This document shows positions 1 through 64,000 of a DNA stretch of 64,000 nt, in pieces. This DNA comes from Lysobacteraceae bacterium NML93-0399. GTDB taxonomy: Bacteria; Pseudomonadota; Gammaproteobacteria; Xanthomonadales; Xanthomonadaceae. The stretch covers positions 248,001-312,000 of the forward strand of contig NTJI01000002.1 of NCBI GenBank assembly GCA_002307375.1, given 5' to 3'. A model generated the notes under the pieces. It saw nothing but the letters and a program-made list of their open reading frames with translations. It was not told the DNA's origin and did not search any database. Numbering within the stretch: the stretch's first letter is position 1; every line of letters starts with the position of its first letter. Position numbers and translations under genes: made by a program.

Positions 1-400
1 AGAGTTCATCGAGCGTGGCGCCATCGGGATTGCGCATGGCCCGGAATGCCGCGGGCGCCAGCGCGAGCCTGCCGAAGAAGCCGATGTCCGCGCCCATCTG
101 CGCGCCCGGCGGCCCCAGCACCGCGCCCGCTCGTGACAGCACGTCGCGCACGTCGTCCGCGCGCCACGTCATGTCCGCCGGCAGCGGCGACTGCGTGCCC
201 AGTATGTAGAGCGTGTGGCCGGCCGCATTGCGCACCCGCCACATGCCCGGGCCGGGCTGTACGCCGGTGACAAGCACGGCCTCCATGTCGCGTACATCCG
301 GAGCTGCCGGCGCCGGCGCCTGGCCCAACGCGGGCGATGCCATCAGGGATACCGCGAGCAGTCTTCCGCACACACCTAGCCACCTGTGCATCCGCCGCAT
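1..400 (-). CDS. TraB/GumN-family protein, 3' end outside window
   Basis: The reading frame opens at 400 (a second in-frame ATG follows three codons later) and runs off the left edge, so about 133 N-terminal residues are visible. It begins with a short basic stretch and a hydrophobic segment ending near ASPALGQA, a plausible signal peptide. The motif YILGTQSPLPADMTW is typical of the TraB/GumN family (large extracytoplasmic proteins of unknown activity, related to Tiki/TraB metalloproteases). No good Shine-Dalgarno is seen, so the start is uncertain. The frame is open with no stop and its codon use fits a real gene. Confidence 0.75.
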   Translation of the reverse strand, partial: MRRMHRWLGVCGRLLAVSLMASPALGQAPAPAAPDVRDMEAVLVTGVQPGPGMWRVRNAAGHTLYILGTQSPLPADMTWRADDVRDVLSRAGAVLGPPGAQMGADIGFFGRLALAPAAFRAMRNPDGATLDEL

Positions 401-560
401 CCGTCAAGGAGATAACGGCCGAGCATACGAGCAGCAGCCCGCGCGCGCATGGCGACAACGCGCGCGGCGATCCATGCAGCTGAAACACCACATCGAAGCT
501 CTACAACAAGGCCACACCTGCGCCGCTACGGTAGGTCCTTCTTCGCACGGGACCTCCCCC

Positions 561-728
561 ATGACGCTCACCGACGACCAGCACCGGATCCTGCAGGACA
601 TCGACAGCACCACACCGATCAGCCAGGCCGAGACCGACTGGGCGGTCAACGCCGGCCTTGCGGTGCTGGCCGAGGATGGCGACATCGACCTCACCGATGC
701 CGGGCGCTCAGCGCTGGCGCAGCACTGA
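561..728 (+). CDS. Small hypothetical protein (55 aa), winged-helix-like tail
   Basis: This is a 55-residue acidic protein starting MTLTDDQHRIL and ending LTDAGRSALAQH. The LTDAGR ending resembles the beta-wing edge of small winged-helix proteins, but there is too little sequence to assign a fold. No strong ribosome site precedes the ATG (the upstream stretch is GACCTCCCCC). It stands alone between the divergent GumN-like gene and the convergent tRNA-Pro unit. I do not recognise the family. It could be a chance frame, although its codon use and composition look coding. Confidence 0.5.
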   Translation: MTLTDDQHRILQDIDSTTPISQAETDWAVNAGLAVLAEDGDIDLTDAGRSALAQH

Positions 729-746
729 GCTGCCCGCCGGAATCGC

Positions 747-781
747 AAAAAAAACGGCCCGCACATCCATGCAGGCCGTTT
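747..781 (-). terminator. Rho-independent terminator after tRNA-Pro
   Basis: On the minus strand the arms AACGGCC and GGCCGTT form a hairpin followed by eight T residues. It lies just past the tRNA-Pro 3' end and closes the merR/tRNA end of the translation operon. Confidence 0.85.
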
Positions 782-787
782 CGGTAT

Positions 788-864
788 TGGTCGGGGTAGC
801 CGGATTTGAACCGACGACCACTTGTCCCCCAGACAAGTGCGCTACCAGGCTGCGCTATACCCCG
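788..864 (-). tRNA. tRNA-Pro (anticodon GGG)
   Basis: A full cloverleaf can be drawn on the minus strand. The acceptor CGGGGTA pairs with TACCCCG, and the D-arm reads GCGCAGCCTGGTAGCGC. The anticodon arm CTTGT/ACAAG encloses the loop CTGGGGG (anticodon GGG), and the T-arm contains GGTTCAAATCC. CCA is encoded. This tRNA downstream of ihfA-merR is the usual xanthomonad arrangement. Confidence 0.97.
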
Positions 865-910
865 GAATCTGGAAATTATACCGTCTGGCGAGCGTTTCGC
901 CCATCGCCAA

Positions 911-1267
911 TCAACGTTTCAGCAGTTGCAGCACATCCTCGAGTTCCATCCGTACCTGACGCACGATCTGGCTGCTCAGTGCCGACTCCTGCTTGGCGCC
1001 CTCGCCTTCGAGTCGCAGGCGCGCGCCGCCGATGGTGTAGCCCTGCTCGTAGAGCAGACCGCGGATCTGCCGGACCATCAGCACGTCGTGGCGCTGGTAG
1101 TAACGGCGGTTGCCGCGACGCTTCACCGGGCTCAGGCTCGGGAACTCGGTCTCCCAGTAGCGCAGCACGTGCGGCTTGACGTCACACAGCTCGCTGACTT
1201 CACCGATGGTGAAGTAGCGCTTGGCCGGAATCGGCGGCAGTTCGCGATTGCTGCCCGGATCAAGCAT
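911..1267 (-). CDS. MerR-family transcriptional regulator
   Basis: This 118-residue protein has an N-terminal MerR-type winged helix (about residues 17-85). [20 protein letters not shown] is the helix-turn-helix, followed by a wing (RRGNRRYY) and a short helical tail without a ligand-binding domain. Small MerR proteins of this kind sit next to ihfA in many gammaproteobacteria; their target is not established. Its start overlaps the ihfA stop by 8 bp, which implies translational coupling. No cysteine-rich effector loop is present, so a metal-sensing role is unlikely. Confidence 0.9.
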
Positions 1268-1571
1268 GGGCGACGCCCACCGTGCCGGTATAGGCCTCGA
1301 CGCGTTCCTTGAGCTTCTGGCCCGGACGGAAGGTCACCACCGTGCGCGCGGAAATCGGGATCTCCTCGCCGGTCTTGGGATTGCGGCCGGGCCGCTCGTT
1401 CTTGCGGCGCAGGTCGAAATTGCCGAAGCCCGACAGCTTGACCTGGCGCCCCTGCTGCAACGCATCGCGCAGCACGTCGAAGAAGGCGTCGACGAATTCC
1501 TTCGCCTCGCGCTTGTTCAAGCCCACTTCCTCGTAGAGCTTTTCGGCCATGTCCGCCTTGGTCAGTGCCAC
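1260..1571 (-). CDS. ihfA: Integration host factor alpha subunit
   Basis: IhfA forms a heterodimer with IhfB that bends DNA at specific sites in recombination, replication and transcription. The product has about 103 residues and begins [11 protein letters not shown] after a GTG start. The GTG is preferred because it matches the family N-terminus and follows a G-rich ribosome site (AGGGGGACTGCTGC). The frame remains open upstream to 1658, but that extension is not IHF-like. The DNA-binding arm with the intercalating proline motif ([16 protein letters not shown]) is intact. It is downstream of pheT in the classic pheST-ihfA operon. Confidence 0.95.
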
Positions 1572-1593
1572 GCAGCAGTCCCCCTGTGAGGCC

Positions 1594-3990
1594 TCAGCCC
1601 CGGATCTTCGCGCCGTGTTCGCGCGCGAGCGCGGCCACCACGTCCGCGACGACGGCATCGACGTCGCGATCGGTCAGAGTGCGCGAAGTTTCCTGCAGAA
1701 TCAAGCCCATGGCGAGACTCCTGAACCCCGTTTCGACCCCCTGCCCGGCATAACGGTCGAACAGGCGGACCCCGGCCAGCAGGGGTCCGGCGGACGCGCG
1801 GACGGTCGTCTCGAGCGCGGCCCAATCGACCGACTCGGGGGCGACGATGGCCAGATCACGGCGCACCGACGGGAACTTCGACAAACCCGACACCCGCGGC
1901 AAGGCTCGCGCCTGCAGCGCGGCGGCATCGAGCTCGAAAGCCACCACCGGCGTGTCGATGTCGAGCGCTCGCAGCAGGCGCGGATGCAGTTCGCCGATCC
2001 AGCCCACGCGCGCGCCGTCGCGCAGCACGTCGGCCGAGCGCCCCGGATGCCCGTGCGCCGCTGTCGAGCGCGCGAAGGTAAGCGCCGCCCCGGCGACTGC
2101 GGCCAACGCTTCCAGATCACCCTTGAGATCGAAGTAGTCGACCGGGCGCGAGGCGTCGCCCCACTGCTCTGCCGCGGCATCGCCAGCCACGGCCGCGGCC
2201 ACGCGCAAGGTCTCGAGCGGCGCCGGCTGGTCCGAAGCCCCTGCCCCAGATACCGAATCCGCGCGCTCGAACACCTTGCCCAGCTCGAACAGGCGCACGC
2301 GGTCCTGCTGTCGCGCGAGATTGCGCCCCAGCGCGGCCACCAGGCCGGGCAACAGCGCCGTGCGCATCACGCCCAATTCCGTGCTCAGCGGGTTGGCCAG
2401 CGGCACACCGCCCGCCTCCAGTTGCCAGGTCGTCAGCAGCCCGGCATCGACGAAAGCGAAATTGACGGTCTCGAAGCAATCGCGCGCGACCATCTGCCGG
2501 CGCAGTTCGGCCTCGGCAACGCGGGTTTCGCTGGCCACGGCGATGCGCGTGGCGCCGCCGGGCAGCGTCGTCGGCACGCGGTCGTAACCGTGGATGCGCA
2601 CGACCTCTTCGATCAGGTCTTCCTCGATCGCCAGATCGAAGCGGCGCGTCGGTGCCGTGACCTGCCAGCCCTCGGCGTCCGCGGCGACTTCCAGACCCAG
2701 CGCACGCAGGATGCGTTCGACTTCGGCATCGTCGACCGTCAGACCGAGCACGCGGGCCAGGCGCGCGCGTCTCAGCGCGATCGTGCGCGGCTGCGCGAGA
2801 TGCGCGTCGAGTTCGGCAGCGGTCACCGGGCCGGCATTGCCGCCGGCGACATCCAGGATCAACCGCGTCGCGTATTCGATCGCGGTGCGCGGCAATTCGG
2901 GATCCACGCCGCGCTCGAAGCGGTGCGCGGCATCGGTATGCAGGCCGAGCTTGCGGCTGCGGCCGATAATCGCGTCGGGCGCGAAGTGCGCCGATTCGAG
3001 GAACACATTGCGGGTGGCCTCGGTCACGCGCGTGTCGAAGCCGCCCATCAGACCGGCCAGCGCGACGACACGATCGGCGTCGGTGATCGCGAGGAACTGG
3101 TCGTCGAGCGTGGCGTCGCGGCCATCGAGCAGTTTCACTACCTCGCCGGCGCGTGCGCGGCGTACGCCGACCGGCCCGTGGAGCAGGTCGCGGTCGAAGG
3201 CGTGCATCGGCTGGCCGAGTTCGAGCATCACGTACTGGGTGACGTCGACGAGGAAGCTCACCGGACGGATGCCACTGCGGCGCAGGCGCTCGGCCATCCA
3301 CGACGGCGTCGGGCGCGTCGCATCGACGCCTTCGATGACGCGGCCAAGGTAACGCGGTGCATCGCTCCCGGCATCGAGCACGACCTGCAGCGCGGCCTGC
3401 GAGGTCGCAGGGACCGCCGGCGCATCGAGCGGCGCGACTTCGCTGCCGCAGGCGGCCGCCACGTCGAAGGCGATGCCGCGGATGCCGAAGCAGTCGGCAC
3501 GGTTCGGCGTCAGCTTGAGCTCGATCGTCGCATCCGGCAGACCGAGGTAATCGGCGAGCGGTGTGCCGACCGGCGCATCGTCCGGCAGCTCCAGCAGACC
3601 CGACGCGTCGGCGTCGATGCCGAGCTCCTTGGCCGAGCACAACATGCCGTTCGATTCGACGCCGCGCAGCTTGGCGGCCTTGATCGTCAGTGCGCCGACC
3701 GTGGTACCGATCGTCGCCAGCGGCGCCACCAGGCCGGGCCGCGCATTCGGCGCGCCGCAGACGATCTGGAGCGTCGTGCCGCCGGCATCGACCTGGCAGA
3801 CCTGCAGGCGGTCGGCTTCGGGATGCTTCTCGGCCGAGACGATGCGCGCGACGACGACACCATCCAGCGCCTCGCCCAGCGGCGTGATCTCTTCGACTTC
3901 GAGGCCGATCGCGGTCAATGTCGCCGCCAGTTCATCGCGGCTCGCGTCGGTCTTGACGTGCTGGCGCAGCCAGTTTTCGCTGAATTTCAT
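1594..3990 (-). CDS. pheT: Phenylalanine-tRNA ligase beta subunit
   Basis: PheT is the large subunit of the alpha2-beta2 phenylalanyl-tRNA synthetase. It binds tRNA-Phe and hydrolyses mischarged Tyr-tRNA. The 798-residue length is normal. Domain order is: N-terminal tRNA-binding EMAP-like domain (about 40-150), B3/B4 editing domain (about 210-380), B5 DNA-binding-like domain (about 400-470), catalytic-like core, and C-terminal ferredoxin-fold anticodon-binding domain (from about 705; [14 protein letters not shown]). The start [12 protein letters not shown] is the family start. It lies 22 bp upstream of ihfA and 124 bp downstream of pheS, with a long inverted repeat between the two phe genes. 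Confidence 0.97.
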
Positions 3991-3999
3991 TTTGAAATT

Positions 4000-4110
4000 C
4001 CGTGATTCGTAATTCGTGATTGGTGATTCGACAGAGCGGCGCTTTCGCGATCGGTGACCGTGTGCGTGACCCGCTGTTTCGAATCACCAATCACGAATCA
4101 CCAATCACGG
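4000..4110 (-). repeat. Long inverted repeat between pheS and pheT
   Basis: Two 31-bp arms (4000-4030 and 4080-4110) are reverse complements except for two positions, with a 49-bp spacer. Each arm consists of short reiterated units of the type GTGATTGGTGATTCG. The transcript would form a very stable stem-loop in the middle of the pheST message. Similar GATTGGGGATTCG-type units occur before thrS, so this belongs to a dispersed family. Confidence 0.85.
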
Positions 4111-4114
4111 CTCC

Positions 4115-5236
<1,122 letters not shown>

Positions 5237-5256
5237 TTACGGTGGAGACGACGGCC

Positions 5257-5616
5257 TCAGGCCGCCAGCGCGCCCTTCGCCTTCTCGGCGAGCGCGGTAA
5301 AGCCGGCGGCATCGTTGACCGCGATATCAGCCAGGACCTTGCGGTCCAGCGTGATGCCGGCCTTGAGCAGGCCGTTCATGAAGCGGCTGTAGCTGATGCC
5401 GTTCATGCGGGCCGCCGCGTTGATACGCGTGATCCACAGCGAACGGAAATCGCGCTTCTTGAGCTTGCGACCGATGTACGCGTACTGGCCGGCCTTGATG
5501 ACGGCCTGCTTGGCGACGCGGAAGACCTTGCGACGGGCGTTGTAATAGCCCTTCGCGCGGCCGAGAACCTTCTTGTGACGGCGACGTGCTTGGACGCCAC
5601 GCTTGACTCGTGCCAT
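5257..5616 (-). CDS. rplT: 50S ribosomal protein L20
   Basis: L20 is a 23S rRNA-binding protein essential for early 50S assembly. The product has 119 residues, very basic, with the canonical start [18 protein letters not shown] and the conserved segment [20 protein letters not shown]. In enterobacteria L20 also represses translation of rpmI-rplT. It lies 13 bp after rpmI. Confidence 0.98.
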
Positions 5617-5629
5617 GGTTCAGCCCTCC

Positions 5630-5827
5630 TCAGAGATACGGCAGCATGCGGTCGAGACGACCGGAGTCGCACGCCGGGATGTGGTTCGTCTGACGAAGGT
5701 TGCGCTTCCGCTTGGTGGCCTTCTTCGTGAGGATGTGGCTACGGTTTGCGTGGCCGGCCTTGTACTTGCCGGACGCGGTCTTCCGGAACCGCTTGGCGGC
5801 GCCCCGGTGCGTCTTGATCTTGGGCAT
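5630..5827 (-). CDS. rpmI: 50S ribosomal protein L35
   Basis: The 65-residue product starts [20 protein letters not shown] and ends in the usual conserved tail. The frame is open further upstream to 5896, but the extension is not L35-like, so the internal ATG is chosen. It lies between infC and rplT. Confidence 0.97.
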
Positions 5828-6047
5828 TGCGAGAGTCCTTGTGGGATACGAGTACTGACTGGGCGGTGGCTGTGCCACGCTTTCCGTCCTGCCCATGCCG
5901 GTGATAAGCCTTTGATCCCACGAGGGAATCCAGGCGGGTCCTGGATGACACTATCGCCCCGGCGCACCGGGGAGCCGCGCATTATGCCGCGCGCGGATTC
6001 GGCTTGCAAATCACCGGCCTGGCGCGGTCGGCTCGGCGGCTTGCATT

Positions 6048-6115
6048 GCAGGAGCGCGCTTGCGCGCGAACAAGATGCGGCGCATGCACCGCTCGCGCGC
6101 GAGCGCGCGCCTGCA
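6048..6115. repeat. REP-like palindromic repeat pair
   Basis: Two inverted copies of a GC-rich element containing GGAGCGCGCTTGCGCGCGA lie in the infC-rpmI spacer. The same element recurs near 13736 and, as a perfect pair, at 21833-21900. This is the organisation of repetitive extragenic palindromes, and the element is common in xanthomonads. Confidence 0.75.
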
Positions 6116-6121
6116 CGGGAC

Positions 6122-6152
6122 ACAAAGAAAAGGCGCAGCTTGCGCTGCGCCC
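6122..6152 (-). terminator. Terminator after infC
   Basis: On the minus strand GGCGCAGC and GCTGCGCC form a hairpin with a TTGC-type loop, followed by TTTTCTTTG. It would terminate part of the thrS-infC transcripts before rpmI-rplT. The 357-bp infC-rpmI spacer otherwise holds only repeats and, presumably, a promoter for rpmI. Confidence 0.75.
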
Positions 6153-6184
6153 TTTCCATCGATCCGCGGCATGAAGCCGCCTGA

Positions 6185-6709
6185 TCAGGTCTTCTTCTTC
6201 GGCGCGATCATCATCACCATCTGCCGGCCTTCCAGACGCGGACGCGATTCAATGACGATGTCCTCGCCCAGATCGGCCTCGATGCGTGCAGCCATCTCGC
6301 GGCCCAGCTCCTGGTGGCTCATTTCACGACCACGGAAGCGGATGTTGACCTTGATCTTGTCGCCATCCTCGAGAAACCCGCGCATCTTGCGCAGCTTGAT
6401 CCGGTAGTCACCCTCGTCGGTGACCGGCCGGAACTTGAGTTCCTTGATTTCCTGCTGCCTGGTCTTCTTCTTGGCTTCGTTGGCCTTCTTCTGCGCCTCA
6501 AACTTGAACTTGCCGAAGTCCATGATCTTGCAGACCGGCGGATCGGCGTTCGGCTGGATCTCGACGAGGTCCAGACCCTCGTCTTCGGCGGCGCGCAGGG
6601 CGTCGTCCCGCGACAGAACGCCGATCATCTCGCCGTCCGATCCGATGACCCGGACCCGCGGTACGCGGATCTCACTGTTACGCCGATTCTGCTTGTCCTG
6701 GGTGCTAAT
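6185..6709 (-). CDS. infC: Translation initiation factor IF-3
   Basis: IF-3 binds the 30S subunit, prevents 50S joining and proofreads initiator tRNA and start codon. The product has about 174 residues with the N-domain ([14 protein letters not shown]...), a lysine-rich linker ([17 protein letters not shown]) and the C-domain. I choose the rare ATT start at 6709, which follows GGAG at 9 nt. The upstream TTG at 6724 overlaps that ribosome site. AUU starts are the known basis of IF-3 autoregulation. The gene follows thrS by about 90 bp. Confidence 0.95.
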
Positions 6710-6800
6710 ACTCGAAGTCTCCAAAATGGAACATGCCGCCGACCTCAGGGCCGGCGGGCCGTCCGACGCGGGCCATCATGGCGCCGCGGCGGTGAAGGAA

Positions 6801-8708
6801 TCATGCTGAAACGTGTTCGCCGCGCAGGCGGGCCGCGAAGTCCTCGACCGACATCGTGCCCAGGTCTTCCCCGGTTCGCGTGCGGACCGCGACCGCGCCG
6901 TTCTCCTTCTCGCGGTCCCCCGCCACGAGCAGATACGGCACCCGCTGCAGCGTGTGCTCGCGGATCTTATAGCCGATCTTTTCGTTCCGCAAATCGGCCT
7001 CGACCCGGACGCCTTGATTTGCAAGGGATTTCCGCACCTCGGCCACAAAGTCGGCCTGGGCGTCGGTGATGTTCATCACGACCGCCTGCACCGGGGCGAG
7101 CCAGCTGGGGAACTGACCGGCGTGGTGCTCGATCAGGATGCCGATGAAACGCTCCATCGAACCGACGATCGCGCGGTGCAGCATCACCGGATGCCGCTTG
7201 TGGCTGTGCTCGTCAACGTATTCGGCGCCCAGGCGGCCCGGCATCATGAAGTCGACCTGCATCGTGCCCAGCTGCCAGGTGCGGCCGATCGCGTCCTTGA
7301 GGTGGTACTCGATCTTCGGGCCGTAGAACGCGCCCTCGCCCGGCAGCTCCTGCCACTCGACGCCGGCCGAACGCAGCGCGCTGCGCAGCGCGTCTTCGGC
7401 GCGATCCCAGGTCGCATCGTCGCCCAGGCGCGACTCGGGACGCAGGGCGATCTTGATCTGGATGTCGTCGAAGCCGAAGTCGGTGTAGACCTTGAGCGCC
7501 TGCGCGTGGAAGTCGCGCACTTCCGCTTCCACCTGCTCGGGCGTGCAGAAGATGTGGCCGTCGTCCTGGGTGAAACCGCGCACGCGCAGGATGCCGTGCA
7601 ACGCGCCGGAGGGCTCGTTGCGGTGGCAGCTGCCGAACTCGCCGTAACGGATCGGCAGGTCGCGATAGCTGTGCAGACCCTGGTTGAAGACCTGCACGTG
7701 GCCCGGGCAGTTCATGGGCTTCACCGCATAGGTCCGCTTCTCGGACTCGGTGAAGAACATGTTCTCCTTGTAGTTGTCCCAATGGCCGGACTGCTTCCAC
7801 AGCGTCACGTCGAGGATCTGCGGGCAGCGCACTTCGCCGTAGCCGCTCTTCTGGTAGACGCGGCGCATGTACTGCTCGACCACCTGCCAGATCGCCCAGC
7901 CCTTGGGATGCCAGAACACCAGGCCCGGGCCCTCTTCCTGCAGGTGGAATAGCTCCTGCGCCTTGCCGATGCGGCGATGGTCGCGCTTCTCGGCTTCCTC
8001 GATGCGCTGGATGTAAGCCTTGAGCTGCTTGGCATCGGCCCAGGCGGTGCCGTAGATGCGCTGGAGCTGTTCGTTCTTCGAATCACCGCGCCAGTACGCA
8101 CCGGAGATGCGCGTGAGCTTGAAAGCTTTCAGGAAACGCGTGTTCGGCACGTGCGGGCCGCGGCACATGTCGACGTATTCCTGGTGGTGATACAGGCCCA
8201 TCTGCGTGATGTCGCCCGGCATGTCCTCGATCAGGCGCAGCTTGTAGTCCTCGCCGCGGGCCTTGAAGGTCTCGATGACCTCCGCGCGCGGCGTCATCTT
8301 CTTGATGACGTCGTACTCGGTGTCGATCAGCTCGGCCATGCGCTTTTCGATCGCGGCCATGTCGTCGGGCGTGAACGGACGCTCGCTGTAGACGTCGTAG
8401 TAGAAACCGTCCTCGATCACCGGGCCGATGACCATCTTGACGTCCGGGTACAGCTGCTTGACCGCGTGACCGACGAGATGCGCGCACGAGTGGCGGATGA
8501 TCTCCACGCCCTCGGCGTCCTTGGGGGTGAGGATCTGCAGGCGTGCGTCGTGGTCGATGACATCAGAGGCATCGACCTGGCAGCCGTCGACCTTGCCGGC
8601 GACGGTGGCCTTGGCCAGGCCCGGGCCGATCGACTGGGCGACCTCCATGACCGAGACGGGGTGGTCGAATTCGCGGCGGCTGCCGTCGGGGAGCGTGATC
8701 GTGATCAT
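6801..8708 (-). CDS. thrS: Threonine-tRNA ligase
   Basis: ThrRS charges tRNA-Thr and edits Ser-tRNA-Thr. The product has 635 residues: N-terminal TGS domain ([20 protein letters not shown]), second additional editing domain (with HxxxH-type [17 protein letters not shown]), class II catalytic core (MNCPGH zinc-site region, QDDGHIFC) and C-terminal anticodon-binding domain. The frame is open upstream to 8843, but the family N-terminus fixes the start at 8708. A leader peptide, terminator and long inverted repeat lie upstream, suggesting regulation of this first gene of the operon. Confidence 0.97.
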
Positions 8709-8716
8709 TGTGAGAG

Positions 8717-8822
8717 CCGGGATTGGGGATTCGGGATGACCGGACATTCGTCCGTTGAAAGCAGGGATTCGGATCAGCGGAAATCGGCATTTTCCAGTCC
8801 CGAATCCCCGATCTCGAATCCC
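8717..8822 (-). repeat. Inverted repeat in the thrS 5' region
   Basis: GGGATTGGGGATTCGGGA-type sequence at 8717-8736 is mirrored by TCCCGAATCCCCGATC-type sequence at 8798-8822. It would fold the thrS leader into a long hairpin directly before the start codon. It is the same repeat style as that between pheS and pheT. Confidence 0.7.
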
Positions 8823-8843
8823 ATGTGTCCGCACCGCGGGCAC

Positions 8844-8866
8844 AAAAAAAGCGCCGCGAGGGCGCC
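8844..8866 (-). terminator. Terminator-like hairpin in the thrS leader
   Basis: On the minus strand GCGCC-CTCGC-GGCGC is followed by seven T residues. It stands between a short threonine-containing leader ORF and thrS, so it could act as an attenuator. It could instead simply terminate an unseen upstream transcript. Confidence 0.65.
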
Positions 8867-8889
8867 TGCGACAGGGGGCCTCGGGGCGG

Positions 8890-8916
8890 TCAGCGCTGGG
8901 CGATGGTAGTGCTCAT
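8890..8916 (-). CDS. Possible thrS leader peptide MSTTIAQR
   Basis: This is an 8-codon ORF with tandem threonine codons (ACT ACC) followed by isoleucine. It ends about 24 nt before the terminator-like hairpin upstream of thrS. The arrangement (leader peptide containing the cognate amino acid, then a terminator, then the synthetase gene) matches classical attenuation. The ribosome site is weak (GAGCG, then 6 nt), and the ORF is short enough to occur by chance. I could not draw a convincing antiterminator. Confidence 0.4.
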
Positions 8917-9043
8917 GTCGCACGCTCGGCCGGCGTTGCCGCGGGCCACCTGTATGCAGAACGATGGACAGCGATGGTAACGCAAGAACGCGGCCGGGGC
9001 GCGCCGCGGCGGGATTGCGCACGGCCTTCTACAGGCACAGAAT

Positions 9044-9062
9044 GATAATGACTCGCATTCAC
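9044..9062. promoter_or_regulatory. Fur box upstream of the siderophore receptor
   Basis: GATAATGACTCGCATTCAC matches about 13 of 19 positions of the Fur consensus, including the GATAATGA half and CATT of the other half. It lies about 50 bp before the receptor start, implying iron repression of the receptor and probably of the MFS gene behind it. Confidence 0.8.
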
Positions 9063-9113
9063 TAATCGAGAATTGTTCGCGCCCGGGTGCCGGGAGGCGA
9101 CCTGCGGGATGCC

Positions 9114-11306
9114 ATGCGTCAACTCCGTCCTTCCCACCTTTCGAGCTTCCGACCGATGTCCGCCAAGTTCCGTGCTGCCCGGGCAGCCAGCCGTTCCGTT
9201 CACGCCGCCCCTCCGGTCCGCGCACTGCATCCGCGCCGCCCGGCGTGGGCGCTGTCCATCGCGTGCTCCGCGGTCGTCGCCATGCCGGCCTTCGCCGACG
9301 ACACGGCCATCGACCTGGACACGGTCCGCGTCACGGCCCCGATTCCCAAGGACACCGGCACCGCGACCAAGACCGATACGCCGCTGATCGAGGTGCCGCA
9401 GTCGATCTCGATCGTGACCGCGCGCGACCTGCAGGACCGCGGCCTGCACGCCGTCGATGAGGCAATGTGGTACGTCGCCGGCGCCCAGGGTGGCGTCTAC
9501 AGCATGGACACCCGCAGCGAATGGCTGCTGGTGCGCGGCTTCCAGCCGGCGCGCTACCTCGACGGCCTGGCGCTGCCCACCGGTACCTGGAGCGGCCAGA
9601 CCCGCATCGAGCCCTACGGCATGGAGCGGATCGAGGTGCTCAAGGGCCCGGCATCGGTCAACTACGGTGCGATGCCGCCCGGCGGTCTGGTCAACTACGT
9701 GACCAAGCGTCCGACCGCGGACATGGTGAACGAGGTCGAGGTCCAGCTCGGCAGCGATTCGATGAGGCAGGCCGCGTTCGACGTCGGCGGCGCGCTCGGC
9801 GACAGCGGCACCCTGCTCTACCGCCTGACCAGCCTGGCCCGCAACGGCGACAATTTCGTCGATTACATCCACGACGACCGCTACTACTTCGCCCCGGCGC
9901 TGACCTGGACGCCGGACGATGCGACCGAGTTGACCGTGCTGGCGCGCTGGCAGAAGGCCGACACGAAGAACGGCGCGGGCTTCCTGCCGTCGGTCGGCAC
10001 GCTGCTGCCGAATCCGAACGGGCAGATCCGGCCCGGCCTCTACACCGGCGAGCCGAACACCAACGACTACGTGAAGACCGTAGCGTCGATCGGCTACGAC
10101 TTCAGCCACGACTTCGGCGACGGCACCGTATTCCGGCAGAACGTCCGGTACGGGGATTCGAAGGTCGATCCGACCGTCATGGTCGTGCCCTGGGGCTACC
10201 TCGGCGACGACCGCACCCTGTACCGCTACACCTGGTCGATCAAGGAGGACGCCAGGACCTTCGGCATCGACAACAACCTGCAATGGCGCTTCGGCGGCGA
10301 TCGCGTCGAGCACACACTGCTGGCCGGCCTCGACTACCGGCGCCTGAGCAGCGACTACAGCTTCGGCTTCGGCTTCGATGCGACCGGGCTGGATGCCTTC
10401 GAGCCGGTCTACGGCACGATGCCCAGCGTCGTGCCGGTCTTCACCGGCCAGACCCTGCAGACGACCGGCCAGGTGGGCCTGAACCTGCAGGACCAGATCA
10501 AGGTCGGACAGTGGCTGCTGACCCTCGGCGGCCGCCAGGACTGGGTCGGCACCGAGACCAACGGCGAGCGCAAGAGCGACGACAGGTTCTCCGGCCGCGT
10601 CGGCGTGACCTACCTGCTCGACAACGGCCTCGCGCCCTACGTCAGCTGGGGGCAGTCGTTCGAAGTCGTCGGTGGCACCGAAGCACCCGAGCGCGGCGGC
10701 CGGGCCTTCGACCCGACCACCGGCGAGCAGGTCGAGGTGGGCGTGAAGTACCAGCCCGTCGACGGCGACGTGCTGCTCACCGCCGCGGTCTACGAGATCA
10801 AGCAGAACAACGTGAGCGTGATCGATCCCGACCACGCCTCGTACACGATCCAGCAGGGCCAGTACACCTCGCGCGGCGCGGAACTGGAAGGACGCTGGAA
10901 CATCGGCCGCAACTTCAGTCTGTACGGCGCGTATGCCTACATCGACTCGGAGGTGAGCAGGACGACCGAAGCCGCCACGCTCGGCAAGCAGATCCCGCTG
11001 CAGCCCAGGCACAGCGCCTCGCTGGGCGGCGACTACACGATCGCCGCCGGCCCGCTGTCGGGCCTCGGCTTCGGCGCGGGCGTGCGCTACGTCGGCGCGC
11101 ACTACGGCGACGTGGCCAACGAGTGGGAAGCGCCGTCGCACACGCTGTTCGACGCCTCCGCGGATTACGACTTCGGCTACTGGCGCTTCCAGCTCAATGC
11201 GCAGAACCTGACCGACAAGCAGTACGTCAGCACCTGCAATACCGCGGACTGGTGCTACTACGGCTACCCGCGCACGGTCACCGCCACCGCCCGCTACACC
11301 TGGTGA
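9114..11306 (+). CDS. TonB-dependent siderophore receptor
   Basis: This is an outer-membrane gated channel for a ferric siderophore. A long basic N-region leads to a signal peptide (LSIACSAVVAMPAFADD). The mature part begins with a TonB box-like segment (IDLDTVRVTAP), the plug (VPQSISIVTARDLQD; GMERIEVLKGPASVNYG; GGLVNYVTKRP) and a 22-strand barrel ending in the aromatic signature TATARYTW. No N-terminal signalling (STN) domain is present. The plug type is that of FhuA/hydroxamate receptors; the substrate is inferred only. The start could be GTG 9087, ATG 9114 or ATG 9156. A Fur box precedes it and an MFS gene follows 50 bp downstream. Confidence 0.92.
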   Translation: MRQLRPSHLSSFRPMSAKFRAARAASRSVHAAPPVRALHPRRPAWALSIACSAVVAMPAFADDTAIDLDTVRVTAPIPKDTGTATKTDTPLIEVPQSISIVTARDLQDRGLHAVDEAMWYVAGAQGGVYSMDTRSEWLLVRGFQPARYLDGLALPTGTWSGQTRIEPYGMERIEVLKGPASVNYGAMPPGGLVNYVTKRPTADMVNEVEVQLGSDSMRQAAFDVGGALGDSGTLLYRLTSLARNGDNFVDYIHDDRYYFAPALTWTPDDATELTVLARWQKADTKNGAGFLPSVGTLLPNPNGQIRPGLYTGEPNTNDYVKTVASIGYDFSHDFGDGTVFRQNVRYGDSKVDPTVMVVPWGYLGDDRTLYRYTWSIKEDARTFGIDNNLQWRFGGDRVEHTLLAGLDYRRLSSDYSFGFGFDATGLDAFEPVYGTMPSVVPVFTGQTLQTTGQVGLNLQDQIKVGQWLLTLGGRQDWVGTETNGERKSDDRFSGRVGVTYLLDNGLAPYVSWGQSFEVVGGTEAPERGGRAFDPTTGEQVEVGVKYQPVDGDVLLTAAVYEIKQNNVSVIDPDHASYTIQQGQYTSRGAELEGRWNIGRNFSLYGAYAYIDSEVSRTTEAATLGKQIPLQPRHSASLGGDYTIAAGPLSGLGFGAGVRYVGAHYGDVANEWEAPSHTLFDASADYDFGYWRFQLNAQNLTDKQYVSTCNTADWCYYGYPRTVTATARYTW

Positions 11307-11355
11307 GCGGAACGGCGACGACGAGGCCGCGCCGAACGTGTACGACGCGATCGCC

Positions 11356-12639
11356 ATGACCGCAGCCCGGCCCGCGGCGGAAACCTCGCGGGCCGGCATC
11401 GCGACGGTGCTGTTCCTCGGCATCGCCTGCGGCGTGCAGATGAGCGACCGCGGCCTGCAGTCGATCCTGTCACCGGCGATCCGCGCGACCTTCGGCGTCG
11501 GCGACGCGGTGATGGGTGCGCTGCACGGCATCGCCGGCATCCTGATCGCCAGCGCGCTGGCGATCCCGCTGGCGCGGCTGGCCGATCGGCATTCGCGCAA
11601 GCGCATCCTGCTGGCGCTGATCGCCGCCTGGACGCTGCTGACCCTGCTCGGCGCGCTGGCGCCGAACTTTCCGCTGTTCTTCGTCGGGCGCGCGGCCGCC
11701 GGCATCACCGAATTCGCGATGATCCCCATCGTCTACTCGCTGATCCCCGACCTCGTCGGTGAACGCCTGCGCGTGGCCGCCAACCTGACGTTCGCCGCGC
11801 TGATGTCGGTCGGTGCCAGCGCCGGCTTCTATCTCGGTGGCGACCTGCTGCAACTGATGACGGAGCTCGAAGGCAGCGGCTGGCTCGGGCACCTGGCACC
11901 GTGGCGCAGGACGATGGCGCTGCTGGCACTGGCGGGTCTGCCGCTGCTGCTGCTCGGCGCGCTGACGCTGGATCCGCCCCGGCACGCCGACGCGGGCGAT
12001 CCGGCCTCCCCGGCCTCGCTCGCCGGCTTCGTCCGCAGCCACCTGCGCCAGGTGCTGCTGTTCCTGGGCGCCGCGGGCGGCGTTGCGATCGCGGTGCAGG
12101 CGGTGGTGCCGATGATCGCGATGGCGCTGGACCGCCGTTACGCCGCCGACCTCGGCGCAGTCGGCCACACCCTCGGCGTGCTGACGCTGATCGGCACGAT
12201 GGTCAGCCTGCCGATCGCGTGGATCGTGGACCGGACCCTGTCCGGCCGCATGGGCCTGCGCGCGCGGCCGGCGCTGATGGGCGCAGCGACCGCGGTCGCG
12301 GTGCCGTGCGCGGCGCTGCTGGCGTTCGCGCCGTCGCCATCGGCCGCACTGGCGCTGACCGGCGCGCTCCTGCTGACGACCTGCATCGCCAACGCGCTGC
12401 TGCCGACGATGCTGCAGGATCTCGCGCCGGTCGCACTCCGCGCCCGCGCCTTCGCCGGCTACAGCTTTCTGATCGCGGCGTTCTGCGCATTGGGTCCGCT
12501 GCTGGCCGGCGGCATCTCGCAATACCTGCTGGCGAACGACCTGCTGTCGGCGATCTCGCTGGCTTCGGTGCCGGCGATGGCGCTGACGCTGGTCTGCACC
12601 CTGCTGTGGTGCCTGCAACGCGCGCCGTCGCCCGGCTGA
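11356..12639 (+). CDS. MFS transporter, probable partner of the siderophore receptor
   Basis: This is a hydrophobic protein of about 427 residues with 12 predicted membrane segments. It carries the MFS loop signature between TM2 and TM3 (ARLADRHSRKRIL) and a second copy-like loop around DRTLSGRMGLRARP. Position directly behind a Fur-controlled siderophore receptor suggests inner-membrane passage of the ferri-siderophore or export of a siderophore. The sequence alone does not decide the direction. A GTG at 11338 is an alternative start. Confidence 0.8.
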   Translation: MTAARPAAETSRAGIATVLFLGIACGVQMSDRGLQSILSPAIRATFGVGDAVMGALHGIAGILIASALAIPLARLADRHSRKRILLALIAAWTLLTLLGALAPNFPLFFVGRAAAGITEFAMIPIVYSLIPDLVGERLRVAANLTFAALMSVGASAGFYLGGDLLQLMTELEGSGWLGHLAPWRRTMALLALAGLPLLLLGALTLDPPRHADAGDPASPASLAGFVRSHLRQVLLFLGAAGGVAIAVQAVVPMIAMALDRRYAADLGAVGHTLGVLTLIGTMVSLPIAWIVDRTLSGRMGLRARPALMGAATAVAVPCAALLAFAPSPSAALALTGALLLTTCIANALLPTMLQDLAPVALRARAFAGYSFLIAAFCALGPLLAGGISQYLLANDLLSAISLASVPAMALTLVCTLLWCLQRAPSPG

Positions 12640-12697
12640 ACGCTGGTAGCCCGCGGGGGCATGGCATGATCGTGCCGTTTTCTTCCGCACACATGCG

Positions 12698-13735
12698 ATG
12701 ACGATCAAGGGCAAACCGACTTCGCTGGACATCGCGCACCTGGCCGGCGTTTCGCAGCCGACCGTCTCGCGGGCGTTGCGCGGGCATCCGTCGGTGAATC
12801 CCGAGACCCGCGAACGCATCCTCGGCATCGCACGCGATCTCAACTACAAGGTCGACAAGAACGCCTCGAACCTGCGCCGCCAGCAGTCGGGCACGCTGGC
12901 GCTGCTGCTGTTCGAGGATCCGACCAGCGACCAGTCGCACATCAATCCCTTCTTCCTGCCGATGCTCGGCTCGATCACCCGCGCCTGCGCGCGTCACGGG
13001 CAGGACCTGCTGATCTCGTTCCAGCAGCTCTCCGACGACTGGCACGCCGACTACGGCGACAGCCACAAGGCCGACGGCCTGATCCTGCTCGGCTACGGCG
13101 ACTATCTCGCCTACCAGGGCAAGCTGCGCACGCTGGTCGAACAGGGCACGCAGTTTGTGCGCTGGGGGGCGGTGCTGCCCGAGCAGCCGGGCATCTCGAT
13201 CGGTTGCGACAACGCCGGCGGCGGTGCGCTGGTCGGCGCGCATCTGGCCGACCTGGGGCATCGCCGCATCGCGTTCCTCGGTGATGCGTCCAGCCGCTAT
13301 CCGGAATTCCTCGACCGCTGGCTCGGCTGCGAGTCGGCGTTGCAGCGGCACGGACTGCCGATGGAACGCGTGCTGCAGGTCGATGCAGAGAGCGCCGAGG
13401 ATTCCGGCCACGCGGCAGCCACCGAACTGCTGCGGCGCGGGCTGCCCTTCGATGCGGTGTTCGCGGCCAGCGACCTGATCGCGATCGGCGCGATGCGCGC
13501 GTTCGCCGAGCACGGCCTGCGGATGCCCGAGGACATCGCGATCGCCGGCTTCGACGACATTCCCGCCGCGCGCATGACCACGCCCGCGCTGACCACGGTG
13601 GTCCAGGACACGCTGACGGCCGGCGAACTTCTGGTCGACACGCTGATGCGGCTGATCGTCGGCGAGCCTGCGGAAAGCCTGCGGATGCCGACGACGCTGG
13701 TGGTGCGCGACTCGACGGGCGCCGGACACCCGTAG
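12698..13735 (+). CDS. LacI-family regulator of the maltodextrin genes
   Basis: This 345-residue repressor has an N-terminal LacI helix-turn-helix (TSLDIAHLAGVSQPTVSRAL, hinge helix near NASNLRRQQ) and a periplasmic-binding-protein-like sensor domain ending with the typical TTLVVRDST. It stands at the head of a GH13/MFS/TonB-receptor cluster. Identical 15-bp operator-like palindromes lie before the alpha-glucosidase/MFS pair and the second TonB receptor, so a maltose or maltodextrin-responsive repressor is the best inference. No copy of that site precedes lacI itself. Confidence 0.88.
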   Translation: MTIKGKPTSLDIAHLAGVSQPTVSRALRGHPSVNPETRERILGIARDLNYKVDKNASNLRRQQSGTLALLLFEDPTSDQSHINPFFLPMLGSITRACARHGQDLLISFQQLSDDWHADYGDSHKADGLILLGYGDYLAYQGKLRTLVEQGTQFVRWGAVLPEQPGISIGCDNAGGGALVGAHLADLGHRRIAFLGDASSRYPEFLDRWLGCESALQRHGLPMERVLQVDAESAEDSGHAAATELLRRGLPFDAVFAASDLIAIGAMRAFAEHGLRMPEDIAIAGFDDIPAARMTTPALTTVVQDTLTAGELLVDTLMRLIVGEPAESLRMPTTLVVRDSTGAGHP

Positions 13736-13790
13736 GCACGCACTCGCGCGCGATGGGCGCTTCGCGCGCAAGCGCGCTCCTGCAGGAGAT
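13736..13790. repeat. REP-like palindromic repeat
   Basis: The stretch contains CTCGCGCGCGATGGGCG and, inverted, CGCGCGCAAGCGCGCTCCTG. It belongs to the same family as the elements near 6048 and 21833 and lies between the convergent lacI and alpha-amylase genes. Confidence 0.75.
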
Positions 13791-13845
13791 ATGCGCCGGG
13801 CGAAGGCCTTTCGGACGCGCGCGATGTGGCGTTACCGGTAGAACC

Positions 13846-15573
13846 TCAACGCGCGTCGGGACCGCCCAGGCGGGCGGCCATCGATGCCTGCAGGCGCGTG
13901 CGCAAAGCCGGGGCCGAGGGCACGCCGTCGCGCAGCAGCACGCGCACACCATGTGCCGGCACGTCGAGGTGCAACCCGCCGCGCGCATGCACCGTGGCGC
14001 CGTCGAAGCCGTCGCGCCAGGCCCCGTCGTCGATGTCGGCCGCGGCCAGCGACGCCTTCCACGGCGCATCGCCCTTGTTGAGCAGCACCAGCGCGGTCTG
14101 GCGCACATCGTCGTCGAGCACGCGATAGAACACCGCGTGGTCGCCCTGCAGCCGCAGCGGCAGCTGCAACCCGCGCTGCAGCGCCGGCGCGTCCCGCCGC
14201 AAGGTCGCGATGCGGGTCAGAGCGGCATGGATCGGCGTGCCGACACCGGCATCGACCCGCTCCTGCCCGTAGTACGCGCGGTTGCCGGCATGCTCGGCAC
14301 GCCCGCGCATGAAGCCGGTTTCCGAACCGTAGTAGACGACCGGGATGCCGCGCGCGGTGAACAGCCAGTTGTGCGCGTCGATGAAGCCCGTATCGCTGGC
14401 GTCCATGCGCGGCATGTCGTGGTTGTCGTAGAACGTCGCCAGGTCGTAGGGATTCGCGTACGGACCGCGCTCGAGGTGCAGCGCCGGCGCCAGTCGCTCG
14501 AAACCCTGGCCGCCGGCGAAGACCTCGTCCATCGCCTGCTTCATCGGGAAGTCGAGCACGCTGATGCCGCCGTTCGCGGCCCAGGTGTGCTCGGCGATCC
14601 TCGCCGCGTCGTAGTCGAAGGCTTCGCCGAACATGAAGAAGCCCGGATGCTGCCCGCGGATGCGGTCGGCGAAGCGCTTCCAGAAGTCGTGCGGCATCCA
14701 CGCGATGGTGTCGATCCGGAATGCGTCGGCGCCCTGTCCGATCCAGTGTTCGTAGGCGCCGGCAAGGTATTCGAACACCGCCGGGTTGGCCGCGTCGAAA
14801 TCCGACAGCTGCGCGAGGTTGCCGTCGAAGATCGAACCGTCCTTCGCATCGACCGGGCCGGTCGGATTGTAGAACGCGTGCAGCGGATTGCCCGTCGGAT
14901 CCAGCTGCTGCGGCGGCAGGTTCTGGTGGTCGGCGATCAACTGCCCGTCGGCATCGAAGATCTGCCCGAAACCGGGCTGCACGACCGGCATCGTCCACGC
15001 CGGCGAGCCGTGGTTGCCGACGATGTCGAGCACGGTCTTCAGACCAGCGGCGCGCATGCCGTCGGTGAACGCGCGGAAGTCCAGATCCGCGCTCGGCAGG
15101 TGCTCGTCGACCGTGTAGAAGTTGGTGCCCCAATAACCGTGATAGCCGGTCTTGCCGCGGTCGGTCAGCGAACTGCCGCAGGAGATCGCATCGCCGCCGG
15201 TGAAGGCCTCGTCCGGGTTGTCGACGATCGGCGTGATCCAGACCGCGCCGAAGCCCATGTCGCGGATGTAGCCGGCGTTGTCGAGCACGCCGCGGAAATC
15301 GCCGCCGAGATAGCCGATGTTGCCGTCGATGCCGTCCGGACAGCGCACCGGGATGTCGAACGTGCGCTGCGCGCCGTCCTGCTCGCGCTGGTCGTTGGCC
15401 GGGTCGCCGTTGACGAAGCGGTCGGTGACGACGAAGTAGACCGCGTGCGCGGCGAACGGCTCCTGCGTGCCGTACAGCGCGAGGTCCGCGTCCGCCGCGT
15501 CGCGCGCACCTCCGCCCTGGCTGCAGGCCGCGCACAGCAGCGCGGCGATGGCGACGGTCAAAGGTCGATGCAT
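13846..15573 (-). CDS. Extracytoplasmic GH13 alpha-amylase
   Basis: This enzyme is predicted to hydrolyse alpha-1,4-glucans. The ATG at 15573 follows GGAG at 7 nt and gives 575 residues with a signal sequence ending LLCAACSQGGG. The cysteine resembles a lipobox, although the -3 position is C rather than L. All four GH13 regions are present: region I DIVGNH, region II ADAFRIDT (nucleophile Asp), region III MFGEAF (acid Glu), region IV FYDNHD. The N-terminal VYFVVTDRFVNGDPAN and GYHGYWGTNF are typical of secreted bacterial amylases/cyclomaltodextrinases. It is 20 bp downstream of the sugar MFS gene and probably co-transcribed. Confidence 0.93.
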   Translation of the reverse strand: MHRPLTVAIAALLCAACSQGGGARDAADADLALYGTQEPFAAHAVYFVVTDRFVNGDPANDQREQDGAQRTFDIPVRCPDGIDGNIGYLGGDFRGVLDNAGYIRDMGFGAVWITPIVDNPDEAFTGGDAISCGSSLTDRGKTGYHGYWGTNFYTVDEHLPSADLDFRAFTDGMRAAGLKTVLDIVGNHGSPAWTMPVVQPGFGQIFDADGQLIADHQNLPPQQLDPTGNPLHAFYNPTGPVDAKDGSIFDGNLAQLSDFDAANPAVFEYLAGAYEHWIGQGADAFRIDTIAWMPHDFWKRFADRIRGQHPGFFMFGEAFDYDAARIAEHTWAANGGISVLDFPMKQAMDEVFAGGQGFERLAPALHLERGPYANPYDLATFYDNHDMPRMDASDTGFIDAHNWLFTARGIPVVYYGSETGFMRGRAEHAGNRAYYGQERVDAGVGTPIHAALTRIATLRRDAPALQRGLQLPLRLQGDHAVFYRVLDDDVRQTALVLLNKGDAPWKASLAAADIDDGAWRDGFDGATVHARGGLHLDVPAHGVRVLLRDGVPSAPALRTRLQASMAARLGGPDAR

Positions 15574-15592
15574 GCGGAAACTCCGTTCGGGA

Positions 15593-17095
15593 TCAAGGCG
15601 ATACGGCCACGCCGGCGCGTTCGGACGACGGCCGCGCGACGCGCAGCACGCAAAGGCCGGCGACCGCGAGGCTGACGCCACCGAGCATCAGCACGCGCAT
15701 CGGCTCGCCGTCGAACACGCGCCCGAGCAGGAAGCCGAGCGTGCTGACCGCGACCAGCTGCGGGATGACGATGAAGAAGTTGAAGATGCCCATGTACACG
15801 CCCATCTTCGCGGCCGGCAGGCGGTCGGACAGCAGCGCATACGGCAGCGACAGGATCGACGCCCAGGCGAAGCCGACGCCGACCATCGACAGCAGCAGCC
15901 ACTGCGGATCGCGGACGAAGGCGATCGACACCAGGCCCGCGGCGCCGAGGAACAGGTTGACCAGATGGGTCATGCGCAGGCCGAGCCGGCGCGCCATGAA
16001 CGGAATCGCGACTGCGGCCAGCGCCGCGAAGCCGTTGTAGGCCGCGAACAGCACGCCGACCCAGTTCGCGCCGTCGTTGTACGCGGCCGACTGCGGATCG
16101 GTGCTGCCGTAGTGCACCTGCGCGACCGCCGCGGTGGTGTAGATCCACATCGCGAACAGGCCGAACCACGAGAAGAACTGCACGACCGCGAGCTGGCGCA
16201 TCGCGTCGGGCATCGCGTGCAGATCGCTGGCGATCGTCGCCAGCATGCGCTGCGGCGCGAGCCGCGCGGCGACCAGTCGGAGCACGCCGTAGCCCAGCGG
16301 CAGGCCCGCGAGCACGTAGAGCATGCGGTCCCAGCCGAACGTGTACACCAGCACGACGCCGGCGATGCCGGCCAGCAGCCACGGCATGCCGCCACCCGCG
16401 TGCGGCACCGGCGCGTCCGGAGGCGGCAATGCACCGGCCGGTTCGGCGTCGTCGAATGCGGCCAGCACCTCCGGCGGATATTCGCGCGTGCGCAGCACCG
16501 TCCACAGCACCGCGAGCAGCAGCACCGCGCCGCCGAAGTAGAACGCATAGCGCACCGTGTCCGGCACCTCGCCAGGCCCGGCGGTGTTGGCGACGCCGAA
16601 CTTCGCCAGCACGAACGGCAGCGCGCTGGCGACGACCGAGCCGAGGCCGATGAAGAAGCTCTGCATCGCGTAGCCGGTCGGCCGCTGCGGCGGCGCCAGC
16701 TGGTCGCCGACGAACGCGCGGAACGGCTCCATCGACACGTTGAGCGAGGCGTCGAGCACCCACAGCGTGCCGGCGGCGATCCACAGCTCGGGCGAGTTCG
16801 GCATCACCAGCAGCGCGGCGGTGGAGAAGATCGCGCCCCACAGGAAGTACGGGCGGCGGCGGCCGAGGCGCGTCCAGGTGCGGTCGGAGAAGTAGCCGAT
16901 CACCGGCTGCACCAGCAGGCCGGTCAGGGGCGCTGCGATCCACAGGCCGGGCACCTGTTCCATGTCCGCGCCGAGTGTCTGGAAGATGCGGCTGACGTTG
17001 GCGTTCTGCAGGGCGAATCCGAACTGGATACCCAGAAAGCCGAAGCACATGTTCCAGATCTGCCAGAACGACAGTGGCGGTTTCGTATTGCGCAT
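15593..17095 (-). CDS. Sugar:H+ symporter, MFS/SLC45-type (maltose/maltodextrin)
   Basis: This 500-residue inner-membrane protein has 12 predicted segments. The start MRNTKPPLSFWQIWNMCFGF is chosen because it follows a strong ribosome site (GGGAGGGGAG) and matches this group. Key features are NxRxxxPLTGLLVQPVIGYFSD-like loop elements and RLGRRRPYFLWG, typical of the glycoside-pentoside-hexuronide/SLC45 sucrose-maltose group. It is divergent from the alpha-glucosidase, with the predicted operator between them, and is followed by the amylase. Maltose or maltodextrin import is inferred from context. Confidence 0.88.
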   Translation of the reverse strand: MRNTKPPLSFWQIWNMCFGFLGIQFGFALQNANVSRIFQTLGADMEQVPGLWIAAPLTGLLVQPVIGYFSDRTWTRLGRRRPYFLWGAIFSTAALLVMPNSPELWIAAGTLWVLDASLNVSMEPFRAFVGDQLAPPQRPTGYAMQSFFIGLGSVVASALPFVLAKFGVANTAGPGEVPDTVRYAFYFGGAVLLLAVLWTVLRTREYPPEVLAAFDDAEPAGALPPPDAPVPHAGGGMPWLLAGIAGVVLVYTFGWDRMLYVLAGLPLGYGVLRLVAARLAPQRMLATIASDLHAMPDAMRQLAVVQFFSWFGLFAMWIYTTAAVAQVHYGSTDPQSAAYNDGANWVGVLFAAYNGFAALAAVAIPFMARRLGLRMTHLVNLFLGAAGLVSIAFVRDPQWLLLSMVGVGFAWASILSLPYALLSDRLPAAKMGVYMGIFNFFIVIPQLVAVSTLGFLLGRVFDGEPMRVLMLGGVSLAVAGLCVLRVARPSSERAGVAVSP

Positions 17096-17187
17096 GTGCT
17101 GCGACTCCCCTCCCAAGGACCGCTGCGCCGTCGCGGCAGTGCGAGGGCGGACCCATGGTAGCGAGCAGCCGCTCGACGGCCACGACC

Positions 17188-17202
17188 TGCATACGTATTC
17201 AT
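17188..17202. promoter_or_regulatory. LacI-type operator between MFS and alpha-glucosidase
   Basis: TGCATACGTATTCAT has the central ATACGTAT palindrome with the CG core typical of LacI-family operators. Its exact reverse complement occurs upstream of the TonB receptor at 22957. On the MFS side it stands 38 bp before a TACCATGG element that is placed almost identically before the receptor. Confidence 0.75.
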
Positions 17203-17295
17203 CGCATGCGCCAGCACCGCACGCTTCCGCATGCGCCGCGGCATGCACTAACGTCGCATCGCGTCGCGCACCGCGGCGGGGAGGCGAGACGAACG

Positions 17296-18915
17296 ATGGC
17301 GAACAACCCGTGGTGGCGCGGTGCGGTGATCTACCAGATCTATCCGCGCAGCTTCATGGACAGCGACGGCGACGGCATCGGCGATCTGCCGGGCATCATC
17401 GACCGGCTCGACCATGTGGCGCAGCTGGGCGTGGACGCGATCTGGGTGTCGCCGTTCTTCCGCTCGCCGATGCACGACTACGGCTACGACATCGCCGACC
17501 AGTGCGACGTCGATCCGATGTTCGGCACGCTGGCCGATTTCGACGCCCTGCTCGCCAAGGCGCATGGCCTCGGCCTGAAGGTGATGATCGACCAGGTGTT
17601 CAGCCACACCTCGAACGAACACGCCTGGTTCCAGGAAAGCCGCGCCTCGCGCGACAACCCCAAGGCCGACTGGTACGTCTGGGCCGATGCGAAGCCCGAC
17701 GGCACGCCGCCGAACAACTGGCTGTCGATCTTCGGCGGCCCGGCGTGGAAGTGGGAACCGCGGCGCCGGCAGTACTACCTGCACAACTTCCTGTCGAGCC
17801 AGCCGGACCTGAACTTCCACCACCCGGACGTGCAGCAGGCCACGCTCGACTACGTGCGCTTCTGGCTCGACCGCGGCGTCGACGGCTTCCGCCTGGACTC
17901 GATCAACTTCTGCTTCCACGACGCGCAGCTGCGCGACAACCCGGCCAAGCCCGAGGATCTGCGCGTCGGCCGCGGCTTCTCGCCGGACAATCCGTACGCG
18001 TTCCAGTACCACTGGTACAACAACACGCAGCCGGAAAACATCGGCTTCATCGAGCAGCTGCGCACGCTGATGGACGGCTATGCGGACGTCGCCGCGCTCG
18101 GCGAGATCTCGTCCGAGGATTCGCTGGCCACCACCGCCGAATACACCAGCGCCGGCCGCCTGCACATGGGCTACAGCTTCGAACTGCTGGTCGACGACTT
18201 CAGCGCCGGCTACATCCGTGACACCGTCGAGCGCCTCGAAGCGGCGATGACCGACGGCTGGCCGTGCTGGGCGATCTCCAACCACGACGTGCAGCGTGCG
18301 GTGACGCGTTGGGGCGGCGCGGAGGCCAGCGACGACTTCGCCAAGCAGATGGTGGGCCTGGTCTGTTCGCTGCGCGGCTCGGTGTGCTTGTACCAGGGCG
18401 AGGAGCTGGGTCTGCCGGAAGCGGACGTGCCGTTCGAGAAGCTGCGCGACCCCTACGGCATCACGTTCTGGCCGAACTTCAAGGGCCGCGACGGCTGCCG
18501 CACGCCGATGCCGTGGTCCGACGGCGCAGGCGCGGGCTTCACGAGCGGCGAGCCGTGGCTGCCGATTCCGGATGCGCACCGCGCGCGCAGCGTGGAAGCG
18601 CAGGAAGCCGACGAGGCCTCGGTGCTTGCGGCCGCGCGTCGCTTCCTGCACTGGCGGCGCGCGCAGCCGGCGCTGGTGTCGGGCGACCAGCGGTTCCTGG
18701 ATGCGCCCGAGCCGGTGCTCGCGTTCGTGCGCGACGACGGGGTCGGGCGCGTGCTGGTCGTGTTCAACCTGTCCGGTGAAACGGTGCGGTGGACCTTGCC
18801 GAACGAGTTCGCGGATATGCGTGCGCTGGATGGCCATGGGTTGCCGGCCGGCACGCTCGACGGCGCGTTGCTGACGTTGCCGCCGCATGCGGCAGTTTTC
18901 GCCGAGATTGGCTGA
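17296..18915 (+). CDS. GH13 alpha-glucosidase, cytoplasmic
   Basis: This 539-residue enzyme without a signal peptide cleaves maltose and short maltodextrins to glucose. The ATG at 17296 follows GGGGAGGCGAG, and the protein begins NPWWRGAVIYQIYPRSF, the usual start of this family. GH13 regions seen are MIDQVFSHTS (I), DGFRLDS (II, nucleophile), LGEIS (III, acid/base) and ISNHDVQR (IV). The region I Ser in place of Asn is common in this group. A C-terminal beta domain follows. Upstream lies the LacI-type operator. It should process sugars brought in by the divergent MFS. Confidence 0.93.
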   Translation: MANNPWWRGAVIYQIYPRSFMDSDGDGIGDLPGIIDRLDHVAQLGVDAIWVSPFFRSPMHDYGYDIADQCDVDPMFGTLADFDALLAKAHGLGLKVMIDQVFSHTSNEHAWFQESRASRDNPKADWYVWADAKPDGTPPNNWLSIFGGPAWKWEPRRRQYYLHNFLSSQPDLNFHHPDVQQATLDYVRFWLDRGVDGFRLDSINFCFHDAQLRDNPAKPEDLRVGRGFSPDNPYAFQYHWYNNTQPENIGFIEQLRTLMDGYADVAALGEISSEDSLATTAEYTSAGRLHMGYSFELLVDDFSAGYIRDTVERLEAAMTDGWPCWAISNHDVQRAVTRWGGAEASDDFAKQMVGLVCSLRGSVCLYQGEELGLPEADVPFEKLRDPYGITFWPNFKGRDGCRTPMPWSDGAGAGFTSGEPWLPIPDAHRARSVEAQEADEASVLAAARRFLHWRRAQPALVSGDQRFLDAPEPVLAFVRDDGVGRVLVVFNLSGETVRWTLPNEFADMRALDGHGLPAGTLDGALLTLPPHAAVFAEIG

Positions 18916-18950
18916 TGCCGGTCAGCGCGCCCCCCGCCACCGGCATTTTT
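18915..18950 (+). terminator. Terminator after the alpha-glucosidase
   Basis: ATGCCGGT and ACCGGCAT form an 8-bp stem followed by TTTTT, overlapping the stop codon region of the alpha-glucosidase. It separates that gene from the pullulanase. Confidence 0.8.
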
Positions 18951-18956
18951 ACGTTC

Positions 18957-19070
18957 GTCATTCCCGCGGCTTTCAACAGACGGATGTCTGGTCAAGCGGG
19001 AATCCAGAGGCTTCGACGTTAGCGGAATCGACAGCAAAGGCACTGGATTCCCGCTTTTGCGGGAATGACG
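18957..19070. repeat. Dispersed ATTCCCGC repeat with inverted copies
   Basis: CATTCCCGCGGC and AAGCGGGAATCCAG on the left, and GGATTCCCGCTTTTGCGGGA on the right, form nested hairpins. This is a common proteobacterial intergenic palindromic family. The right copy ends at the 5' edge of the pullulanase gene. Confidence 0.7.
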
Positions 19071-19082
19071 AGGTGTAGGCCA

Positions 19083-21830
<2,748 letters not shown>

Positions 21831-21832
21831 CC

Positions 21833-21900
21833 GTAGGAGCGCGCTTGCGCGCGATGAAGCCTTCCCGGCAGCTCCCCATCGCGCGCAAGCGCGCTCCTAC
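21833..21900. repeat. Perfect REP pair (two 23-bp inverted copies)
   Basis: The 23-bp arms at 21833-21855 and 21878-21900 are exact reverse complements, each containing GGAGCGCGCTTGCGCGCGAT, separated by 22 bp. This is a BIME-like unit between the convergent pullulanase and MpaB-family genes. It may also act as a bidirectional transcription stop or mRNA stabiliser. Confidence 0.85.
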
Positions 21901-21938
21901 AGAAAAGCAGATCGGGGCCGGGCCGTTGCGGGAGCCGG

Positions 21939-22872
21939 CTATACGCCGTCCCAACGACGCACGATCGCCGGCTCGACGCCGACCCGCCGGCATGCACGCG
22001 GCGCAACGCCATCCGGCAACGCGATGCGGAACAGCGGCGCAATGGATGCGAGCATGCGCGCACAGGCCCGATGACGCAGCCGCTGCGCCGGCGTAACGCC
22101 CAGCAACGTCTCGGCCCAGTCCGGCAGCAGCGCCGCACCGGCGCCGAGGAACACATCGCGCGACACGCCCGCGCCCGGCACCGGCAACCGGACGCGCCGC
22201 AATACATCGAGCACCTCGCGTGACCGCCCATCGAAGCGCAGTCGCGGACGCACCCGGGCGAAATACGCGTCGACGTCCGCGGCGCTTGCAGGCACGTCGC
22301 GCGCGCCCAGCGCCTCGGCGACACGACGCGCCTCGTCGTAATAGCGGTCGTCCACCCAGGCGGGCGGGCGGGCGCATGCCGGCGTAGGCATGGAAGCCCT
22401 GCAGGAACGCGTACGCCTCGGTGACGTGCACCCAAGTCAGCAATTCCGGATCGTCGGCCGCATACGGCACGCCGTCGGCTGTGGTGCCGCGCACATGTGT
22501 ATGGATCGCGGCGACGCGTGCGATCAGACGCTCCGCCTCGGCGGTACCGGCATACGTGGTGCCCGCGACGAACGCGGTCGTGCGCCGCAAACGGCCGATC
22601 AGGTCGCTGCGGAAATCGGAGTGGTCCCACACGCCCGCCAGCGCGCGCGGATGCAGCGCCTGCAGCAGCAGCGCGCATAAGCCACCGGCGAGCATGCCCG
22701 GGAAGTCCGCGTGCACGCGCCAGGTCACGCTCGCAGGCCCGAACAGTCCCGGATCGCCCAGCGGCGCGTCGTAGTCGATGCCGCTCTGCCCGCGCGGAAA
22801 CACGCCCAGCACCCAGTGGCGAAGCGCAGCGGCGAGCGGTGCGGTGAGCGGATCGGGAGCGCGTGCAGGCAT
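21939..22872 (-). pseudogene. MpaB/DUF2236-family oxygenase-like gene, frameshifted
   Basis: The N-terminal part (from MPARAPDPL to GFHAYAG) and the C-terminal part (WVDDRYYDEARRVAEALG to RRWDGV) are both typical of the MpaB/latex-clearing (DUF2236) heme family. They include WRVHADFPGMLAGGLCALLL, ALHPRALAGVWDHS and FVAGTTYAG. They lie in different frames and meet at a run of four GGCG units (22359-22374, plus strand). Removing one 4-bp unit joins them smoothly as GMRPPAWVDDRYY. The intact product would have about 310 residues. The break could be a pseudogene, a phase-variable switch or a sequencing error. Confidence 0.8.
22359..22374. repeat. Tetranucleotide repeat (GGCG)x4 at a frameshift
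   Basis: There are four perfect copies of GGCG inside the coding region of the MpaB-family gene, exactly where the reading frame is lost. Three copies would restore one continuous frame. Confidence 0.9.
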
Positions 22873-22956
22873 GCCGGCATGCTAGCCGAGCACGCGTCGG
22901 CAACCCGACAGGACGGTACCGCCACGCGCTTGATGACCATCCGTCGTCGACACGCA

Positions 22957-22971
22957 ATGAATACGTATGCA
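22957..22971. promoter_or_regulatory. LacI-type operator before the TonB receptor
   Basis: ATGAATACGTATGCA is the exact reverse complement of the site at 17188. TACCATGG follows 39 bp downstream of its core, and the ribosome-site block CCTTGGGAGGGGAG lies further downstream, as before the sugar MFS gene. It is probably bound by the LacI protein of the cluster. Confidence 0.75.
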
Positions 22972-23097
22972 GCGCGGCGCCGGCCGCAGAACTCGCGACT
23001 ACCATGGCCGCGACCCGTTCGACACCGCGATTGCGCGGCCACCGTCGCCGGCACAACTCGAAACACTGCTGTCCGCTGGACACCCTTGGGAGGGGAG

Positions 23098-25848
23098 ATG
23101 TCGAAGCTCGATCGCAACCTGCTCAGCGCCGCGCTGTCGTCGGCACTGCTGATGCTCGCCGGCGGCGCCTATGCGCAGACCGCCACCACCACGTCGAATA
23201 CGACGCCCGCTTCCGATGACGCGACCGAGTTGGATGCGGTCAAGGTCACCGGCATCCGGCGCGGCATCGAGAGCGCGATCTCGATCAAGCGCGACGCCAC
23301 GCAGATCGTCGAAGCCGTCTCGGCCGAGGACATCGGCAAGCTGCCCGACATCAGCATTGCCGAATCGATCGCGCGCCTGCCCGGTGTCTCCGCGCAGCGC
23401 GTCGCCGGCCGTGCGCAGGTGATCAGCGTGCGCGGCCTGTCGCCCGATTTCGCCACCACGTTGCTCAACGGCCGCGAGATGGTCAGCACCGGCGACAACC
23501 GCAGCGTCGAGTTCGACCAGTACCCGTCGGAACTCGTCAGCGGCGTCACCGTCTACAAGACGCCCGATGCCGGCCTGTTCGGCCAGGGTCTGTCCGGCAC
23601 GCTGGACATGCAGACCGTGCGTCCGTTGAACTTCAACGAGACGGTGGTGACCCTCAACGGCCGCTACCAGCGCAACTCGCTGGGCGAAGCGGCGAACACG
23701 GATCCGTTGGGCAACCGCATCAGCGCCAGCTGGATCGGCCAGTCCGCCGATCGCCGCTTCGGATTCTCGATCGGCTTCGCGCACAGCGACACGCCGATCC
23801 ACGAGCAGCAGGTGGGGCTGTACGAACCGTGGAAGACCGACGCACGTCCCGGCCTCGCCCCCGGCACCTGGGCGGCCGACGGCATGAAGGCCCTGCGCCG
23901 CACCGGCTACACCAAGCGCGACGGCGTGATGGCGACGCTGCAGTTCCGCCCGTCGAACGCATGGACCAGCACGCTGGACGTGTTCCATTCGCGCGCCGAA
24001 CAGGAAGACACCGCGAATCAGTGGGAGCTCAACACGCAGTACAACGGCTCGTCTCCGTGCAATCCCGAATGCGTCTACGGCGACGTGCGCACGAGCGACA
24101 ACGGCAGCTTCGCCGGCGGCACGATCAGCGGCGTCTACCCGCTGGTGCGCGGCATGTACAACCATCGCGAGGATCGCATCTCGGCCGCCGGCTGGAGCAA
24201 CGAGTTCAACTTCGAGAGCGCGCGTCTGTTCACCGACGTCAGCTGGTCGAAGGCCAAGCGCTCCGAACTGAGCCTGGAGAACAACGCGCAACTGCTGCCG
24301 AATCCTTCGCTGGATTCGATCGAACTCGACATCCGCAGCAACGGCTTTTCGCAGATGCGCCCGGGGCTCGACTATTCCGATCCCGCGCAGCTGTTCCTGA
24401 CCAACACGATCTACGGTTCCGGCTACGGCAAGACGCCCGAGGTCGAGGATGAACTGAAGGCCGCGCGCATCGGTCTGTCGCTGCCGGCACCCGGTTCGAT
24501 CGCGTGGCTGTCGGGCTTCGACTTCGGCCTCAACTACGCCGATCGCGAGAAGCGCAAGCGTCAGCCCGAGGGCAACATCCTGCTCGGCGCACAGGGCGAC
24601 ACCGCGATCGCCGACGATCTGCAGTACGCCCCGGTCGATCTGGGCTTCGCCGGCATCGGTTACATCCCGAGCTGGAACGTGCCGGCGGCGGTCGGCCGCT
24701 ACATGGTGTTCGAGCCGACCGAGGACCTGAACTACCTGATTCCGAAGGCCTGGACCGTCAACGAGAAGATCACCACCGCCTTCGCGCGTGCCAACGTCAG
24801 TACCGACTGGGGCGACACCGCGGTCAGCGGCAACATCGGCGTGCAGATCCAGCGCGTGGACCAGTCGTCGCGTTCGAACTACTGGGATGCGACCCGGCCC
24901 GAGGGCAGCAACGTGCAGCCCTTCGAAGACGGCAAGACCTACACCGACGTGCTGCCGAGCATGAACCTCGCGTTCCAGCTGCCGCACGAGCACACGATCC
25001 GCGTGGGACTCGCCGAACAGGTCGCGCGTCCGCGCGTGGACCAGCTCCGCTCCTCGCTGGAGTTCGGCGTCGACACCAGCACCGGTCGCCCGGGTGGTGC
25101 GGGCGGCAATCCGCTGCTCGACCCATGGCGTGCGTACGCGTTCGACGTGTCTTGGGAGAAGTACTTCGGCAACCGCGCCTACATCGCCGCCGCGTTCTTC
25201 TACAAGGACCTGCGCACCTACATCTACACGCAGACGCGCGACGACTACGACTTCGCCGACCTCATCGTCGACTACGTGCCACCGCCGGGCACCCAGCCGG
25301 CGCAGCGCTTCGGCAACTTCACCTCGCCGCAGAACGGCGAAGGCGGCACCCTGCGCGGACTGGAACTGACCGCGTCCCTGCCCTTCGACCTGTGGACCGA
25401 ATCGCTGCGCGGTTTCGGCATCGTCGCCAGCGCCAGCTTCAACGACAGCAGCATCCAGATCCTCGATCCCGAGAGCGCCAACAGCGTGGGCAGCGGCCCG
25501 ATCGATCTGCCGGGCCTGTCCAGGCGCGTCTACAACCTGACCGCCTACTACGAGCGCGACGGTTTCGAGGCCCGCGTGAGCCAGCGCCGCCGCTCGGACT
25601 TCATCGGCGAGATCGGCAACTTCGACGGTGCACGCACGCTGCGCTATGTGGTCGGCGAGAACATCACCGATGCTCAGATCAGCTACAGCTTCGGCGAAAC
25701 CTCCTCGCTGGACGGCCTGACCCTGCTGCTGCAGGCCAACAACGTCACCAACGCCTCGTACCGCACCTACGCCGGCACCCGCGACCGTCCGCTCGAGCAC
25801 ATCGAGTGGGGTCGCACCTTCCTCGTGGGCCTGAACTACCGCTTCTGA
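23098..25848 (+). CDS. TonB-dependent receptor, probable maltodextrin uptake
   Basis: This is a 916-residue outer-membrane receptor. The ATG follows GGGAGGGGAG directly and opens a signal peptide (MSKLDRNLLSAALSSALLML...GGAYAQ). Then come a TonB box region (TELDAVKVTGIRRGIESAI), a plug (IVEAVSAEDIGKLPDISIAE; LPGVSAQRVAGR) and a large barrel ending GLNYRF. This plug type marks the Caulobacter/Xanthomonas carbohydrate TonB receptors. With the shared operator and the neighbouring amylolytic enzymes it most likely imports maltodextrins. The open frame extends upstream to 22711 but without a signal peptide or coding character. Confidence 0.93.
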   Translation: MSKLDRNLLSAALSSALLMLAGGAYAQTATTTSNTTPASDDATELDAVKVTGIRRGIESAISIKRDATQIVEAVSAEDIGKLPDISIAESIARLPGVSAQRVAGRAQVISVRGLSPDFATTLLNGREMVSTGDNRSVEFDQYPSELVSGVTVYKTPDAGLFGQGLSGTLDMQTVRPLNFNETVVTLNGRYQRNSLGEAANTDPLGNRISASWIGQSADRRFGFSIGFAHSDTPIHEQQVGLYEPWKTDARPGLAPGTWAADGMKALRRTGYTKRDGVMATLQFRPSNAWTSTLDVFHSRAEQEDTANQWELNTQYNGSSPCNPECVYGDVRTSDNGSFAGGTISGVYPLVRGMYNHREDRISAAGWSNEFNFESARLFTDVSWSKAKRSELSLENNAQLLPNPSLDSIELDIRSNGFSQMRPGLDYSDPAQLFLTNTIYGSGYGKTPEVEDELKAARIGLSLPAPGSIAWLSGFDFGLNYADREKRKRQPEGNILLGAQGDTAIADDLQYAPVDLGFAGIGYIPSWNVPAAVGRYMVFEPTEDLNYLIPKAWTVNEKITTAFARANVSTDWGDTAVSGNIGVQIQRVDQSSRSNYWDATRPEGSNVQPFEDGKTYTDVLPSMNLAFQLPHEHTIRVGLAEQVARPRVDQLRSSLEFGVDTSTGRPGGAGGNPLLDPWRAYAFDVSWEKYFGNRAYIAAAFFYKDLRTYIYTQTRDDYDFADLIVDYVPPPGTQPAQRFGNFTSPQNGEGGTLRGLELTASLPFDLWTESLRGFGIVASASFNDSSIQILDPESANSVGSGPIDLPGLSRRVYNLTAYYERDGFEARVSQRRRSDFIGEIGNFDGARTLRYVVGENITDAQISYSFGETSSLDGLTLLLQANNVTNASYRTYAGTRDRPLEHIEWGRTFLVGLNYRF

Positions 25849-25986
25849 CCGCCCCTGCCAGGCCTCCGGAACCGTGCTGTGATGCGGTTCCGGTGCTCGG
25901 GAACGAAAAGATCGGCGGCGGTGCTTGTCGGCACCCGAACACCGCGCTAGAATGCGCGACCTCGCCGAACGACGGCGGGACAAGAT

Positions 25987-26061
25987 GGGCGGTTAGCTCA
26001 GCGGTAGAGCACTACCTTGACATGGTAGGGGTCACAGGTTCGAACCCTGTACCGCCCACCA
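25987..26061 (+). tRNA. tRNA-Val (anticodon GAC)
   Basis: The acceptor GGGCGGT/ACCGCCC, D-arm GCTCAGCGGTAGAGC, anticodon arm CTACC/GGTAG with loop TTGACAT (anticodon GAC) and T-arm ACAGG/CCTGT are all paired. CCA is encoded. Confidence 0.97.
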
Positions 26062-26116
26062 AAAACAACCGAAGCGATTGTTTTTGGACGAAGCCCTGGC
26101 GAAAGCCGGGGTTTTT
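26059..26116 (+). terminator. Double hairpin terminator after tRNA-Val
   Basis: A 10-bp perfect inverted repeat (CCAAAAACAA / TTGTTTTTGG) starts with the encoded CCA of the tRNA. A second hairpin (CCCTGGC-GAAA-GCCGGGG) then ends in TTTTT. The second is a normal intrinsic terminator; the first ends in a T run that could also help termination. Confidence 0.8.
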
Positions 26117-26204
26117 CATTTGGGGATCTGCAGATCCTACAGCCCGCTTGCGCGCCCCAAGCGAGCCGGGGCGGCATGAGCCGCCCTCGGCCGCAGTCCC
26201 GTCA

Positions 26205-28235
26205 TCAGCCCAGCGCCATCGCCTTGATCTTCTGGATCTGGTCGCGGAGCCGCCCTGCTTCCTCGAACTCGAGGTCGCGCGCGTGCTGGTACATCTGCTG
26301 CTCGAGCGCCTTGAGCCGCGAGGCCAGCTTCTCCGGCGACAACGCCGCATAATCCTCGACCGGCTCGGCGACCTTTCGCGTCTTGCCGCGGCCCTTCTTC
26401 TCCTGCTCGGGCTCGGCGCGCGCGCCTTCCATGATGTCGACGATCGCGCGCGCGACCGACTTGGGCGTGATGCCGTGCTCTTCGTTGTACTCGACCTGCT
26501 TCTGCCGGCGACGGTCGGTTTCGTCCAGGGCGGTCTGCATCGAATTGGTGATGCGGTCGGCGTAGAGAATCGCCTTGCCCCGCAGGTTGCGCGCGGCGCG
26601 ACCAATGGTCTGGATCAGTGAGCCGCCCGAGCGCAGAAAGCCTTCCTTGTCGGCGTCGAGGATCGCCACCAGCGACACCTCGGGCATGTCCAGCCCCTCG
26701 CGCAGCAGGTTGATGCCCACCAGCACGTCGAATTTGCCCAGACGCAGGTCGCGGATGATCTCGACGCGCTCGACGGTGTCGATGTCCGAGTGCAGATAGC
26801 GCACCTTGATGTCGTGTTCGCCGAGGTACTCGGTGAGGTTCTCGGCCATGCGCTTGGTGAGCGTGGTGATCAGGACGCGATCGCCCATTGCGACGCGCTC
26901 GCGGATCTCACCGAGCACATCGTCGACCTGGCTGGCGACCGGGCGGATCTCCACGACCGGGTCGATGAGGCCCGTCGGGCGCACGACCAGTTCGGCGACC
27001 TGCCCTTCCGACTTCTCGAGTTCATACTTCCCGGGGGTTGCCGAGACGAAGATCGTGCGCGGCGCACGGCCTTCCCACTCCTCGAACTTCAAGGGCCGGT
27101 TGTCCATCGCCGATGGCAGACGGAACCCGAAGTTCACCAGGGTCTCCTTGCGCGAGCGGTCGCCCTTGTACATCGCGCCGATCTGCGGAACGGTCACGTG
27201 CGATTCGTCGACAACCAGCAGTGCGTCCGGCGGCAGGTAGTCGAACAAGCACGGCGGCGCCTCGCCCGGCATGCGGCCGGTCAGGTGCCGCGAGTAGTTC
27301 TCCACGCCGTTGCAATAGCCCACCTCGGCCATCATCTCCAGATCGAACTGCGTGCGCTGCTGCAGGCGCTGCGCCTCGACCAGCTTGTTCTCGCCGTAGA
27401 ATTGCTCCAGCCGCGGCGGCAGTTCGGCCTTGATCGCCTCGATGGCCTCGAGGGTCGTGCGGCGCGTGGTGACGTAGTGCGACTTGGGATAGATCGTGTA
27501 GCGCGGCAGCGTGCGCTTGGTTTCGCCGGTCAGCGGGTCGAACTGCGTGATGCGCTCGATCTCGCCGTCGAACAGCTCGATGCGCAGCGCTTCGGCATCC
27601 GATTCGGCCGGGTGCACGTCGATGATCTCGCCGCGTACGCGGTAGGTACCACGGCGCAGCTCGGTGTCATTGCGGCTGTACTGCATCTCGGTCAGACGAC
27701 GGATCAGTTCGCGCTGGTCGATGCGCTCGCCGCGCACCATGTGCAGCACCATGCGGAAGTATTCGTTCGGATCGCCCAGGCCGTAGATCGCCGACACCGT
27801 GCAGACGATGATCGCGTCGCGGCGCTCGAGCAGCGCCTTGGTCGCCGACAGCCGCATCTGCTCGATGTGCTCGTTCACCGAGCTGTCCTTCTCGATGTAG
27901 GTGTCCGACGAGGGCACGTAGGCCTCGGGTTGGTAATAGTCGTAGTAGCTGACGAAGTACTCGACCGCGTTGTGCGGAAAGAACGCCTTGAACTCGCCGT
28001 AGAGCTGTGCGGCCAGGGTCTTGTTCGGCGCCATCACCAGCGTGGGCTTCTGCACCTGCTGGATGACATTGGCGATGGTGTAGGTCTTGCCCGAGCCGGT
28101 GACGCCGAGCAGCGTCTGGTGCGCCAGTCCCGACTCGAAGCCCTCGACCAGCTGTTCGATCGCGCGCGGCTGGTCGCCCGCGGGCTTGTACGGCGCGGCA
28201 ATCTGGAAGGCGGCGGGATGGATGACGTCGTTCAT
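26205..28235 (-). CDS. uvrB: UvrABC excinuclease subunit B
   Basis: UvrB verifies DNA damage, loads UvrC and takes part in nucleotide excision repair. The 676-residue product has a Walker A motif GVTGSGKT near residue 40, the beta-hairpin segment ([19 protein letters not shown]), a Walker B-type DESHVT, helicase motifs V/VI ([20 protein letters not shown]) and the C-terminal UVR domain for UvrC ([20 protein letters not shown]). The start [12 protein letters not shown] matches the family. The frame stays open upstream for 121 codons to an ATG at 28598 with a better ribosome site. Confidence 0.96.
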
Positions 28236-28627
28236 GGGCACGCGGATCCGGAAGTGAACTCGTTCAGATGGGGCCGAGGTGCAGCCACGGCAACAGCGCC
28301 GGCCGCCCGTCGTGACGCCCGCTTCATACCCCGGACAGCCGACCGGCACGAGCGCCCACGGTGGCGATGGGCAGTTTCCGACGCCGACCGCCGACACCCA
28401 CCGGCTGCGACCGCCAGCGCGTTGAAGCACGCTGGACATCCTGCAGGATCGCAGGGTGCCGGTGCAGGAGACGAGACGGCAGATCGCGCGCGGCAACGCA
28501 GGGCCGCCCGCCATCGATCGCCACGCCTCCGGCCGCTTCAGGACAAGGATGTCCTTCCATGCTTCGACGGAATCCGGGCCGAGTTCCGGCAGATCCATCG
28601 CGTAACGCTCCTTGGCGCTGCTACGCC
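28236..28627. other. Spacer between uvrB and the pseudopilin gene
   Basis: No convincing independent gene is seen. On the minus strand an ATG at 28598 follows AAGGAG at 9 nt and begins [20 protein letters not shown]. This reads in frame, without a stop, into uvrB. The first 30 or so codons look plausible; the rest is arginine, glycine and proline rich, like non-coding GC-rich sequence. It may be the 5' remnant of a gene, or an unusual UvrB extension. Confidence 0.4.
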
Positions 28628-29158
28628 ATGGGACTGCCAAGGACGCGCGGCGCTGCACGCCACGCGGCAAGGGGCATCACTCTCATCGAGACGGCGGTGA
28701 CACTCTCGGTCATCGCGATACTCGCAGCCGTCGGACTCCCGTCGCTCACAGAACTGGTCCACCAGCGCCGGGCCGACGCGACGATCAGCGCCTTGTACGG
28801 GGATCTGACGCTGGCCAGGACGGCCGCGATCATGTCCGGGCGGCGAGTCACGCTCTGTGGCCGATCGTCCACGGACGATTGCACGCTGGATCTGGACTGG
28901 AGCCGTGGCTGGCTGGTGGTCACCGGTGATCCTGCCACTGCAGGGCCCGAAGACATCCTGCGCATGGGCTCGTTCTCGTCGGACAATCTGTCGATCCGCT
29001 CCAACCGCAAGCTGCTACGGTTTCGCACCGACGGCACCAGCCCCGGTGCCAATCAAACCATCCGTGTGTGTGTGGCGGGGCGGCAGCGCGCAACCCTGGT
29101 GATCAACAACGCCGGCCGCCCTCGAAGTACCCGAACCACGCCTCACGTGGCGTGCTGA
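28628..29158 (+). CDS. GspH/FimT-family pseudopilin
   Basis: This 176-residue protein has a type III prepilin N-terminus: a short basic leader, then G cut before [20 protein letters not shown] with Glu5 of the mature protein. The following domain ([23 protein letters not shown]) is that of FimT/GspH minor pseudopilins. It is a lone gene about 80 bp before tRNA-Asn. Across the island, the chromosome continues with the fimT-to-pilE cluster, so this may be a paralogue related to that cluster. The ribosome site is weak. Confidence 0.85.
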
Positions 29159-29236
29159 AGCACCTTGCCACCCGCTGTAGCGCATCGCGTACCAAATGCT
29201 TGACGTGGCGCTGCCAGCCATTAGAATGGCGCCCTC

Positions 29237-29313
29237 GCCCGAATAGCTCAGCCGGTTAGAGCACTTGACTGTTAATCAGGGGGTCGTTGGTTCGAGTCCA
29301 ACTTCGGGCGCCA
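29237..29313 (+). tRNA. tRNA-Asn (anticodon GTT), attachment site of the island
   Basis: The acceptor GCCCGAA/TTCGGGC, D-arm, anticodon loop CTGTTAA (anticodon GTT) and T-arm TTGGTTCGAGTCCAA are complete and CCA is encoded. Its last 48 bp are repeated exactly at the far end of the island, which identifies the integration site. Confidence 0.97.
29266..29313 (+). repeat. attL (48-bp direct repeat, 3' part of tRNA-Asn)
   Basis: It starts TGACTGTTAATC and ends with the CCA of the tRNA. It is identical to the copy at 40837-40884, and the flanking bases differ on both sides. Confidence 0.93.
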
Positions 29314-29321
29314 GATAGATC

Positions 29322-29350
29322 AAAGGCTTGCAGAAATGCAGGCCTTTTTT
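29322..29350 (+). terminator. Island-borne terminator for tRNA-Asn
   Basis: AAAGGC-TTGCA-GAAA-TGCA-GGCCTTT forms a hairpin followed by a T run, just inside the left end of the island. It replaces the chromosomal terminator that the insertion moved to 40892. Confidence 0.85.
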
Positions 29351-29356
29351 CTTTGC

Positions 29357-29388
29357 GGCCCCACGCAACGTGGGGCCACTGTGGGGCC
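29357..29388. repeat. Left end-repeat, possible integrase arm site
   Basis: GGCCCCACGCAACGTGGGGCC is a near palindrome, followed directly by ACTGTGGGGCC. The block CGTGGGGCCACTGTGGGGCC recurs with one change at 40689 beside the integrase gene in the same orientation. Paired arm-type binding sites of this kind are usual for tyrosine integrases. Confidence 0.65.
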
Positions 29389-29403
29389 AACAGAACGATT
29401 GGA

Positions 29404-29607
29404 CTACGCAGCAAGTGCGATGTTCTGCGCTGTGTTCGCAAGTGTTCGTGCTGCTGCCCACGTATCAAGATCAGCAAGGCTGTAGCGCACCATGCGCTCG
29501 CCCCATTTCAAGAACTCTGGACCGCCGCCGACGCATCGCCACTTGGCAAGCGTGTGGTGCGAGAGGGAGAGATAGGCGGCAGCTTCTCGGGGAGTCATGT
29601 ACTTCAT
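29404..29607 (-). CDS. Excisionase/AlpA-like DNA-binding protein
   Basis: The 67-residue product has a MerR/Xis-type winged helix: MTPREAAAYLSLSHHTLAKW, then a wing (GPEFLKWGERMVRYSLADLDTW). The start at 29607 is fixed by AAGGA 6-7 nt upstream. Such proteins bind att regions to drive excision, or activate the integrase. It lies next to attL, about 90 bp from the left boundary, which supports an excisionase role. Confidence 0.85.
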   Translation of the reverse strand: MKYMTPREAAAYLSLSHHTLAKWRCVGGGPEFLKWGERMVRYSLADLDTWAAARTLANTAQNIALAA

Positions 29608-29774
29608 CTGTGTTTCCTTCGGGCACGCCAAAGGCCCCCGGCAGGTCGACTGCCGGAGGTCCGCTTGTGTGCTGTGGTGTGTAGAAAGAGAGGGGGTGGG
29701 TGCTGTTGAGACGAAGCCCCCCCACGGGGGGTATCGCGGCACCGCTCAGTAGTTAGATAGGGTCACGAAAATTT

Positions 29775-29825
29775 GCGACAAAATTTCCTGTCGCCGACTG
29801 TCTCCCTATGAGGTTCAACTTGAAC
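29775..29825. promoter_or_regulatory. Two small palindromes in the xis-parB spacer
   Basis: GCGACA-AAATTTCC-TGTCGC (29775-29794) and GTTCAACTTGAAC (29813-29825) lie in the 227-bp gap between the HTH gene and the ParB-domain gene. They could be operator sites. The second lies just past the stop of the ParB-domain gene. The gap also holds a CCGGCAG/CTGCCGG hairpin near 29640-29660. Confidence 0.4.
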
Positions 29826-29834
29826 ACTTAAGGG

Positions 29835-30680
29835 TCAGAAGTCGCTGTCGGGGTCTTCCATCAACGCCAAGTATTCGTAAGCGTCTTCGATGGCTTCCGC
29901 GTCAACGCCGTGTGCCTTCAGTTGACCAATGGCGATCCTGAAGACGTCCTGCCCGTACCGCTGGACCGCCTCGGCGATCTTCGATGCGAGCTTGACGCCT
30001 TCTTGTTCGATGCGGCCGTCGGCAGATACTGGAGACCACTCCCGGCTGTAGGAGGGATTCCGAGCAAAGCACCACCGCGGCCAACCCGTACCGGGATCAA
30101 GGTGAGAACTCTTGAACTTCGCAGGATCGAGCCGCTGCGACTTCAATACCTTCAGCATTGCGTTCGCGTTGCCGACACTGATATCGAAGCGATCGGCAAT
30201 CCTTCGTTGGCTTGCGCCCTCGGGTAGTGGCTGCGTTCCCCTCGCGGTGGCCGAACTGAGCCACTGCCAAGCGGCATCGCGGCGTTGCTCCGGCAGCATC
30301 CCCAACTTCTCCGCGCCGAAGTTCACGAACTTGGATGCCATAACGGCTTCGCCCATTTCCACTACAAGTACACGCGCGGGCAACACCTCGCGGCCGGCCG
30401 CTCTGCAAGCCAAGAAGCGGTGGTGGCCGTCCACGATGTAGAGACCTTGCTCGGTTCTCGCGACCAGAATCGGCTCCACTTGGACGCCGGGCACCCGCAG
30501 GCGGCTCGCGATGACGCGAACGTGGTCCGCCAATCGCTTCTGCTCCGCGCTGAACCCAGAGAGGGCCACCGCTTCCATAGCCCGCGGCTGCAACGCCTCG
30601 TCGGTCTTCAGTTCCTTCAACGGGAGTTGAGCCGGTGCCGTCGCTTCCCAGCGTTGGAGCAGTTCTTCCATCTTCTTCAT
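29835..30680 (-). CDS. ParB/Srx-domain protein
   Basis: The 281-residue protein has the start fixed by GGAG 7 nt before ATG 30680. The segment VEPILVARTEQGLYIVDGHHRFLACRAAG is the ParB/sulfiredoxin-like nucleotide-binding core (GHHR motif). A helix-turn-helix follows (ASQRRIADRFDISVGNANAML), as in ParB proteins and plasmid-type regulators. It may act in partition-like maintenance, replication or regulation of the island. No ParA partner is present. A small basic protein and an iteron-like repeat array lie immediately upstream. Confidence 0.85.
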   Translation of the reverse strand: MKKMEELLQRWEATAPAQLPLKELKTDEALQPRAMEAVALSGFSAEQKRLADHVRVIASRLRVPGVQVEPILVARTEQGLYIVDGHHRFLACRAAGREVLPARVLVVEMGEAVMASKFVNFGAEKLGMLPEQRRDAAWQWLSSATARGTQPLPEGASQRRIADRFDISVGNANAMLKVLKSQRLDPAKFKSSHLDPGTGWPRWCFARNPSYSREWSPVSADGRIEQEGVKLASKIAEAVQRYGQDVFRIAIGQLKAHGVDAEAIEDAYEYLALMEDPDSDF

Positions 30681-30691
30681 CTGCCGTCTCC

Positions 30692-30901
30692 TTACCGCTG
30701 CGTGCGCGGCGGGCGCTGGGAAAGGATCAGTCGGTCCAGCAGTGCCCCATTCGTGTACCTGCGTCCTTCGGTTGCCTCCCAGTGACGCTGCCAGTCCTTC
30801 AGGCAGTCGAAAGCCTCTACCGAGAACGACACTTGGCGATAGACCACGGGCGTCGCGGAGCGGGCAGGCGCCTCCTGTTTTCTGCTGCTTCTGTTCTTCA
30901 T
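30692..30901 (-). CDS. Small basic protein (69 aa) upstream of the ParB-domain gene
   Basis: The product begins MKNRSSRKQEAPARSATPVV and contains YRQVSFSVEAFDCLKDWQRH. A beta strand followed by helices in this form resembles ribbon-helix-helix proteins, but I cannot assign the family. AAGGAA lies 4 nt upstream of the ATG. It is 11 bp from the ParB-domain gene and probably in one operon. A DNA-binding role on the adjacent repeats is conceivable, by analogy with small centromere- or iteron-binding proteins. Confidence 0.7.
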   Translation of the reverse strand: MKNRSSRKQEAPARSATPVVYRQVSFSVEAFDCLKDWQRHWEATEGRRYTNGALLDRLILSQRPPRTQR

Positions 30902-31005
30902 GTTTTTCCTTGCGTGTGTTGGGCACAGCGCGGCCGCCGAGGCCGTCAGGCCCAGCACTCGCTGTGGTGGTTGGTGTGTCTAATGGGAGCGCGGGGTGGT
31001 CCGCC

Positions 31006-31334
31006 TCTCTCCCTAAGATGACTACTAAAACCTGTGGCCCGCGGGGTGTTCCGCCGCGACGCAGGCCTCGCTCTCAAGGATGACCACTAAAACATTCGCG
31101 ACCCCGCCAGCGCGGGAGGGGGTGGCTGTCTTCCTTGAGAGGCCTGACTTTATTCGTGCGGCGCGGTCCCGGCCGGCGTACCTTCCCCAAGACTGCAACT
31201 TATATCGGCACCGGGCGATCGCCTGCGCTTCCCCCCGAGACTCCGACTTTTACTCTTCGCGGCTGCGGGCTGCGGGCTGCGGGCTGCGGGCTGCGCCTCC
31301 GGGCGGTCTCTCCCCGAGACTGCGGGTTTTATCC
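31006..31334. repeat. Six degenerate iteron-like repeats
   Basis: About 28-bp units begin near 31006, 31068, 31127, 31179, 31225 and 31307. They share the pattern CTYTCCCC-RAGACT then ACTTTTAT or ACTAAAAC. Spacers of about 20-50 bp are GC-rich and unrelated. The spacing is roughly 50-80 bp. Four tandem GGGCTGC units (31267-31294) lie between the fifth and sixth. The array fills an otherwise gene-free stretch (30902-31334) upstream of the ParB-domain operon. It could be an origin, a partition site or a regulatory array. Confidence 0.6.
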
Positions 31335-31739
31335 TCAGGGGCACTGAGGTCTGCCGGAGTCGCGCCGTCGTATGCGGGCCGGCGCAGGATGCTGAGCTTG
31401 AACCCCTCCGGGCCTGAACTCGGTCAACTCCTCGTCCGCCTCGTGCATCCAGTCGAGCCACAGGTCGCGGATACGGTCGGGCAATCGCTCCCGATGCCGC
31501 TCGCGTCCCCACGGCTTTGTGGTCTGCGCGGAGACCCAGCGCTCAACGTGACGCTTCGCCTGCGCGATGCTGCCGGCTTTCGCCTTGTGCGTGAAGCCGT
31601 TCCATCGGATCAGGACGGCCGCGTCGGACTTGCGAACGTGGACCGGCGTCCCTCCCGGCGGACACCATAGGCACCACGCACGAGGGGTCTCAAGCCATTT
31701 GCATCCGGCGGGCAGCATGGGCGGAAGCATCGCCCGCAA
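31335..31739 (-). CDS. Small conserved-looking island protein, unknown function
   Basis: The product has 134 residues if it starts at TTG 31739 (GGAG 6 nt upstream); ATG 31730 is the next choice. The recognisable core is LPAGCKWLETPRAWCLWCPP followed by VHVRKSDAAVLIRWNGF and QAKRHVERWVSA. The first 25 codons lie inside the left copy of the ~265-bp repeated segment. In the other copy near 33790 the same region reads on to a stop (K, stop, LEAPEAG), so that copy is a decayed relative. I do not know the function. Confidence 0.55.
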   Translation of the reverse strand: MRAMLPPMLPAGCKWLETPRAWCLWCPPGGTPVHVRKSDAAVLIRWNGFTHKAKAGSIAQAKRHVERWVSAQTTKPWGRERHRERLPDRIRDLWLDWMHEADEELTEFRPGGVQAQHPAPARIRRRDSGRPQCP

Positions 31740-31926
31740 CGGTCTCTCCTTCAGCGACAGCCGACTCGGGGGATTCCGACATCCCGATGTGACCCCCTCC
31801 GATGTCGAGCGGCGTCCCACAGGCGCACCCTCGGTTCCACTGAGGGAGGGCGTCAGGCCACTTCGGGTTGCCAGGACGGCGACCAATCGACCGCAGGACG
31901 CAAGCGCCGACGCCCTTCCTCATTCC
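31666..31926. repeat. Repeated segment, copy 1 (left of sulP)
   Basis: This segment is related to 33752-34016 in the same orientation. Both begin CATAGGCAC, share AGCGACAGCCGACT in the middle, and agree at roughly nine of ten bases in the last ~77 bp. The last part can close into a stem GGGCGTC/GACGCCC. It contains the 5' region of the small minus-strand gene. The rest, up to the sulP stop (gap 31740-32045), shows no other gene. Confidence 0.75.
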
Positions 31927-32045
31927 AATGAAACACCCCGTCGACCTCATCTAGGTGGACAGTCCGGTCAGGCACCGTCTCAGGAGCGAGCACGTCCGGC
32001 CGGAGGGTTGCTGCCCTCCGGCCCTATCAGTCCTGCGGTCGCGCG

Positions 32046-33524
32046 TCAGTGGCCGCTGCTTAGCTCAGCGCCTTCCCGCCGATGCGTGCCCAGCCTTTCT
32101 ACAAGGGATTCGCTCGCTGAATTGAGGCCAAGCACGACGACATCAGCCCCGTGCTTCCTCAGCTTCAGGACCACGCGGTCTAGTGCGGCGACTGCGCTCG
32201 TGTCCCAGAAGTGAGCCTCGCGGAGGTCGATGGTCACGTTCGGAGGGGTGTGGATGTAATCGAAGCTGTTCGCGAACTGCACCGCCGATGCAAAGAACAC
32301 TTGCCCGCGCACGACATACGTGCGGCTGCCCGCAACCTCGCCGCGGTCATCGACCACCAGCATCGAACTCGCACGACGCGCGAAGGACAGTGCTGTAAGA
32401 ACAACGCCAGTCAGCACCCCCTTGGCGAGGTCGTGAGTGGCGACCGTGACAATTACTGTCCCGATCATGATCACATTGGCGGTGCGGGGGTGGGTCTTCA
32501 GCTCAGCAAAGCTCTTCCAGTGAAAGGTGCCGATGCTGACCATGATCATGACAGCGACGAGAGCGGCCATTGGGATCATGGAGACCCAAGCCGACCCGTA
32601 TACAACGAGTACCAGCAAAACTACGCCGGAGACCAAGCAGGACAGGCGCCCCCGACCGCCAGACGCCACGTTGATCACAGACTGTCCAATCATTGCGCAG
32701 CCGGCCATGCCGCCAAAGAATCCGGCAGCAATGTTCGCGGCACCTTGCCCGGCGCACTCGCGCCTCCGATCCGTGGGCGTGTCGGTCATGTCCTCGACAA
32801 TCTGTGCGGTCATCAGTGACTCCAGCAGCCCAACAACAGCGAGCGTTGCGGAGACCGGGAGTAGGATTTGCAAGGTTTCCCAAGACCACGGAATGTCGGG
32901 GATGAAGAATGTTGGCAGGCTGCTTGGCAGCTCTCCCATGTCTCCGACAGTGCGTATGTCGATGCCCAACCAGACGCAGGCGGCTGTCAAGACCACAATC
33001 GCGACCAGCGGAGACGGCACCGCCTTGGTCAAAAGGGGAAGCAGATAGATGATCGCGAGGCCTGCACCGCACACGGCAAAGACCGTCCACGGCATGCCGA
33101 TCAGCTCGGGGAGTTGCGCGAGGAAGATCAGGATGGCGAGAGCATTCACGAAGCCGATCACGACGGAACGCGAAACGAAGCGCATCAGCGTGTTCAATCG
33201 CAGCGCCGCCGCAATGAGCTGCAGAACACCTGCCAGGACTGTAGCCGCCAGCAAGTACTGCAGACCGTGGTCTCGCACAAGATCCACCATCAAAAGCGCC
33301 ATAGCGCCTGTGGCCGCGGAAATCATGCCGGGCCTTCCGCCAGCTATCGCCGTGACGACCGCAATGCAGAACGAAGCGTAAAGGCCCACCTGCGGGTCGA
33401 CCCCTGCGATGATCGAAAAAGCGATTGCCTCCGGTATCAGAGCAAGCGCAACCAAGATGCCGGCCAGCACGTCGCCGCGCACGTTGCCGACCCACTGCTC
33501 ACGCAGCGAGTAGTTCTTAACCAT
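32046..33524 (-). CDS. SulP-family anion transporter with STAS domain
   Basis: The 492-residue protein has 10-12 predicted membrane segments of the SulP fold and a C-terminal STAS domain (about 390-480; [20 protein letters not shown]). SulP proteins carry sulfate, bicarbonate or related anions, and the substrate cannot be read from sequence. The ATG follows GGAG at 8 nt. The start has the usual [22 protein letters not shown]. It is island cargo beside arsenic genes, where SulP transporters are often found. A structured leader precedes it and related repeats flank it. Confidence 0.93.
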
Positions 33525-33561
33525 GAAATTGACTCCGCGTCCGCGCGGATCGCACGGACAT

Positions 33562-33632
33562 CAAGAAAAAGCGATAGCCCCGCCTCCCGACGTAAATCGG
33601 GGGCGCCTTGAGAGGGGTGCAGGGGCTATGGC
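33562..33632 (-). promoter_or_regulatory. Structured leader or terminator before sulP
   Basis: On the minus strand ATAGCCCC (33629-33622) pairs with GGGGCTAT (33581-33574), enclosing a second hairpin CCCGA-TTTACG-TCGGG. The distal arm is followed by CGCTTTTTC, 50 nt before the sulP start. It could be a terminator controlled by an upstream element, a riboswitch-like leader, or just the end of the upstream arsH transcript. Confidence 0.55.
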
Positions 33633-33751
33633 GGAGTCATGAACACTCGTCGAGTTATCGCCGTAGTGTATTGCGTTGCAGCAGAGTGCTCAACTGCGTC
33701 AGCAGAGGTCACGCGTCCTCGACGGCGCCCACCGCAATCGAGGCGGTGCAA

Positions 33752-34016
33752 CATAGGCACCCCCGCTTCGGGGGCTTCAAGTCATTTGAAGCTGCTCGGT
33801 AGTGTGGTGGCAAGGATCACCCGCCACGGTCCCTCTTCAAGCGCGACAGCCGACTAGGGGCTTTCAGACGCCCTGACGTGCCCCGCTCCTATTAGGCGCT
33901 GTCGCCGATAGGTGCACTCTTGCTCTTGCTGAGGGATGGCGTCAGGCCACGTCGGGTTGCCAGAACGGCGACTGTTCGACCGCAGGACGCAAGCCCCGAC
34001 GCCCTTCTTCGGTCTT
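33752..34016. repeat. Repeated segment, copy 2 (between sulP and arsH)
   Basis: This is the partner of 31666-31926. The hairpin GGTG-gcaaggat-CACC stands where copy 1 has GGGCG-gaagcat-CGCCC, so pairing is kept though the bases differ. It begins with a CCCCCGCTTCGGGGG hairpin. No intact gene is seen in the 509-bp gap 33525-34033. Confidence 0.75.
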
Positions 34017-34033
34017 ACTCCCATTGGGGGGAC

Positions 34034-34759
34034 TTAGGAACCGGAGGCCCCTGAAGCCTTTGCCAGAGAGCGAGACACTTGGTCATCTTTGCGCTCGCTG
34101 TAGCGGTCCGTTAGATAAGCGCTGCGGTCGCGGACCAGAATGGTGAACTTCACCAATTCCTCCATCACGTCGACAACGCGGTCGTAGTAGGCCGAGGGCT
34201 TCATGCGTCCGTCCTCGTCGAACTCCTGCCAAGCCTTGGGAACTGAGGACTGATTGGGGATGGTGACCATCCTCATCCAGCGCCCCAGCACGCGCAGTGC
34301 GTTGACCACGTTGAACGACTGCGATCCGCCGCAGACCTGCATGACCGCCAAGGTCCGGCCTTGGGTCGGTCGCACGCCGCCGTCTTCCAGCGGGAGCCAG
34401 TCGATCTGATTCTTGAACACTCCTGTAGGCGAGCCATGCCGCTCAGGGCTGACCCAAACATGGCCTTCGGACCATAGCGACAGCTCCCGAAGCTTCTGCA
34501 CCTGCGGGTGAGTCGGGGGGACGGAATCCAACATCGGCAGCTCATGGGGGGCGAACACCTGTGCATCGGCGCCCATCGCGATCAGCAGCCGCTGCGCTTC
34601 CAGCGCGACCTTTCGGCTGAAGGATGTCGGCCGCAGCGACCCGTAAAGAATGAGAATGCGTGGGGGATGCACGCTGCCCAGCGAGGGGTCGAGGGCGGGA
34701 ACCGCGAAGGAGTCCGCGGAAAGGTTGGGGAGTGAAGTAGTCACGGATTGCTCTGTCAT
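34034..34759 (-). CDS. arsH: ArsH NADPH-dependent FMN reductase
   Basis: ArsH oxidises trivalent methyl- and aryl-arsenicals to the less toxic pentavalent forms using FMN and NADPH. The 241-residue length is typical. The flavodoxin-like FMN loop [10 protein letters not shown], the conserved [20 protein letters not shown] and the C-terminal half all match ArsH. It is divergent from arsR, with the operator-like palindrome in the 23-bp gap and arsR start, so ArsR should control both directions. Confidence 0.96.
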
Positions 34760-34763
34760 AATT

Positions 34764-34789
34764 GTTCGACTATTCTAGAAATATGGAAC
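34764..34789. promoter_or_regulatory. Probable ArsR operator
   Basis: GTTC-GAC-TATTCTAGAAATA-TG-GAAC forms an imperfect palindrome centred on TCTAGA between the divergent arsH and arsR start codons. It overlaps the arsR start, as expected for autorepression. Confidence 0.65.
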
Positions 34790-35106
34790 ATTCGCACGCA
34801 ACCCAGTCCCTCGCGGCCCTCGGTCATGAAACCCGCCTCGCCGTGTTCCGCCTGCTCGTTCGTGCAGGCCGTAGTGGTCGATTGGCCGGTGACATCGCCT
34901 CATCGCTCTCCCTGCCCGGCGCCACTCTCTCCTTCCACCTCAAGGCGCTTGTGGGTGCCGGCTTGGTTATCAGCGATCCCAACGGTCGGACGGTCTGCTA
35001 CCGCGCCAGCTTCGACGCGATGAACTCCCTTGTTGGTTATTTGACCGAGAACTGCTGTGCCGACGACGGCACAACCTGCGTCACGCCTGACACTTGCGTC
35101 CCCTGA
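34783..35106 (+). CDS. arsR: ArsR arsenic-responsive repressor
   Basis: The 107-residue winged-helix repressor has its recognition helix in LPGATLSFHLKALVGAGLV. It lacks the CxC motif in the DNA-binding helix but has Cys91, Cys92 and Cys99 near the C-terminus (NCCADDGTTC). This resembles the C-terminal As(III) site described for Acidithiobacillus ArsR. The ATG at 34783 is preferred over the upstream ATG at 34762, because the operator spans that stretch. It is the first gene of arsR-arsC-acr3. Confidence 0.95.
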   Translation: MEHSHATQSLAALGHETRLAVFRLLVRAGRSGRLAGDIASSLSLPGATLSFHLKALVGAGLVISDPNGRTVCYRASFDAMNSLVGYLTENCCADDGTTCVTPDTCVP

Positions 35107-35139
35107 CGCTCGCCTTCACCTCTATAGAGACCGACCCTG

Positions 35140-35631
35140 ATGACTCGACGCGTCCTGTTCCTTTGCACCGGCAACTCGGCACGGAGCGTGCTGGCCGAAT
35201 CCACGCTGCGGGCTTGGGGAGTTGGTCGATACGAGAGCTACAGCGCCGGCAGTCAGCCCGCAGGCGTGGTCAATCCGTTCGCCATCGCTCAACTGGAGCG
35301 CGAGGGGTTCCCCACCGACAACCTGCGCAGCAAGTCGTGGGATGAATTCTCGTCCGAGCAGGCCGAGCGGATGGACCTCTTGGTGACCGTGTGCGACAGC
35401 GCCGCCAACGAGACCTGCCCGGTCGTCCATGGCGACTTTGTGCGAGTGCATTGGGGGCTGTTCGACCCCGCAGCGGTCACCGGGAGCGATGAGGACAAAC
35501 GCGCGGCCTTCGCACAGGCTCACGCCATCATCCAACAGCGCCTCCGGGTGTTCTTGGAGATTCGGGACGACACATGGGAGGACAAGTCGCGACTCAAGGC
35601 CTTGCTTGAACCTATCGCTGGCGTCGAATGA
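35140..35631 (+). CDS. arsC: Arsenate reductase, low-molecular-weight phosphatase type
   Basis: ArsC reduces As(V) to As(III), which is then exported. The 163-residue protein has the P-loop CTGNSAR (nucleophile Cys at about residue 9) and the redox cysteine pair in [12 protein letters not shown]. It also has a DP motif (FDPAAV), so it belongs to the LMW-phosphatase, thioredoxin-coupled type. It overlaps acr3 by 4 bp (ATGA). Confidence 0.96.
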
Positions 35632-36695
35632 GCGCGCCCGCGCCGGGGCGGCTGTCGTTCCTCGACCGATACCTGACCCTGTGGATCTTCGCAGCGATGG
35701 CACTCGGGGTCGTCCTCGGCACCGTGTTTGAAGGGTTGCCGGCTGCGCTCGACAGCCTGTCGTGGGGGACTACCAACGTCCCCATAGCGGTCGGGCTGAT
35801 CCTGATGATGTACCCGCCGCTGGCGAAGGTTCGCTACGCCGAGCTTCCGAACGTGTTCCGCGACAAGCGTGTCCTGGCGCTGTCGCTCGTGCAGAACTGG
35901 ATAGTCGGCCCGTGGCTCATGTTCGGTCTCGCTGTGCTGTTCCTGAGCGATTACCCGGAGTACATGACGGGCCTGATCCTCATTGGTCTGGCGCGTTGCA
36001 TCGCGATGGTGCTGGTCTGGAATCAGCTTGCCCGTGGTGACGATCAGTACGTCGCCGGGCTGGTGGCATTCAACTCGATCTTCCAGATCGCGTTCTTCAG
36101 CGCCTACGCGTGGTTCTTCCTGACGTGGCTTCCTCCGATTCTTGGCCTACAGGGCAGCGTCATCGACATCAGCGTCTGGACCATCACTCAGGCCGTGCTG
36201 GTCTACCTCGGGGTGCCCTTCGCAGCGGGTTACCTCAGCCGTCGCTGGCTCGTCCGGTCGCGCGGAGAGATTTGGTATGAGTCGCGGTTTCTGCCCGCAA
36301 TCAGCCCGATCACATTAGGGGCACTGCTGTTCACCATCGTCGCGATGTTCAGTCTGAAGGGTGGCGACGTGGTGCGGATTCCGGGGGACGTCGTGCGGAT
36401 CGCGGTGCCCCTGACGATCTACTTCGTGGTCCAGTTCGTCGTCAGCTTCTGGATGGGCAAGCTCATCGCCAAGGACTATCCGCGCACGACCGCCATCGCG
36501 TTCACGGCCGCGGGCAACAACTTTGAGTTGGCGATTGCCGTAGCAATTGCCGCCTTCGGTCTGGCTTCGCCCGTCGCGTTTGCGGCGGTCATCGGGCCTC
36601 TAGTAGAAGTTCCCGTGCTGATCCTGCTGGTGCACTTGGCGCTGCGGATGCGGTGGACCAGCTTCGCAAACGCGGACCGCGCGTCGAAAAAATAA
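35628..36695 (+). CDS. acr3: Arsenite efflux transporter ACR3
   Basis: The 355-residue inner-membrane protein of the bile/arsenite/riboflavin transporter superfamily has ten predicted segments. The conserved cysteine motif [19 protein letters not shown] and the glutamate motif [10 protein letters not shown], both required for As(III) transport in studied ACR3 proteins, are present. Its start overlaps the arsC stop, so translation is probably coupled. It completes arsR-arsC-acr3. Confidence 0.96.
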
Positions 36696-36742
36696 ACACC
36701 ATGCCTCGGAGCCGCTGCAACTGACGCCTTCACGGTGGCTCA

Positions 36743-37336
36743 TCAGCGTGCGGCTACGGCTTCCCTGACCTTTGCTTGCGGATGCGCGATATCCACAACG
36801 GCCGAAGTGACGAAAATGGCCTCGTGCTCGTCGCCGACTTTGTCGACCCCGATGTCGCCCCGAATTGCGGCGATAGTGCGGAGCGCCGCCTTGTTGATAC
36901 TGTCGATCCGGGGAAGGTTGGCAAGCAACATCTCCGAGTGCAATGACTGCCAGTCGCTCCCTTCGTTCAAGGCAACTTCAATAGCGCGGCGTTCGCGCAT
37001 CATGTCCATCACTATTGGTCCGATGGTGTTGGCGAACTCCCGCCCGCGGAGCACGACCCTGATGTCCGCAACCGCTGACGCACTTGTCATGGCTGCCAGC
37101 CCTTCTTGGAACTGAAGGATGGTCGGCCCGATCGGTTCGTCCAGAACACAGAGCTTCGCGCAAGCTAACCGCGCACGGTCCATTCCGCGGATACCGGCGA
37201 GAAGAGAATCCCGCTTGATCTCCAAAGTGCGCCCAGCGCGGGCCTCTTCAGCCTGCTGTCCGATCTGCCGCAGGCCAAGCAGCGCTGTGACCGTAACGGT
37301 CAGCACCACGCCGCCCATGGTCGCGCCTGTTCCCAC
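36743..37336 (-). CDS. Hypothetical membrane-anchored protein
   Basis: The 197-residue frame starts at GTG 37336. An N-terminal hydrophobic segment (MGGVVLTVTVTALLGL) is followed by a mostly helical soluble part (EEARAGRTLEIKRDSLLAGI...). The hydrophobic stretch continues upstream of the start (RGAVLALLASLV) until a TAG, so the gene may be truncated at its 5' end or start at an unusual codon. I do not recognise a family. It is convergent with acr3 and precedes the PIN/ImmA pair on the same strand with a 200-bp gap. Confidence 0.6.
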   Translation of the reverse strand: MGTGATMGGVVLTVTVTALLGLRQIGQQAEEARAGRTLEIKRDSLLAGIRGMDRARLACAKLCVLDEPIGPTILQFQEGLAAMTSASAVADIRVVLRGREFANTIGPIVMDMMRERRAIEVALNEGSDWQSLHSEMLLANLPRIDSINKAALRTIAAIRGDIGVDKVGDEHEAIFVTSAVVDIAHPQAKVREAVAAR

Positions 37337-37534
37337 GAGGCTCGCGAGTAGCGCGAGGACAGCGCCACGGGTCTATGGGTCAAGAGTGCTTAGCCAGTTC
37401 CAAAACGCCATATCTCCCCCTGAGATCAAGTATTCCGGCACGCGAGTACAGCAAGGATCAGGCGGTCTGCAACCTCCGGCAAAAAGACAGATAGGCCGAA
37501 GAACACGCACGCAAAGAAGAGCGTGTGGCTGAAC

Positions 37535-37999
37535 TCAGATCCGCCAGTCTTCGCGCTCGATCAGGTCGGCGAGGTTGATGCACTCGACCGTCATCGCGCT
37601 GCACACGTCAGGTATGCGCATCCTCCCCCGGTCTTCCTGCGTCACCACAACTAGCTTTGGGCTTCCAGTGAGCGCTAAGGCAATCACGAAAGGGTCGCCG
37701 CCCGAGCGACCCTTGGTCGTATCGACCAGAGTCGGATAATCACTCATGAGTTCGACGACCTTGTCCTGAGTCGGTTCGTCAATCTCAACGAAGAGCGATT
37801 CCTTGTGGCTCTTGGCCCACGCGCAAACCTCATCATCCTTCTTCTTCAGCTCGTTATAGACCTCGATGGAGGCCTTCAGGCGGCCCTCGTCTATCAGGTC
37901 TTCGAGCAGTCGCCAGAAGGTGGGGAAATTCTTCGGTCGGTATGCCCGATTCCACGCGTGGATGAGCGAGCTTGAGTCGATGCTGTAAACGGGTGCCAT
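37535..37999 (-). CDS. DUF4411 PIN-like protein, possible toxin
   Basis: The 154-residue protein begins with VYSIDSSSLIHAW, a PIN-type first acidic motif. A conserved glutamate region (SIEVYNELKKKDDEV) follows, then GGDPFVIALAL and VVTQED. PIN proteins are Mg-dependent RNases and frequent toxins. The start overlaps the stop of the upstream ImmA gene (TGATG), which indicates coupling. DUF4411 proteins are often found beside XRE-ImmA proteins. Toxin function is inferred. Confidence 0.85.
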   Translation of the reverse strand: MAPVYSIDSSSLIHAWNRAYRPKNFPTFWRLLEDLIDEGRLKASIEVYNELKKKDDEVCAWAKSHKESLFVEIDEPTQDKVVELMSDYPTLVDTTKGRSGGDPFVIALALTGSPKLVVVTQEDRGRMRIPDVCSAMTVECINLADLIEREDWRI

Positions 38000-39210
38000 C
38001 AAGCTACCCCCCGCATCATATGGTCGATCTTGATGATGTGCTTCGTCTTCAAGCCCAGGTAACCGGCCACCTCGCTCAGGCTCAAACGGTCTTGGTGGTA
38101 CCGCTCCAAAACCATGCCAATGAAAGGACGCCCTAGGTTGGTCAGGGTTTCTTGAGGCATGTTCCGCTTCATTCCGTCAGACGACGATGCCTTCTGCCGC
38201 TCGCGGTACTGCACCCACTCGTCTTGGTATCGGGTGCGTGTGGTTTTGTAGAAGTCCGCGGTGGTCATCTTGAACGTGAGGAGTCGTCGCAGGACCGCCT
38301 CGCGGCTTGCTCCGAAAGACCTTCCAATCTCAGACAGCTCCTCGTCGCCCCAAGTCGGCTCTCCGCTCTGGTGAGAGACCACGACCCGGTGCTGCATCAA
38401 CAGGCGCTTCGGAAGCAGGGCGGCGGCGGCAACGGCATTGCAGAAGACCTCGATCCTCTGCTCTTCGGGCGGACGGCGGCTGTCCCCGTCTATCTCGAGG
38501 TCAGACAGCCCGCTGGCGCGGACAAGGAGGTGCGCGAACTCGTGCAGGAGGCTGAATGTCCGACGCCGGGGCGGTGTGGCCTTACGCGCGACAACGACGA
38601 CTGGAGCGACCGGCGCCCAAATCGCGAAGCCGGAAGCTTCGTCGGCGCTGAACTTGTCGCTCTGGAAGACGAGTACGCCCTTCGCCTCGATACGCTGTCT
38701 CCAGCCGTTGAGAGCCGAGCGGCCTTCTTGGTCCCTCCAAGAGCGCTGAAGATCGTCGGTTACTCCCAGCTCCTCACGCACCCTGTCACCGACCGTCTCG
38801 GGATTCTCGTCCATAGACGCGGCCATGGTGAATGGCTGGATTGGGTCTTCAAGGTCGGCTGCAAGCTCCAGCGCCAACTCGCGTCGCTGATGAGCACGCC
38901 TCTCCTCGACCACGATTGCAGGAGGGATGACCTGCATAGTCGTTCCGGGCATGCGCCTGAAGTCGCGCATCGGCAGGAACTTGGTCGGAGGCTCCGGCAG
39001 GTACATCACGGCCAAGGGGCGCTTGTATTGCTCGGCCAGCTTTCTGAGCTGGGGGATGGACGGAGCATCAAAGCCCGTCTCCCAATCACCGAGGGTATCT
39101 TCGGCAACGCCAATCGCGTCAGCAGCGGCGCCGACGGTCGTATACCCAGCAGACTCCCTCGCCCAAACAAGGACGCTGGGCTGCACCTTCGCCTTTAGTC
39201 GGCTACCCAT
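37999..39210 (-). CDS. XRE-HTH/ImmA-IrrE metallopeptidase regulator
   Basis: The 403-residue protein has an N-terminal XRE helix-turn-helix (about 25-60, VGAAADAIGVAEDTLGDWE) and an ImmA/IrrE peptidase domain with the zinc motif LLHEFAHLL (HExxH) near residue 225. In studied relatives the peptidase cleaves a partner repressor under stress. It is followed without a gap by the PIN-like gene, forming a two-gene module that resembles a toxin-antitoxin or stress-response switch. GAGAGGG precedes the ATG. Confidence 0.92.
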   Translation of the reverse strand: MGSRLKAKVQPSVLVWARESAGYTTVGAAADAIGVAEDTLGDWETGFDAPSIPQLRKLAEQYKRPLAVMYLPEPPTKFLPMRDFRRMPGTTMQVIPPAIVVEERRAHQRRELALELAADLEDPIQPFTMAASMDENPETVGDRVREELGVTDDLQRSWRDQEGRSALNGWRQRIEAKGVLVFQSDKFSADEASGFAIWAPVAPVVVVARKATPPRRRTFSLLHEFAHLLVRASGLSDLEIDGDSRRPPEEQRIEVFCNAVAAAALLPKRLLMQHRVVVSHQSGEPTWGDEELSEIGRSFGASREAVLRRLLTFKMTTADFYKTTRTRYQDEWVQYRERQKASSSDGMKRNMPQETLTNLGRPFIGMVLERYHQDRLSLSEVAGYLGLKTKHIIKIDHMMRGVA

Positions 39211-39335
39211 GTATCCCTCTCGTTCGCCCCTGCGCGAGTGTACGCGGGCACGATGTTGTCATCATGCCCGGGGCTGCACTGAGCGTAAGCCCGGCTGGTC
39301 TCAGATGGTGAGGCGCCTCGCATCTGGTGCACTGT

Positions 39336-40658
39336 TCAGCCCGCCTTGCGGGCGGGCATCGGCACCACGTTGTCTCCCATGCCCGCAAGTGCTGCAGCGG
39401 CTTCCTCATCCTGACGCAGCCGCTCTTTGGTCTCGCGGATGCTCGCGTCCAGAAGGCTTCCGATTTGCCTGAGCGGGTTGTGTTCCGCGTGGGCATAACG
39501 ATTAGTGGTCGAGGCCTGCGTGTGGCCTAGGGCCTTGCCGACAAGAGTGATGTTGGCCCCCTTTGAGAGCAGCTGCGTAGCGAAGCTGTGGCGGATGACA
39601 TGCGGGGAGACCCTGTTGAGCCGCGGCATGTCGTCGTCGCGAAGGCCAGCGTCCTTCAAGATCGCGCTAATGCTCCGCTTGGGGCTGGCGACCGGCTCGT
39701 CAGGTTTACGTCCGGGGAACAGCCACGGCGAATTAGCGCCGGCTCGGTTCTGAGCGTGCATTTCTTTGAGCAGCTCGACCGCGGCAGCCATCAGCGGGAT
39801 TGAATGTTGACGCTTTTGCTTGGTCTGGTGGCTGGGCTTGGTCCATACCTCGCCATCAAGGTCGAACTGCTCCCAGCGTGCCCGCATGGTTTCGCCCTTA
39901 CGGGCGCCCGTGTACACCAGAAGGCGTAGCAGGTTAGACGTGAGCCGGTGCGGGGAACGATCGCATGCCGCTAGCAGCTTCGCGGTCTCCATGTCGGTGA
40001 GGAACCGCTCACGCTTGTTCTCGGGATTCCGCTTGACCGCGGAGCAAGGGTTATCTGTACGGATTCCTTGGGCGATGGCCTCACTAAAGAGAGCCGAAGC
40101 TGTCGCCAGGACACGGTTTGCAGTAGTCGTCCCGGCGCTCACTACTACACCTTCCTTGTTGACCTTCCGCGCGGAGCGTTCGGCAGCACGGAACATCTGC
40201 AGAACATCAGCAGGCGCCACCTTCGCGGCATCCTTCGACCCGAGCATGGGCAGGATGTTGGCCTTCAGATAGCGGTCGTATCCCTCCTGACTGGATACCG
40301 ACAACTTCGGCAGAACCTCTTGGCGGTAGTGCTCGACAAGGCGGCGCACAGTCCACGCCTTTCGCGCTTCGGCCTTGGCGTTCGAGGGGTCTGCACCCAT
40401 CGCGATCTGACCCAGCAGCTTCTTGGCGTGCGTCCGGGCCTCGGCAACCGTCAAGTTCCCATAGCTGCCGAGGACATGCCGCTTCTTCTCGCTGCCAATC
40501 CGGTAGCGGATCGCGAATTGCCGGGCGCCGCTGGGCAGCACGCGCAGCTGGAAGTTCTGAACCTCCGTGTCGTTGTACTCACCGGGGGGCAGCACTCCGT
40601 TCACCGCAGGCGGCTGGGTGCCGTCGCAGAACGACTTGGTCAACTTGATCTTGGGCAA
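39336..40658 (-). CDS. P4-type tyrosine integrase
   Basis: The 440-residue recombinase has an N-terminal DUF4102 arm-binding domain (MPKIKLTKSFCDGTQPPAVNG), a SAM-like core-binding domain and the catalytic domain. Catalytic residues are seen in order: Arg (YTGARKGE), Lys (QTKQKRQHS), His-x-x-Arg (HVIRHSF), His (LGHTQ) and Tyr (TNRYAHAE). It ends about 230 bp from attR and is transcribed towards the island interior. It should catalyse integration into and excision from tRNA-Asn. Confidence 0.97.
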   Translation of the reverse strand: MPKIKLTKSFCDGTQPPAVNGVLPPGEYNDTEVQNFQLRVLPSGARQFAIRYRIGSEKKRHVLGSYGNLTVAEARTHAKKLLGQIAMGADPSNAKAEARKAWTVRRLVEHYRQEVLPKLSVSSQEGYDRYLKANILPMLGSKDAAKVAPADVLQMFRAAERSARKVNKEGVVVSAGTTTANRVLATASALFSEAIAQGIRTDNPCSAVKRNPENKRERFLTDMETAKLLAACDRSPHRLTSNLLRLLVYTGARKGETMRARWEQFDLDGEVWTKPSHQTKQKRQHSIPLMAAAVELLKEMHAQNRAGANSPWLFPGRKPDEPVASPKRSISAILKDAGLRDDDMPRLNRVSPHVIRHSFATQLLSKGANITLVGKALGHTQASTTNRYAHAEHNPLRQIGSLLDASIRETKERLRQDEEAAAALAGMGDNVVPMPARKAG

Positions 40659-40688
40659 TGCGGACTCTCAGGTGGGACTGGAGAGCCG

Positions 40689-40719
40689 CGTGGGGCCACC
40701 GTGGGGCCGGCGTGGGGAC
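40689..40719. repeat. Right end-repeat, possible integrase arm site
   Basis: CGTGGGGCCACCGTGGGGCC, then GGCGTGGGGAC, matches the left end-repeat at 29357 in the same orientation. It lies just upstream of the integrase gene, so bound integrase could also affect its own promoter. Confidence 0.65.
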
Positions 40720-40836
40720 AGCTCGGTATTTCTCCAGTAAACATAGTCTGGAGCATGGGGCCAGCAAAACGCAATGGGATCAGTCGCTTGGCGACATCAG
40801 ATCAGACGGTCAACCTGCGTACCACTAGCGGGACCA

Positions 40837-40884
40837 TGACTGTTAATCAGGGGGTCGTTGGTTCGAGTCCAACTTCGGGCGCCA
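40837..40884 (+). repeat. attR (48-bp direct repeat)
   Basis: It is identical to the last 48 bp of tRNA-Asn at 29266-29313. The 5' half of the tRNA is missing here, so this is not a second tRNA gene. Confidence 0.93.
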
Positions 40885-40891
40885 AAACATG

Positions 40892-40923
40892 AGGGCCGTG
40901 ACGCAAGTCGCGGCCCTTTCTTT
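40892..40923 (+). terminator. Original tRNA-Asn terminator, displaced by the island
   Basis: AGGGCCG-TGACGCAAGT-CGCGGCCCT then TTCTTT directly follows attR. This is where the terminator of the intact tRNA-Asn transcript stood before integration. Confidence 0.8.
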
Positions 40924-41159
40924 AACTCCGCTCGGCGCACTCCGGTTGATTCGGCTTCTAGCGATACTTGCCAGCAAGCGGCGACCTCGCCGAGACGACG
41001 GCGCGCAAACGACCGCAAGTGTCGCCTGCGCATTTGCCGTAAGAGAATGCAATCGAGCGTGAAGCGACTCGATCGCGCACCCTTGGCGCTGTAGTGCAGA
41101 TCGATGGATTTGTCTAACGCAAGTCGTATTGACGGCTCACAGCACTCGCCTGACGCGAA
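40924..41159. other. Gene-free spacer between attR and the pilin operon
   Basis: I see no coding frame, RNA gene or strong hairpin here. It is the 3' flank of the pilE-like gene. Confidence 0.6.
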
Positions 41160-41570
41160 TCACCAACACCCTGCGGTCGTAGGGGACTTCGCGCCGAGAT
41201 GATTGATCGTCAAATCACCGCAACTGTCCCCTGCCTGGGCGCCGCGTGGACGCGCTCTGAGCGTATAGCTCCGCGTATTGACCGCAGTGCGCGTAATTTG
41301 ATAATGCGGATCAGTCGAACTGTCGCACGCGAACGCAGCCGGCGAACCTTGATAGGTCAAGTTCGCGGTATAGAAACGTTCCATCTGTTGTGCAGCCTGC
41401 ATCAGGCAGGCGGTGCCACCCGCCCGACGCCCCTTGCGTACGTGCTCCTGATAACTCGGGAACGCGATCGCAGCAATGATGCCGATAATCGCAACGACAA
41501 TCATCACTTCGATCAGCGAGAAACCCTGAATATTTCGGGCGCGACTCGGCCTCGTAACACTTGCAAGCAT
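41160..41570 (-). CDS. pilE: Type IV pilin PilE-like minor pilin
   Basis: The 136-residue prepilin has the cleavage site QG then FSLIEVMIVVAIIGIIAAIAF with Glu5, and the typical FPSYQEHVRKGRR after the helix. A C-terminal cysteine pair (SCGDL...GCW) forms the D-loop. ATG 41570 follows GGAGG at 8 nt. It is the last gene of the fimT-pilV-pilW-pilX-pilY1-pilE operon, 2 bp after pilY1. Confidence 0.93.
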   Translation of the reverse strand: MLASVTRPSRARNIQGFSLIEVMIVVAIIGIIAAIAFPSYQEHVRKGRRAGGTACLMQAAQQMERFYTANLTYQGSPAAFACDSSTDPHYQITRTAVNTRSYTLRARPRGAQAGDSCGDLTINHLGAKSPTTAGCW

Positions 41571-41572
41571 GT

Positions 41573-44500
41573 TCAGTCCCTCCGAACTTCGCGCCAAGAG
41601 ACCCGATCCCACCGGGGCATGAGCGTCGCAGGCCCCTTGACATCTCCGCTGGTACCACCGACGAGCAGGACGCCCCTGAGCAGATTCGGAAGCGTTGGCA
41701 TGCCAACGCCAGGATTGATAGAACCCACTGGCAGGCCTCCGACAACAGAATCTTCGGTGCTGCCGTCCCCGTCGAGATCAAAGTACGACCCGCCCCCACT
41801 GGTTCCTGTAAATGCGTCGAGAGCATTGATGTAACCGCTGCCATCTGCCTCGCATGCGCTTCCGCGCGGCACCATACTCGCCGTCACAAGGAAGCTCGAA
41901 ACAATCTGTGCATCCTGCACGATCCGTTCGCCAGCGTCCGGCAGATTGATGTACCAGCCTTTCGAATTTTCGGGAAGCGGGGCTTTCGCATCGAACGTGC
42001 GGACGGCATATCCATCCATGCTCTGACCAGTGTTGCTCAGGTTGCGCCTGGTCAGCTCACTGATCCTGACCGGCTCTGTTGCCTGATCGCCCTCGTTCTC
42101 CATGAACCCATACATGCTCTGGACAGCCGAACTCGCAACACTGCTCGCGTCGGCATCCTCGGCCAGAAGATAACGTCCTGTCCCGAAGAAAACCCACGTT
42201 TTGCGCGTACGAGGGTGAGTAGACACTGTGATGCCGCTTGTAATGGGCTGCGCGACTTCATTAGCGCTGGCGGTGAACAGACGCTTGAAGGACCAGGACG
42301 CAGCCGACCGGGCAGTCAAATCGAACTTCCAGACGTTGCCCTGCATGTCCCCAGCATAGACGTAAGCCAACGTGCGCCCATCGCTGCCGTAAACCCCGGT
42401 CGCGGCCGACAAACCGTTCGGCAATGTAGCGCTACCCACACCGGTGTCGATCTCCCGAATAACTTGACCATTTTCTGCATTGAGAACGAGCAGAACTGCA
42501 CGATTGCGAGCGCTGTTTACACCGTTTCCGAGCACGACGATTGCGCTACCGTTCGCCGCATTTGCATAGAAAGGCTTACCCAGGACCAGGCCCATATTCT
42601 GACCCGGAGTCTCATTGCGTTCCCATTTGAAGAGCGCGGACGCACTGGCTGTGGGGTCTGTGACGTCAAGAGAGTACAACCCCTTGCCGCCCTTTCCGAG
42701 CGTGCCAACGAGAAAATTCTTGCCGGGAGTCACCCGCTTTTCACTGACGACAACCGGTCCGTCAACGAGAAACCGATGGGCATAATCACCCCGACTCAGA
42801 GTCGAGAGCCAGCTGAAATTGACGATGTTCGGAACGTAGGCAAATAGCTCCTCACCATTCGACGCATCAAACGCGTGCAACATGCCGCCGTTTGACCCAA
42901 CGAACAATGTATCCGAATCCTTCACGTATGCCGGCGACGATCCCACAATGTCGCCGATGAGCGAGGTACGGTTACGCAGGGTGCCGCCATTGCGGACTTC
43001 CAGTCCGGGCTTGCCCTTGATGTAACGGGCGTTCTCCTCGCCAGTTACCTGATAGTTTGCGGGCCCGCCCCCGCGCGCCAACGCATCCGTCTGCGTAGGC
43101 GTTGGAAATGTCGTGCCGCTGGTTCCAGGCAGGCCCGCGCTTGCACCGGATGCGGTATAGATATTGCGGCGATCCCATGCGGGCGTCGTCGACGACCAAG
43201 CAACTGTCTCCGAGGCGCCAGACCGTTCCACCGCCCTCGCCGTGACACTGCCTGTCCAGATACCGGACACATAACTCGCGTTGAAAACTCGCGTCCCGGC
43301 ATCGAGCGAAACCGAATTGGTCGCGACGTTTGAAAAGGAACTGGTGCGCTGCGCGATCGCCGCAAGAGCCGACGTTAGCCCTTCCGTGAACTCGGCTGGA
43401 TTGGAAGCAGCCACAAATGCGCCGCGACTGTTGACGGCCGCATGCAATAAATCGTCGATGCGATCGGCGTCCTCTCTGTCTGTCGGATCCTCCCAAGTAG
43501 CATTTTGGGGCACCTGAGCGACGCTGGACCACGGCTTGTTACCACGCAGACCGATCGAGATCCCGAAGGTCACCATGTGTTGCCAGAATGCCGGATTCGC
43601 AGAGGTGACCGGTACATTATTGACCATATCCGGTCGCAAGTCAGTTTTCCAATACTTCATCGCAACATCGGCCAATGTGTTGCTGTACCCGTCCCGATAT
43701 GGAGCGCTCGGCGAATACCGGTAACTCTGGCCATTCGGGCCGGTGATTGGCGAACCCGCAGTGTTGTCCTGGTTGCCTACGTCTACTCCAACATTGTTCC
43801 AATAACCATCGGTGGTCAAAATGGAGAAATTTTGCCGGCAGCTGAACTGCTCATTTCCCACCTGTGGGCCGTAAGGACCAGCAGCCGTGTCGAGGCTGAA
43901 ATAACGTCCTGCTGCATCAAGAGCATCGTGTAGCGGCGTCCCGCTGTATCCCATAACCCCGTGCAAGCGGCTGTACCAGGTCGAGCGGGAAGATGTATTG
44001 ATTTGCCCCGCACTGTCAACGAAGCGTCCGTCATTACCGTCGCCCACAGGAATGTTGAAGCGGCTGCCAGAGCGGTCCCAAATGGTACGGAAACCAACGC
44101 GAACCTTACCGTCCAGCGCCGAGAATGCCTCACTGGCCCCCGCCTTCGCCGATTTCATTCGGGTCCGGTGATAGGAGAACCAGGTCGCGTAATTTCTCAG
44201 CTCGCCTGCCAGCGAACGACTTGACGGTAGTGTTGAGGTGCAGTTGATCCACCCGTTGCCACTCGTCTCCGATCCACAACTGTTGGAAGACGTGGCTTGA
44301 ATATTATAGTTAATGTCTCTGTTATCACCGCGCCGAACTGCAATTCTGTACTGACCAGCCACAGTCGACGTTATTGGACATCTCGCCGAATTGCCCTTGC
44401 TGATGGTGCCTGCGCAGACCTGCGCGCCACCAGGCGCATACACCCAGATATTCAGATCACGACTAGAGGGCAAAGAAGCCGACGTATTGTTAAAGACGAT

Positions 44501-45232
44501 ATCTAAAGACCGCCCTGGCTGCATCGCACTGGTGTAGTGTTCGGATATCGAACTATTGCTCAACGTCCCAGAAAGCTGATTTTGACCATCGATTGGAACC
44601 CGTAGGACAGAGACAACCCCGTATTCGCTTCTAACGACATCCGACCCACCCTCCGTAATCTGATAGCGATAGTAGTTCTGGCCGTTCCCGAGATAACCAG
44701 CCGACTGCTGCGTGGGATCCTTCGGAACATGAAATGTCTGCACGCCGCCGCAGACCTGCCGCGCGCCGCTTCGATACTCGTCGACCGTTGCACTGTTGTT
44801 GTAGTTGAATCGCCCACAGCTCGACGCATCCCCCAAGTCGATGGTCGAGCCACCCACCAGATTGAAGCTTCCGTAGACAGCGCTGTAAGACGTGCCGCCT
44901 GACATCCGGACCCCGTCCGACTGCATCCACGGCTCATAGGTTAAAGCCGGGTTATAAGCCAACGAGTTGCGCGTATACGCAGTCGAAGCAACATTCGGCG
45001 CGCTCGTACTCGGCACACTGTCCGGCATATAGTCGAACGCCATGGAGCCGGAGTCATCCAAAATGAACAGGATATTGGGCGCAATGCGCGCGGCGGTCGT
45101 TAAAGGGTCGGTCGGAATCTGATAGTTGGCACTCGCAGGCAGCGCGAGCAGCGTCACTGCGCAGACCGCAGGGCCGGCCCACCAACAGCGCTGGACATTC
45201 CGACGATCATGGGAAGGAGTAAATGGCTTCAT
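41573..45232 (-). CDS. pilY1: PilY1 type IV pilus tip/adhesion protein
   Basis: PilY1 primes pilus assembly with the minor pilins and acts in adhesion and surface sensing. The product has about 1219 residues with a signal peptide (AVCAVTLLALPASA). A von Willebrand A-like region has a MIDAS-type DDSGSM near residue 58. The C-terminal PilY1 beta-propeller (from about 700; NGGMLHAFDASNGEELFAYVP) carries calcium-loop-like sequences (DLDGDGSTED) near the end. ATG 45232 is favoured, with GGGAG 7 nt upstream; 45238 is possible. The 5' half is visibly more AT-rich than the flanking chromosome. Confidence 0.94.
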   Translation of the reverse strand: MKPFTPSHDRRNVQRCWWAGPAVCAVTLLALPASANYQIPTDPLTTAARIAPNILFILDDSGSMAFDYMPDSVPSTSAPNVASTAYTRNSLAYNPALTYEPWMQSDGVRMSGGTSYSAVYGSFNLVGGSTIDLGDASSCGRFNYNNSATVDEYRSGARQVCGGVQTFHVPKDPTQQSAGYLGNGQNYYRYQITEGGSDVVRSEYGVVSVLRVPIDGQNQLSGTLSNSSISEHYTSAMQPGRSLDIVFNNTSASLPSSRDLNIWVYAPGGAQVCAGTISKGNSARCPITSTVAGQYRIAVRRGDNRDINYNIQATSSNSCGSETSGNGWINCTSTLPSSRSLAGELRNYATWFSYHRTRMKSAKAGASEAFSALDGKVRVGFRTIWDRSGSRFNIPVGDGNDGRFVDSAGQINTSSRSTWYSRLHGVMGYSGTPLHDALDAAGRYFSLDTAAGPYGPQVGNEQFSCRQNFSILTTDGYWNNVGVDVGNQDNTAGSPITGPNGQSYRYSPSAPYRDGYSNTLADVAMKYWKTDLRPDMVNNVPVTSANPAFWQHMVTFGISIGLRGNKPWSSVAQVPQNATWEDPTDREDADRIDDLLHAAVNSRGAFVAASNPAEFTEGLTSALAAIAQRTSSFSNVATNSVSLDAGTRVFNASYVSGIWTGSVTARAVERSGASETVAWSSTTPAWDRRNIYTASGASAGLPGTSGTTFPTPTQTDALARGGGPANYQVTGEENARYIKGKPGLEVRNGGTLRNRTSLIGDIVGSSPAYVKDSDTLFVGSNGGMLHAFDASNGEELFAYVPNIVNFSWLSTLSRGDYAHRFLVDGPVVVSEKRVTPGKNFLVGTLGKGGKGLYSLDVTDPTASASALFKWERNETPGQNMGLVLGKPFYANAANGSAIVVLGNGVNSARNRAVLLVLNAENGQVIREIDTGVGSATLPNGLSAATGVYGSDGRTLAYVYAGDMQGNVWKFDLTARSAASWSFKRLFTASANEVAQPITSGITVSTHPRTRKTWVFFGTGRYLLAEDADASSVASSAVQSMYGFMENEGDQATEPVRISELTRRNLSNTGQSMDGYAVRTFDAKAPLPENSKGWYINLPDAGERIVQDAQIVSSFLVTASMVPRGSACEADGSGYINALDAFTGTSGGGSYFDLDGDGSTEDSVVGGLPVGSINPGVGMPTLPNLLRGVLLVGGTSGDVKGPATLMPRWDRVSWREVRRD

Positions 45233-45234
45233 GG

Positions 45235-45783
45235 TCATGCTCCCGGATCCGGAATGCGGCTCATCACATTGGCTTGAACAACGACGTCCGCACGACCATC
45301 CGAGCGGCTGCGCGCGGTGATGCGATAGATCGGACTCTGGCAATCGAGGGTTACGTTGGTGGTCTCGCAACTACCCAAGCGCGCTGGCCCAGTCCCGATG
45401 TACTCAATCCAGTACTCTGGCGCTGCGGCCAGCCCCGCCTGGGAGAAATTGTAAGAGGCGGTTGGCACCCTCACCCAGGCGGCCGCTGCGCCCGTCGGAC
45501 ATACGCCGGCCGCGGTGCAGGCGCTACCGGCTGCCGGGGGGGTGGTGTCCCAGGCTCCCCCGCCAAGGACATCCTCATGCGCATAACGCAGCGCAGCTTC
45601 TGCAGCCTGGAATGCCACACTGCGGTCACGAACGCTCGCACTCATTCGCTCCTGCATCATCGAGCTGCGCAGGATCGCAATACCCAGCAACGCCGTGATG
45701 ACGAGCAGAATCATTACGACGACAAGAGAAATGCCGCGTTCGGAGAACGAGGAATCAAACGAAGAACGGCGTGACATGGTCAT
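45235..45783 (-). CDS. pilX: PilX minor pilin
   Basis: The 182-residue protein has the N-terminal PilX signature RGISLVVVMILLVITALLGIAILRSS and RSVAFQAAEAALRYAHE. PilX proteins usually lack a strict Glu5 and belong to the minor-pilin priming complex. Its stop overlaps the alternative pilY1 start, and its start is just after the pilW stop, so the operon is tightly coupled. Confidence 0.92.
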   Translation of the reverse strand: MTMSRRSSFDSSFSERGISLVVVMILLVITALLGIAILRSSMMQERMSASVRDRSVAFQAAEAALRYAHEDVLGGGAWDTTPPAAGSACTAAGVCPTGAAAAWVRVPTASYNFSQAGLAAAPEYWIEYIGTGPARLGSCETTNVTLDCQSPIYRITARSRSDGRADVVVQANVMSRIPDPGA

Positions 45784-45785
45784 GC

Positions 45786-46652
45786 TCACAGCGCCCTCGC
45801 ACGGACGTTGACAATGCTGGTGGCTGTCCGGGAGATCGGTGTTCCCTCGATGGCCGGACCATCCAACCTCAGGACGATCCGGACTGCGTCGACGGCGTTA
45901 GTGCCCGGCGCATTTGCATAGAGACCCGTGACCGTGTCTCGGTACTGCACAGTCAGCGCGCTGACACCCTCCACTACTTCCTCTCTGTCGCCGCCCTGCC
46001 TGGAAACGAAGAGCGAACTCCCCCCTCGTGAATTCTGGTCGACAAACCAGCGCACGCTCCGAAACCTTGCTACTGCGACGGTCGCCAGCGAGGCGTACGG
46101 GTCGGTACTCGGGTTGTAGCCGGCAGGCAGACCGCCATGGGTAACCACCTGACCACTGACGCCGGTCACGGTGACAAGGAACGTCTTGCGTGCGTTGCAG
46201 AGCAGCAGCACATCGCCAACCGAAAATGCGTCGCTCGCAGCGTCGACCTGACCAGTTGCCAGCGTCACGGAGTTCGCGTTCGCATTCGAAAGCCGATAGG
46301 CGCTGTCCTCGGCCGAGGTGACTTCCAGCGAGGTAGACGTTCCCGCCACCGGTGTGTCGCGATACGCCTGAACATTGGCGCCCGAACCCGAAACTTCGGA
46401 TGCGCTCGAACATGCCGAGCCACCAGCCGCACGCACGTCACGACCGATCAGCTCCAGCGCCACCCTGGCGCCCTCCTGGATGCGGTTAAGCCCCTCGTTG
46501 GCCGCGTAACTCCGTTGGTTCGACATGAAGACTGCAAACGCCGCGCCCACGACGATCAAGCCCAGAACCATCGCAATCATCAGCTCGACCAGCGCCATGC
46601 CGCGCTGGCCCGCCTTCGAAGCGCATCCTTCCCGTCCTGTGTTTCTGCTCAT
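45786..46652 (-). CDS. pilW: PilW minor pilin
   Basis: The 288-residue prepilin has the leader ending KAGQRG, then MALVELMIAMVLGLIVVGAAF with Glu5. SNQRSYAANEGLNRIQEGARVALELIGRDVRAAG is the PilW family signature. It overlaps pilV by 4 bp. It is part of the complex that initiates pilus assembly with PilV, PilX, FimT and PilY1. Confidence 0.93.
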   Translation of the reverse strand: MSRNTGREGCASKAGQRGMALVELMIAMVLGLIVVGAAFAVFMSNQRSYAANEGLNRIQEGARVALELIGRDVRAAGGSACSSASEVSGSGANVQAYRDTPVAGTSTSLEVTSAEDSAYRLSNANANSVTLATGQVDAASDAFSVGDVLLLCNARKTFLVTVTGVSGQVVTHGGLPAGYNPSTDPYASLATVAVARFRSVRWFVDQNSRGGSSLFVSRQGGDREEVVEGVSALTVQYRDTVTGLYANAPGTNAVDAVRIVLRLDGPAIEGTPISRTATSIVNVRARAL

Positions 46653-47146
46653 ATACGTGTCCTGGTGACGACCTGGCGATTGGGAAGCCCTCCGGCACGG
46701 CTGTCATCCCACTGCACGATGATCTCGCAGTCTGTCGGGCACGACGGACCGATCGCAGCGCACGTTGTGGTATCCGACGCGACATTAGCGAGCTGCTGTC
46801 CGCCGACAGACATCTTCAGGTCGATCATCCACTGCCTCAGATCGCGCTCCGCGCGTGAGCCGGTGGCACTCGGGATCGAGCAGCTCATCGCCCTGGTGTA
46901 GTTTCCGGAGCGATTCGCGCGCATCGCTTCAATGATCGAATTCGCCTGCGCCACGGCCATACTGCTCTCATAGGAACTCTGACCGCCACGCAGGGCAGTC
47001 GCCTGCAGGGCAGCAGTACCCAGCAATCCGATACCGAGCACAACGACAGCGACCAGCACTTCGATAAGGCTGACACCACGCTGCAGCGCAGGAGCCGACA
47101 TCGACCTGACCGTCCGGCCGAAAGAATGCCTCGCCTCGAAACTCAT
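46649..47146 (-). CDS. pilV: PilV minor pilin
   Basis: The 165-residue prepilin has a leader ending LQRG and mature VSLIEVLVAVVVLGIGLLGTAALQ, followed by RGGQSSYESSMAVAQANSIIEAMRANR, the PilV signature. ATG 47146 is chosen because GGAGG lies 9 nt upstream. It overlaps pilW at its end, and its start touches the fimT stop. Confidence 0.92.
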   Translation of the reverse strand: MSFEARHSFGRTVRSMSAPALQRGVSLIEVLVAVVVLGIGLLGTAALQATALRGGQSSYESSMAVAQANSIIEAMRANRSGNYTRAMSCSIPSATGSRAERDLRQWMIDLKMSVGGQQLANVASDTTTCAAIGPSCPTDCEIIVQWDDSRAGGLPNRQVVTRTRI

Positions 47147-47685
47147 GGACATTGCCCTCCTGCGCTGGCGCTTGTCGTAACGGGAGTTCCGCTGATCTGG
47201 ACATCGACCCGACGCACATTGTTGACGGGATTTGTAGTTGGCACGCAGACCGTGATCCGTGCACTGGTGCGAAGCAGCCCCGACGGGGGAAAGACAATAC
47301 CCGCGGCCGGGCCACTCACCTGCGCGCCGGCTGGCGCGGCGCTATCCAACTCGATCTGGAACGAGTTCGTCGTGTTGTCGCGTGCCCGCACGATCCAGCG
47401 CGACCATTCAGTCGAGTTGGCACAGGTCGTGCCATCGACCGTGGCGCACAGCGTCACGCGACCATTGCGGCGCACCGCCTCACTGCGAGCCAGCTGAACG
47501 GCCGAAACCATCTCCCCGGTCAGACCGGAGAGGCGCGAGTTGTTCGTCAGCCCCGTCATGGCAGGCACCGCGACGGCCGCGAGAATCGCAACCACGGCAA
47601 CGGTCACCATCAACTCGACGAGCGTGAAGCCTCGCGACACACCCACCGCCTGTCTCTTCGCTCCTTCTCCCCCATAACGCAGCAT
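47143..47685 (-). CDS. fimT: FimT/GspH-type minor pilin
   Basis: The 180-residue prepilin has the leader ending VSRG and mature FTLVELMVTVAVVAILAAVA. MTGLTNNSRLSGLTGEMVSAVQLARSEAVRRNGRVTLC is the FimT signature. It is the first gene of the operon; the promoter should lie in the 145-bp gap before the divergent kinase. It is similar in layout to the lone pseudopilin at 28628. Confidence 0.92.
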   Translation of the reverse strand: MLRYGGEGAKRQAVGVSRGFTLVELMVTVAVVAILAAVAVPAMTGLTNNSRLSGLTGEMVSAVQLARSEAVRRNGRVTLCATVDGTTCANSTEWSRWIVRARDNTTNSFQIELDSAAPAGAQVSGPAAGIVFPPSGLLRTSARITVCVPTTNPVNNVRRVDVQISGTPVTTSASAGGQCP

Positions 47686-47830
47686 CCCGATACCCCGCAA
47701 TTTTGTGAGCGCACCATACGGGAGTGCACATCGCCAACCCAGCGGTCACCGACCGGCGGCACTGCTCGTCGGACCAGCGGTCAAGCCAGGGATGGGGCAC
47801 GATATCCGCCAATCCACACTGGACTCCGCC

Positions 47831-48862
47831 ATGCCTGGAACCGCTCGCATCGAACATCCTGTGGATGCGCTATTCCACACCCGGGCGGTCGTTGTCATCG
47901 TGTTATCGAGCGAGGCGATCGCATTGATTCTGAGCCTGATGCGCCCTCTGGATGCCTCGTGGCCAATCCATTTCGGACTCCTGTCGCTGGCGCTTTTCTG
48001 GATCGCAGTGGTATCGCTCGGCGGCCTGTTTGTTACGCGCCGGTGGCTCCGTCGTCTGTCGCCTGCGGCGTTCCCGTGGCTGGCACTGTGCCTGGTAGTA
48101 GTCGCCACCTGCCTCGTGGCCCATGTCGGCTGGATTCTGACCGGCGGAGCAGAAGCCGGCCATGAAGGCTATGGTGTCTACATCGCGCGGGCCGCGACCA
48201 TCTCGGTCGTTGCTGGAATGCTGGCCCTTTTGATCTACCAGAACTACCTGCAGGGCAGGCAGCTGGCGATACAGCACAAGGAGGCCGAGCTTGCAGTCTT
48301 GCGGGCGCGCGTGCAGCCGCACTTCCTGTTCAATACGCTCAACACGGGAATTGCCTTGCTGCACGCGCGCCCCGAGAGGGCCGAACGCCTGCTGCTCGAT
48401 CTCGCAGATCTGTTCCGTGCAGCGTTCGGCGGCCCCCCCGATACGCCGCTGCGGGAAGAACTGGCCTTGGCAAGACAGTATTTGGATATCGAGTCACTCC
48501 GGTTCGGGGAGCGCCTCGAGCTGCACTGGGACGTTCCTTCGCCGGAAAGTTCATTACTGGATGTCCATATCCCCGCACTCTCGCTGCAGCCCCTAGTCGA
48601 GAATGCAATCCGACACGGCATCGAACCGGATCTGCAAGGCGGACGCATCGAAGTCCGGATCACCGGCAATGGCCGGCAGGTCAGGATCGAAATCCACAAC
48701 ACCGTGCCTGACGCCAGTGCCGTCGTGCACTCCGGATATGGCGTGGGGCTCGCCGCTGTCCGCGCCCGCATCGCGTCGCATGGTGAGCGCGGCGGGCACC
48801 TGGAAATCGACGAAAGCAGACCGGGCCGCTTCGGCGCGGTCATCGTGCTGCCACGTCATTGA
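47831..48862 (+). CDS. LytS/AlgZ-type sensor histidine kinase
   Basis: The 343-residue protein starts MPGTARIEHPVDALFHTR and has four predicted membrane segments (about 18-145). The His_kinase domain has the phospho-acceptor box RVQPHFLFNTLNTG, and the N-box VENAIRHGI and G-rich SGYGVGLAAVRARI form the ATPase site. It matches AlgZ/FimS, which with AlgR controls alginate and type IV pilus minor pilin genes in Pseudomonas. It is divergent from fimT, but no response regulator gene is adjacent. An upstream ATG at 47792 is also possible. Confidence 0.88.
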   Translation: MPGTARIEHPVDALFHTRAVVVIVLSSEAIALILSLMRPLDASWPIHFGLLSLALFWIAVVSLGGLFVTRRWLRRLSPAAFPWLALCLVVVATCLVAHVGWILTGGAEAGHEGYGVYIARAATISVVAGMLALLIYQNYLQGRQLAIQHKEAELAVLRARVQPHFLFNTLNTGIALLHARPERAERLLLDLADLFRAAFGGPPDTPLREELALARQYLDIESLRFGERLELHWDVPSPESSLLDVHIPALSLQPLVENAIRHGIEPDLQGGRIEVRITGNGRQVRIEIHNTVPDASAVVHSGYGVGLAAVRARIASHGERGGHLEIDESRPGRFGAVIVLPRH

Positions 48863-48889
48863 CCCTCGAGCGCTACTAATGCTCGACCG

Positions 48890-50278
48890 TTACGCCACCA
48901 CCTCGTAACACGGCTTGTAATCCCCCGCGATCTTCATCCGCCGCTGCTCGACGAACGCACGCAGCAGGGCATCGAGCGATTGCATGATGTCGCGGTCGCC
49001 GTTGATGCGGAACGGGCCGTACTGTTCGACGCGGCGCAGGCCGTCCTCCTTGACGTTGCCGGCGACGATGCCGGAAAACGCGCGGCGCAGGTCGGCGGCG
49101 AGTTCGTGCGGCTTGCGGCCGTGATGCAGGTCGAGGGACGCCATTGCTTCGTGGGTGGGCACGAACGGCTGCTGCAGATCCAGCGGAATCGTCAGCGACC
49201 AGTTGAAGTAGAACGCGTCCTTGTGCGCGACGCGGTACTCCTTGACCTTGCGGATGCCGGCCGCCATGCGGCGGGCGACGGCCTCGGGGTCGGCAATGAT
49301 GATCTCGTAGCGCGACGCAGCTTCCTCGCCCAGCGTCAGGCGGATGAACTGGTCGATCTGCTCGAAATACGGCGCCGACGAGGTCGGGCCGGTCAGGATG
49401 AAGGGGAACGGGATGTCCTTGTTTTCTTCCTGCAGCAGCAAGCCGAGCAGGTAGAGGATCTCCTCTGCCGTCCCCACGCCGCCCGGGAAGACGATGATGC
49501 CGTGCCCCAGGCGCACGAACGATTCGAGACGCTTTTCGATGTCGGGCAGGATGACGAGCTGGTTGACGATCGGGTTCGGCGATTCAGCCGCGATGATCCC
49601 AGGCTCGGTGATGCCGACATAGCGCGCCGGGTACTGCCGCTGCTTGGCGTGGGCGACATTGGCGCCCTTCATCGGGCCCTTCATCGCGCCCGGGCCGCAG
49701 CCGGTGCAGATGTCCAGGCCGCGCAGGCCCAGCTCGTAGCCCACCAGCTTGGTGTAGTCGTACTCCACGCGGTTGATGGAGTGGCCGCCCCAGCAGACCA
49801 CCATGTTCGGGTCACCTGGCTGCAGCAGACGCGCGTTGCGCAGCAGGCCGAACACCGCATTGGTGATGCCCGCCGAGGACTCGAGATCGGCCGCGTATTC
49901 CGGCCCGAGTTCAATGGCCGTGTACGCGAGGTCGCGCACGACGGCGAACAGCAGCTCGGCAACGCCGCGGATGATCTGACCGTCGACGAAGGCCATCGCC
50001 GGCGCGTTCGCCAGCTCGATACGGATGCCGCGGTCCTGCTGCAGCACCTGGATGTCGAAGTCGGGATACAGCTCCTGCGCTGCACGCGGGTCGTCCGACG
50101 CGCTGCCGCTGGTGAGCACCGCCAGCGCACAACGACGCAGCAGTTCATGCATTCCGCCGAGCGAGGCGTCTTTCAGCCGCGCCACTTCGTCGCGTGACAA
50201 CACATCCAGGCCGCCCCGCGGATAGACGTAGGCGTTCACGGTGGGCAGCGCCGTCGTCGCCCCGATCTCGTTACTCAT
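48890..50278 (-). CDS. ppnN: Nucleotide 5'-monophosphate nucleosidase PpnN
   Basis: PpnN cleaves purine and pyrimidine nucleoside monophosphates to base and ribose-5-phosphate, and in E. coli is controlled by (p)ppGpp. The 462-residue length is typical. An N-terminal DUF4478-like domain precedes the LOG-family core with the signature VFPGGVGTAEE, followed by a DUF3412-like C-terminal domain. ATG 50278 gives the family N-terminus. It is convergent with the kinase gene. Confidence 0.94.
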   Translation of the reverse strand: MSNEIGATTALPTVNAYVYPRGGLDVLSRDEVARLKDASLGGMHELLRRCALAVLTSGSASDDPRAAQELYPDFDIQVLQQDRGIRIELANAPAMAFVDGQIIRGVAELLFAVVRDLAYTAIELGPEYAADLESSAGITNAVFGLLRNARLLQPGDPNMVVCWGGHSINRVEYDYTKLVGYELGLRGLDICTGCGPGAMKGPMKGANVAHAKQRQYPARYVGITEPGIIAAESPNPIVNQLVILPDIEKRLESFVRLGHGIIVFPGGVGTAEEILYLLGLLLQEENKDIPFPFILTGPTSSAPYFEQIDQFIRLTLGEEAASRYEIIIADPEAVARRMAAGIRKVKEYRVAHKDAFYFNWSLTIPLDLQQPFVPTHEAMASLDLHHGRKPHELAADLRRAFSGIVAGNVKEDGLRRVEQYGPFRINGDRDIMQSLDALLRAFVEQRRMKIAGDYKPCYEVVA

Positions 50279-50334
50279 TCTTGCTTCGCTTCTCTCGTTG
50301 GTGCGGCACTGTAGCGCAGGCGAGCGCACATAAG

Positions 50335-50359
50335 AAAACGGCCGGGTTGCCCCGGCCGC
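50335..50359 (-). terminator. Terminator after the Oar-like receptor
   Basis: On the minus strand GCGGCCGGG-GCAA-CCCGGCCG is followed by TTTTCTTA, 24 bp after the receptor stop. Confidence 0.88.
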
Positions 50360-50382
50360 TTCTGTCGTACAAGCCTAGTGGA

Positions 50383-53300
50383 TCAGAACTTGTACTTGAT
50401 GCCCAGCATGATCGACCAACGCGATACCGCGGTGTTGACGCCGTCGTTGTTCACTTCCTGCAGCGACTCGTTGTCGGTGCTGCCGGTGAAGTTGTAGACG
50501 TACTTGCCGGTGGTCGGATCGATACCCGCGTAGTTGGCGACGCGACGGGTGGCGTAGAAGCCGTAGTCGTTGATCTGTCCCCAGTCCTTATTGAGCAGGT
50601 TGCCGATGTTCATGATGTCCAGCGACAGCTCGGCCTTGTGACCCTGCATGAAGCCCGGGAATTCCTGGCTGACGCGCACATCGAACGAATTCACCCAGCT
50701 GGCACGGAAGGCGTTGGCCGGCGCGACGCCGCCAGCATAGGACTTGAGTTCCGGATTGGCATTGAGCCAATCGAAGAACGCAGCCTCCATCGCAGCACCA
50801 CCCGTAAACAGCACATCACCCGGACCATTGGGCACGTAGAACAGGTCGTTGGTGGTTGCGCTGTCGCCGTTGACGTCGTTGTAGAAGATATAGCTGAACG
50901 GACGACCGCTGCGGCCCTCATAGAACATGGCCACCGTGGTCTTGTTGTTACCGAACAGCTCCTTCTGCCAAGTCAGGGTGCTGGTGAAGCGGTCCTTGAT
51001 CGTATAACGCGAGTTGTAATCGACCGGCTGATTGGTCTGGAACACCAGCGAGTTGTTCCAGTTCGACGAGTTCTGCGAGCTGGTCGCGGGGCTGAACTCG
51101 GTCGCGTCGGTGTACGTGTAGCCCACCGACCACGACCAGTTTTCGATCAGCGGTTTGAACAGGCTCAACGTCATCTGACGACTGCGGCCAATGTCGGTGT
51201 TGCGGATCACGATCGCCTGATTGACGTCGGAAGGCTTATTGGCGCGATTGATGACGCCATTCCGAACATTGTGCTCGATACCGAAGCGACCTGCGTTTGC
51301 GGGATCCAGACCACCCTCGTTCCAGTAGATCGCACGTCCGTCCTGACCATAGGCGGTCGGGGTCCCGACGTCGAGACGATCGAACCAGAGTGCATCGTTG
51401 TTCTTGGTGAAGAGCACCTCTGCCGAAGCGGTAATGCCGTACCACGGCAACTCGTGATCAAACGCCAGGTTCGCCTTCCACGTCGACGGGAGCTTCAGCC
51501 CCGGCTCCATGATGTCGGCAACGATCAGTGGCGGTGCAGCCTCGCCACCCGGCACCGGCGGGGGCAGATTTGGCGTGAAGCCAGGAATCGCTGCCCCGCC
51601 AACGTCGTACTCGACGAAGTTCAAGCCGGTGTTCTGGAACGCGCCTGCCAGCCACACGTTCGGGCTGGCGCCCTGGAACAGGCCGATGCCGCCACGCAGC
51701 TGCGTCGGACGATCACTGTCGAAGGTGTAATTGAAGCCGAAGCGCGGCTGGAACAGACCGTCGTCCACGGTGTTGGTGTTGTCCAGGCCATACAGCTCTT
51801 CGATGCGCGGGTTGTAGATGGGGCTGTCGCCGAACGACGGCTTGTCGTAGCGCAGGCCGAACATCAGGCTGAGGTTGTAGGTCGGGAACCAGGTGTCCTG
51901 GATGAAGAAGCCGGTGTTCTTGATCTCGTAGGCCGCCGGAATATCCGACAGCGAACCACCCGGGCGCGGTGCACGCACCTGGTACTGCGTCGCGAGCCCC
52001 TCTTCGAAGTCCTCGATCGAGTTGAAGGTCCACACGCCATTGAGATTGCGGCCGTAGAAGTTCAGAACGTCGTTGCGCTCATGGTCGAAGCCGAACTTGA
52101 TCGTGTGATCACCCACGTACCACGTCGCGGCGCCGAACAGGCTCAGCTGGTCGGTCTCGATCACGTTGACGTGACGGTTCTGCTCGGTACCGAAGCGGAT
52201 CGCTGCATTGTTCTCGCCGATGCCACGCACCTGGATGTAAGGCAGGTTGGCGTACGGGTTGGCGACCGAGTCGTACTCGCGCTGGGACACCTTGAACTCG
52301 GTAGAGAAGTTCGGCGTCCAGTCACTGAAGAGCTCACCGACGATGCTGGTGAACTCCTTGTTCTGGTCGTACCAGTGGCTGCTCAGCGAAATATTGCCCG
52401 AGCCGATGCCCGGGAACTTCGGCACGATCTCTTCCATCGTGCTGTAACGGAACGTCGCGCGATGGTTGTCGTTGATGTTCCAGTCGATCTTGACGCCGAT
52501 TTCTTCGACATCGGTTTCGTTGGCAGGTGCGGTCAGTGCACCGGCGTCGAAGCCGAAGCTCTGCGCAGCTGCCTGCACGCGCGCGATGTCGGCGTCGGTG
52601 ATCTCGCCGCGGCCATAAGGCGTGCTCGCGTAGCTCGTGCTCGGCGCGGTGCGCTTGGTGCGCTCGTAGTTGGCAAAGAAGAACAGGCGATCCTTGACGA
52701 TCGGGCCGCCGAAGGTCGCGCCGTAGGTCTCTTCCTTGTTGAAGCCGGTGAACGGGCCACCGCCATTCTCGTCGAGGTCATCGGCGACCCAATCGGCGTC
52801 GCGCAGGTTGTAATACGCCGAGCCGCTGAAGGTGTTCGTGCCCGACTTGGTCACGGCATTGACCACCGCACCGGTGCCGCCCGCGACGGTGACGTCGTAG
52901 TTGGCCACGTCGATGCTGATTTCCTCGATCGCGTCCATCGACACCGGCTGGCGGTTGGTCGGCAGATTATTGGCTTCCAGGCCGAACGGATCGTTCGAGC
53001 TGATGCCGTCGATGCGGATCACGTTGTAGCGCGGATTCTGGCCGCCTACCGAGATCGAACCGTCGACCTTGTCGGTCTGGGTCACGCGCGGATCGAGACG
53101 GATGTAGTCCTGGATGTTACGAGTCGCCGAGGGCAGACGCTCGATCGAGCCGCTGTCGACATTGGTGCCGGTGCCCATCTTCGTGGAGCTGAAGACGTCG
53201 GAGCCGGCCACCGCGGTCGCCGTCACGGTCTGCAGCGTGGTCATGTCGCCGGTCAGCGCGGCGTTGACGGTGTTGACCGCGTTGAGGTTGAGGTACACAT

Positions 53301-53595
53301 TGTCTTCGGTGCGCGTGCCCTCGCCCGCCTTGGTGACGGTGATCGAGTAGGGACCACCCACACGCAGGCCGCGCGCGTTGTAGCGGCCGTTCTCGTCCGT
53401 GGTGACGCGGTTCACCGTGCCGGACTCCGTGTGCACGATGGTCACTTCGGCATTGGCGACAGGCGCGCCCCCAGCGCTGATCACCTGACCACCGACACCG
53501 GCGGAAGTGCTCTGCGCGAATGCGGGAGCGGCAGCAAGGGCGACGATCAGGCCGAGCGACAACTTGGAGAGTCGGGCGCGATGCGTGTGGTTCAT
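50383..53595 (-). CDS. Oar-like TonB-dependent outer-membrane receptor
   Basis: The 1070-residue protein has a signal peptide (LSLGLIVALAAAPAFA) and a carboxypeptidase-regulatory-like beta domain (about 35-110; VGGQVISAGGAPVANAEVTI, ENGRYNARGLRVGGPYSI). A plug (RNIQDYIRLDPRVTQTD; NVIRIDGISSNDPFGLEAN) precedes a large barrel ending GIKYKF. This domain order defines the Oar/OmpA-like TonB receptors of Myxococcus and xanthomonads. Known relatives take up peptides or secrete proteases; the substrate here is unknown. The 254-bp upstream region holds a GTTAACCTGTTGTTAAAC palindrome. Confidence 0.92.
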   Translation of the reverse strand: MNHTHRARLSKLSLGLIVALAAAPAFAQSTSAGVGGQVISAGGAPVANAEVTIVHTESGTVNRVTTDENGRYNARGLRVGGPYSITVTKAGEGTRTEDNVYLNLNAVNTVNAALTGDMTTLQTVTATAVAGSDVFSSTKMGTGTNVDSGSIERLPSATRNIQDYIRLDPRVTQTDKVDGSISVGGQNPRYNVIRIDGISSNDPFGLEANNLPTNRQPVSMDAIEEISIDVANYDVTVAGGTGAVVNAVTKSGTNTFSGSAYYNLRDADWVADDLDENGGGPFTGFNKEETYGATFGGPIVKDRLFFFANYERTKRTAPSTSYASTPYGRGEITDADIARVQAAAQSFGFDAGALTAPANETDVEEIGVKIDWNINDNHRATFRYSTMEEIVPKFPGIGSGNISLSSHWYDQNKEFTSIVGELFSDWTPNFSTEFKVSQREYDSVANPYANLPYIQVRGIGENNAAIRFGTEQNRHVNVIETDQLSLFGAATWYVGDHTIKFGFDHERNDVLNFYGRNLNGVWTFNSIEDFEEGLATQYQVRAPRPGGSLSDIPAAYEIKNTGFFIQDTWFPTYNLSLMFGLRYDKPSFGDSPIYNPRIEELYGLDNTNTVDDGLFQPRFGFNYTFDSDRPTQLRGGIGLFQGASPNVWLAGAFQNTGLNFVEYDVGGAAIPGFTPNLPPPVPGGEAAPPLIVADIMEPGLKLPSTWKANLAFDHELPWYGITASAEVLFTKNNDALWFDRLDVGTPTAYGQDGRAIYWNEGGLDPANAGRFGIEHNVRNGVINRANKPSDVNQAIVIRNTDIGRSRQMTLSLFKPLIENWSWSVGYTYTDATEFSPATSSQNSSNWNNSLVFQTNQPVDYNSRYTIKDRFTSTLTWQKELFGNNKTTVAMFYEGRSGRPFSYIFYNDVNGDSATTNDLFYVPNGPGDVLFTGGAAMEAAFFDWLNANPELKSYAGGVAPANAFRASWVNSFDVRVSQEFPGFMQGHKAELSLDIMNIGNLLNKDWGQINDYGFYATRRVANYAGIDPTTGKYVYNFTGSTDNESLQEVNNDGVNTAVSRWSIMLGIKYKF

Positions 53596-53849
53596 GGGTC
53601 AATAGCCTCGGTACGTGGAAGTCGGCGCAGGCCGAAGGGCCCGCGACGGGAGGTCGTGGTGCAAGCGTGGGGTCCCAAACAGGACGCGTCGGCGCTGCGT
53701 CGTGTTTAACAACAGGTTAACACGGTAACGGACGAAAGTGACAGTGCCATGACACTGCGATCCACCCGCAACTCTTTGACCAATTTGACTTTTATGACTG
53801 AGGCGCGGAAAAGCGCGCCAGATCTTGTCGTGGCGCGGTCACGCGGTGA

Positions 53850-54452
53850 TCACGCGCCCATCAGGCCGGTCCGCAGGAAGCCGACGACACCGTCGAGCAG
53901 CATCTGCACCGAAATGGCGACCAGCAGCATGCCCATCAGCCGTTCCAGGGCGGTCAGGGCTCGGGCGCCGAGCAGCTTGTAGAGGTAGGTCGCCGAGAAC
54001 AGGATCGCCGCCGTCGCGCCCCACGCGATCAACAGCGCCAGGCTCCACTCGCCCAGGCGGTCGGGCTCGTTGCTGCCCATCAGCATCACCGCCGCCATGC
54101 CCGAGGGGCCGGCGACCAGCGGGATCGCCATCGGCACGATGAAGGGCTCGCCGTCCGGGATCTCGCCCATCAGGCCTTCCGGCGGCGGGAAGATCATGCG
54201 GATGCCGATCAGGAACAGCACGATGCCGCCGGCGATGGCCACCGACTCCTGACGCAGATGCATGACCTCGAGCGCGTACTTGCCCGCCCACAGGAACAGC
54301 ATCAGCACCAGCAGCGCGATCAGCAGCTCACGGGCCAGCACGATGCGCTGGCGCTGCGGGGTGAGCCGACGCAGCATGCTGAGGAACACCGGGATGTTGC
54401 CCAGCGGGTCGAGAATCAGGAACAGCAGCAGTGCGGCCGAGGCGATGGTCAT
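53850..54452 (-). CDS. MarC-family membrane protein
   Basis: The 200-residue protein has six predicted membrane segments, with the family motifs LLFLILDPLGNIPVFLSML near the N-terminus and IPLVAGPSGMAAVML in the middle. Despite the name, MarC proteins are not shown to act in multiple antibiotic resistance; a transport role is presumed. It overlaps the SDR gene by 4 bp at its start, so it is the last gene of a glutaredoxin-SDR-MarC operon. Confidence 0.9.
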   Translation of the reverse strand: MTIASAALLLFLILDPLGNIPVFLSMLRRLTPQRQRIVLARELLIALLVLMLFLWAGKYALEVMHLRQESVAIAGGIVLFLIGIRMIFPPPEGLMGEIPDGEPFIVPMAIPLVAGPSGMAAVMLMGSNEPDRLGEWSLALLIAWGATAAILFSATYLYKLLGARALTALERLMGMLLVAISVQMLLDGVVGFLRTGLMGA

Positions 54453-55198
54453 GCGCGTGCCTCCGCGGCGTGCGACCGCAATTGCCCGCGCCAGGGCCGG
54501 CCCGCTTCCGACAGCAGTTCGACGCAGGTGGCGGCGACCTCGACCGGATCCCGCGCGATGCGGTCTTCGGCCTCGACGTGTGCCTTCGCACGCAGCGGCG
54601 TGCGCATCGGCGGCGGCACCAGACCGGTGACACGCACCGGTGCGTCACCGAATTCGGCCTGCAACATGCCCACCAGCGCCGCCAACCCGGCCTGCGCCAG
54701 GCCGTAGCCACCCCAGTAGGCGCCGGTGACGCGCGCGGGATCATCGACGGCGAACACCACCGCAGCATCGCCGGATGCTCGCAGCAGCGGCAGGCAGGCC
54801 TGGGTGAGCCACCAGCGCGCGGTGAGGTTGACGTGCAGCGCGCGGGCGAAGGCCGCCGGGTCGGTGTGCTCGAGCGGGGTCAGCCCGTCGAAATGCGCGG
54901 CGACGTGCAGGACGCCGTCCAGGCGCCCGAGCTCGCTCCCGATACGCGCGGCAAGGTCCGCGAAGTCGTCCGGCGTCGCCCCTTCGAGGTCGAGCGGATA
55001 CAAGGCCGGTGCCGCGCCCTGCGCCTGCAGGCGATCATGCAGGCGGTTGAGCCTGGGCACGCGTCGCCCGAGCAGCACCGTCTGCGCGCCGGCAGCCGTG
55101 CACGCCAGTGCCGCGGCTTCGCCGAGTCCGCCGGTCGCGCCGGCGATCAGGATCACGCGGCCCGCCAGCGTGGGGTGGCCGGGTTCGGGCACTGCCAT
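54449..55198 (-). CDS. Short-chain dehydrogenase-like protein with altered active site
   Basis: The 249-residue Rossmann protein starts LAGRVILIAGATGGLGEAAA, with the nucleotide motif GATGGLG and a YciK-like layout (LHVAAHFDGLTPLEHTD for the NNAG region). The catalytic YxxxK reads YGLAQ, with Gln for Lys, and no serine stands at the usual place before it (VFAVDDPARVTGAYWGGYG). Classical oxidoreductase activity is therefore doubtful. A GTG at 55207 overlapping the glutaredoxin stop is an alternative start. Confidence 0.85.
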   Translation of the reverse strand: MAVPEPGHPTLAGRVILIAGATGGLGEAAALACTAAGAQTVLLGRRVPRLNRLHDRLQAQGAAPALYPLDLEGATPDDFADLAARIGSELGRLDGVLHVAAHFDGLTPLEHTDPAAFARALHVNLTARWWLTQACLPLLRASGDAAVVFAVDDPARVTGAYWGGYGLAQAGLAALVGMLQAEFGDAPVRVTGLVPPPMRTPLRAKAHVEAEDRIARDPVEVAATCVELLSEAGRPWRGQLRSHAAEARA

Positions 55199-55203
55199 TG
55201 CAC

Positions 55204-55524
55204 TCACGCCGACAGCACCTCGGCGACCATACGCCCCAGCTCGCCCGATTCGTGCAGTTCCAGCGCAATATCGCATCCGCCGATCAGCTCGCCATGGATG
55301 AACAACTGCGGGAAGGTCGGCCAGTTCGAGAACCGCGGCAGGTTGGCACGGATCTCCGGCTCCTCGAGCACGTTGATGCTGCGGAATCCGCGAGCGCCGG
55401 CTTCGTGCAGGGCCGACACGGTGCGCGCCGAGAAGCCGCACATCGGAAACTGGGGCGTGCCCTTCATGAACAGCACGATGGCATGGCCGTCGATTTCGGC
55501 CTGGATGCGTTCAAGAATCGACAC
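55204..55524 (-). CDS. grxD: Monothiol glutaredoxin Grx4/GrxD
   Basis: The 106-residue protein has the CGFS active site (TPQFPMCGFSART), the conserved WPTFPQLFIHGELIGGCDI and the glutathione-binding loop. CGFS glutaredoxins bind and transfer [2Fe-2S] clusters. I choose GTG 55524, preceded by AGGAG at 7 nt, since upstream codons are not family-like. It is divergent from the SOD-like gene and first in the operon with the SDR and MarC genes. Confidence 0.95.
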   Translation of the reverse strand: MSILERIQAEIDGHAIVLFMKGTPQFPMCGFSARTVSALHEAGARGFRSINVLEEPEIRANLPRFSNWPTFPQLFIHGELIGGCDIALELHESGELGRMVAEVLSA

Positions 55525-55625
55525 GGTGACGCTCCTGCATGACACCGCCGCCGGACCGGGCCGACGGGGTTGGGGTGTGGGAATTGGTGCATTCTATCGC
55601 GTCGTCGCCTCACGGACCGCCGGCC

Positions 55626-56213
55626 ATGCCGCTCGAACTGCCCGCCCTGCCCTACGACCGCACCGCGCTGGAACCGCATCTGTCGGGCGACACGCTCGAC
55701 CAGCACCACGGTCATCTGCAGCGCGGACATGTCGAACGCCTCAACGCACTGCTCGCGGGCACCGAACTGGCCGACGCGCCGCTCGAAACCATCGTGCGCA
55801 AGGCACAGGGTGCGACGTTCGACCACGCCGCGCAGGTCTGGAACAACAGCTTCTACTGGCATTCCCTCAAGCCGGTGGCGGCAGGCGGTGGCGGCGAACC
55901 GAAAGGCCCCCTCGCGGAGGCGATCGCGCGACAGTTCGGTGATCTCGCCGCGTTCCGCAAGCGGTTCGACGCGTTGGCGCTGTCGACCTTCGGTGCGGGC
56001 TGGGTGTGGCTGCTGCAGCGTCCCGATGGACGCCTGGCCCTGGCGTCCACGGCGAACGCGGCCACGCCGATCACCGGCCAGGACACCCCGCTGCTGGCGC
56101 TGTCGCTGTGGGAGCACGCCTGGTATCTGGACTACCGCGACAACCGGCAGAAGTATCTGGACGCGTTCTGGCACCTGGTGAACTGGGACGCGGTGGCAGC
56201 GCGCTCGCGCTGA
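55626..56213 (+). CDS. Fe/Mn superoxide dismutase homologue, atypical metal site
   Basis: The 195-residue protein aligns over its length with SodB: LPALPYDRTALEPHLSGDTL, FDHAAQVWNNSFYWHSL, FGAGWVWLLQRPDGRLAL, LWEHAWYLDYRDNRQKYLDAFW. Of the four metal ligands the three histidines appear (HHGH region, DHAAQ, WEHAW). The aspartate of the usual DVWEH is Ser (LSLWEH). The second-shell Tyr34 position (HHGKHHxxY) also differs, with GHLQRGH. It may be a non-catalytic or altered-metal paralogue. It lies divergent to grxD. Confidence 0.88.
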   Translation: MPLELPALPYDRTALEPHLSGDTLDQHHGHLQRGHVERLNALLAGTELADAPLETIVRKAQGATFDHAAQVWNNSFYWHSLKPVAAGGGGEPKGPLAEAIARQFGDLAAFRKRFDALALSTFGAGWVWLLQRPDGRLALASTANAATPITGQDTPLLALSLWEHAWYLDYRDNRQKYLDAFWHLVNWDAVAARSR

Positions 56214-56238
56214 ACCGTCTGCCCGCCGCGGGAGGCGT

Positions 56239-57471
56239 TCAGCGCACGGCGTCGAGCATGTCGGCCGCATCGATCGGGCGTCCGATCAGATAGCCCTGCA
56301 CGAAGTCGCACCCGGCGCGCTGCAGCATCGCCAGCGTGGCCTCGTCCTCGACCCCTTCGGCGATAACCTCCATGTCCAGGTCGTGGGCGAGCTCGATCAT
56401 CGTGGACACGATGCGGCAGGCGCGACGGTCGTCGGCCATGTCGCGGATGAAGCTGCGGTCGATCTTCAGCCCGTCCAGCGGCAGGCGCCGCAGATAGGCC
56501 AGCGACGAATAGCCGGTGCCGAAATCGTCGATGGCGATGCTCACCCCGGCCGCGCGCAGTTGTGTCAGCAGGTGCGTGCAGCGCTCGACATCGCGCATCA
56601 GTGCGCTCTCGGTGATCTCCAGCACCAGTGCATCGCCGGGCACGCGCCAAAGCCGCAGCAGGTCGAGTGTTTCCTCGACGAAACCGGGCAGCTGCAACGC
56701 CTCTACCGACAGGTTCACCGCGATGCGGACCGGTGCGCCGTTCGCGCGCAGGGCGACCAGGTGCCGCAGCGCCACGTTGAGGTTCCAGCGGGTCAGCGCG
56801 CCGATCAGCCCGCCGCGCTCGGCCGTGGCGATGAATACATCGGGCGGAACCGGACCGAAGCGCGGGTGGGTCCAGCGCGACAGCGCTTCATAGCTGCCGA
56901 TCGCGCGTCCGGGCAGCGCGGCGATCGGCTGCAGGTGCAGCTCAAGACGGTTGTCGGCGATCGCCACCCGCAGATCGTCATGCAGTGTTTCGAGCGGAAT
57001 CGCAGGTGCCGTCCAGAACGCGTGGCGCTCGGGTTGCGAAGCGGCCGCCGCGCACGCGCTGTCGGCGCGCCGGCACAGCAGGTCGGCGTCGGTGCCGTCG
57101 AACGGCGCCACGGCGATGCCGGCCGCGACTGCGACCTGCACGACCGCGCCATCGCCGATATCGAACGCGGCCTGCAACGCACGCACGCATTTGCCGGCGC
57201 CGAGCGCGGCGTGCGCACGTCCGCGCAGCGCCGGCAGCAACACCAGGAAATCGTGCCCGGCGATGCGGTGGATCCGGTCGCCCGGTCGCAGCGCGGCGCG
57301 CAGGCACGCGTACATGGCATCGGCGAGTGCGGCGCCGGCCGCGTAGCCATGCGCCAGCTCGACCTCGCGCACACGCTGCGCGCGCACCACGACCACCGCC
57401 AAGGGCGCGTCGGGGTTCGCGTCGCGCAGGCAGCCGGCGACCTCTTCCAGTACCGCCGCATGGTTCAGCAC
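56239..57471 (-). CDS. Degenerate GGDEF-EAL protein, probable c-di-GMP phosphodiesterase
   Basis: The 410-residue cytoplasmic protein has an N-terminal GGDEF-like domain whose signature reads AGHDF, so cyclase activity is unlikely. The EAL domain (about 160-405) keeps the catalytic set: YEALSRW, NLSVEALQ, EITES, DDFGTGYSSLAYL, LKIDRSF, AEGVE and FVQGYLIGRP. It should hydrolyse c-di-GMP. It is 20 bp downstream of the HD-GYP-like gene and probably co-transcribed. Confidence 0.93.
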   Translation of the reverse strand: MLNHAAVLEEVAGCLRDANPDAPLAVVVVRAQRVREVELAHGYAAGAALADAMYACLRAALRPGDRIHRIAGHDFLVLLPALRGRAHAALGAGKCVRALQAAFDIGDGAVVQVAVAAGIAVAPFDGTDADLLCRRADSACAAAASQPERHAFWTAPAIPLETLHDDLRVAIADNRLELHLQPIAALPGRAIGSYEALSRWTHPRFGPVPPDVFIATAERGGLIGALTRWNLNVALRHLVALRANGAPVRIAVNLSVEALQLPGFVEETLDLLRLWRVPGDALVLEITESALMRDVERCTHLLTQLRAAGVSIAIDDFGTGYSSLAYLRRLPLDGLKIDRSFIRDMADDRRACRIVSTMIELAHDLDMEVIAEGVEDEATLAMLQRAGCDFVQGYLIGRPIDAADMLDAVR

Positions 57472-57490
57472 CCCGGTCTCCGAAGCGCGC

Positions 57491-58744
57491 TCACAGAAAC
57501 AGCTCCACCGGATCCAGGCCGTACGCGCCGGGCGCCAGTGCGCCGATGATCCGGACCGGATCGTCGCCGTGCGCGCGCACCATCAGGTCCAGCGAATGGA
57601 ATTCCGCCAGGGGGCGTTTGTCCGGCCCGGTGAGCACCATCACCCGGGGCTGCAGGCGACGCGCGGCGTTCTGGGCGGTGACGATCGCCACCTCGCCGGT
57701 GTCCAGTTCCACCAGCGCGCCATTGGGATACACGCCCATGCATTGCATGAACTGCTCGACCACCTCGGCGGCGAACTGCCGGTCGCGCTCGCGGTACAGC
57801 GTCTGGAGCGCGACGTGCGGGGCGACGGCGCGACGGTGCGGACGCTCGCTGGTCATCGCATCGTAGGCGTCGATCACCGCGGCCACGCGGCCGAGCAGCG
57901 GAATCGCATCGCCTTCGAGGCGATGGGGGTAGCCGGTGCCATCGATCCGCTCGTGATGGGTGCCGATCATGGCGCGGACATGGGCGGGCACCAGCCCGCC
58001 GGCGTCCACGATGTCCAGCCCGTGCGCCACATGGGCCTGCATCTGGATACGTGCCTGTGCGCTGTATTCGTCGCGATCGGTCAACAACCCCGGATCGATG
58101 CGTAACTTGCCGACATCGAGCAGCAGCGCGCCACTGGCCATGTCGACCAGCAGGTCCTGCGGCAGGCCGACGTGCCGGCCGAACGCCACCGCGAGCGCGC
58201 TGCACGACAGCGCGTGGCGGTATTCGTAGTCGCCGCGCACGCGCAAGGCATCGAGCCACAGGAAGGCGTCGGCGTTGCGCACCAGGCTGCGCACCATCGG
58301 TTCGACGGCCGTGCGGACGTCTTCGATCGCCACCGGCCGCCCCTCGCGCATGTCGTCGAGCATGCGGTCGGCGAACGCCGAGACCTGCGCATGCGCCGCC
58401 TGCGCCTCGGGCAGTTCGGACTCGAACGCCGCCTGTTCGGGATAGGCGGCCGCCCCCTGGAGACTCGAGATTTCGGCATCGTCATAACGGCGCCCACGTG
58501 CCGGCGCGCCGCCCGCGGGGGTGCGGGCGAGCGTCTGCAACGCCGGGCCGGACGGTGCGGCGCCCTGGGCCACGTCCACATAGACATGCGCGCACCAGTG
58601 CGACAGCAGCGCGACATCCTCGTCGGTTTCCACGTGCAGGCCCTGCAGCAGGAACGGCGTGCCTTCCCACGGCCGGTCCAGCCGGCAGACGTACATCCCC
58701 TTCTCGAGATCGGCCACCGCCACTCTGCGCTCACTCGACAACAT
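57491..58744 (-). CDS. HD-GYP-domain protein lacking the HD histidine
   Basis: The 417-residue protein has an N-terminal DUF3391-like region (VAVADLEKGMYVCRLDRPWE) and a C-terminal HD-GYP domain. The GYP motif is present (HHERIDGTGYP), as are other ligand histidines (YRHALSCSA, QAHVAHG). The HD motif itself reads LLDVGK instead of HDIGK. Loss of this histidine should impair the di-metal site, so a sensor or scaffold role for c-di-GMP is possible. The start ATG 58744 gives the usual N-terminus. It is the upstream partner of the EAL gene. Confidence 0.88.
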   Translation of the reverse strand: MLSSERRVAVADLEKGMYVCRLDRPWEGTPFLLQGLHVETDEDVALLSHWCAHVYVDVAQGAAPSGPALQTLARTPAGGAPARGRRYDDAEISSLQGAAAYPEQAAFESELPEAQAAHAQVSAFADRMLDDMREGRPVAIEDVRTAVEPMVRSLVRNADAFLWLDALRVRGDYEYRHALSCSALAVAFGRHVGLPQDLLVDMASGALLLDVGKLRIDPGLLTDRDEYSAQARIQMQAHVAHGLDIVDAGGLVPAHVRAMIGTHHERIDGTGYPHRLEGDAIPLLGRVAAVIDAYDAMTSERPHRRAVAPHVALQTLYRERDRQFAAEVVEQFMQCMGVYPNGALVELDTGEVAIVTAQNAARRLQPRVMVLTGPDKRPLAEFHSLDLMVRAHGDDPVRIIGALAPGAYGLDPVELFL

Positions 58745-59002
58745 CCCGCCCCCACCTCTCCCGCCAGTGCCTGCCCGACGTCGCGCGCCGCGCGTCCCTG
58801 GAGACGGTGGAGGCGCCCCGGCGCGATGGGCATGCATCGACCGGTCGACGGAGCGTACAGGTGTCCTTGCCGAAGCGGTGACATCGTCGGTCAGCCGGCA
58901 CGAAACCGCGTCCACCCCGCGACGTGCCCCTGGACCCGGGCAGTGCCCGGAGGCGCTCAACGCGCACTATGATCGGGCCTCGACCCGACCGGAGCGTCCG
59001 CC

Positions 59003-59980
59003 ATGTCATCCCGTCGCGCGTTCCTCAGTTCCGCCTCGCTCGCCGCCGCAGGACTCGCCCTCACGCCGCTGTGCGCCTGCAGCCACGACGCCGTTGCCGG
59101 CGCCGCTTCGTCTCCTGCAGCGGCACGGCCGGCGCGGAATGCGGCGCGCGCAGGCGGCGCCCTGGCGACGCGGATCATTCCCTCGACCGGCGAGGCGATC
59201 CCGGTGATCGGCGCCGGCACCTCGGGCAGCTACGAAGTCGCCATCGCCAGCGCGGATTTCGCACGGCTGCAGGAGACGATCCGCGTGTTCTTCGAGGGCG
59301 GCGCGACGGTCTTCGACACCTCTCCCAACTACGGCACCGCCGACGCAGTGCTCGGCGCGCTGCTGGCCGACGGCGACTGGCGCGAGCGCTGCTTCCTGGC
59401 CACCAAGATCGCCGCCGACGATCGCGCGGCGATGGAAGCGCAGTGGGCCGAGAGCCTGCGCCGGCTACAAACCGATCGTGTCGAGCTGCTGCAAGTGCAC
59501 AACCTGCGCGCGATGGACATCGCCTGGCCGTACGCCCAGGCATTGAAGGCCGACGGCGCGACCAGGTACATCGGGTTCACCCACTACCTGGAGAGCGGCC
59601 ATGCGGCGCTGGTCGAGGCGATGCGCGCGCACCGGCCGGATTTCGTGCAGGTGAACTATTCGGTCAATGCGCCACAGGCCGCGCGCACCGTGCTGCCGGT
59701 GGCGCAGGACCTGGGCGTGGCGGTGCTCGTCAATCGCGCGTTCGACGACGGCAGGCTGTTCCCACAGGTCGCCGACAGGACCCTGCCCGCGTGGGCGGAG
59801 GCGGTCGAGGTCACGTCCTGGGCGCAGATGTTCCTGAAGTTCGCGATCAGCCATCCGGCGGTCACTGCGGTAATCCCCGCCACCGGACGCCCGGACCGGC
59901 AGGCCGACCAGCTGCGCGCCGGCAGCGGCCCGATGCTGAGCGAAGCCCAGCAGGCCGAACTCGTCGCCATGTTCGCCTGA
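59003..59980 (+). CDS. Tat-exported aldo/keto reductase
   Basis: The 325-residue protein begins MSSRRAFLSSASLAAAGLAL, a twin-arginine signal (SRRAFL). A Cys-containing end (LTPLCACS) could be a lipobox. The AKR barrel has the catalytic set Asp and Tyr (VFDTSPNYG), Lys (LATKIA) and His (LQVHNLR). Export in folded, cofactor-bound form fits the Tat signal. The substrate is unknown. It is 8 bp upstream of the next gene, probably one operon. Confidence 0.9.
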   Translation: MSSRRAFLSSASLAAAGLALTPLCACSHDAVAGAASSPAAARPARNAARAGGALATRIIPSTGEAIPVIGAGTSGSYEVAIASADFARLQETIRVFFEGGATVFDTSPNYGTADAVLGALLADGDWRERCFLATKIAADDRAAMEAQWAESLRRLQTDRVELLQVHNLRAMDIAWPYAQALKADGATRYIGFTHYLESGHAALVEAMRAHRPDFVQVNYSVNAPQAARTVLPVAQDLGVAVLVNRAFDDGRLFPQVADRTLPAWAEAVEVTSWAQMFLKFAISHPAVTAVIPATGRPDRQADQLRAGSGPMLSEAQQAELVAMFA

Positions 59981-59988
59981 GCCGGCCG

Positions 59989-61287
59989 ATGCACGCGCGG
60001 CTTGCCGATCTCTTCAACCTGCGTCGCGGCGAAGGCGCGCCGGTGTTCGTGGCCGGGCTGTTCTTCTTCTGCATCCTCAGCGCACTGATGCTGCTGCGGC
60101 CCGCGCGCGACGCGCTGGGCATGGAACGCGGCCTCGACGAAGTGCGCTGGCTGTTCGTGGGCACCGCGCTGGTCACGCTGGCGGTGAACCCGGTCTTCAG
60201 CTGGCTGGTCGCGCGGCTGCGGCGCCTGCAGTTCATCGCCGCGACCTACGCCTTCTTCGCGGTGAGCCTGTGCGGATTCTGGGCGCTGCTGGTGTTCGCA
60301 CCGGGCGCGGTCGGGGCGCGCAGCGGCCAGGTGTTCTACGTCTGGTTCAGCGTCTTCAACCTGTTCGTGACGATGGTGTTCTGGGCGCTGCTGGCCGACC
60401 GCTTCAGCAGCGACCAGGGCAAGCGGCTGTTCGCGCTGATCGCGGTGGGCGGCACGCTGGGCGCGATCTTCGGCCCCTGGCTGGCGTCGCGTCTGGCCGA
60501 GCCGCTCGGCACGCCGGCCCTGCTGCTTATCGCGGCCGGATTTCTGCTGATGGGCATCGCCCTGGCGGGGTTGCTGGTGCGCCTGCATGGCGATGGCCCA
60601 CGCGAAGCGCGCGCCCCGCCCCTTGAGCCGGCACGCATCGGCGGCAGTGCCTGGGCCGGCATCCGCGCGGTGTTCGCCTCGCGTTACCTGTCGGCCATCG
60701 CCGGCTACGTGGTGATCATGACGATCGTCGCGACCTTTCTGTACTTCACCCGCCTGCAGATGGTCGCCGCTGCCGAAACCGGGCTCGACGCGCGCACCGG
60801 CCTGCTCGGCAACATCGACATGTGGACCCAGGTGGCGGTGCTGGCGCTGCAGCTCACCCTGAGCGGCCAGATCATCCGCCGGCTCGGCCTGCCCTTCGCG
60901 CTGGCGCTGTTGCCGGTCGCGATGGCGCTGGGCTTCATCGGGCTGGCGCTGTACGCCTCGTTCGCGGTGCTGATCCTGCTCGAGGCGGCAAACCGGGCGA
61001 TCCAGCGCGGCCTGACGCGGCCCGCCCGCGAGACGCTGTTCACCGTCGTTGACCGCCAGGAGAAGTACAAGGCCAAGGCCTTCATCGACACCTTCGTCTA
61101 TCGCGCCGGGGATGTGGTCGGCGCGCAGACCGAAGGGGTGCTCGGACGGCTCGGGCTGGCGCTCGGCGGACTGGTGACCGTGGTCGTGCCACTGGCGCTG
61201 GTGTGGGCGGCGCTGGGCATCTGGCTGGGCCGCGCGCAGCAGCGTCGCGCCACAGACGTGCCCGCCGACACCGGCGGGCCTGGCTGA
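59989..61287 (+). CDS. Npt1/Npt2 nucleotide-transporter-like MFS protein
   Basis: The 432-residue membrane protein has 12 predicted segments. The N-terminus (VAGLFFFCILSALMLLRPAR, DALGMERGLDEVRWLFVGTA) and the loop SSDQGKRLFALIAVGGTLGAI match the ATP:ADP antiporter-related family found in many free-living bacteria. True nucleotide exchange is known for intracellular parasites; here the substrate is unknown. The frame is open far upstream through the AKR gene, but ATG 59989 is the first family-like start. Confidence 0.85.
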   Translation: MHARLADLFNLRRGEGAPVFVAGLFFFCILSALMLLRPARDALGMERGLDEVRWLFVGTALVTLAVNPVFSWLVARLRRLQFIAATYAFFAVSLCGFWALLVFAPGAVGARSGQVFYVWFSVFNLFVTMVFWALLADRFSSDQGKRLFALIAVGGTLGAIFGPWLASRLAEPLGTPALLLIAAGFLLMGIALAGLLVRLHGDGPREARAPPLEPARIGGSAWAGIRAVFASRYLSAIAGYVVIMTIVATFLYFTRLQMVAAAETGLDARTGLLGNIDMWTQVAVLALQLTLSGQIIRRLGLPFALALLPVAMALGFIGLALYASFAVLILLEAANRAIQRGLTRPARETLFTVVDRQEKYKAKAFIDTFVYRAGDVVGAQTEGVLGRLGLALGGLVTVVVPLALVWAALGIWLGRAQQRRATDVPADTGGPG

Positions 61288-61342
61288 CACGGGCGATCCA
61301 CCCGGTCAGCGGCGATGGATAATGCGAGCCCCCGCCGGCGCC

Positions 61343-62290
61343 ATGTCCATGCATTCGACCACCCGAGCCCACTGGCAGATCCATTTCTGCGTCCTGCTAT
61401 GGGGCTTCACCGCCATCCTCGGCAAGCTGATCACCCTGCCGGCCCTGCCGCTGGTGTGGTGGCGCATGCTGCTGGTGGCGGCGGCGCTGTTGCTGGTACC
61501 GCGCGTGTGGCGCGGTCTGCGTGCCCTGCCGCCGCGCCTGCTGCTGGCCTACGCCGGCGTCGGCGCCCTGGTTGCGCTGCACTGGCTGACCTTCTACGGC
61601 GCGGTGAAGCTGGCGAACGCCTCGGTCGCCGCCACCTGCATGGCGCTGGCGACGGTATTCATCGCCCTCGTCGAGCCGCTGGTCGCACGCAGCCGGTTTT
61701 CGTGGCGCGAACTCACGCTCGGCCTGGCGGTCCTGCCGGGCGTGGCCCTGGTGGTCGGCGGCATTCCGGACGGCATGCGGATCGGCGCCGCGGTGGGTGC
61801 GTTGTCGGCGCTGTTTGTCGCCTGTTTCGGGTCGTTGAACAAACGCCTGGTCGAGCGTGCCGATCCGCTCACCGTCACCGCACTCGAGCTCGGCGCCGGC
61901 ACCCTGACGCTCACCCTGCTCGCGCCATTGATGCCGCTGTTGTTCCCGGCTTTCGCCGGCAGCCTGCTGACCCTGCCGGGCCTGCACGATGCGGGCTATC
62001 TGCTGCTGCTCGCGTTCGCCTGCACCCTGCTGCCGTTCGCGTTGTCGCTGATCGCGCTGCGCCACATGAGCGCGTTCGCCGCGCAGCTGGCGGTGAATCT
62101 CGAACCGGTCTACGCGATCGCACTGGCCATCGTGCTGCTGGGCGAGCAGCACGAACTCACACCGCGGTTCTATGCCGGCGTGGCGATCATCCTCGCCGCA
62201 GTGCTGGTCTATCCGCTGCTGTCGCGGCCGCGCCGCATCGTGCACCCCGAAAACCTCGCCACGGGCGAAGCCAGGCAGGTCGCGGACTGA
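61343..62290 (+). CDS. EamA/DMT-superfamily permease
   Basis: The 315-residue protein has ten predicted membrane segments in two EamA repeats. The first runs over about 10-145 (HFCVLLWGFTAILGKL, LTFYGAVKLANASVAATCMA). The second runs over about 155-295 (LSLIALRHMSAFAAQLAVNL, EPVYAIALAIVLLGEQ). Such proteins export amino acids or other metabolites; the substrate is not predictable. An ATG at 61322 is an alternative start. Confidence 0.9.
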   Translation: MSMHSTTRAHWQIHFCVLLWGFTAILGKLITLPALPLVWWRMLLVAAALLLVPRVWRGLRALPPRLLLAYAGVGALVALHWLTFYGAVKLANASVAATCMALATVFIALVEPLVARSRFSWRELTLGLAVLPGVALVVGGIPDGMRIGAAVGALSALFVACFGSLNKRLVERADPLTVTALELGAGTLTLTLLAPLMPLLFPAFAGSLLTLPGLHDAGYLLLLAFACTLLPFALSLIALRHMSAFAAQLAVNLEPVYAIALAIVLLGEQHELTPRFYAGVAIILAAVLVYPLLSRPRRIVHPENLATGEARQVAD

Positions 62291-62315
62291 CCGCGCGCCT
62301 GCGCAAGCAAGGATC

Positions 62316-63386
62316 TTAGGGCAGCGTGCAGACCCGGTCGCGACCCTCGCCCTTGGCCCGGTAGAGCGCCTGATCGGCGCGCGCCAGCAGCGACGAGGCG
62401 TCCTCGTGCGACTCGAGCGCGGCGACGCCAATGCTGATGGTCACCGGCAGGCCGGTCGGCAGGGCCGCGACCGCCTCGCGCAGGAATTCGCACTCACGCG
62501 CCGCCTCGCTCAGCGTGCAGCCCGGCAGCAGGCGCACGAACTCCTCGCCGCCGAAGCGGGCGACGCGGCCACGTGCGGTTTCGGTCGACAGCAGCATCGC
62601 GCCCAGCATCTGCAGTACGCGGTCGCCTTCGGCGTGTCCGTGCAGGTCGTTGATCGACTTGAAGTGGTCGATGTCGACGATCGCCACGGACAGCGGCGTG
62701 CCCATGGCGTGCGCGTGTTCGATCGCCAGATCGAGTGTGCGCGAGAACGCGCGCCGGTTCGCCAGCCCGGTCAGCGGATCGGTCATCGACTGCTCGGCCA
62801 GATCCGCGTTCTGGTGTTCGAGCTCCTGCTGGTAATGCAGCAGCTGCTGTTCGTACCAGCTACGTTCTTCGAGCTGCAGGCGAAGTTCGTGGCTGACCCG
62901 ATGCAGTTCCATCAGACGCGTGGCCTGGCGCGACAGGGCTTCGAGCGCACTGCGCTGCGCCGGCGCCAGTTCGCGCGGCCGATCGTCGACGACACAGAAC
63001 GTGCCAAGCGGCTGCCCGTCGGAGGCGCGCAGGGGCGCACCGGCATAGAAGCGCACGTTGGGATCGCCGACGACCAGCGGATTCGCGCTGAAACGTGCAT
63101 CCTGCCGCGCGTCGGTCACCACCGTGGTGTGGTCGGGGTCGAGGATCGCATGCGCGCAGAACGCCACCTCGCGCGCGGTCTCGATCGCATCCAGGCCACG
63201 CGCGGCCTTGAACCACTGGCGGTCGCGATCGACCAGCGTGATGACGGCGATCGGCACGTCGCAGATCGCCGCAGCAATCTCCACCAGATCGTCGTAGGCC
63301 GCTTCGCGCGGCGTGTCGAGGATGCGGTAGGCGTCGAGCGTCGCCTGCCGCGCCGCTTCGTCGGCAGGCAGCGGCGGGCGGATCAT
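62316..63386 (-). CDS. GAF-GGDEF diguanylate cyclase
   Basis: The 356-residue protein has an N-terminal GAF domain (about 25-160; LVEIAAAICDVPIAVITLVD, FCAHAIL), a coiled-coil linker (QLEERSWYEQQLLHYQQELE) and a GGDEF domain (about 195-350) with intact RFGGEEF. No RxxD inhibitory site is seen before it. It should make c-di-GMP in response to a GAF ligand or redox signal. ATG 63386 follows GGAGG at 6 nt. It is convergent with the EamA gene. Confidence 0.93.
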   Translation of the reverse strand: MIRPPLPADEAARQATLDAYRILDTPREAAYDDLVEIAAAICDVPIAVITLVDRDRQWFKAARGLDAIETAREVAFCAHAILDPDHTTVVTDARQDARFSANPLVVGDPNVRFYAGAPLRASDGQPLGTFCVVDDRPRELAPAQRSALEALSRQATRLMELHRVSHELRLQLEERSWYEQQLLHYQQELEHQNADLAEQSMTDPLTGLANRRAFSRTLDLAIEHAHAMGTPLSVAIVDIDHFKSINDLHGHAEGDRVLQMLGAMLLSTETARGRVARFGGEEFVRLLPGCTLSEAARECEFLREAVAALPTGLPVTISIGVAALESHEDASSLLARADQALYRAKGEGRDRVCTLP

Positions 63387-63549
63387 TGGCCGCCTCCGCG
63401 GCTCGGGCATGGAATGAGCAGCACCATCGCAGGCTCCGGATGTCGGACCGCCTGCACGTTAGCGCACCCTGCGTGACTGCGAGGCCCGATGCGCGTCATG
63501 GCGACAGTCCGATGCCGGATAATGCGCCGCCCGCCTGCCGAGACCGCCG

Positions 63550-63771
63550 ATGCCCGCTCCGATCGAATTCGCCCTGGAAGGCGACCACGTCGAACTCAAC
63601 CAACTGCTCAAGCTGGCCGGCCTGTGTGACAGCGGCGGCGCGGGCAAGGCGATCGTCGCCAGTGGCGCGGTGCGCGTGGATGGCGCGGTCGAACTGCGCA
63701 AGACCTGCAAGATCCGCAGCGGCCAGACCGTCGAACTCGATGGCCACCTGGTGCGCGTCGTCGGCGCCTGA
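63550..63771 (+). CDS. Small S4-domain RNA-binding protein (YbcJ-like)
   Basis: The 73-residue protein is made almost only of an S4 domain: IEFALEGDHVELNQLLKLAG, GGAGKAIVASGAVRVDG and GQTVELDGHLVRV. Relatives are thought to bind structured RNA or ribosomes. It is a single gene in the plus orientation. Confidence 0.9.
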   Translation: MPAPIEFALEGDHVELNQLLKLAGLCDSGGAGKAIVASGAVRVDGAVELRKTCKIRSGQTVELDGHLVRVVGA

Positions 63772-63785
63772 GTTCCCGGATATGC

Positions 63786-63808
63786 GAACGGCGCCCGCAG
63801 GCGCCGTC
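63786..63808 (+). terminator. Hairpin between convergent genes
   Basis: ACGGCGCC-CGCA-GGCGCCGT is a strong stem after the S4 gene stop. The following sequence (CCGTCTTCG) is only weakly T-rich, so it is a possible rather than clear intrinsic terminator. Confidence 0.5.
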
Positions 63809-63827
63809 CGTCTTCGTCATTGGCGTA

Positions 63828-64000
63828 TCAGCGCACGCTGTAGCCGGATACGCGCCAGATGCGGTCCTCGTCGAGGCGGAACGACACCAGCTCGCGGATC
63901 GGCTGCGTCTGGTTGGCGAACGTGGTCGGCGAGGCGACGTTGATGTAGATGCCCTCGGGTACGGCATCGCCGGCGTGGAACTGCGAGCGGCTGACGACCG
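63828..64000 (-). CDS. C-terminal part of a DUF4019-like protein
   Basis: The reading frame ends at 63828 and continues off the right edge, leaving 56 codons. The visible sequence (EGIYINVASPTTFANQTQP, IRELVSFRLDEDRIWRVSGY, then SVR) resembles the end of DUF4019 proteins: an alternating strand pattern closing with W+VSGY. The family call rests on this short tail only. Confidence 0.55.
   Translation of the reverse strand, partial: VVSRSQFHAGDAVPEGIYINVASPTTFANQTQPIRELVSFRLDEDRIWRVSGYSVR

Follow-up and report, generated by a model that had tools for sequence, protein, structure and literature searches.

A Luteimonas SodB ortholog lacking two metal ligands is probably a pseudoenzyme

Introduction

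Dismutation of superoxide requires a redox metal in a four-ligand site, as is established from the chemistry of superoxide dismutases (SODs). The accessible text of a survey of 3,011 genomes describes the four ligands as "universally conserved" in its SodFM set (Sendra et al. 2023, PMC10172142). The DNA analyzed here, a stretch of 64,000 nucleotides from Lysobacteraceae bacterium NML93-0399 (contig NTJI01000002.1, positions 248,001 to 312,000; hereafter the window), carries a gene for a SodB homolog in which two of these ligands are replaced. Does such a protein still dismutate superoxide, and if not, what might it do?

Results

The window protein has lost two of its four metal ligands

The gene is a genuine open reading frame encoding 195 residues (Table 1). 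Its product matches the Pfam domains Sod_Fe_N (1.4e-19) and Sod_Fe_C (5.9e-35), both above the gathering score and over nearly the full length. Alignment against the E. coli FeSOD (PDB 1isa), the numbering of which is used throughout, bears out two observations of a preliminary description of this DNA: the usual DVWEH motif reads SLWEH, with Asp156 replaced by Ser, and the HHGKHHxxY-type segment is altered. The latter, HYGKHHQTY in helix 1 of the E. coli protein, reads HHGHLQRGH in the window protein, which changes His30 to Leu, His31 to Gln and the second-sphere Tyr34 to His, whereas the water-holding Gln69 is kept. The alignment also uncovered a further lost ligand, as VWNH is changed to VWNN, corresponding to His73 to Asn. 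The same description had assigned the protein to the SodB family with all three His ligands persisting; the family membership stands, on both Pfam domains and the predicted FeSOD fold, but the His ligands are reduced to His26 and His160, so that two of the four ligands (three His and one Asp) are gone. The protein contains no Cys, and scores 235.2 bits against the NCBIfam equivalog for superoxide dismutase [Fe] (NF007832), the cut-off of which is 348, a shortfall that carries little weight by itself.

Table 1. Coordinates of the pseudo-sodB locus within the window
Feature	Coordinates	Strand	Remarks
pseudo-SodB (SodB ortholog)	55626..56213	+	H26-N73-S156-H160, E. coli numbering (ORF H27, N74, S160, H164); ATG at 55626, stop ends at 56213
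His26 codon CAC, ligand retained	55704..55706	+	H in 44/47 Luteimonas ligand-lost orthologs
Residue 34 codon CAT, His; Tyr in canonical SODs	55728..55730	+	Y 0/47, H 30/47
Residue 66 codon CAC, His; Asn in most canonical SodB	55824..55826	+	H/C 44/47 vs 0/121 canonical
Ligand 73 codon AAC, His to Asn, lost	55845..55847	+	alignment with E. coli FeSOD
Ligand 156 codon TCG, Asp to Ser, lost	56103..56105	+	alignment with E. coli FeSOD
His160 codon CAC, ligand retained	56115..56117	+	H in 45/47 Luteimonas ligand-lost orthologs
grxD, CGFS monothiol glutaredoxin, divergent neighbor	55204..55545	-	homology starts at GTG 55524
grxD/pseudo-sodB intergenic region	55525..55625	.	101 bases

The closest named proteins, with 90-92% identity, come from Luteimonas sp. 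9C, Luteimonas sp. XNQY3, L. terrae and Lysobacteraceae bacterium PS02340, and nine named proteins are identical to proteins from the genus group of the window; judged by these nearest named relatives, the window genome most probably belongs to Luteimonas. A sequencing error as the cause of the replacements can be rejected, because the change from GAC or GAT to TCG takes three base changes and the replacements of both His73 and Asp156 recur across 47 Luteimonas orthologs. Moreover, the same TCG codon is found at position 156 in 14 of the 16 rows closest to the window, the window itself counted.

A structure predicted by AlphaFold2 from 55 aligned proteins of the locus has a mean pLDDT of 96.9. 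Structural comparison gave a Z score of 32.1 and a root-mean-square deviation of 0.7 Å over 191 residues against 1isa, and Z scores of about 32 with 0.7-0.8 Å over 191 residues against FeSODs including 3lio. The model suggests that the window protein is compatible with the FeSOD fold, which is compatibility rather than proof, and an FeSOD fold is to be expected since canonical SODs were included in the alignment.

The gene is the sodB ortholog of an ancestral grxD-sodB pair

As the preliminary description had noted, a CGFS glutaredoxin gene diverges from the SOD gene; its product scores 134.8 bits against the TIGR00365 profile (cut-off 117.1). The arrangement is common to the family: among SodB rows with grxD, in Luteimonas and in other genera, the two genes are always divergent and lie 73-253 bases apart (measured between tblastn matches), and in 89 later-added loci, scored for presence only, grxD is found in every fetched stretch. 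A divergent grxD adjoins all 47 ligand-lost Luteimonas orthologs, and all four ligands are present at the grxD-sodB locus in 136 of 137 non-Luteimonas family genomes, the exception being L129. As this divergent pair is shared across the family with the ligands intact elsewhere, the comparison indicates that the pair is ancestral and that the window gene is the sodB ortholog. For the same reason nothing in the neighborhood points to a new role: the link to iron-sulfur biology suggested earlier gains no support from grxD, which accompanies four-ligand SodB across the family in the same divergent pair.

We also considered a spare copy beside an intact sodB. This was rejected, as the window gene itself occupies the sodB locus next to grxD, and L001, the genome's complete SOD, is of another type, with 35% identity.

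Ligand loss is nearly genus-wide in Luteimonas

In total, 52 Luteimonas genomes were searched. Both His73 and Asp156 are replaced in 47 of them, one is intact (L070, genome G166), and four fall outside both states: G182 has a canonical SodB (L069) without grxD in a short stretch, G178 gave no match, G150 has another SOD type (L098) together with a SodA-type protein, and G187, which is 92% complete, has a SodA-type protein only. L069, from a genome 88% complete and 4% contaminated, and L098 were left out of the Luteimonas set. The grxD-linked sodB locus is thus present in 48 of the 52 genomes, and Tyr34 is also replaced in 47 of these 48.

Across the 47 ligand-lost orthologs, several other active-site residues are largely kept (His26 in 44, Gln69 in 46, Trp71 in all 47, Trp122 in 46 and His160 in 45), whereas the canonical residue is found in none of them at positions 73, 156 and 34. 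Position 73 is occupied by Asn (15), Thr (12), Leu (7), Asp (5), Glu (5) and one each of Gln, Cys and Ile; position 156 by Ser (25), Cys (19) and one each of Asn, Pro and Ala; and position 34 by His (30), Asp (6), Leu (4) and others in the remaining seven. Two orthologs, L084 and L085, have Gln at position 26, and two further ones, L094 and L095, are degraded, having lost the WEH region, with Ala at position 159 and His160 gone too. Nevertheless, the reading frames are open in all 47, at 190-212 residues.

Two further features of the old metal site were observed. In 15 of the 47 orthologs (e.g. L065 and L089), Cys156 stands beside Cys155, forming a vicinal Cys-Cys pair by the site. One lineage (L089-L093, L096 and L097) has WPH in place of WEH, plus an acidic residue at position 73 and Cys156, so that two His, an acidic residue and a Cys occupy its four ligand positions.

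A second, complete SOD is encoded elsewhere

The preliminary description had proposed a search for a second intact sod gene. The window genome contains two further Sod_Fe_C matches, L001 and L003, and L001 is such a gene, encoding elsewhere in the genome a complete SOD in which none of the four ligands is missing. At least two SOD matches are present in every one of the 47 ligand-lost Luteimonas genomes. All 19 of the SodA-type proteins longer than 180 residues that were read in Luteimonas, L001 included, have four ligands; "SodA-type" is our own label for L001 and similar proteins.

L003 (G000:C1:1206836-1206958), outside the window, is a C-terminal SOD fragment of about 50 residues. It shares 63-74% identity with a third SOD type found in five other Luteimonas genomes (up to 74%, L102), and looks like a remnant of a lost third SOD.

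Active-site erosion in the family and its relation to the second SOD

To relate the state of SodB to the number of SODs, we tabulated 137 of the 149 family genomes; left out were six of the window's genus, three without a match, two with a best match of only about 1e-44 (G018 and G030) and the truncated G142. Of the non-Luteimonas genomes with a single SOD match, all 95 have the canonical residues at nine active-site positions, compared to 22 of the 42 with at least two matches; the remaining 20 are changed, 19 with the ligands intact and one with the ligands lost. This pattern agrees with relief of SodB by a second SOD, and with decay of the funnel and second sphere ahead of the ligands. Fisher's test on this table gives about 1e-12, a value that is not independent evidence because the states are phylogenetically clustered. 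An independent-pairs test, on a tree of 158 rows that include 21 of the 48 Luteimonas rows, yielded nine pairs on supported branches; on average, 0.9 of these pairs show erosion in the same direction and none in the opposite one, the rest showing no difference, and with these numbers significance is impossible. Since 22 of 42 genomes keep a canonical SodB, the table is non-independent and the pairs test has no power, a second SOD may at most be permissive for SodB erosion.

In a quick maximum-likelihood tree, built from 102 rows after omission of five active-site columns, the ligand state must have switched between intact and lost no fewer than three times, in Luteimonas, L129 and L047, all inside one fast-evolving clade of 68 rows. 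The branch joining the 47 has an SH-aLRT value of 91, obtained without bootstrap. The losses beyond Luteimonas, in L129 and L047 (Pseudoxanthomonas jiangsuensis), are likewise at the grxD-linked locus, with Q-L-N-H and L-L-N-H, respectively, at the four ligand positions. Another eroded type of SodB is represented by group g7 (L130-L132, L137 and L150), which carries Q69E and Y34L with the ligands intact.

Selection is strong near the window and weaker over the clade

Nei-Gojobori dN/dS ratios between the window pseudo-sodB and six close relatives (89-93% identity) are 0.066-0.105, compared to 0.116-0.160 for grxD over the same pairs; each pair of pseudo-sodB genes differs by 56-72 silent and 16-26 replacement changes. 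The 59 pairs that are 80% or more identical all fall at 0.023-0.289 with a median of 0.108 (grxD 0.098), an identity cut-off that biases these values low; the silent sites are nearly saturated, which raises rather than lowers the ratios. Medians over all pairs are 0.47 for pseudo-SodB, 0.47 for intact SodB and 0.23 for GrxD, but these lie near saturation, with most pseudo-SodB pairs distant, and were kept out of the verdict.

Over the whole clade, the median dN ratio to GrxD is 2.36 for pseudo-SodB and 1.15 for canonical SodB, indicating an approximately twofold faster evolution. The mean column entropy is 1.20 bits (33 non-redundant rows) versus 0.67 bits (61 canonical rows); the degraded L094 and L095 were excluded from both the entropy set and the dN ratio. 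The relaxed columns comprise the active site plus positions 30, 34, 64, 118, 120, 159 and 163, which we take to lie in the dimer interface or the funnel, whereas no variation occurs across the 33 rows at Q69, W71, W77, W122, W124, P144, T146, G147, D149, W158, H160, W178 and W183. These estimates point to purifying selection that is strong among the close relatives of the window and weaker over the clade as a whole.

Discussion

What the Luteimonas SodB ortholog may do

Altogether, we consider it likely that the sodB ortholog of Luteimonas has turned into a non-dismutase pseudoenzyme with some other job. Catalytic residues are missing, and purifying selection is seen among the close relatives of the window. 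As two ligands and the gate residue Tyr34 are gone and no consistent substitute has appeared, dismutase activity of the window protein is unlikely; presumably it has given up superoxide dismutation, a task left to the second SOD. Among the outcomes proposed in the preliminary description, loss of activity is thus the favored one, given that a second ligand is also gone and that the genome has a complete SOD at another locus, whereas altered metal use by the window protein is less probable. We propose that a second SOD would have rendered SodB redundant, that the funnel and second sphere would have eroded first, as in related genera, and that the metal ligands would have been lost afterwards, with a different property of the protein being preserved. 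More tentatively, the protein might now work as a SOD-fold binding protein that acts via a partner or via a small ligand in the remaining pocket, in which H26, Q69, W122 and H160 are kept and H66 is gained, and which would not carry out Fe/Mn redox cycling.

Alternatively, the site could have been re-made for a metal or cofactor, with H26 and H160 joined by new residues (S/C156, D/E73 in some lineages, H66 and H34) and used differently, in redox chemistry, storage or sensing. Metal sites commonly exchange His for Cys and vice versa. Of the 47 ligand-lost orthologs, 40 have His and 4 have Cys at residue 66, but neither is found there in any of 121 canonical rows, 115 of which have Asn, a gain that hints at such a site. 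H160, of which E159 is presumably the partner across the dimer, is retained in all 13 rows with Pro or Gln at position 159; this retention, together with the His or Cys gained at position 66, argues against plain drift of the pocket. Asp or Glu at position 73 occurs in ten rows, nine of which have Cys156. However, the residues at 73 and 156 vary widely, H26 is Gln in two orthologs, H34 is present in no more than 30 of the 47, and H66 is also found in 3 of 20 orthologs with the ligands kept but other active-site changes; for these reasons we rank a binding protein without catalytic Fe/Mn first and the re-made site second, as an unlikely reading. In addition, both rows with Ala159 (L094 and L095) lack H160 as well, and helix periodicity places residue 66 about two turns from residue 73, where the old site may be out of reach. 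If true, the re-made site would be one undescribed for the SodFM family in the portions of the literature examined. A still active SOD with ligands supplied by other residues would agree with the two remaining ligands and the retained Q69 and W122, but is highly improbable, as the replacements at 73 and 156 are inconsistent and Y34 is replaced in 47 of 47.

The gene might also be a relic, a redundant sodB heading for loss. Its faster evolution compared to canonical SodB and the degraded copies L094 and L095 agree with this, as does the upstream region, where the subclade of the window has, by eye, a TAGAAT-like -10 element facing sodB and a Shine-Dalgarno sequence weaker than those in relatives; a consensus promoter sought at 55400-56400 was not found. 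Near full-length open frames in all 47 orthologs and the excess of silent over replacement changes near the window speak against a relic, which we regard as quite unlikely. As L094 and L095 are degraded and no such ortholog was found in G150 and G187, pseudo-SodB may nonetheless be dispensable. A special case of the binding-protein reading is a regulatory partner that would tune the second SOD by pairing with it in mixed dimers. In E. coli, SodA and SodB do form such dimers, and E159, H160 and Y163 are kept in the window protein; yet positions 30, 64, 118, 120, 159 and 163, presumed to belong to the interface or funnel, are among the relaxed ones and E159 is Pro in 7 of the 47, and we hold this case to be very unlikely.

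Relation to known systems

The window protein shares with canonical SodB (E. coli FeSOD, 1isa) the predicted fold, both Pfam domains, Q69, W122, H26 and H160, and its gene shares the grxD neighbor with the canonical sodB of the family; it differs in lacking H73 and D156, both of which canonical SodB keeps. Another close counterpart is the FeSOD SodB of Xanthomonas citri (XAC2677), which the available text, on the basis of a comparative model, considers unlikely to be active owing to changes at residues 31 and 35 (own numbering), a probable inactivity held to be specific to Xanthomonas (PMC6322740). According to the same text, deletion of the X. citri MnSOD gene sodM was not obtained, and the gene is apparently essential (PMC6322740). 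XAC2677 resembles the window protein in being a probably inactive same-family relative beside another SOD, but as described there its ligands are intact and its funnel residues changed (PMC6322740), whereas in the Luteimonas orthologs the ligands themselves are lost. Five genomes of group g18, which is probably Xanthomonas, were read: E34 is present in all five, combined with C30 in four of them, which is the published pair under a different numbering, and with Y30 in the fifth. The window protein, with L30, H34, N73 and S156, does not match the C30 and E34 type with intact ligands. The alignments indicate that active-site erosion is not confined to Xanthomonas but affects further groups within the family, and that the loss of ligands seen in Luteimonas goes further.

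SOD-fold proteins occur in the mitochondrial ribosome, for which our literature search brought no confirmation. In plastids, PAP4 and PAP9 (FSD3 and FSD2) are SOD-fold subunits of the plastid RNA polymerase, a large complex, as judged from PDB names and titles. They belong to a complex, whereas the window protein is not known to be part of one. The Cu,Zn-SOD fold is unrelated to the Fe/Mn SOD fold. The inactive leporipoxvirus Cu,Zn-SOD homologs, which are listed in a review of pseudoenzymes (PMC10211241) and retain a binding job as a decoy for a copper chaperone, have that fold, in contrast to the Fe/Mn SOD homology of the window protein.

A search of the open-access literature found no published report of ligand loss in Luteimonas SodB. 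Nearly the whole genus appears to break the ligand universality described for SodFM in the accessible text (PMC10172142), and does so in a true sodB ortholog. One conserved locus thereby offers a graded series, from canonical SodB through forms with an eroded funnel and second sphere to forms with lost ligands, which lets one ask which non-dismutase property of SodB is worth keeping beside a second SOD. Annotations of "iron superoxide dismutase" at this locus in Luteimonas should be checked for the ligands before they are counted as SODs.

Motif searches and the downstream gene

The motif SLWEHA gave five matches in 299 genomes of the order, one of them in the window, and CLWEHA four matches in 369 genomes of the class. 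Examined by tblastn, these nine motif loci contain a SOD only at the window's own copy; the two patterns miss forms with N156, V157, WPH and WQH. Directly downstream of pseudo-sodB and convergent with it lies a gene for a GGDEF-EAL protein (56239-57471, reverse strand; Pfam EAL 2.1e-71).
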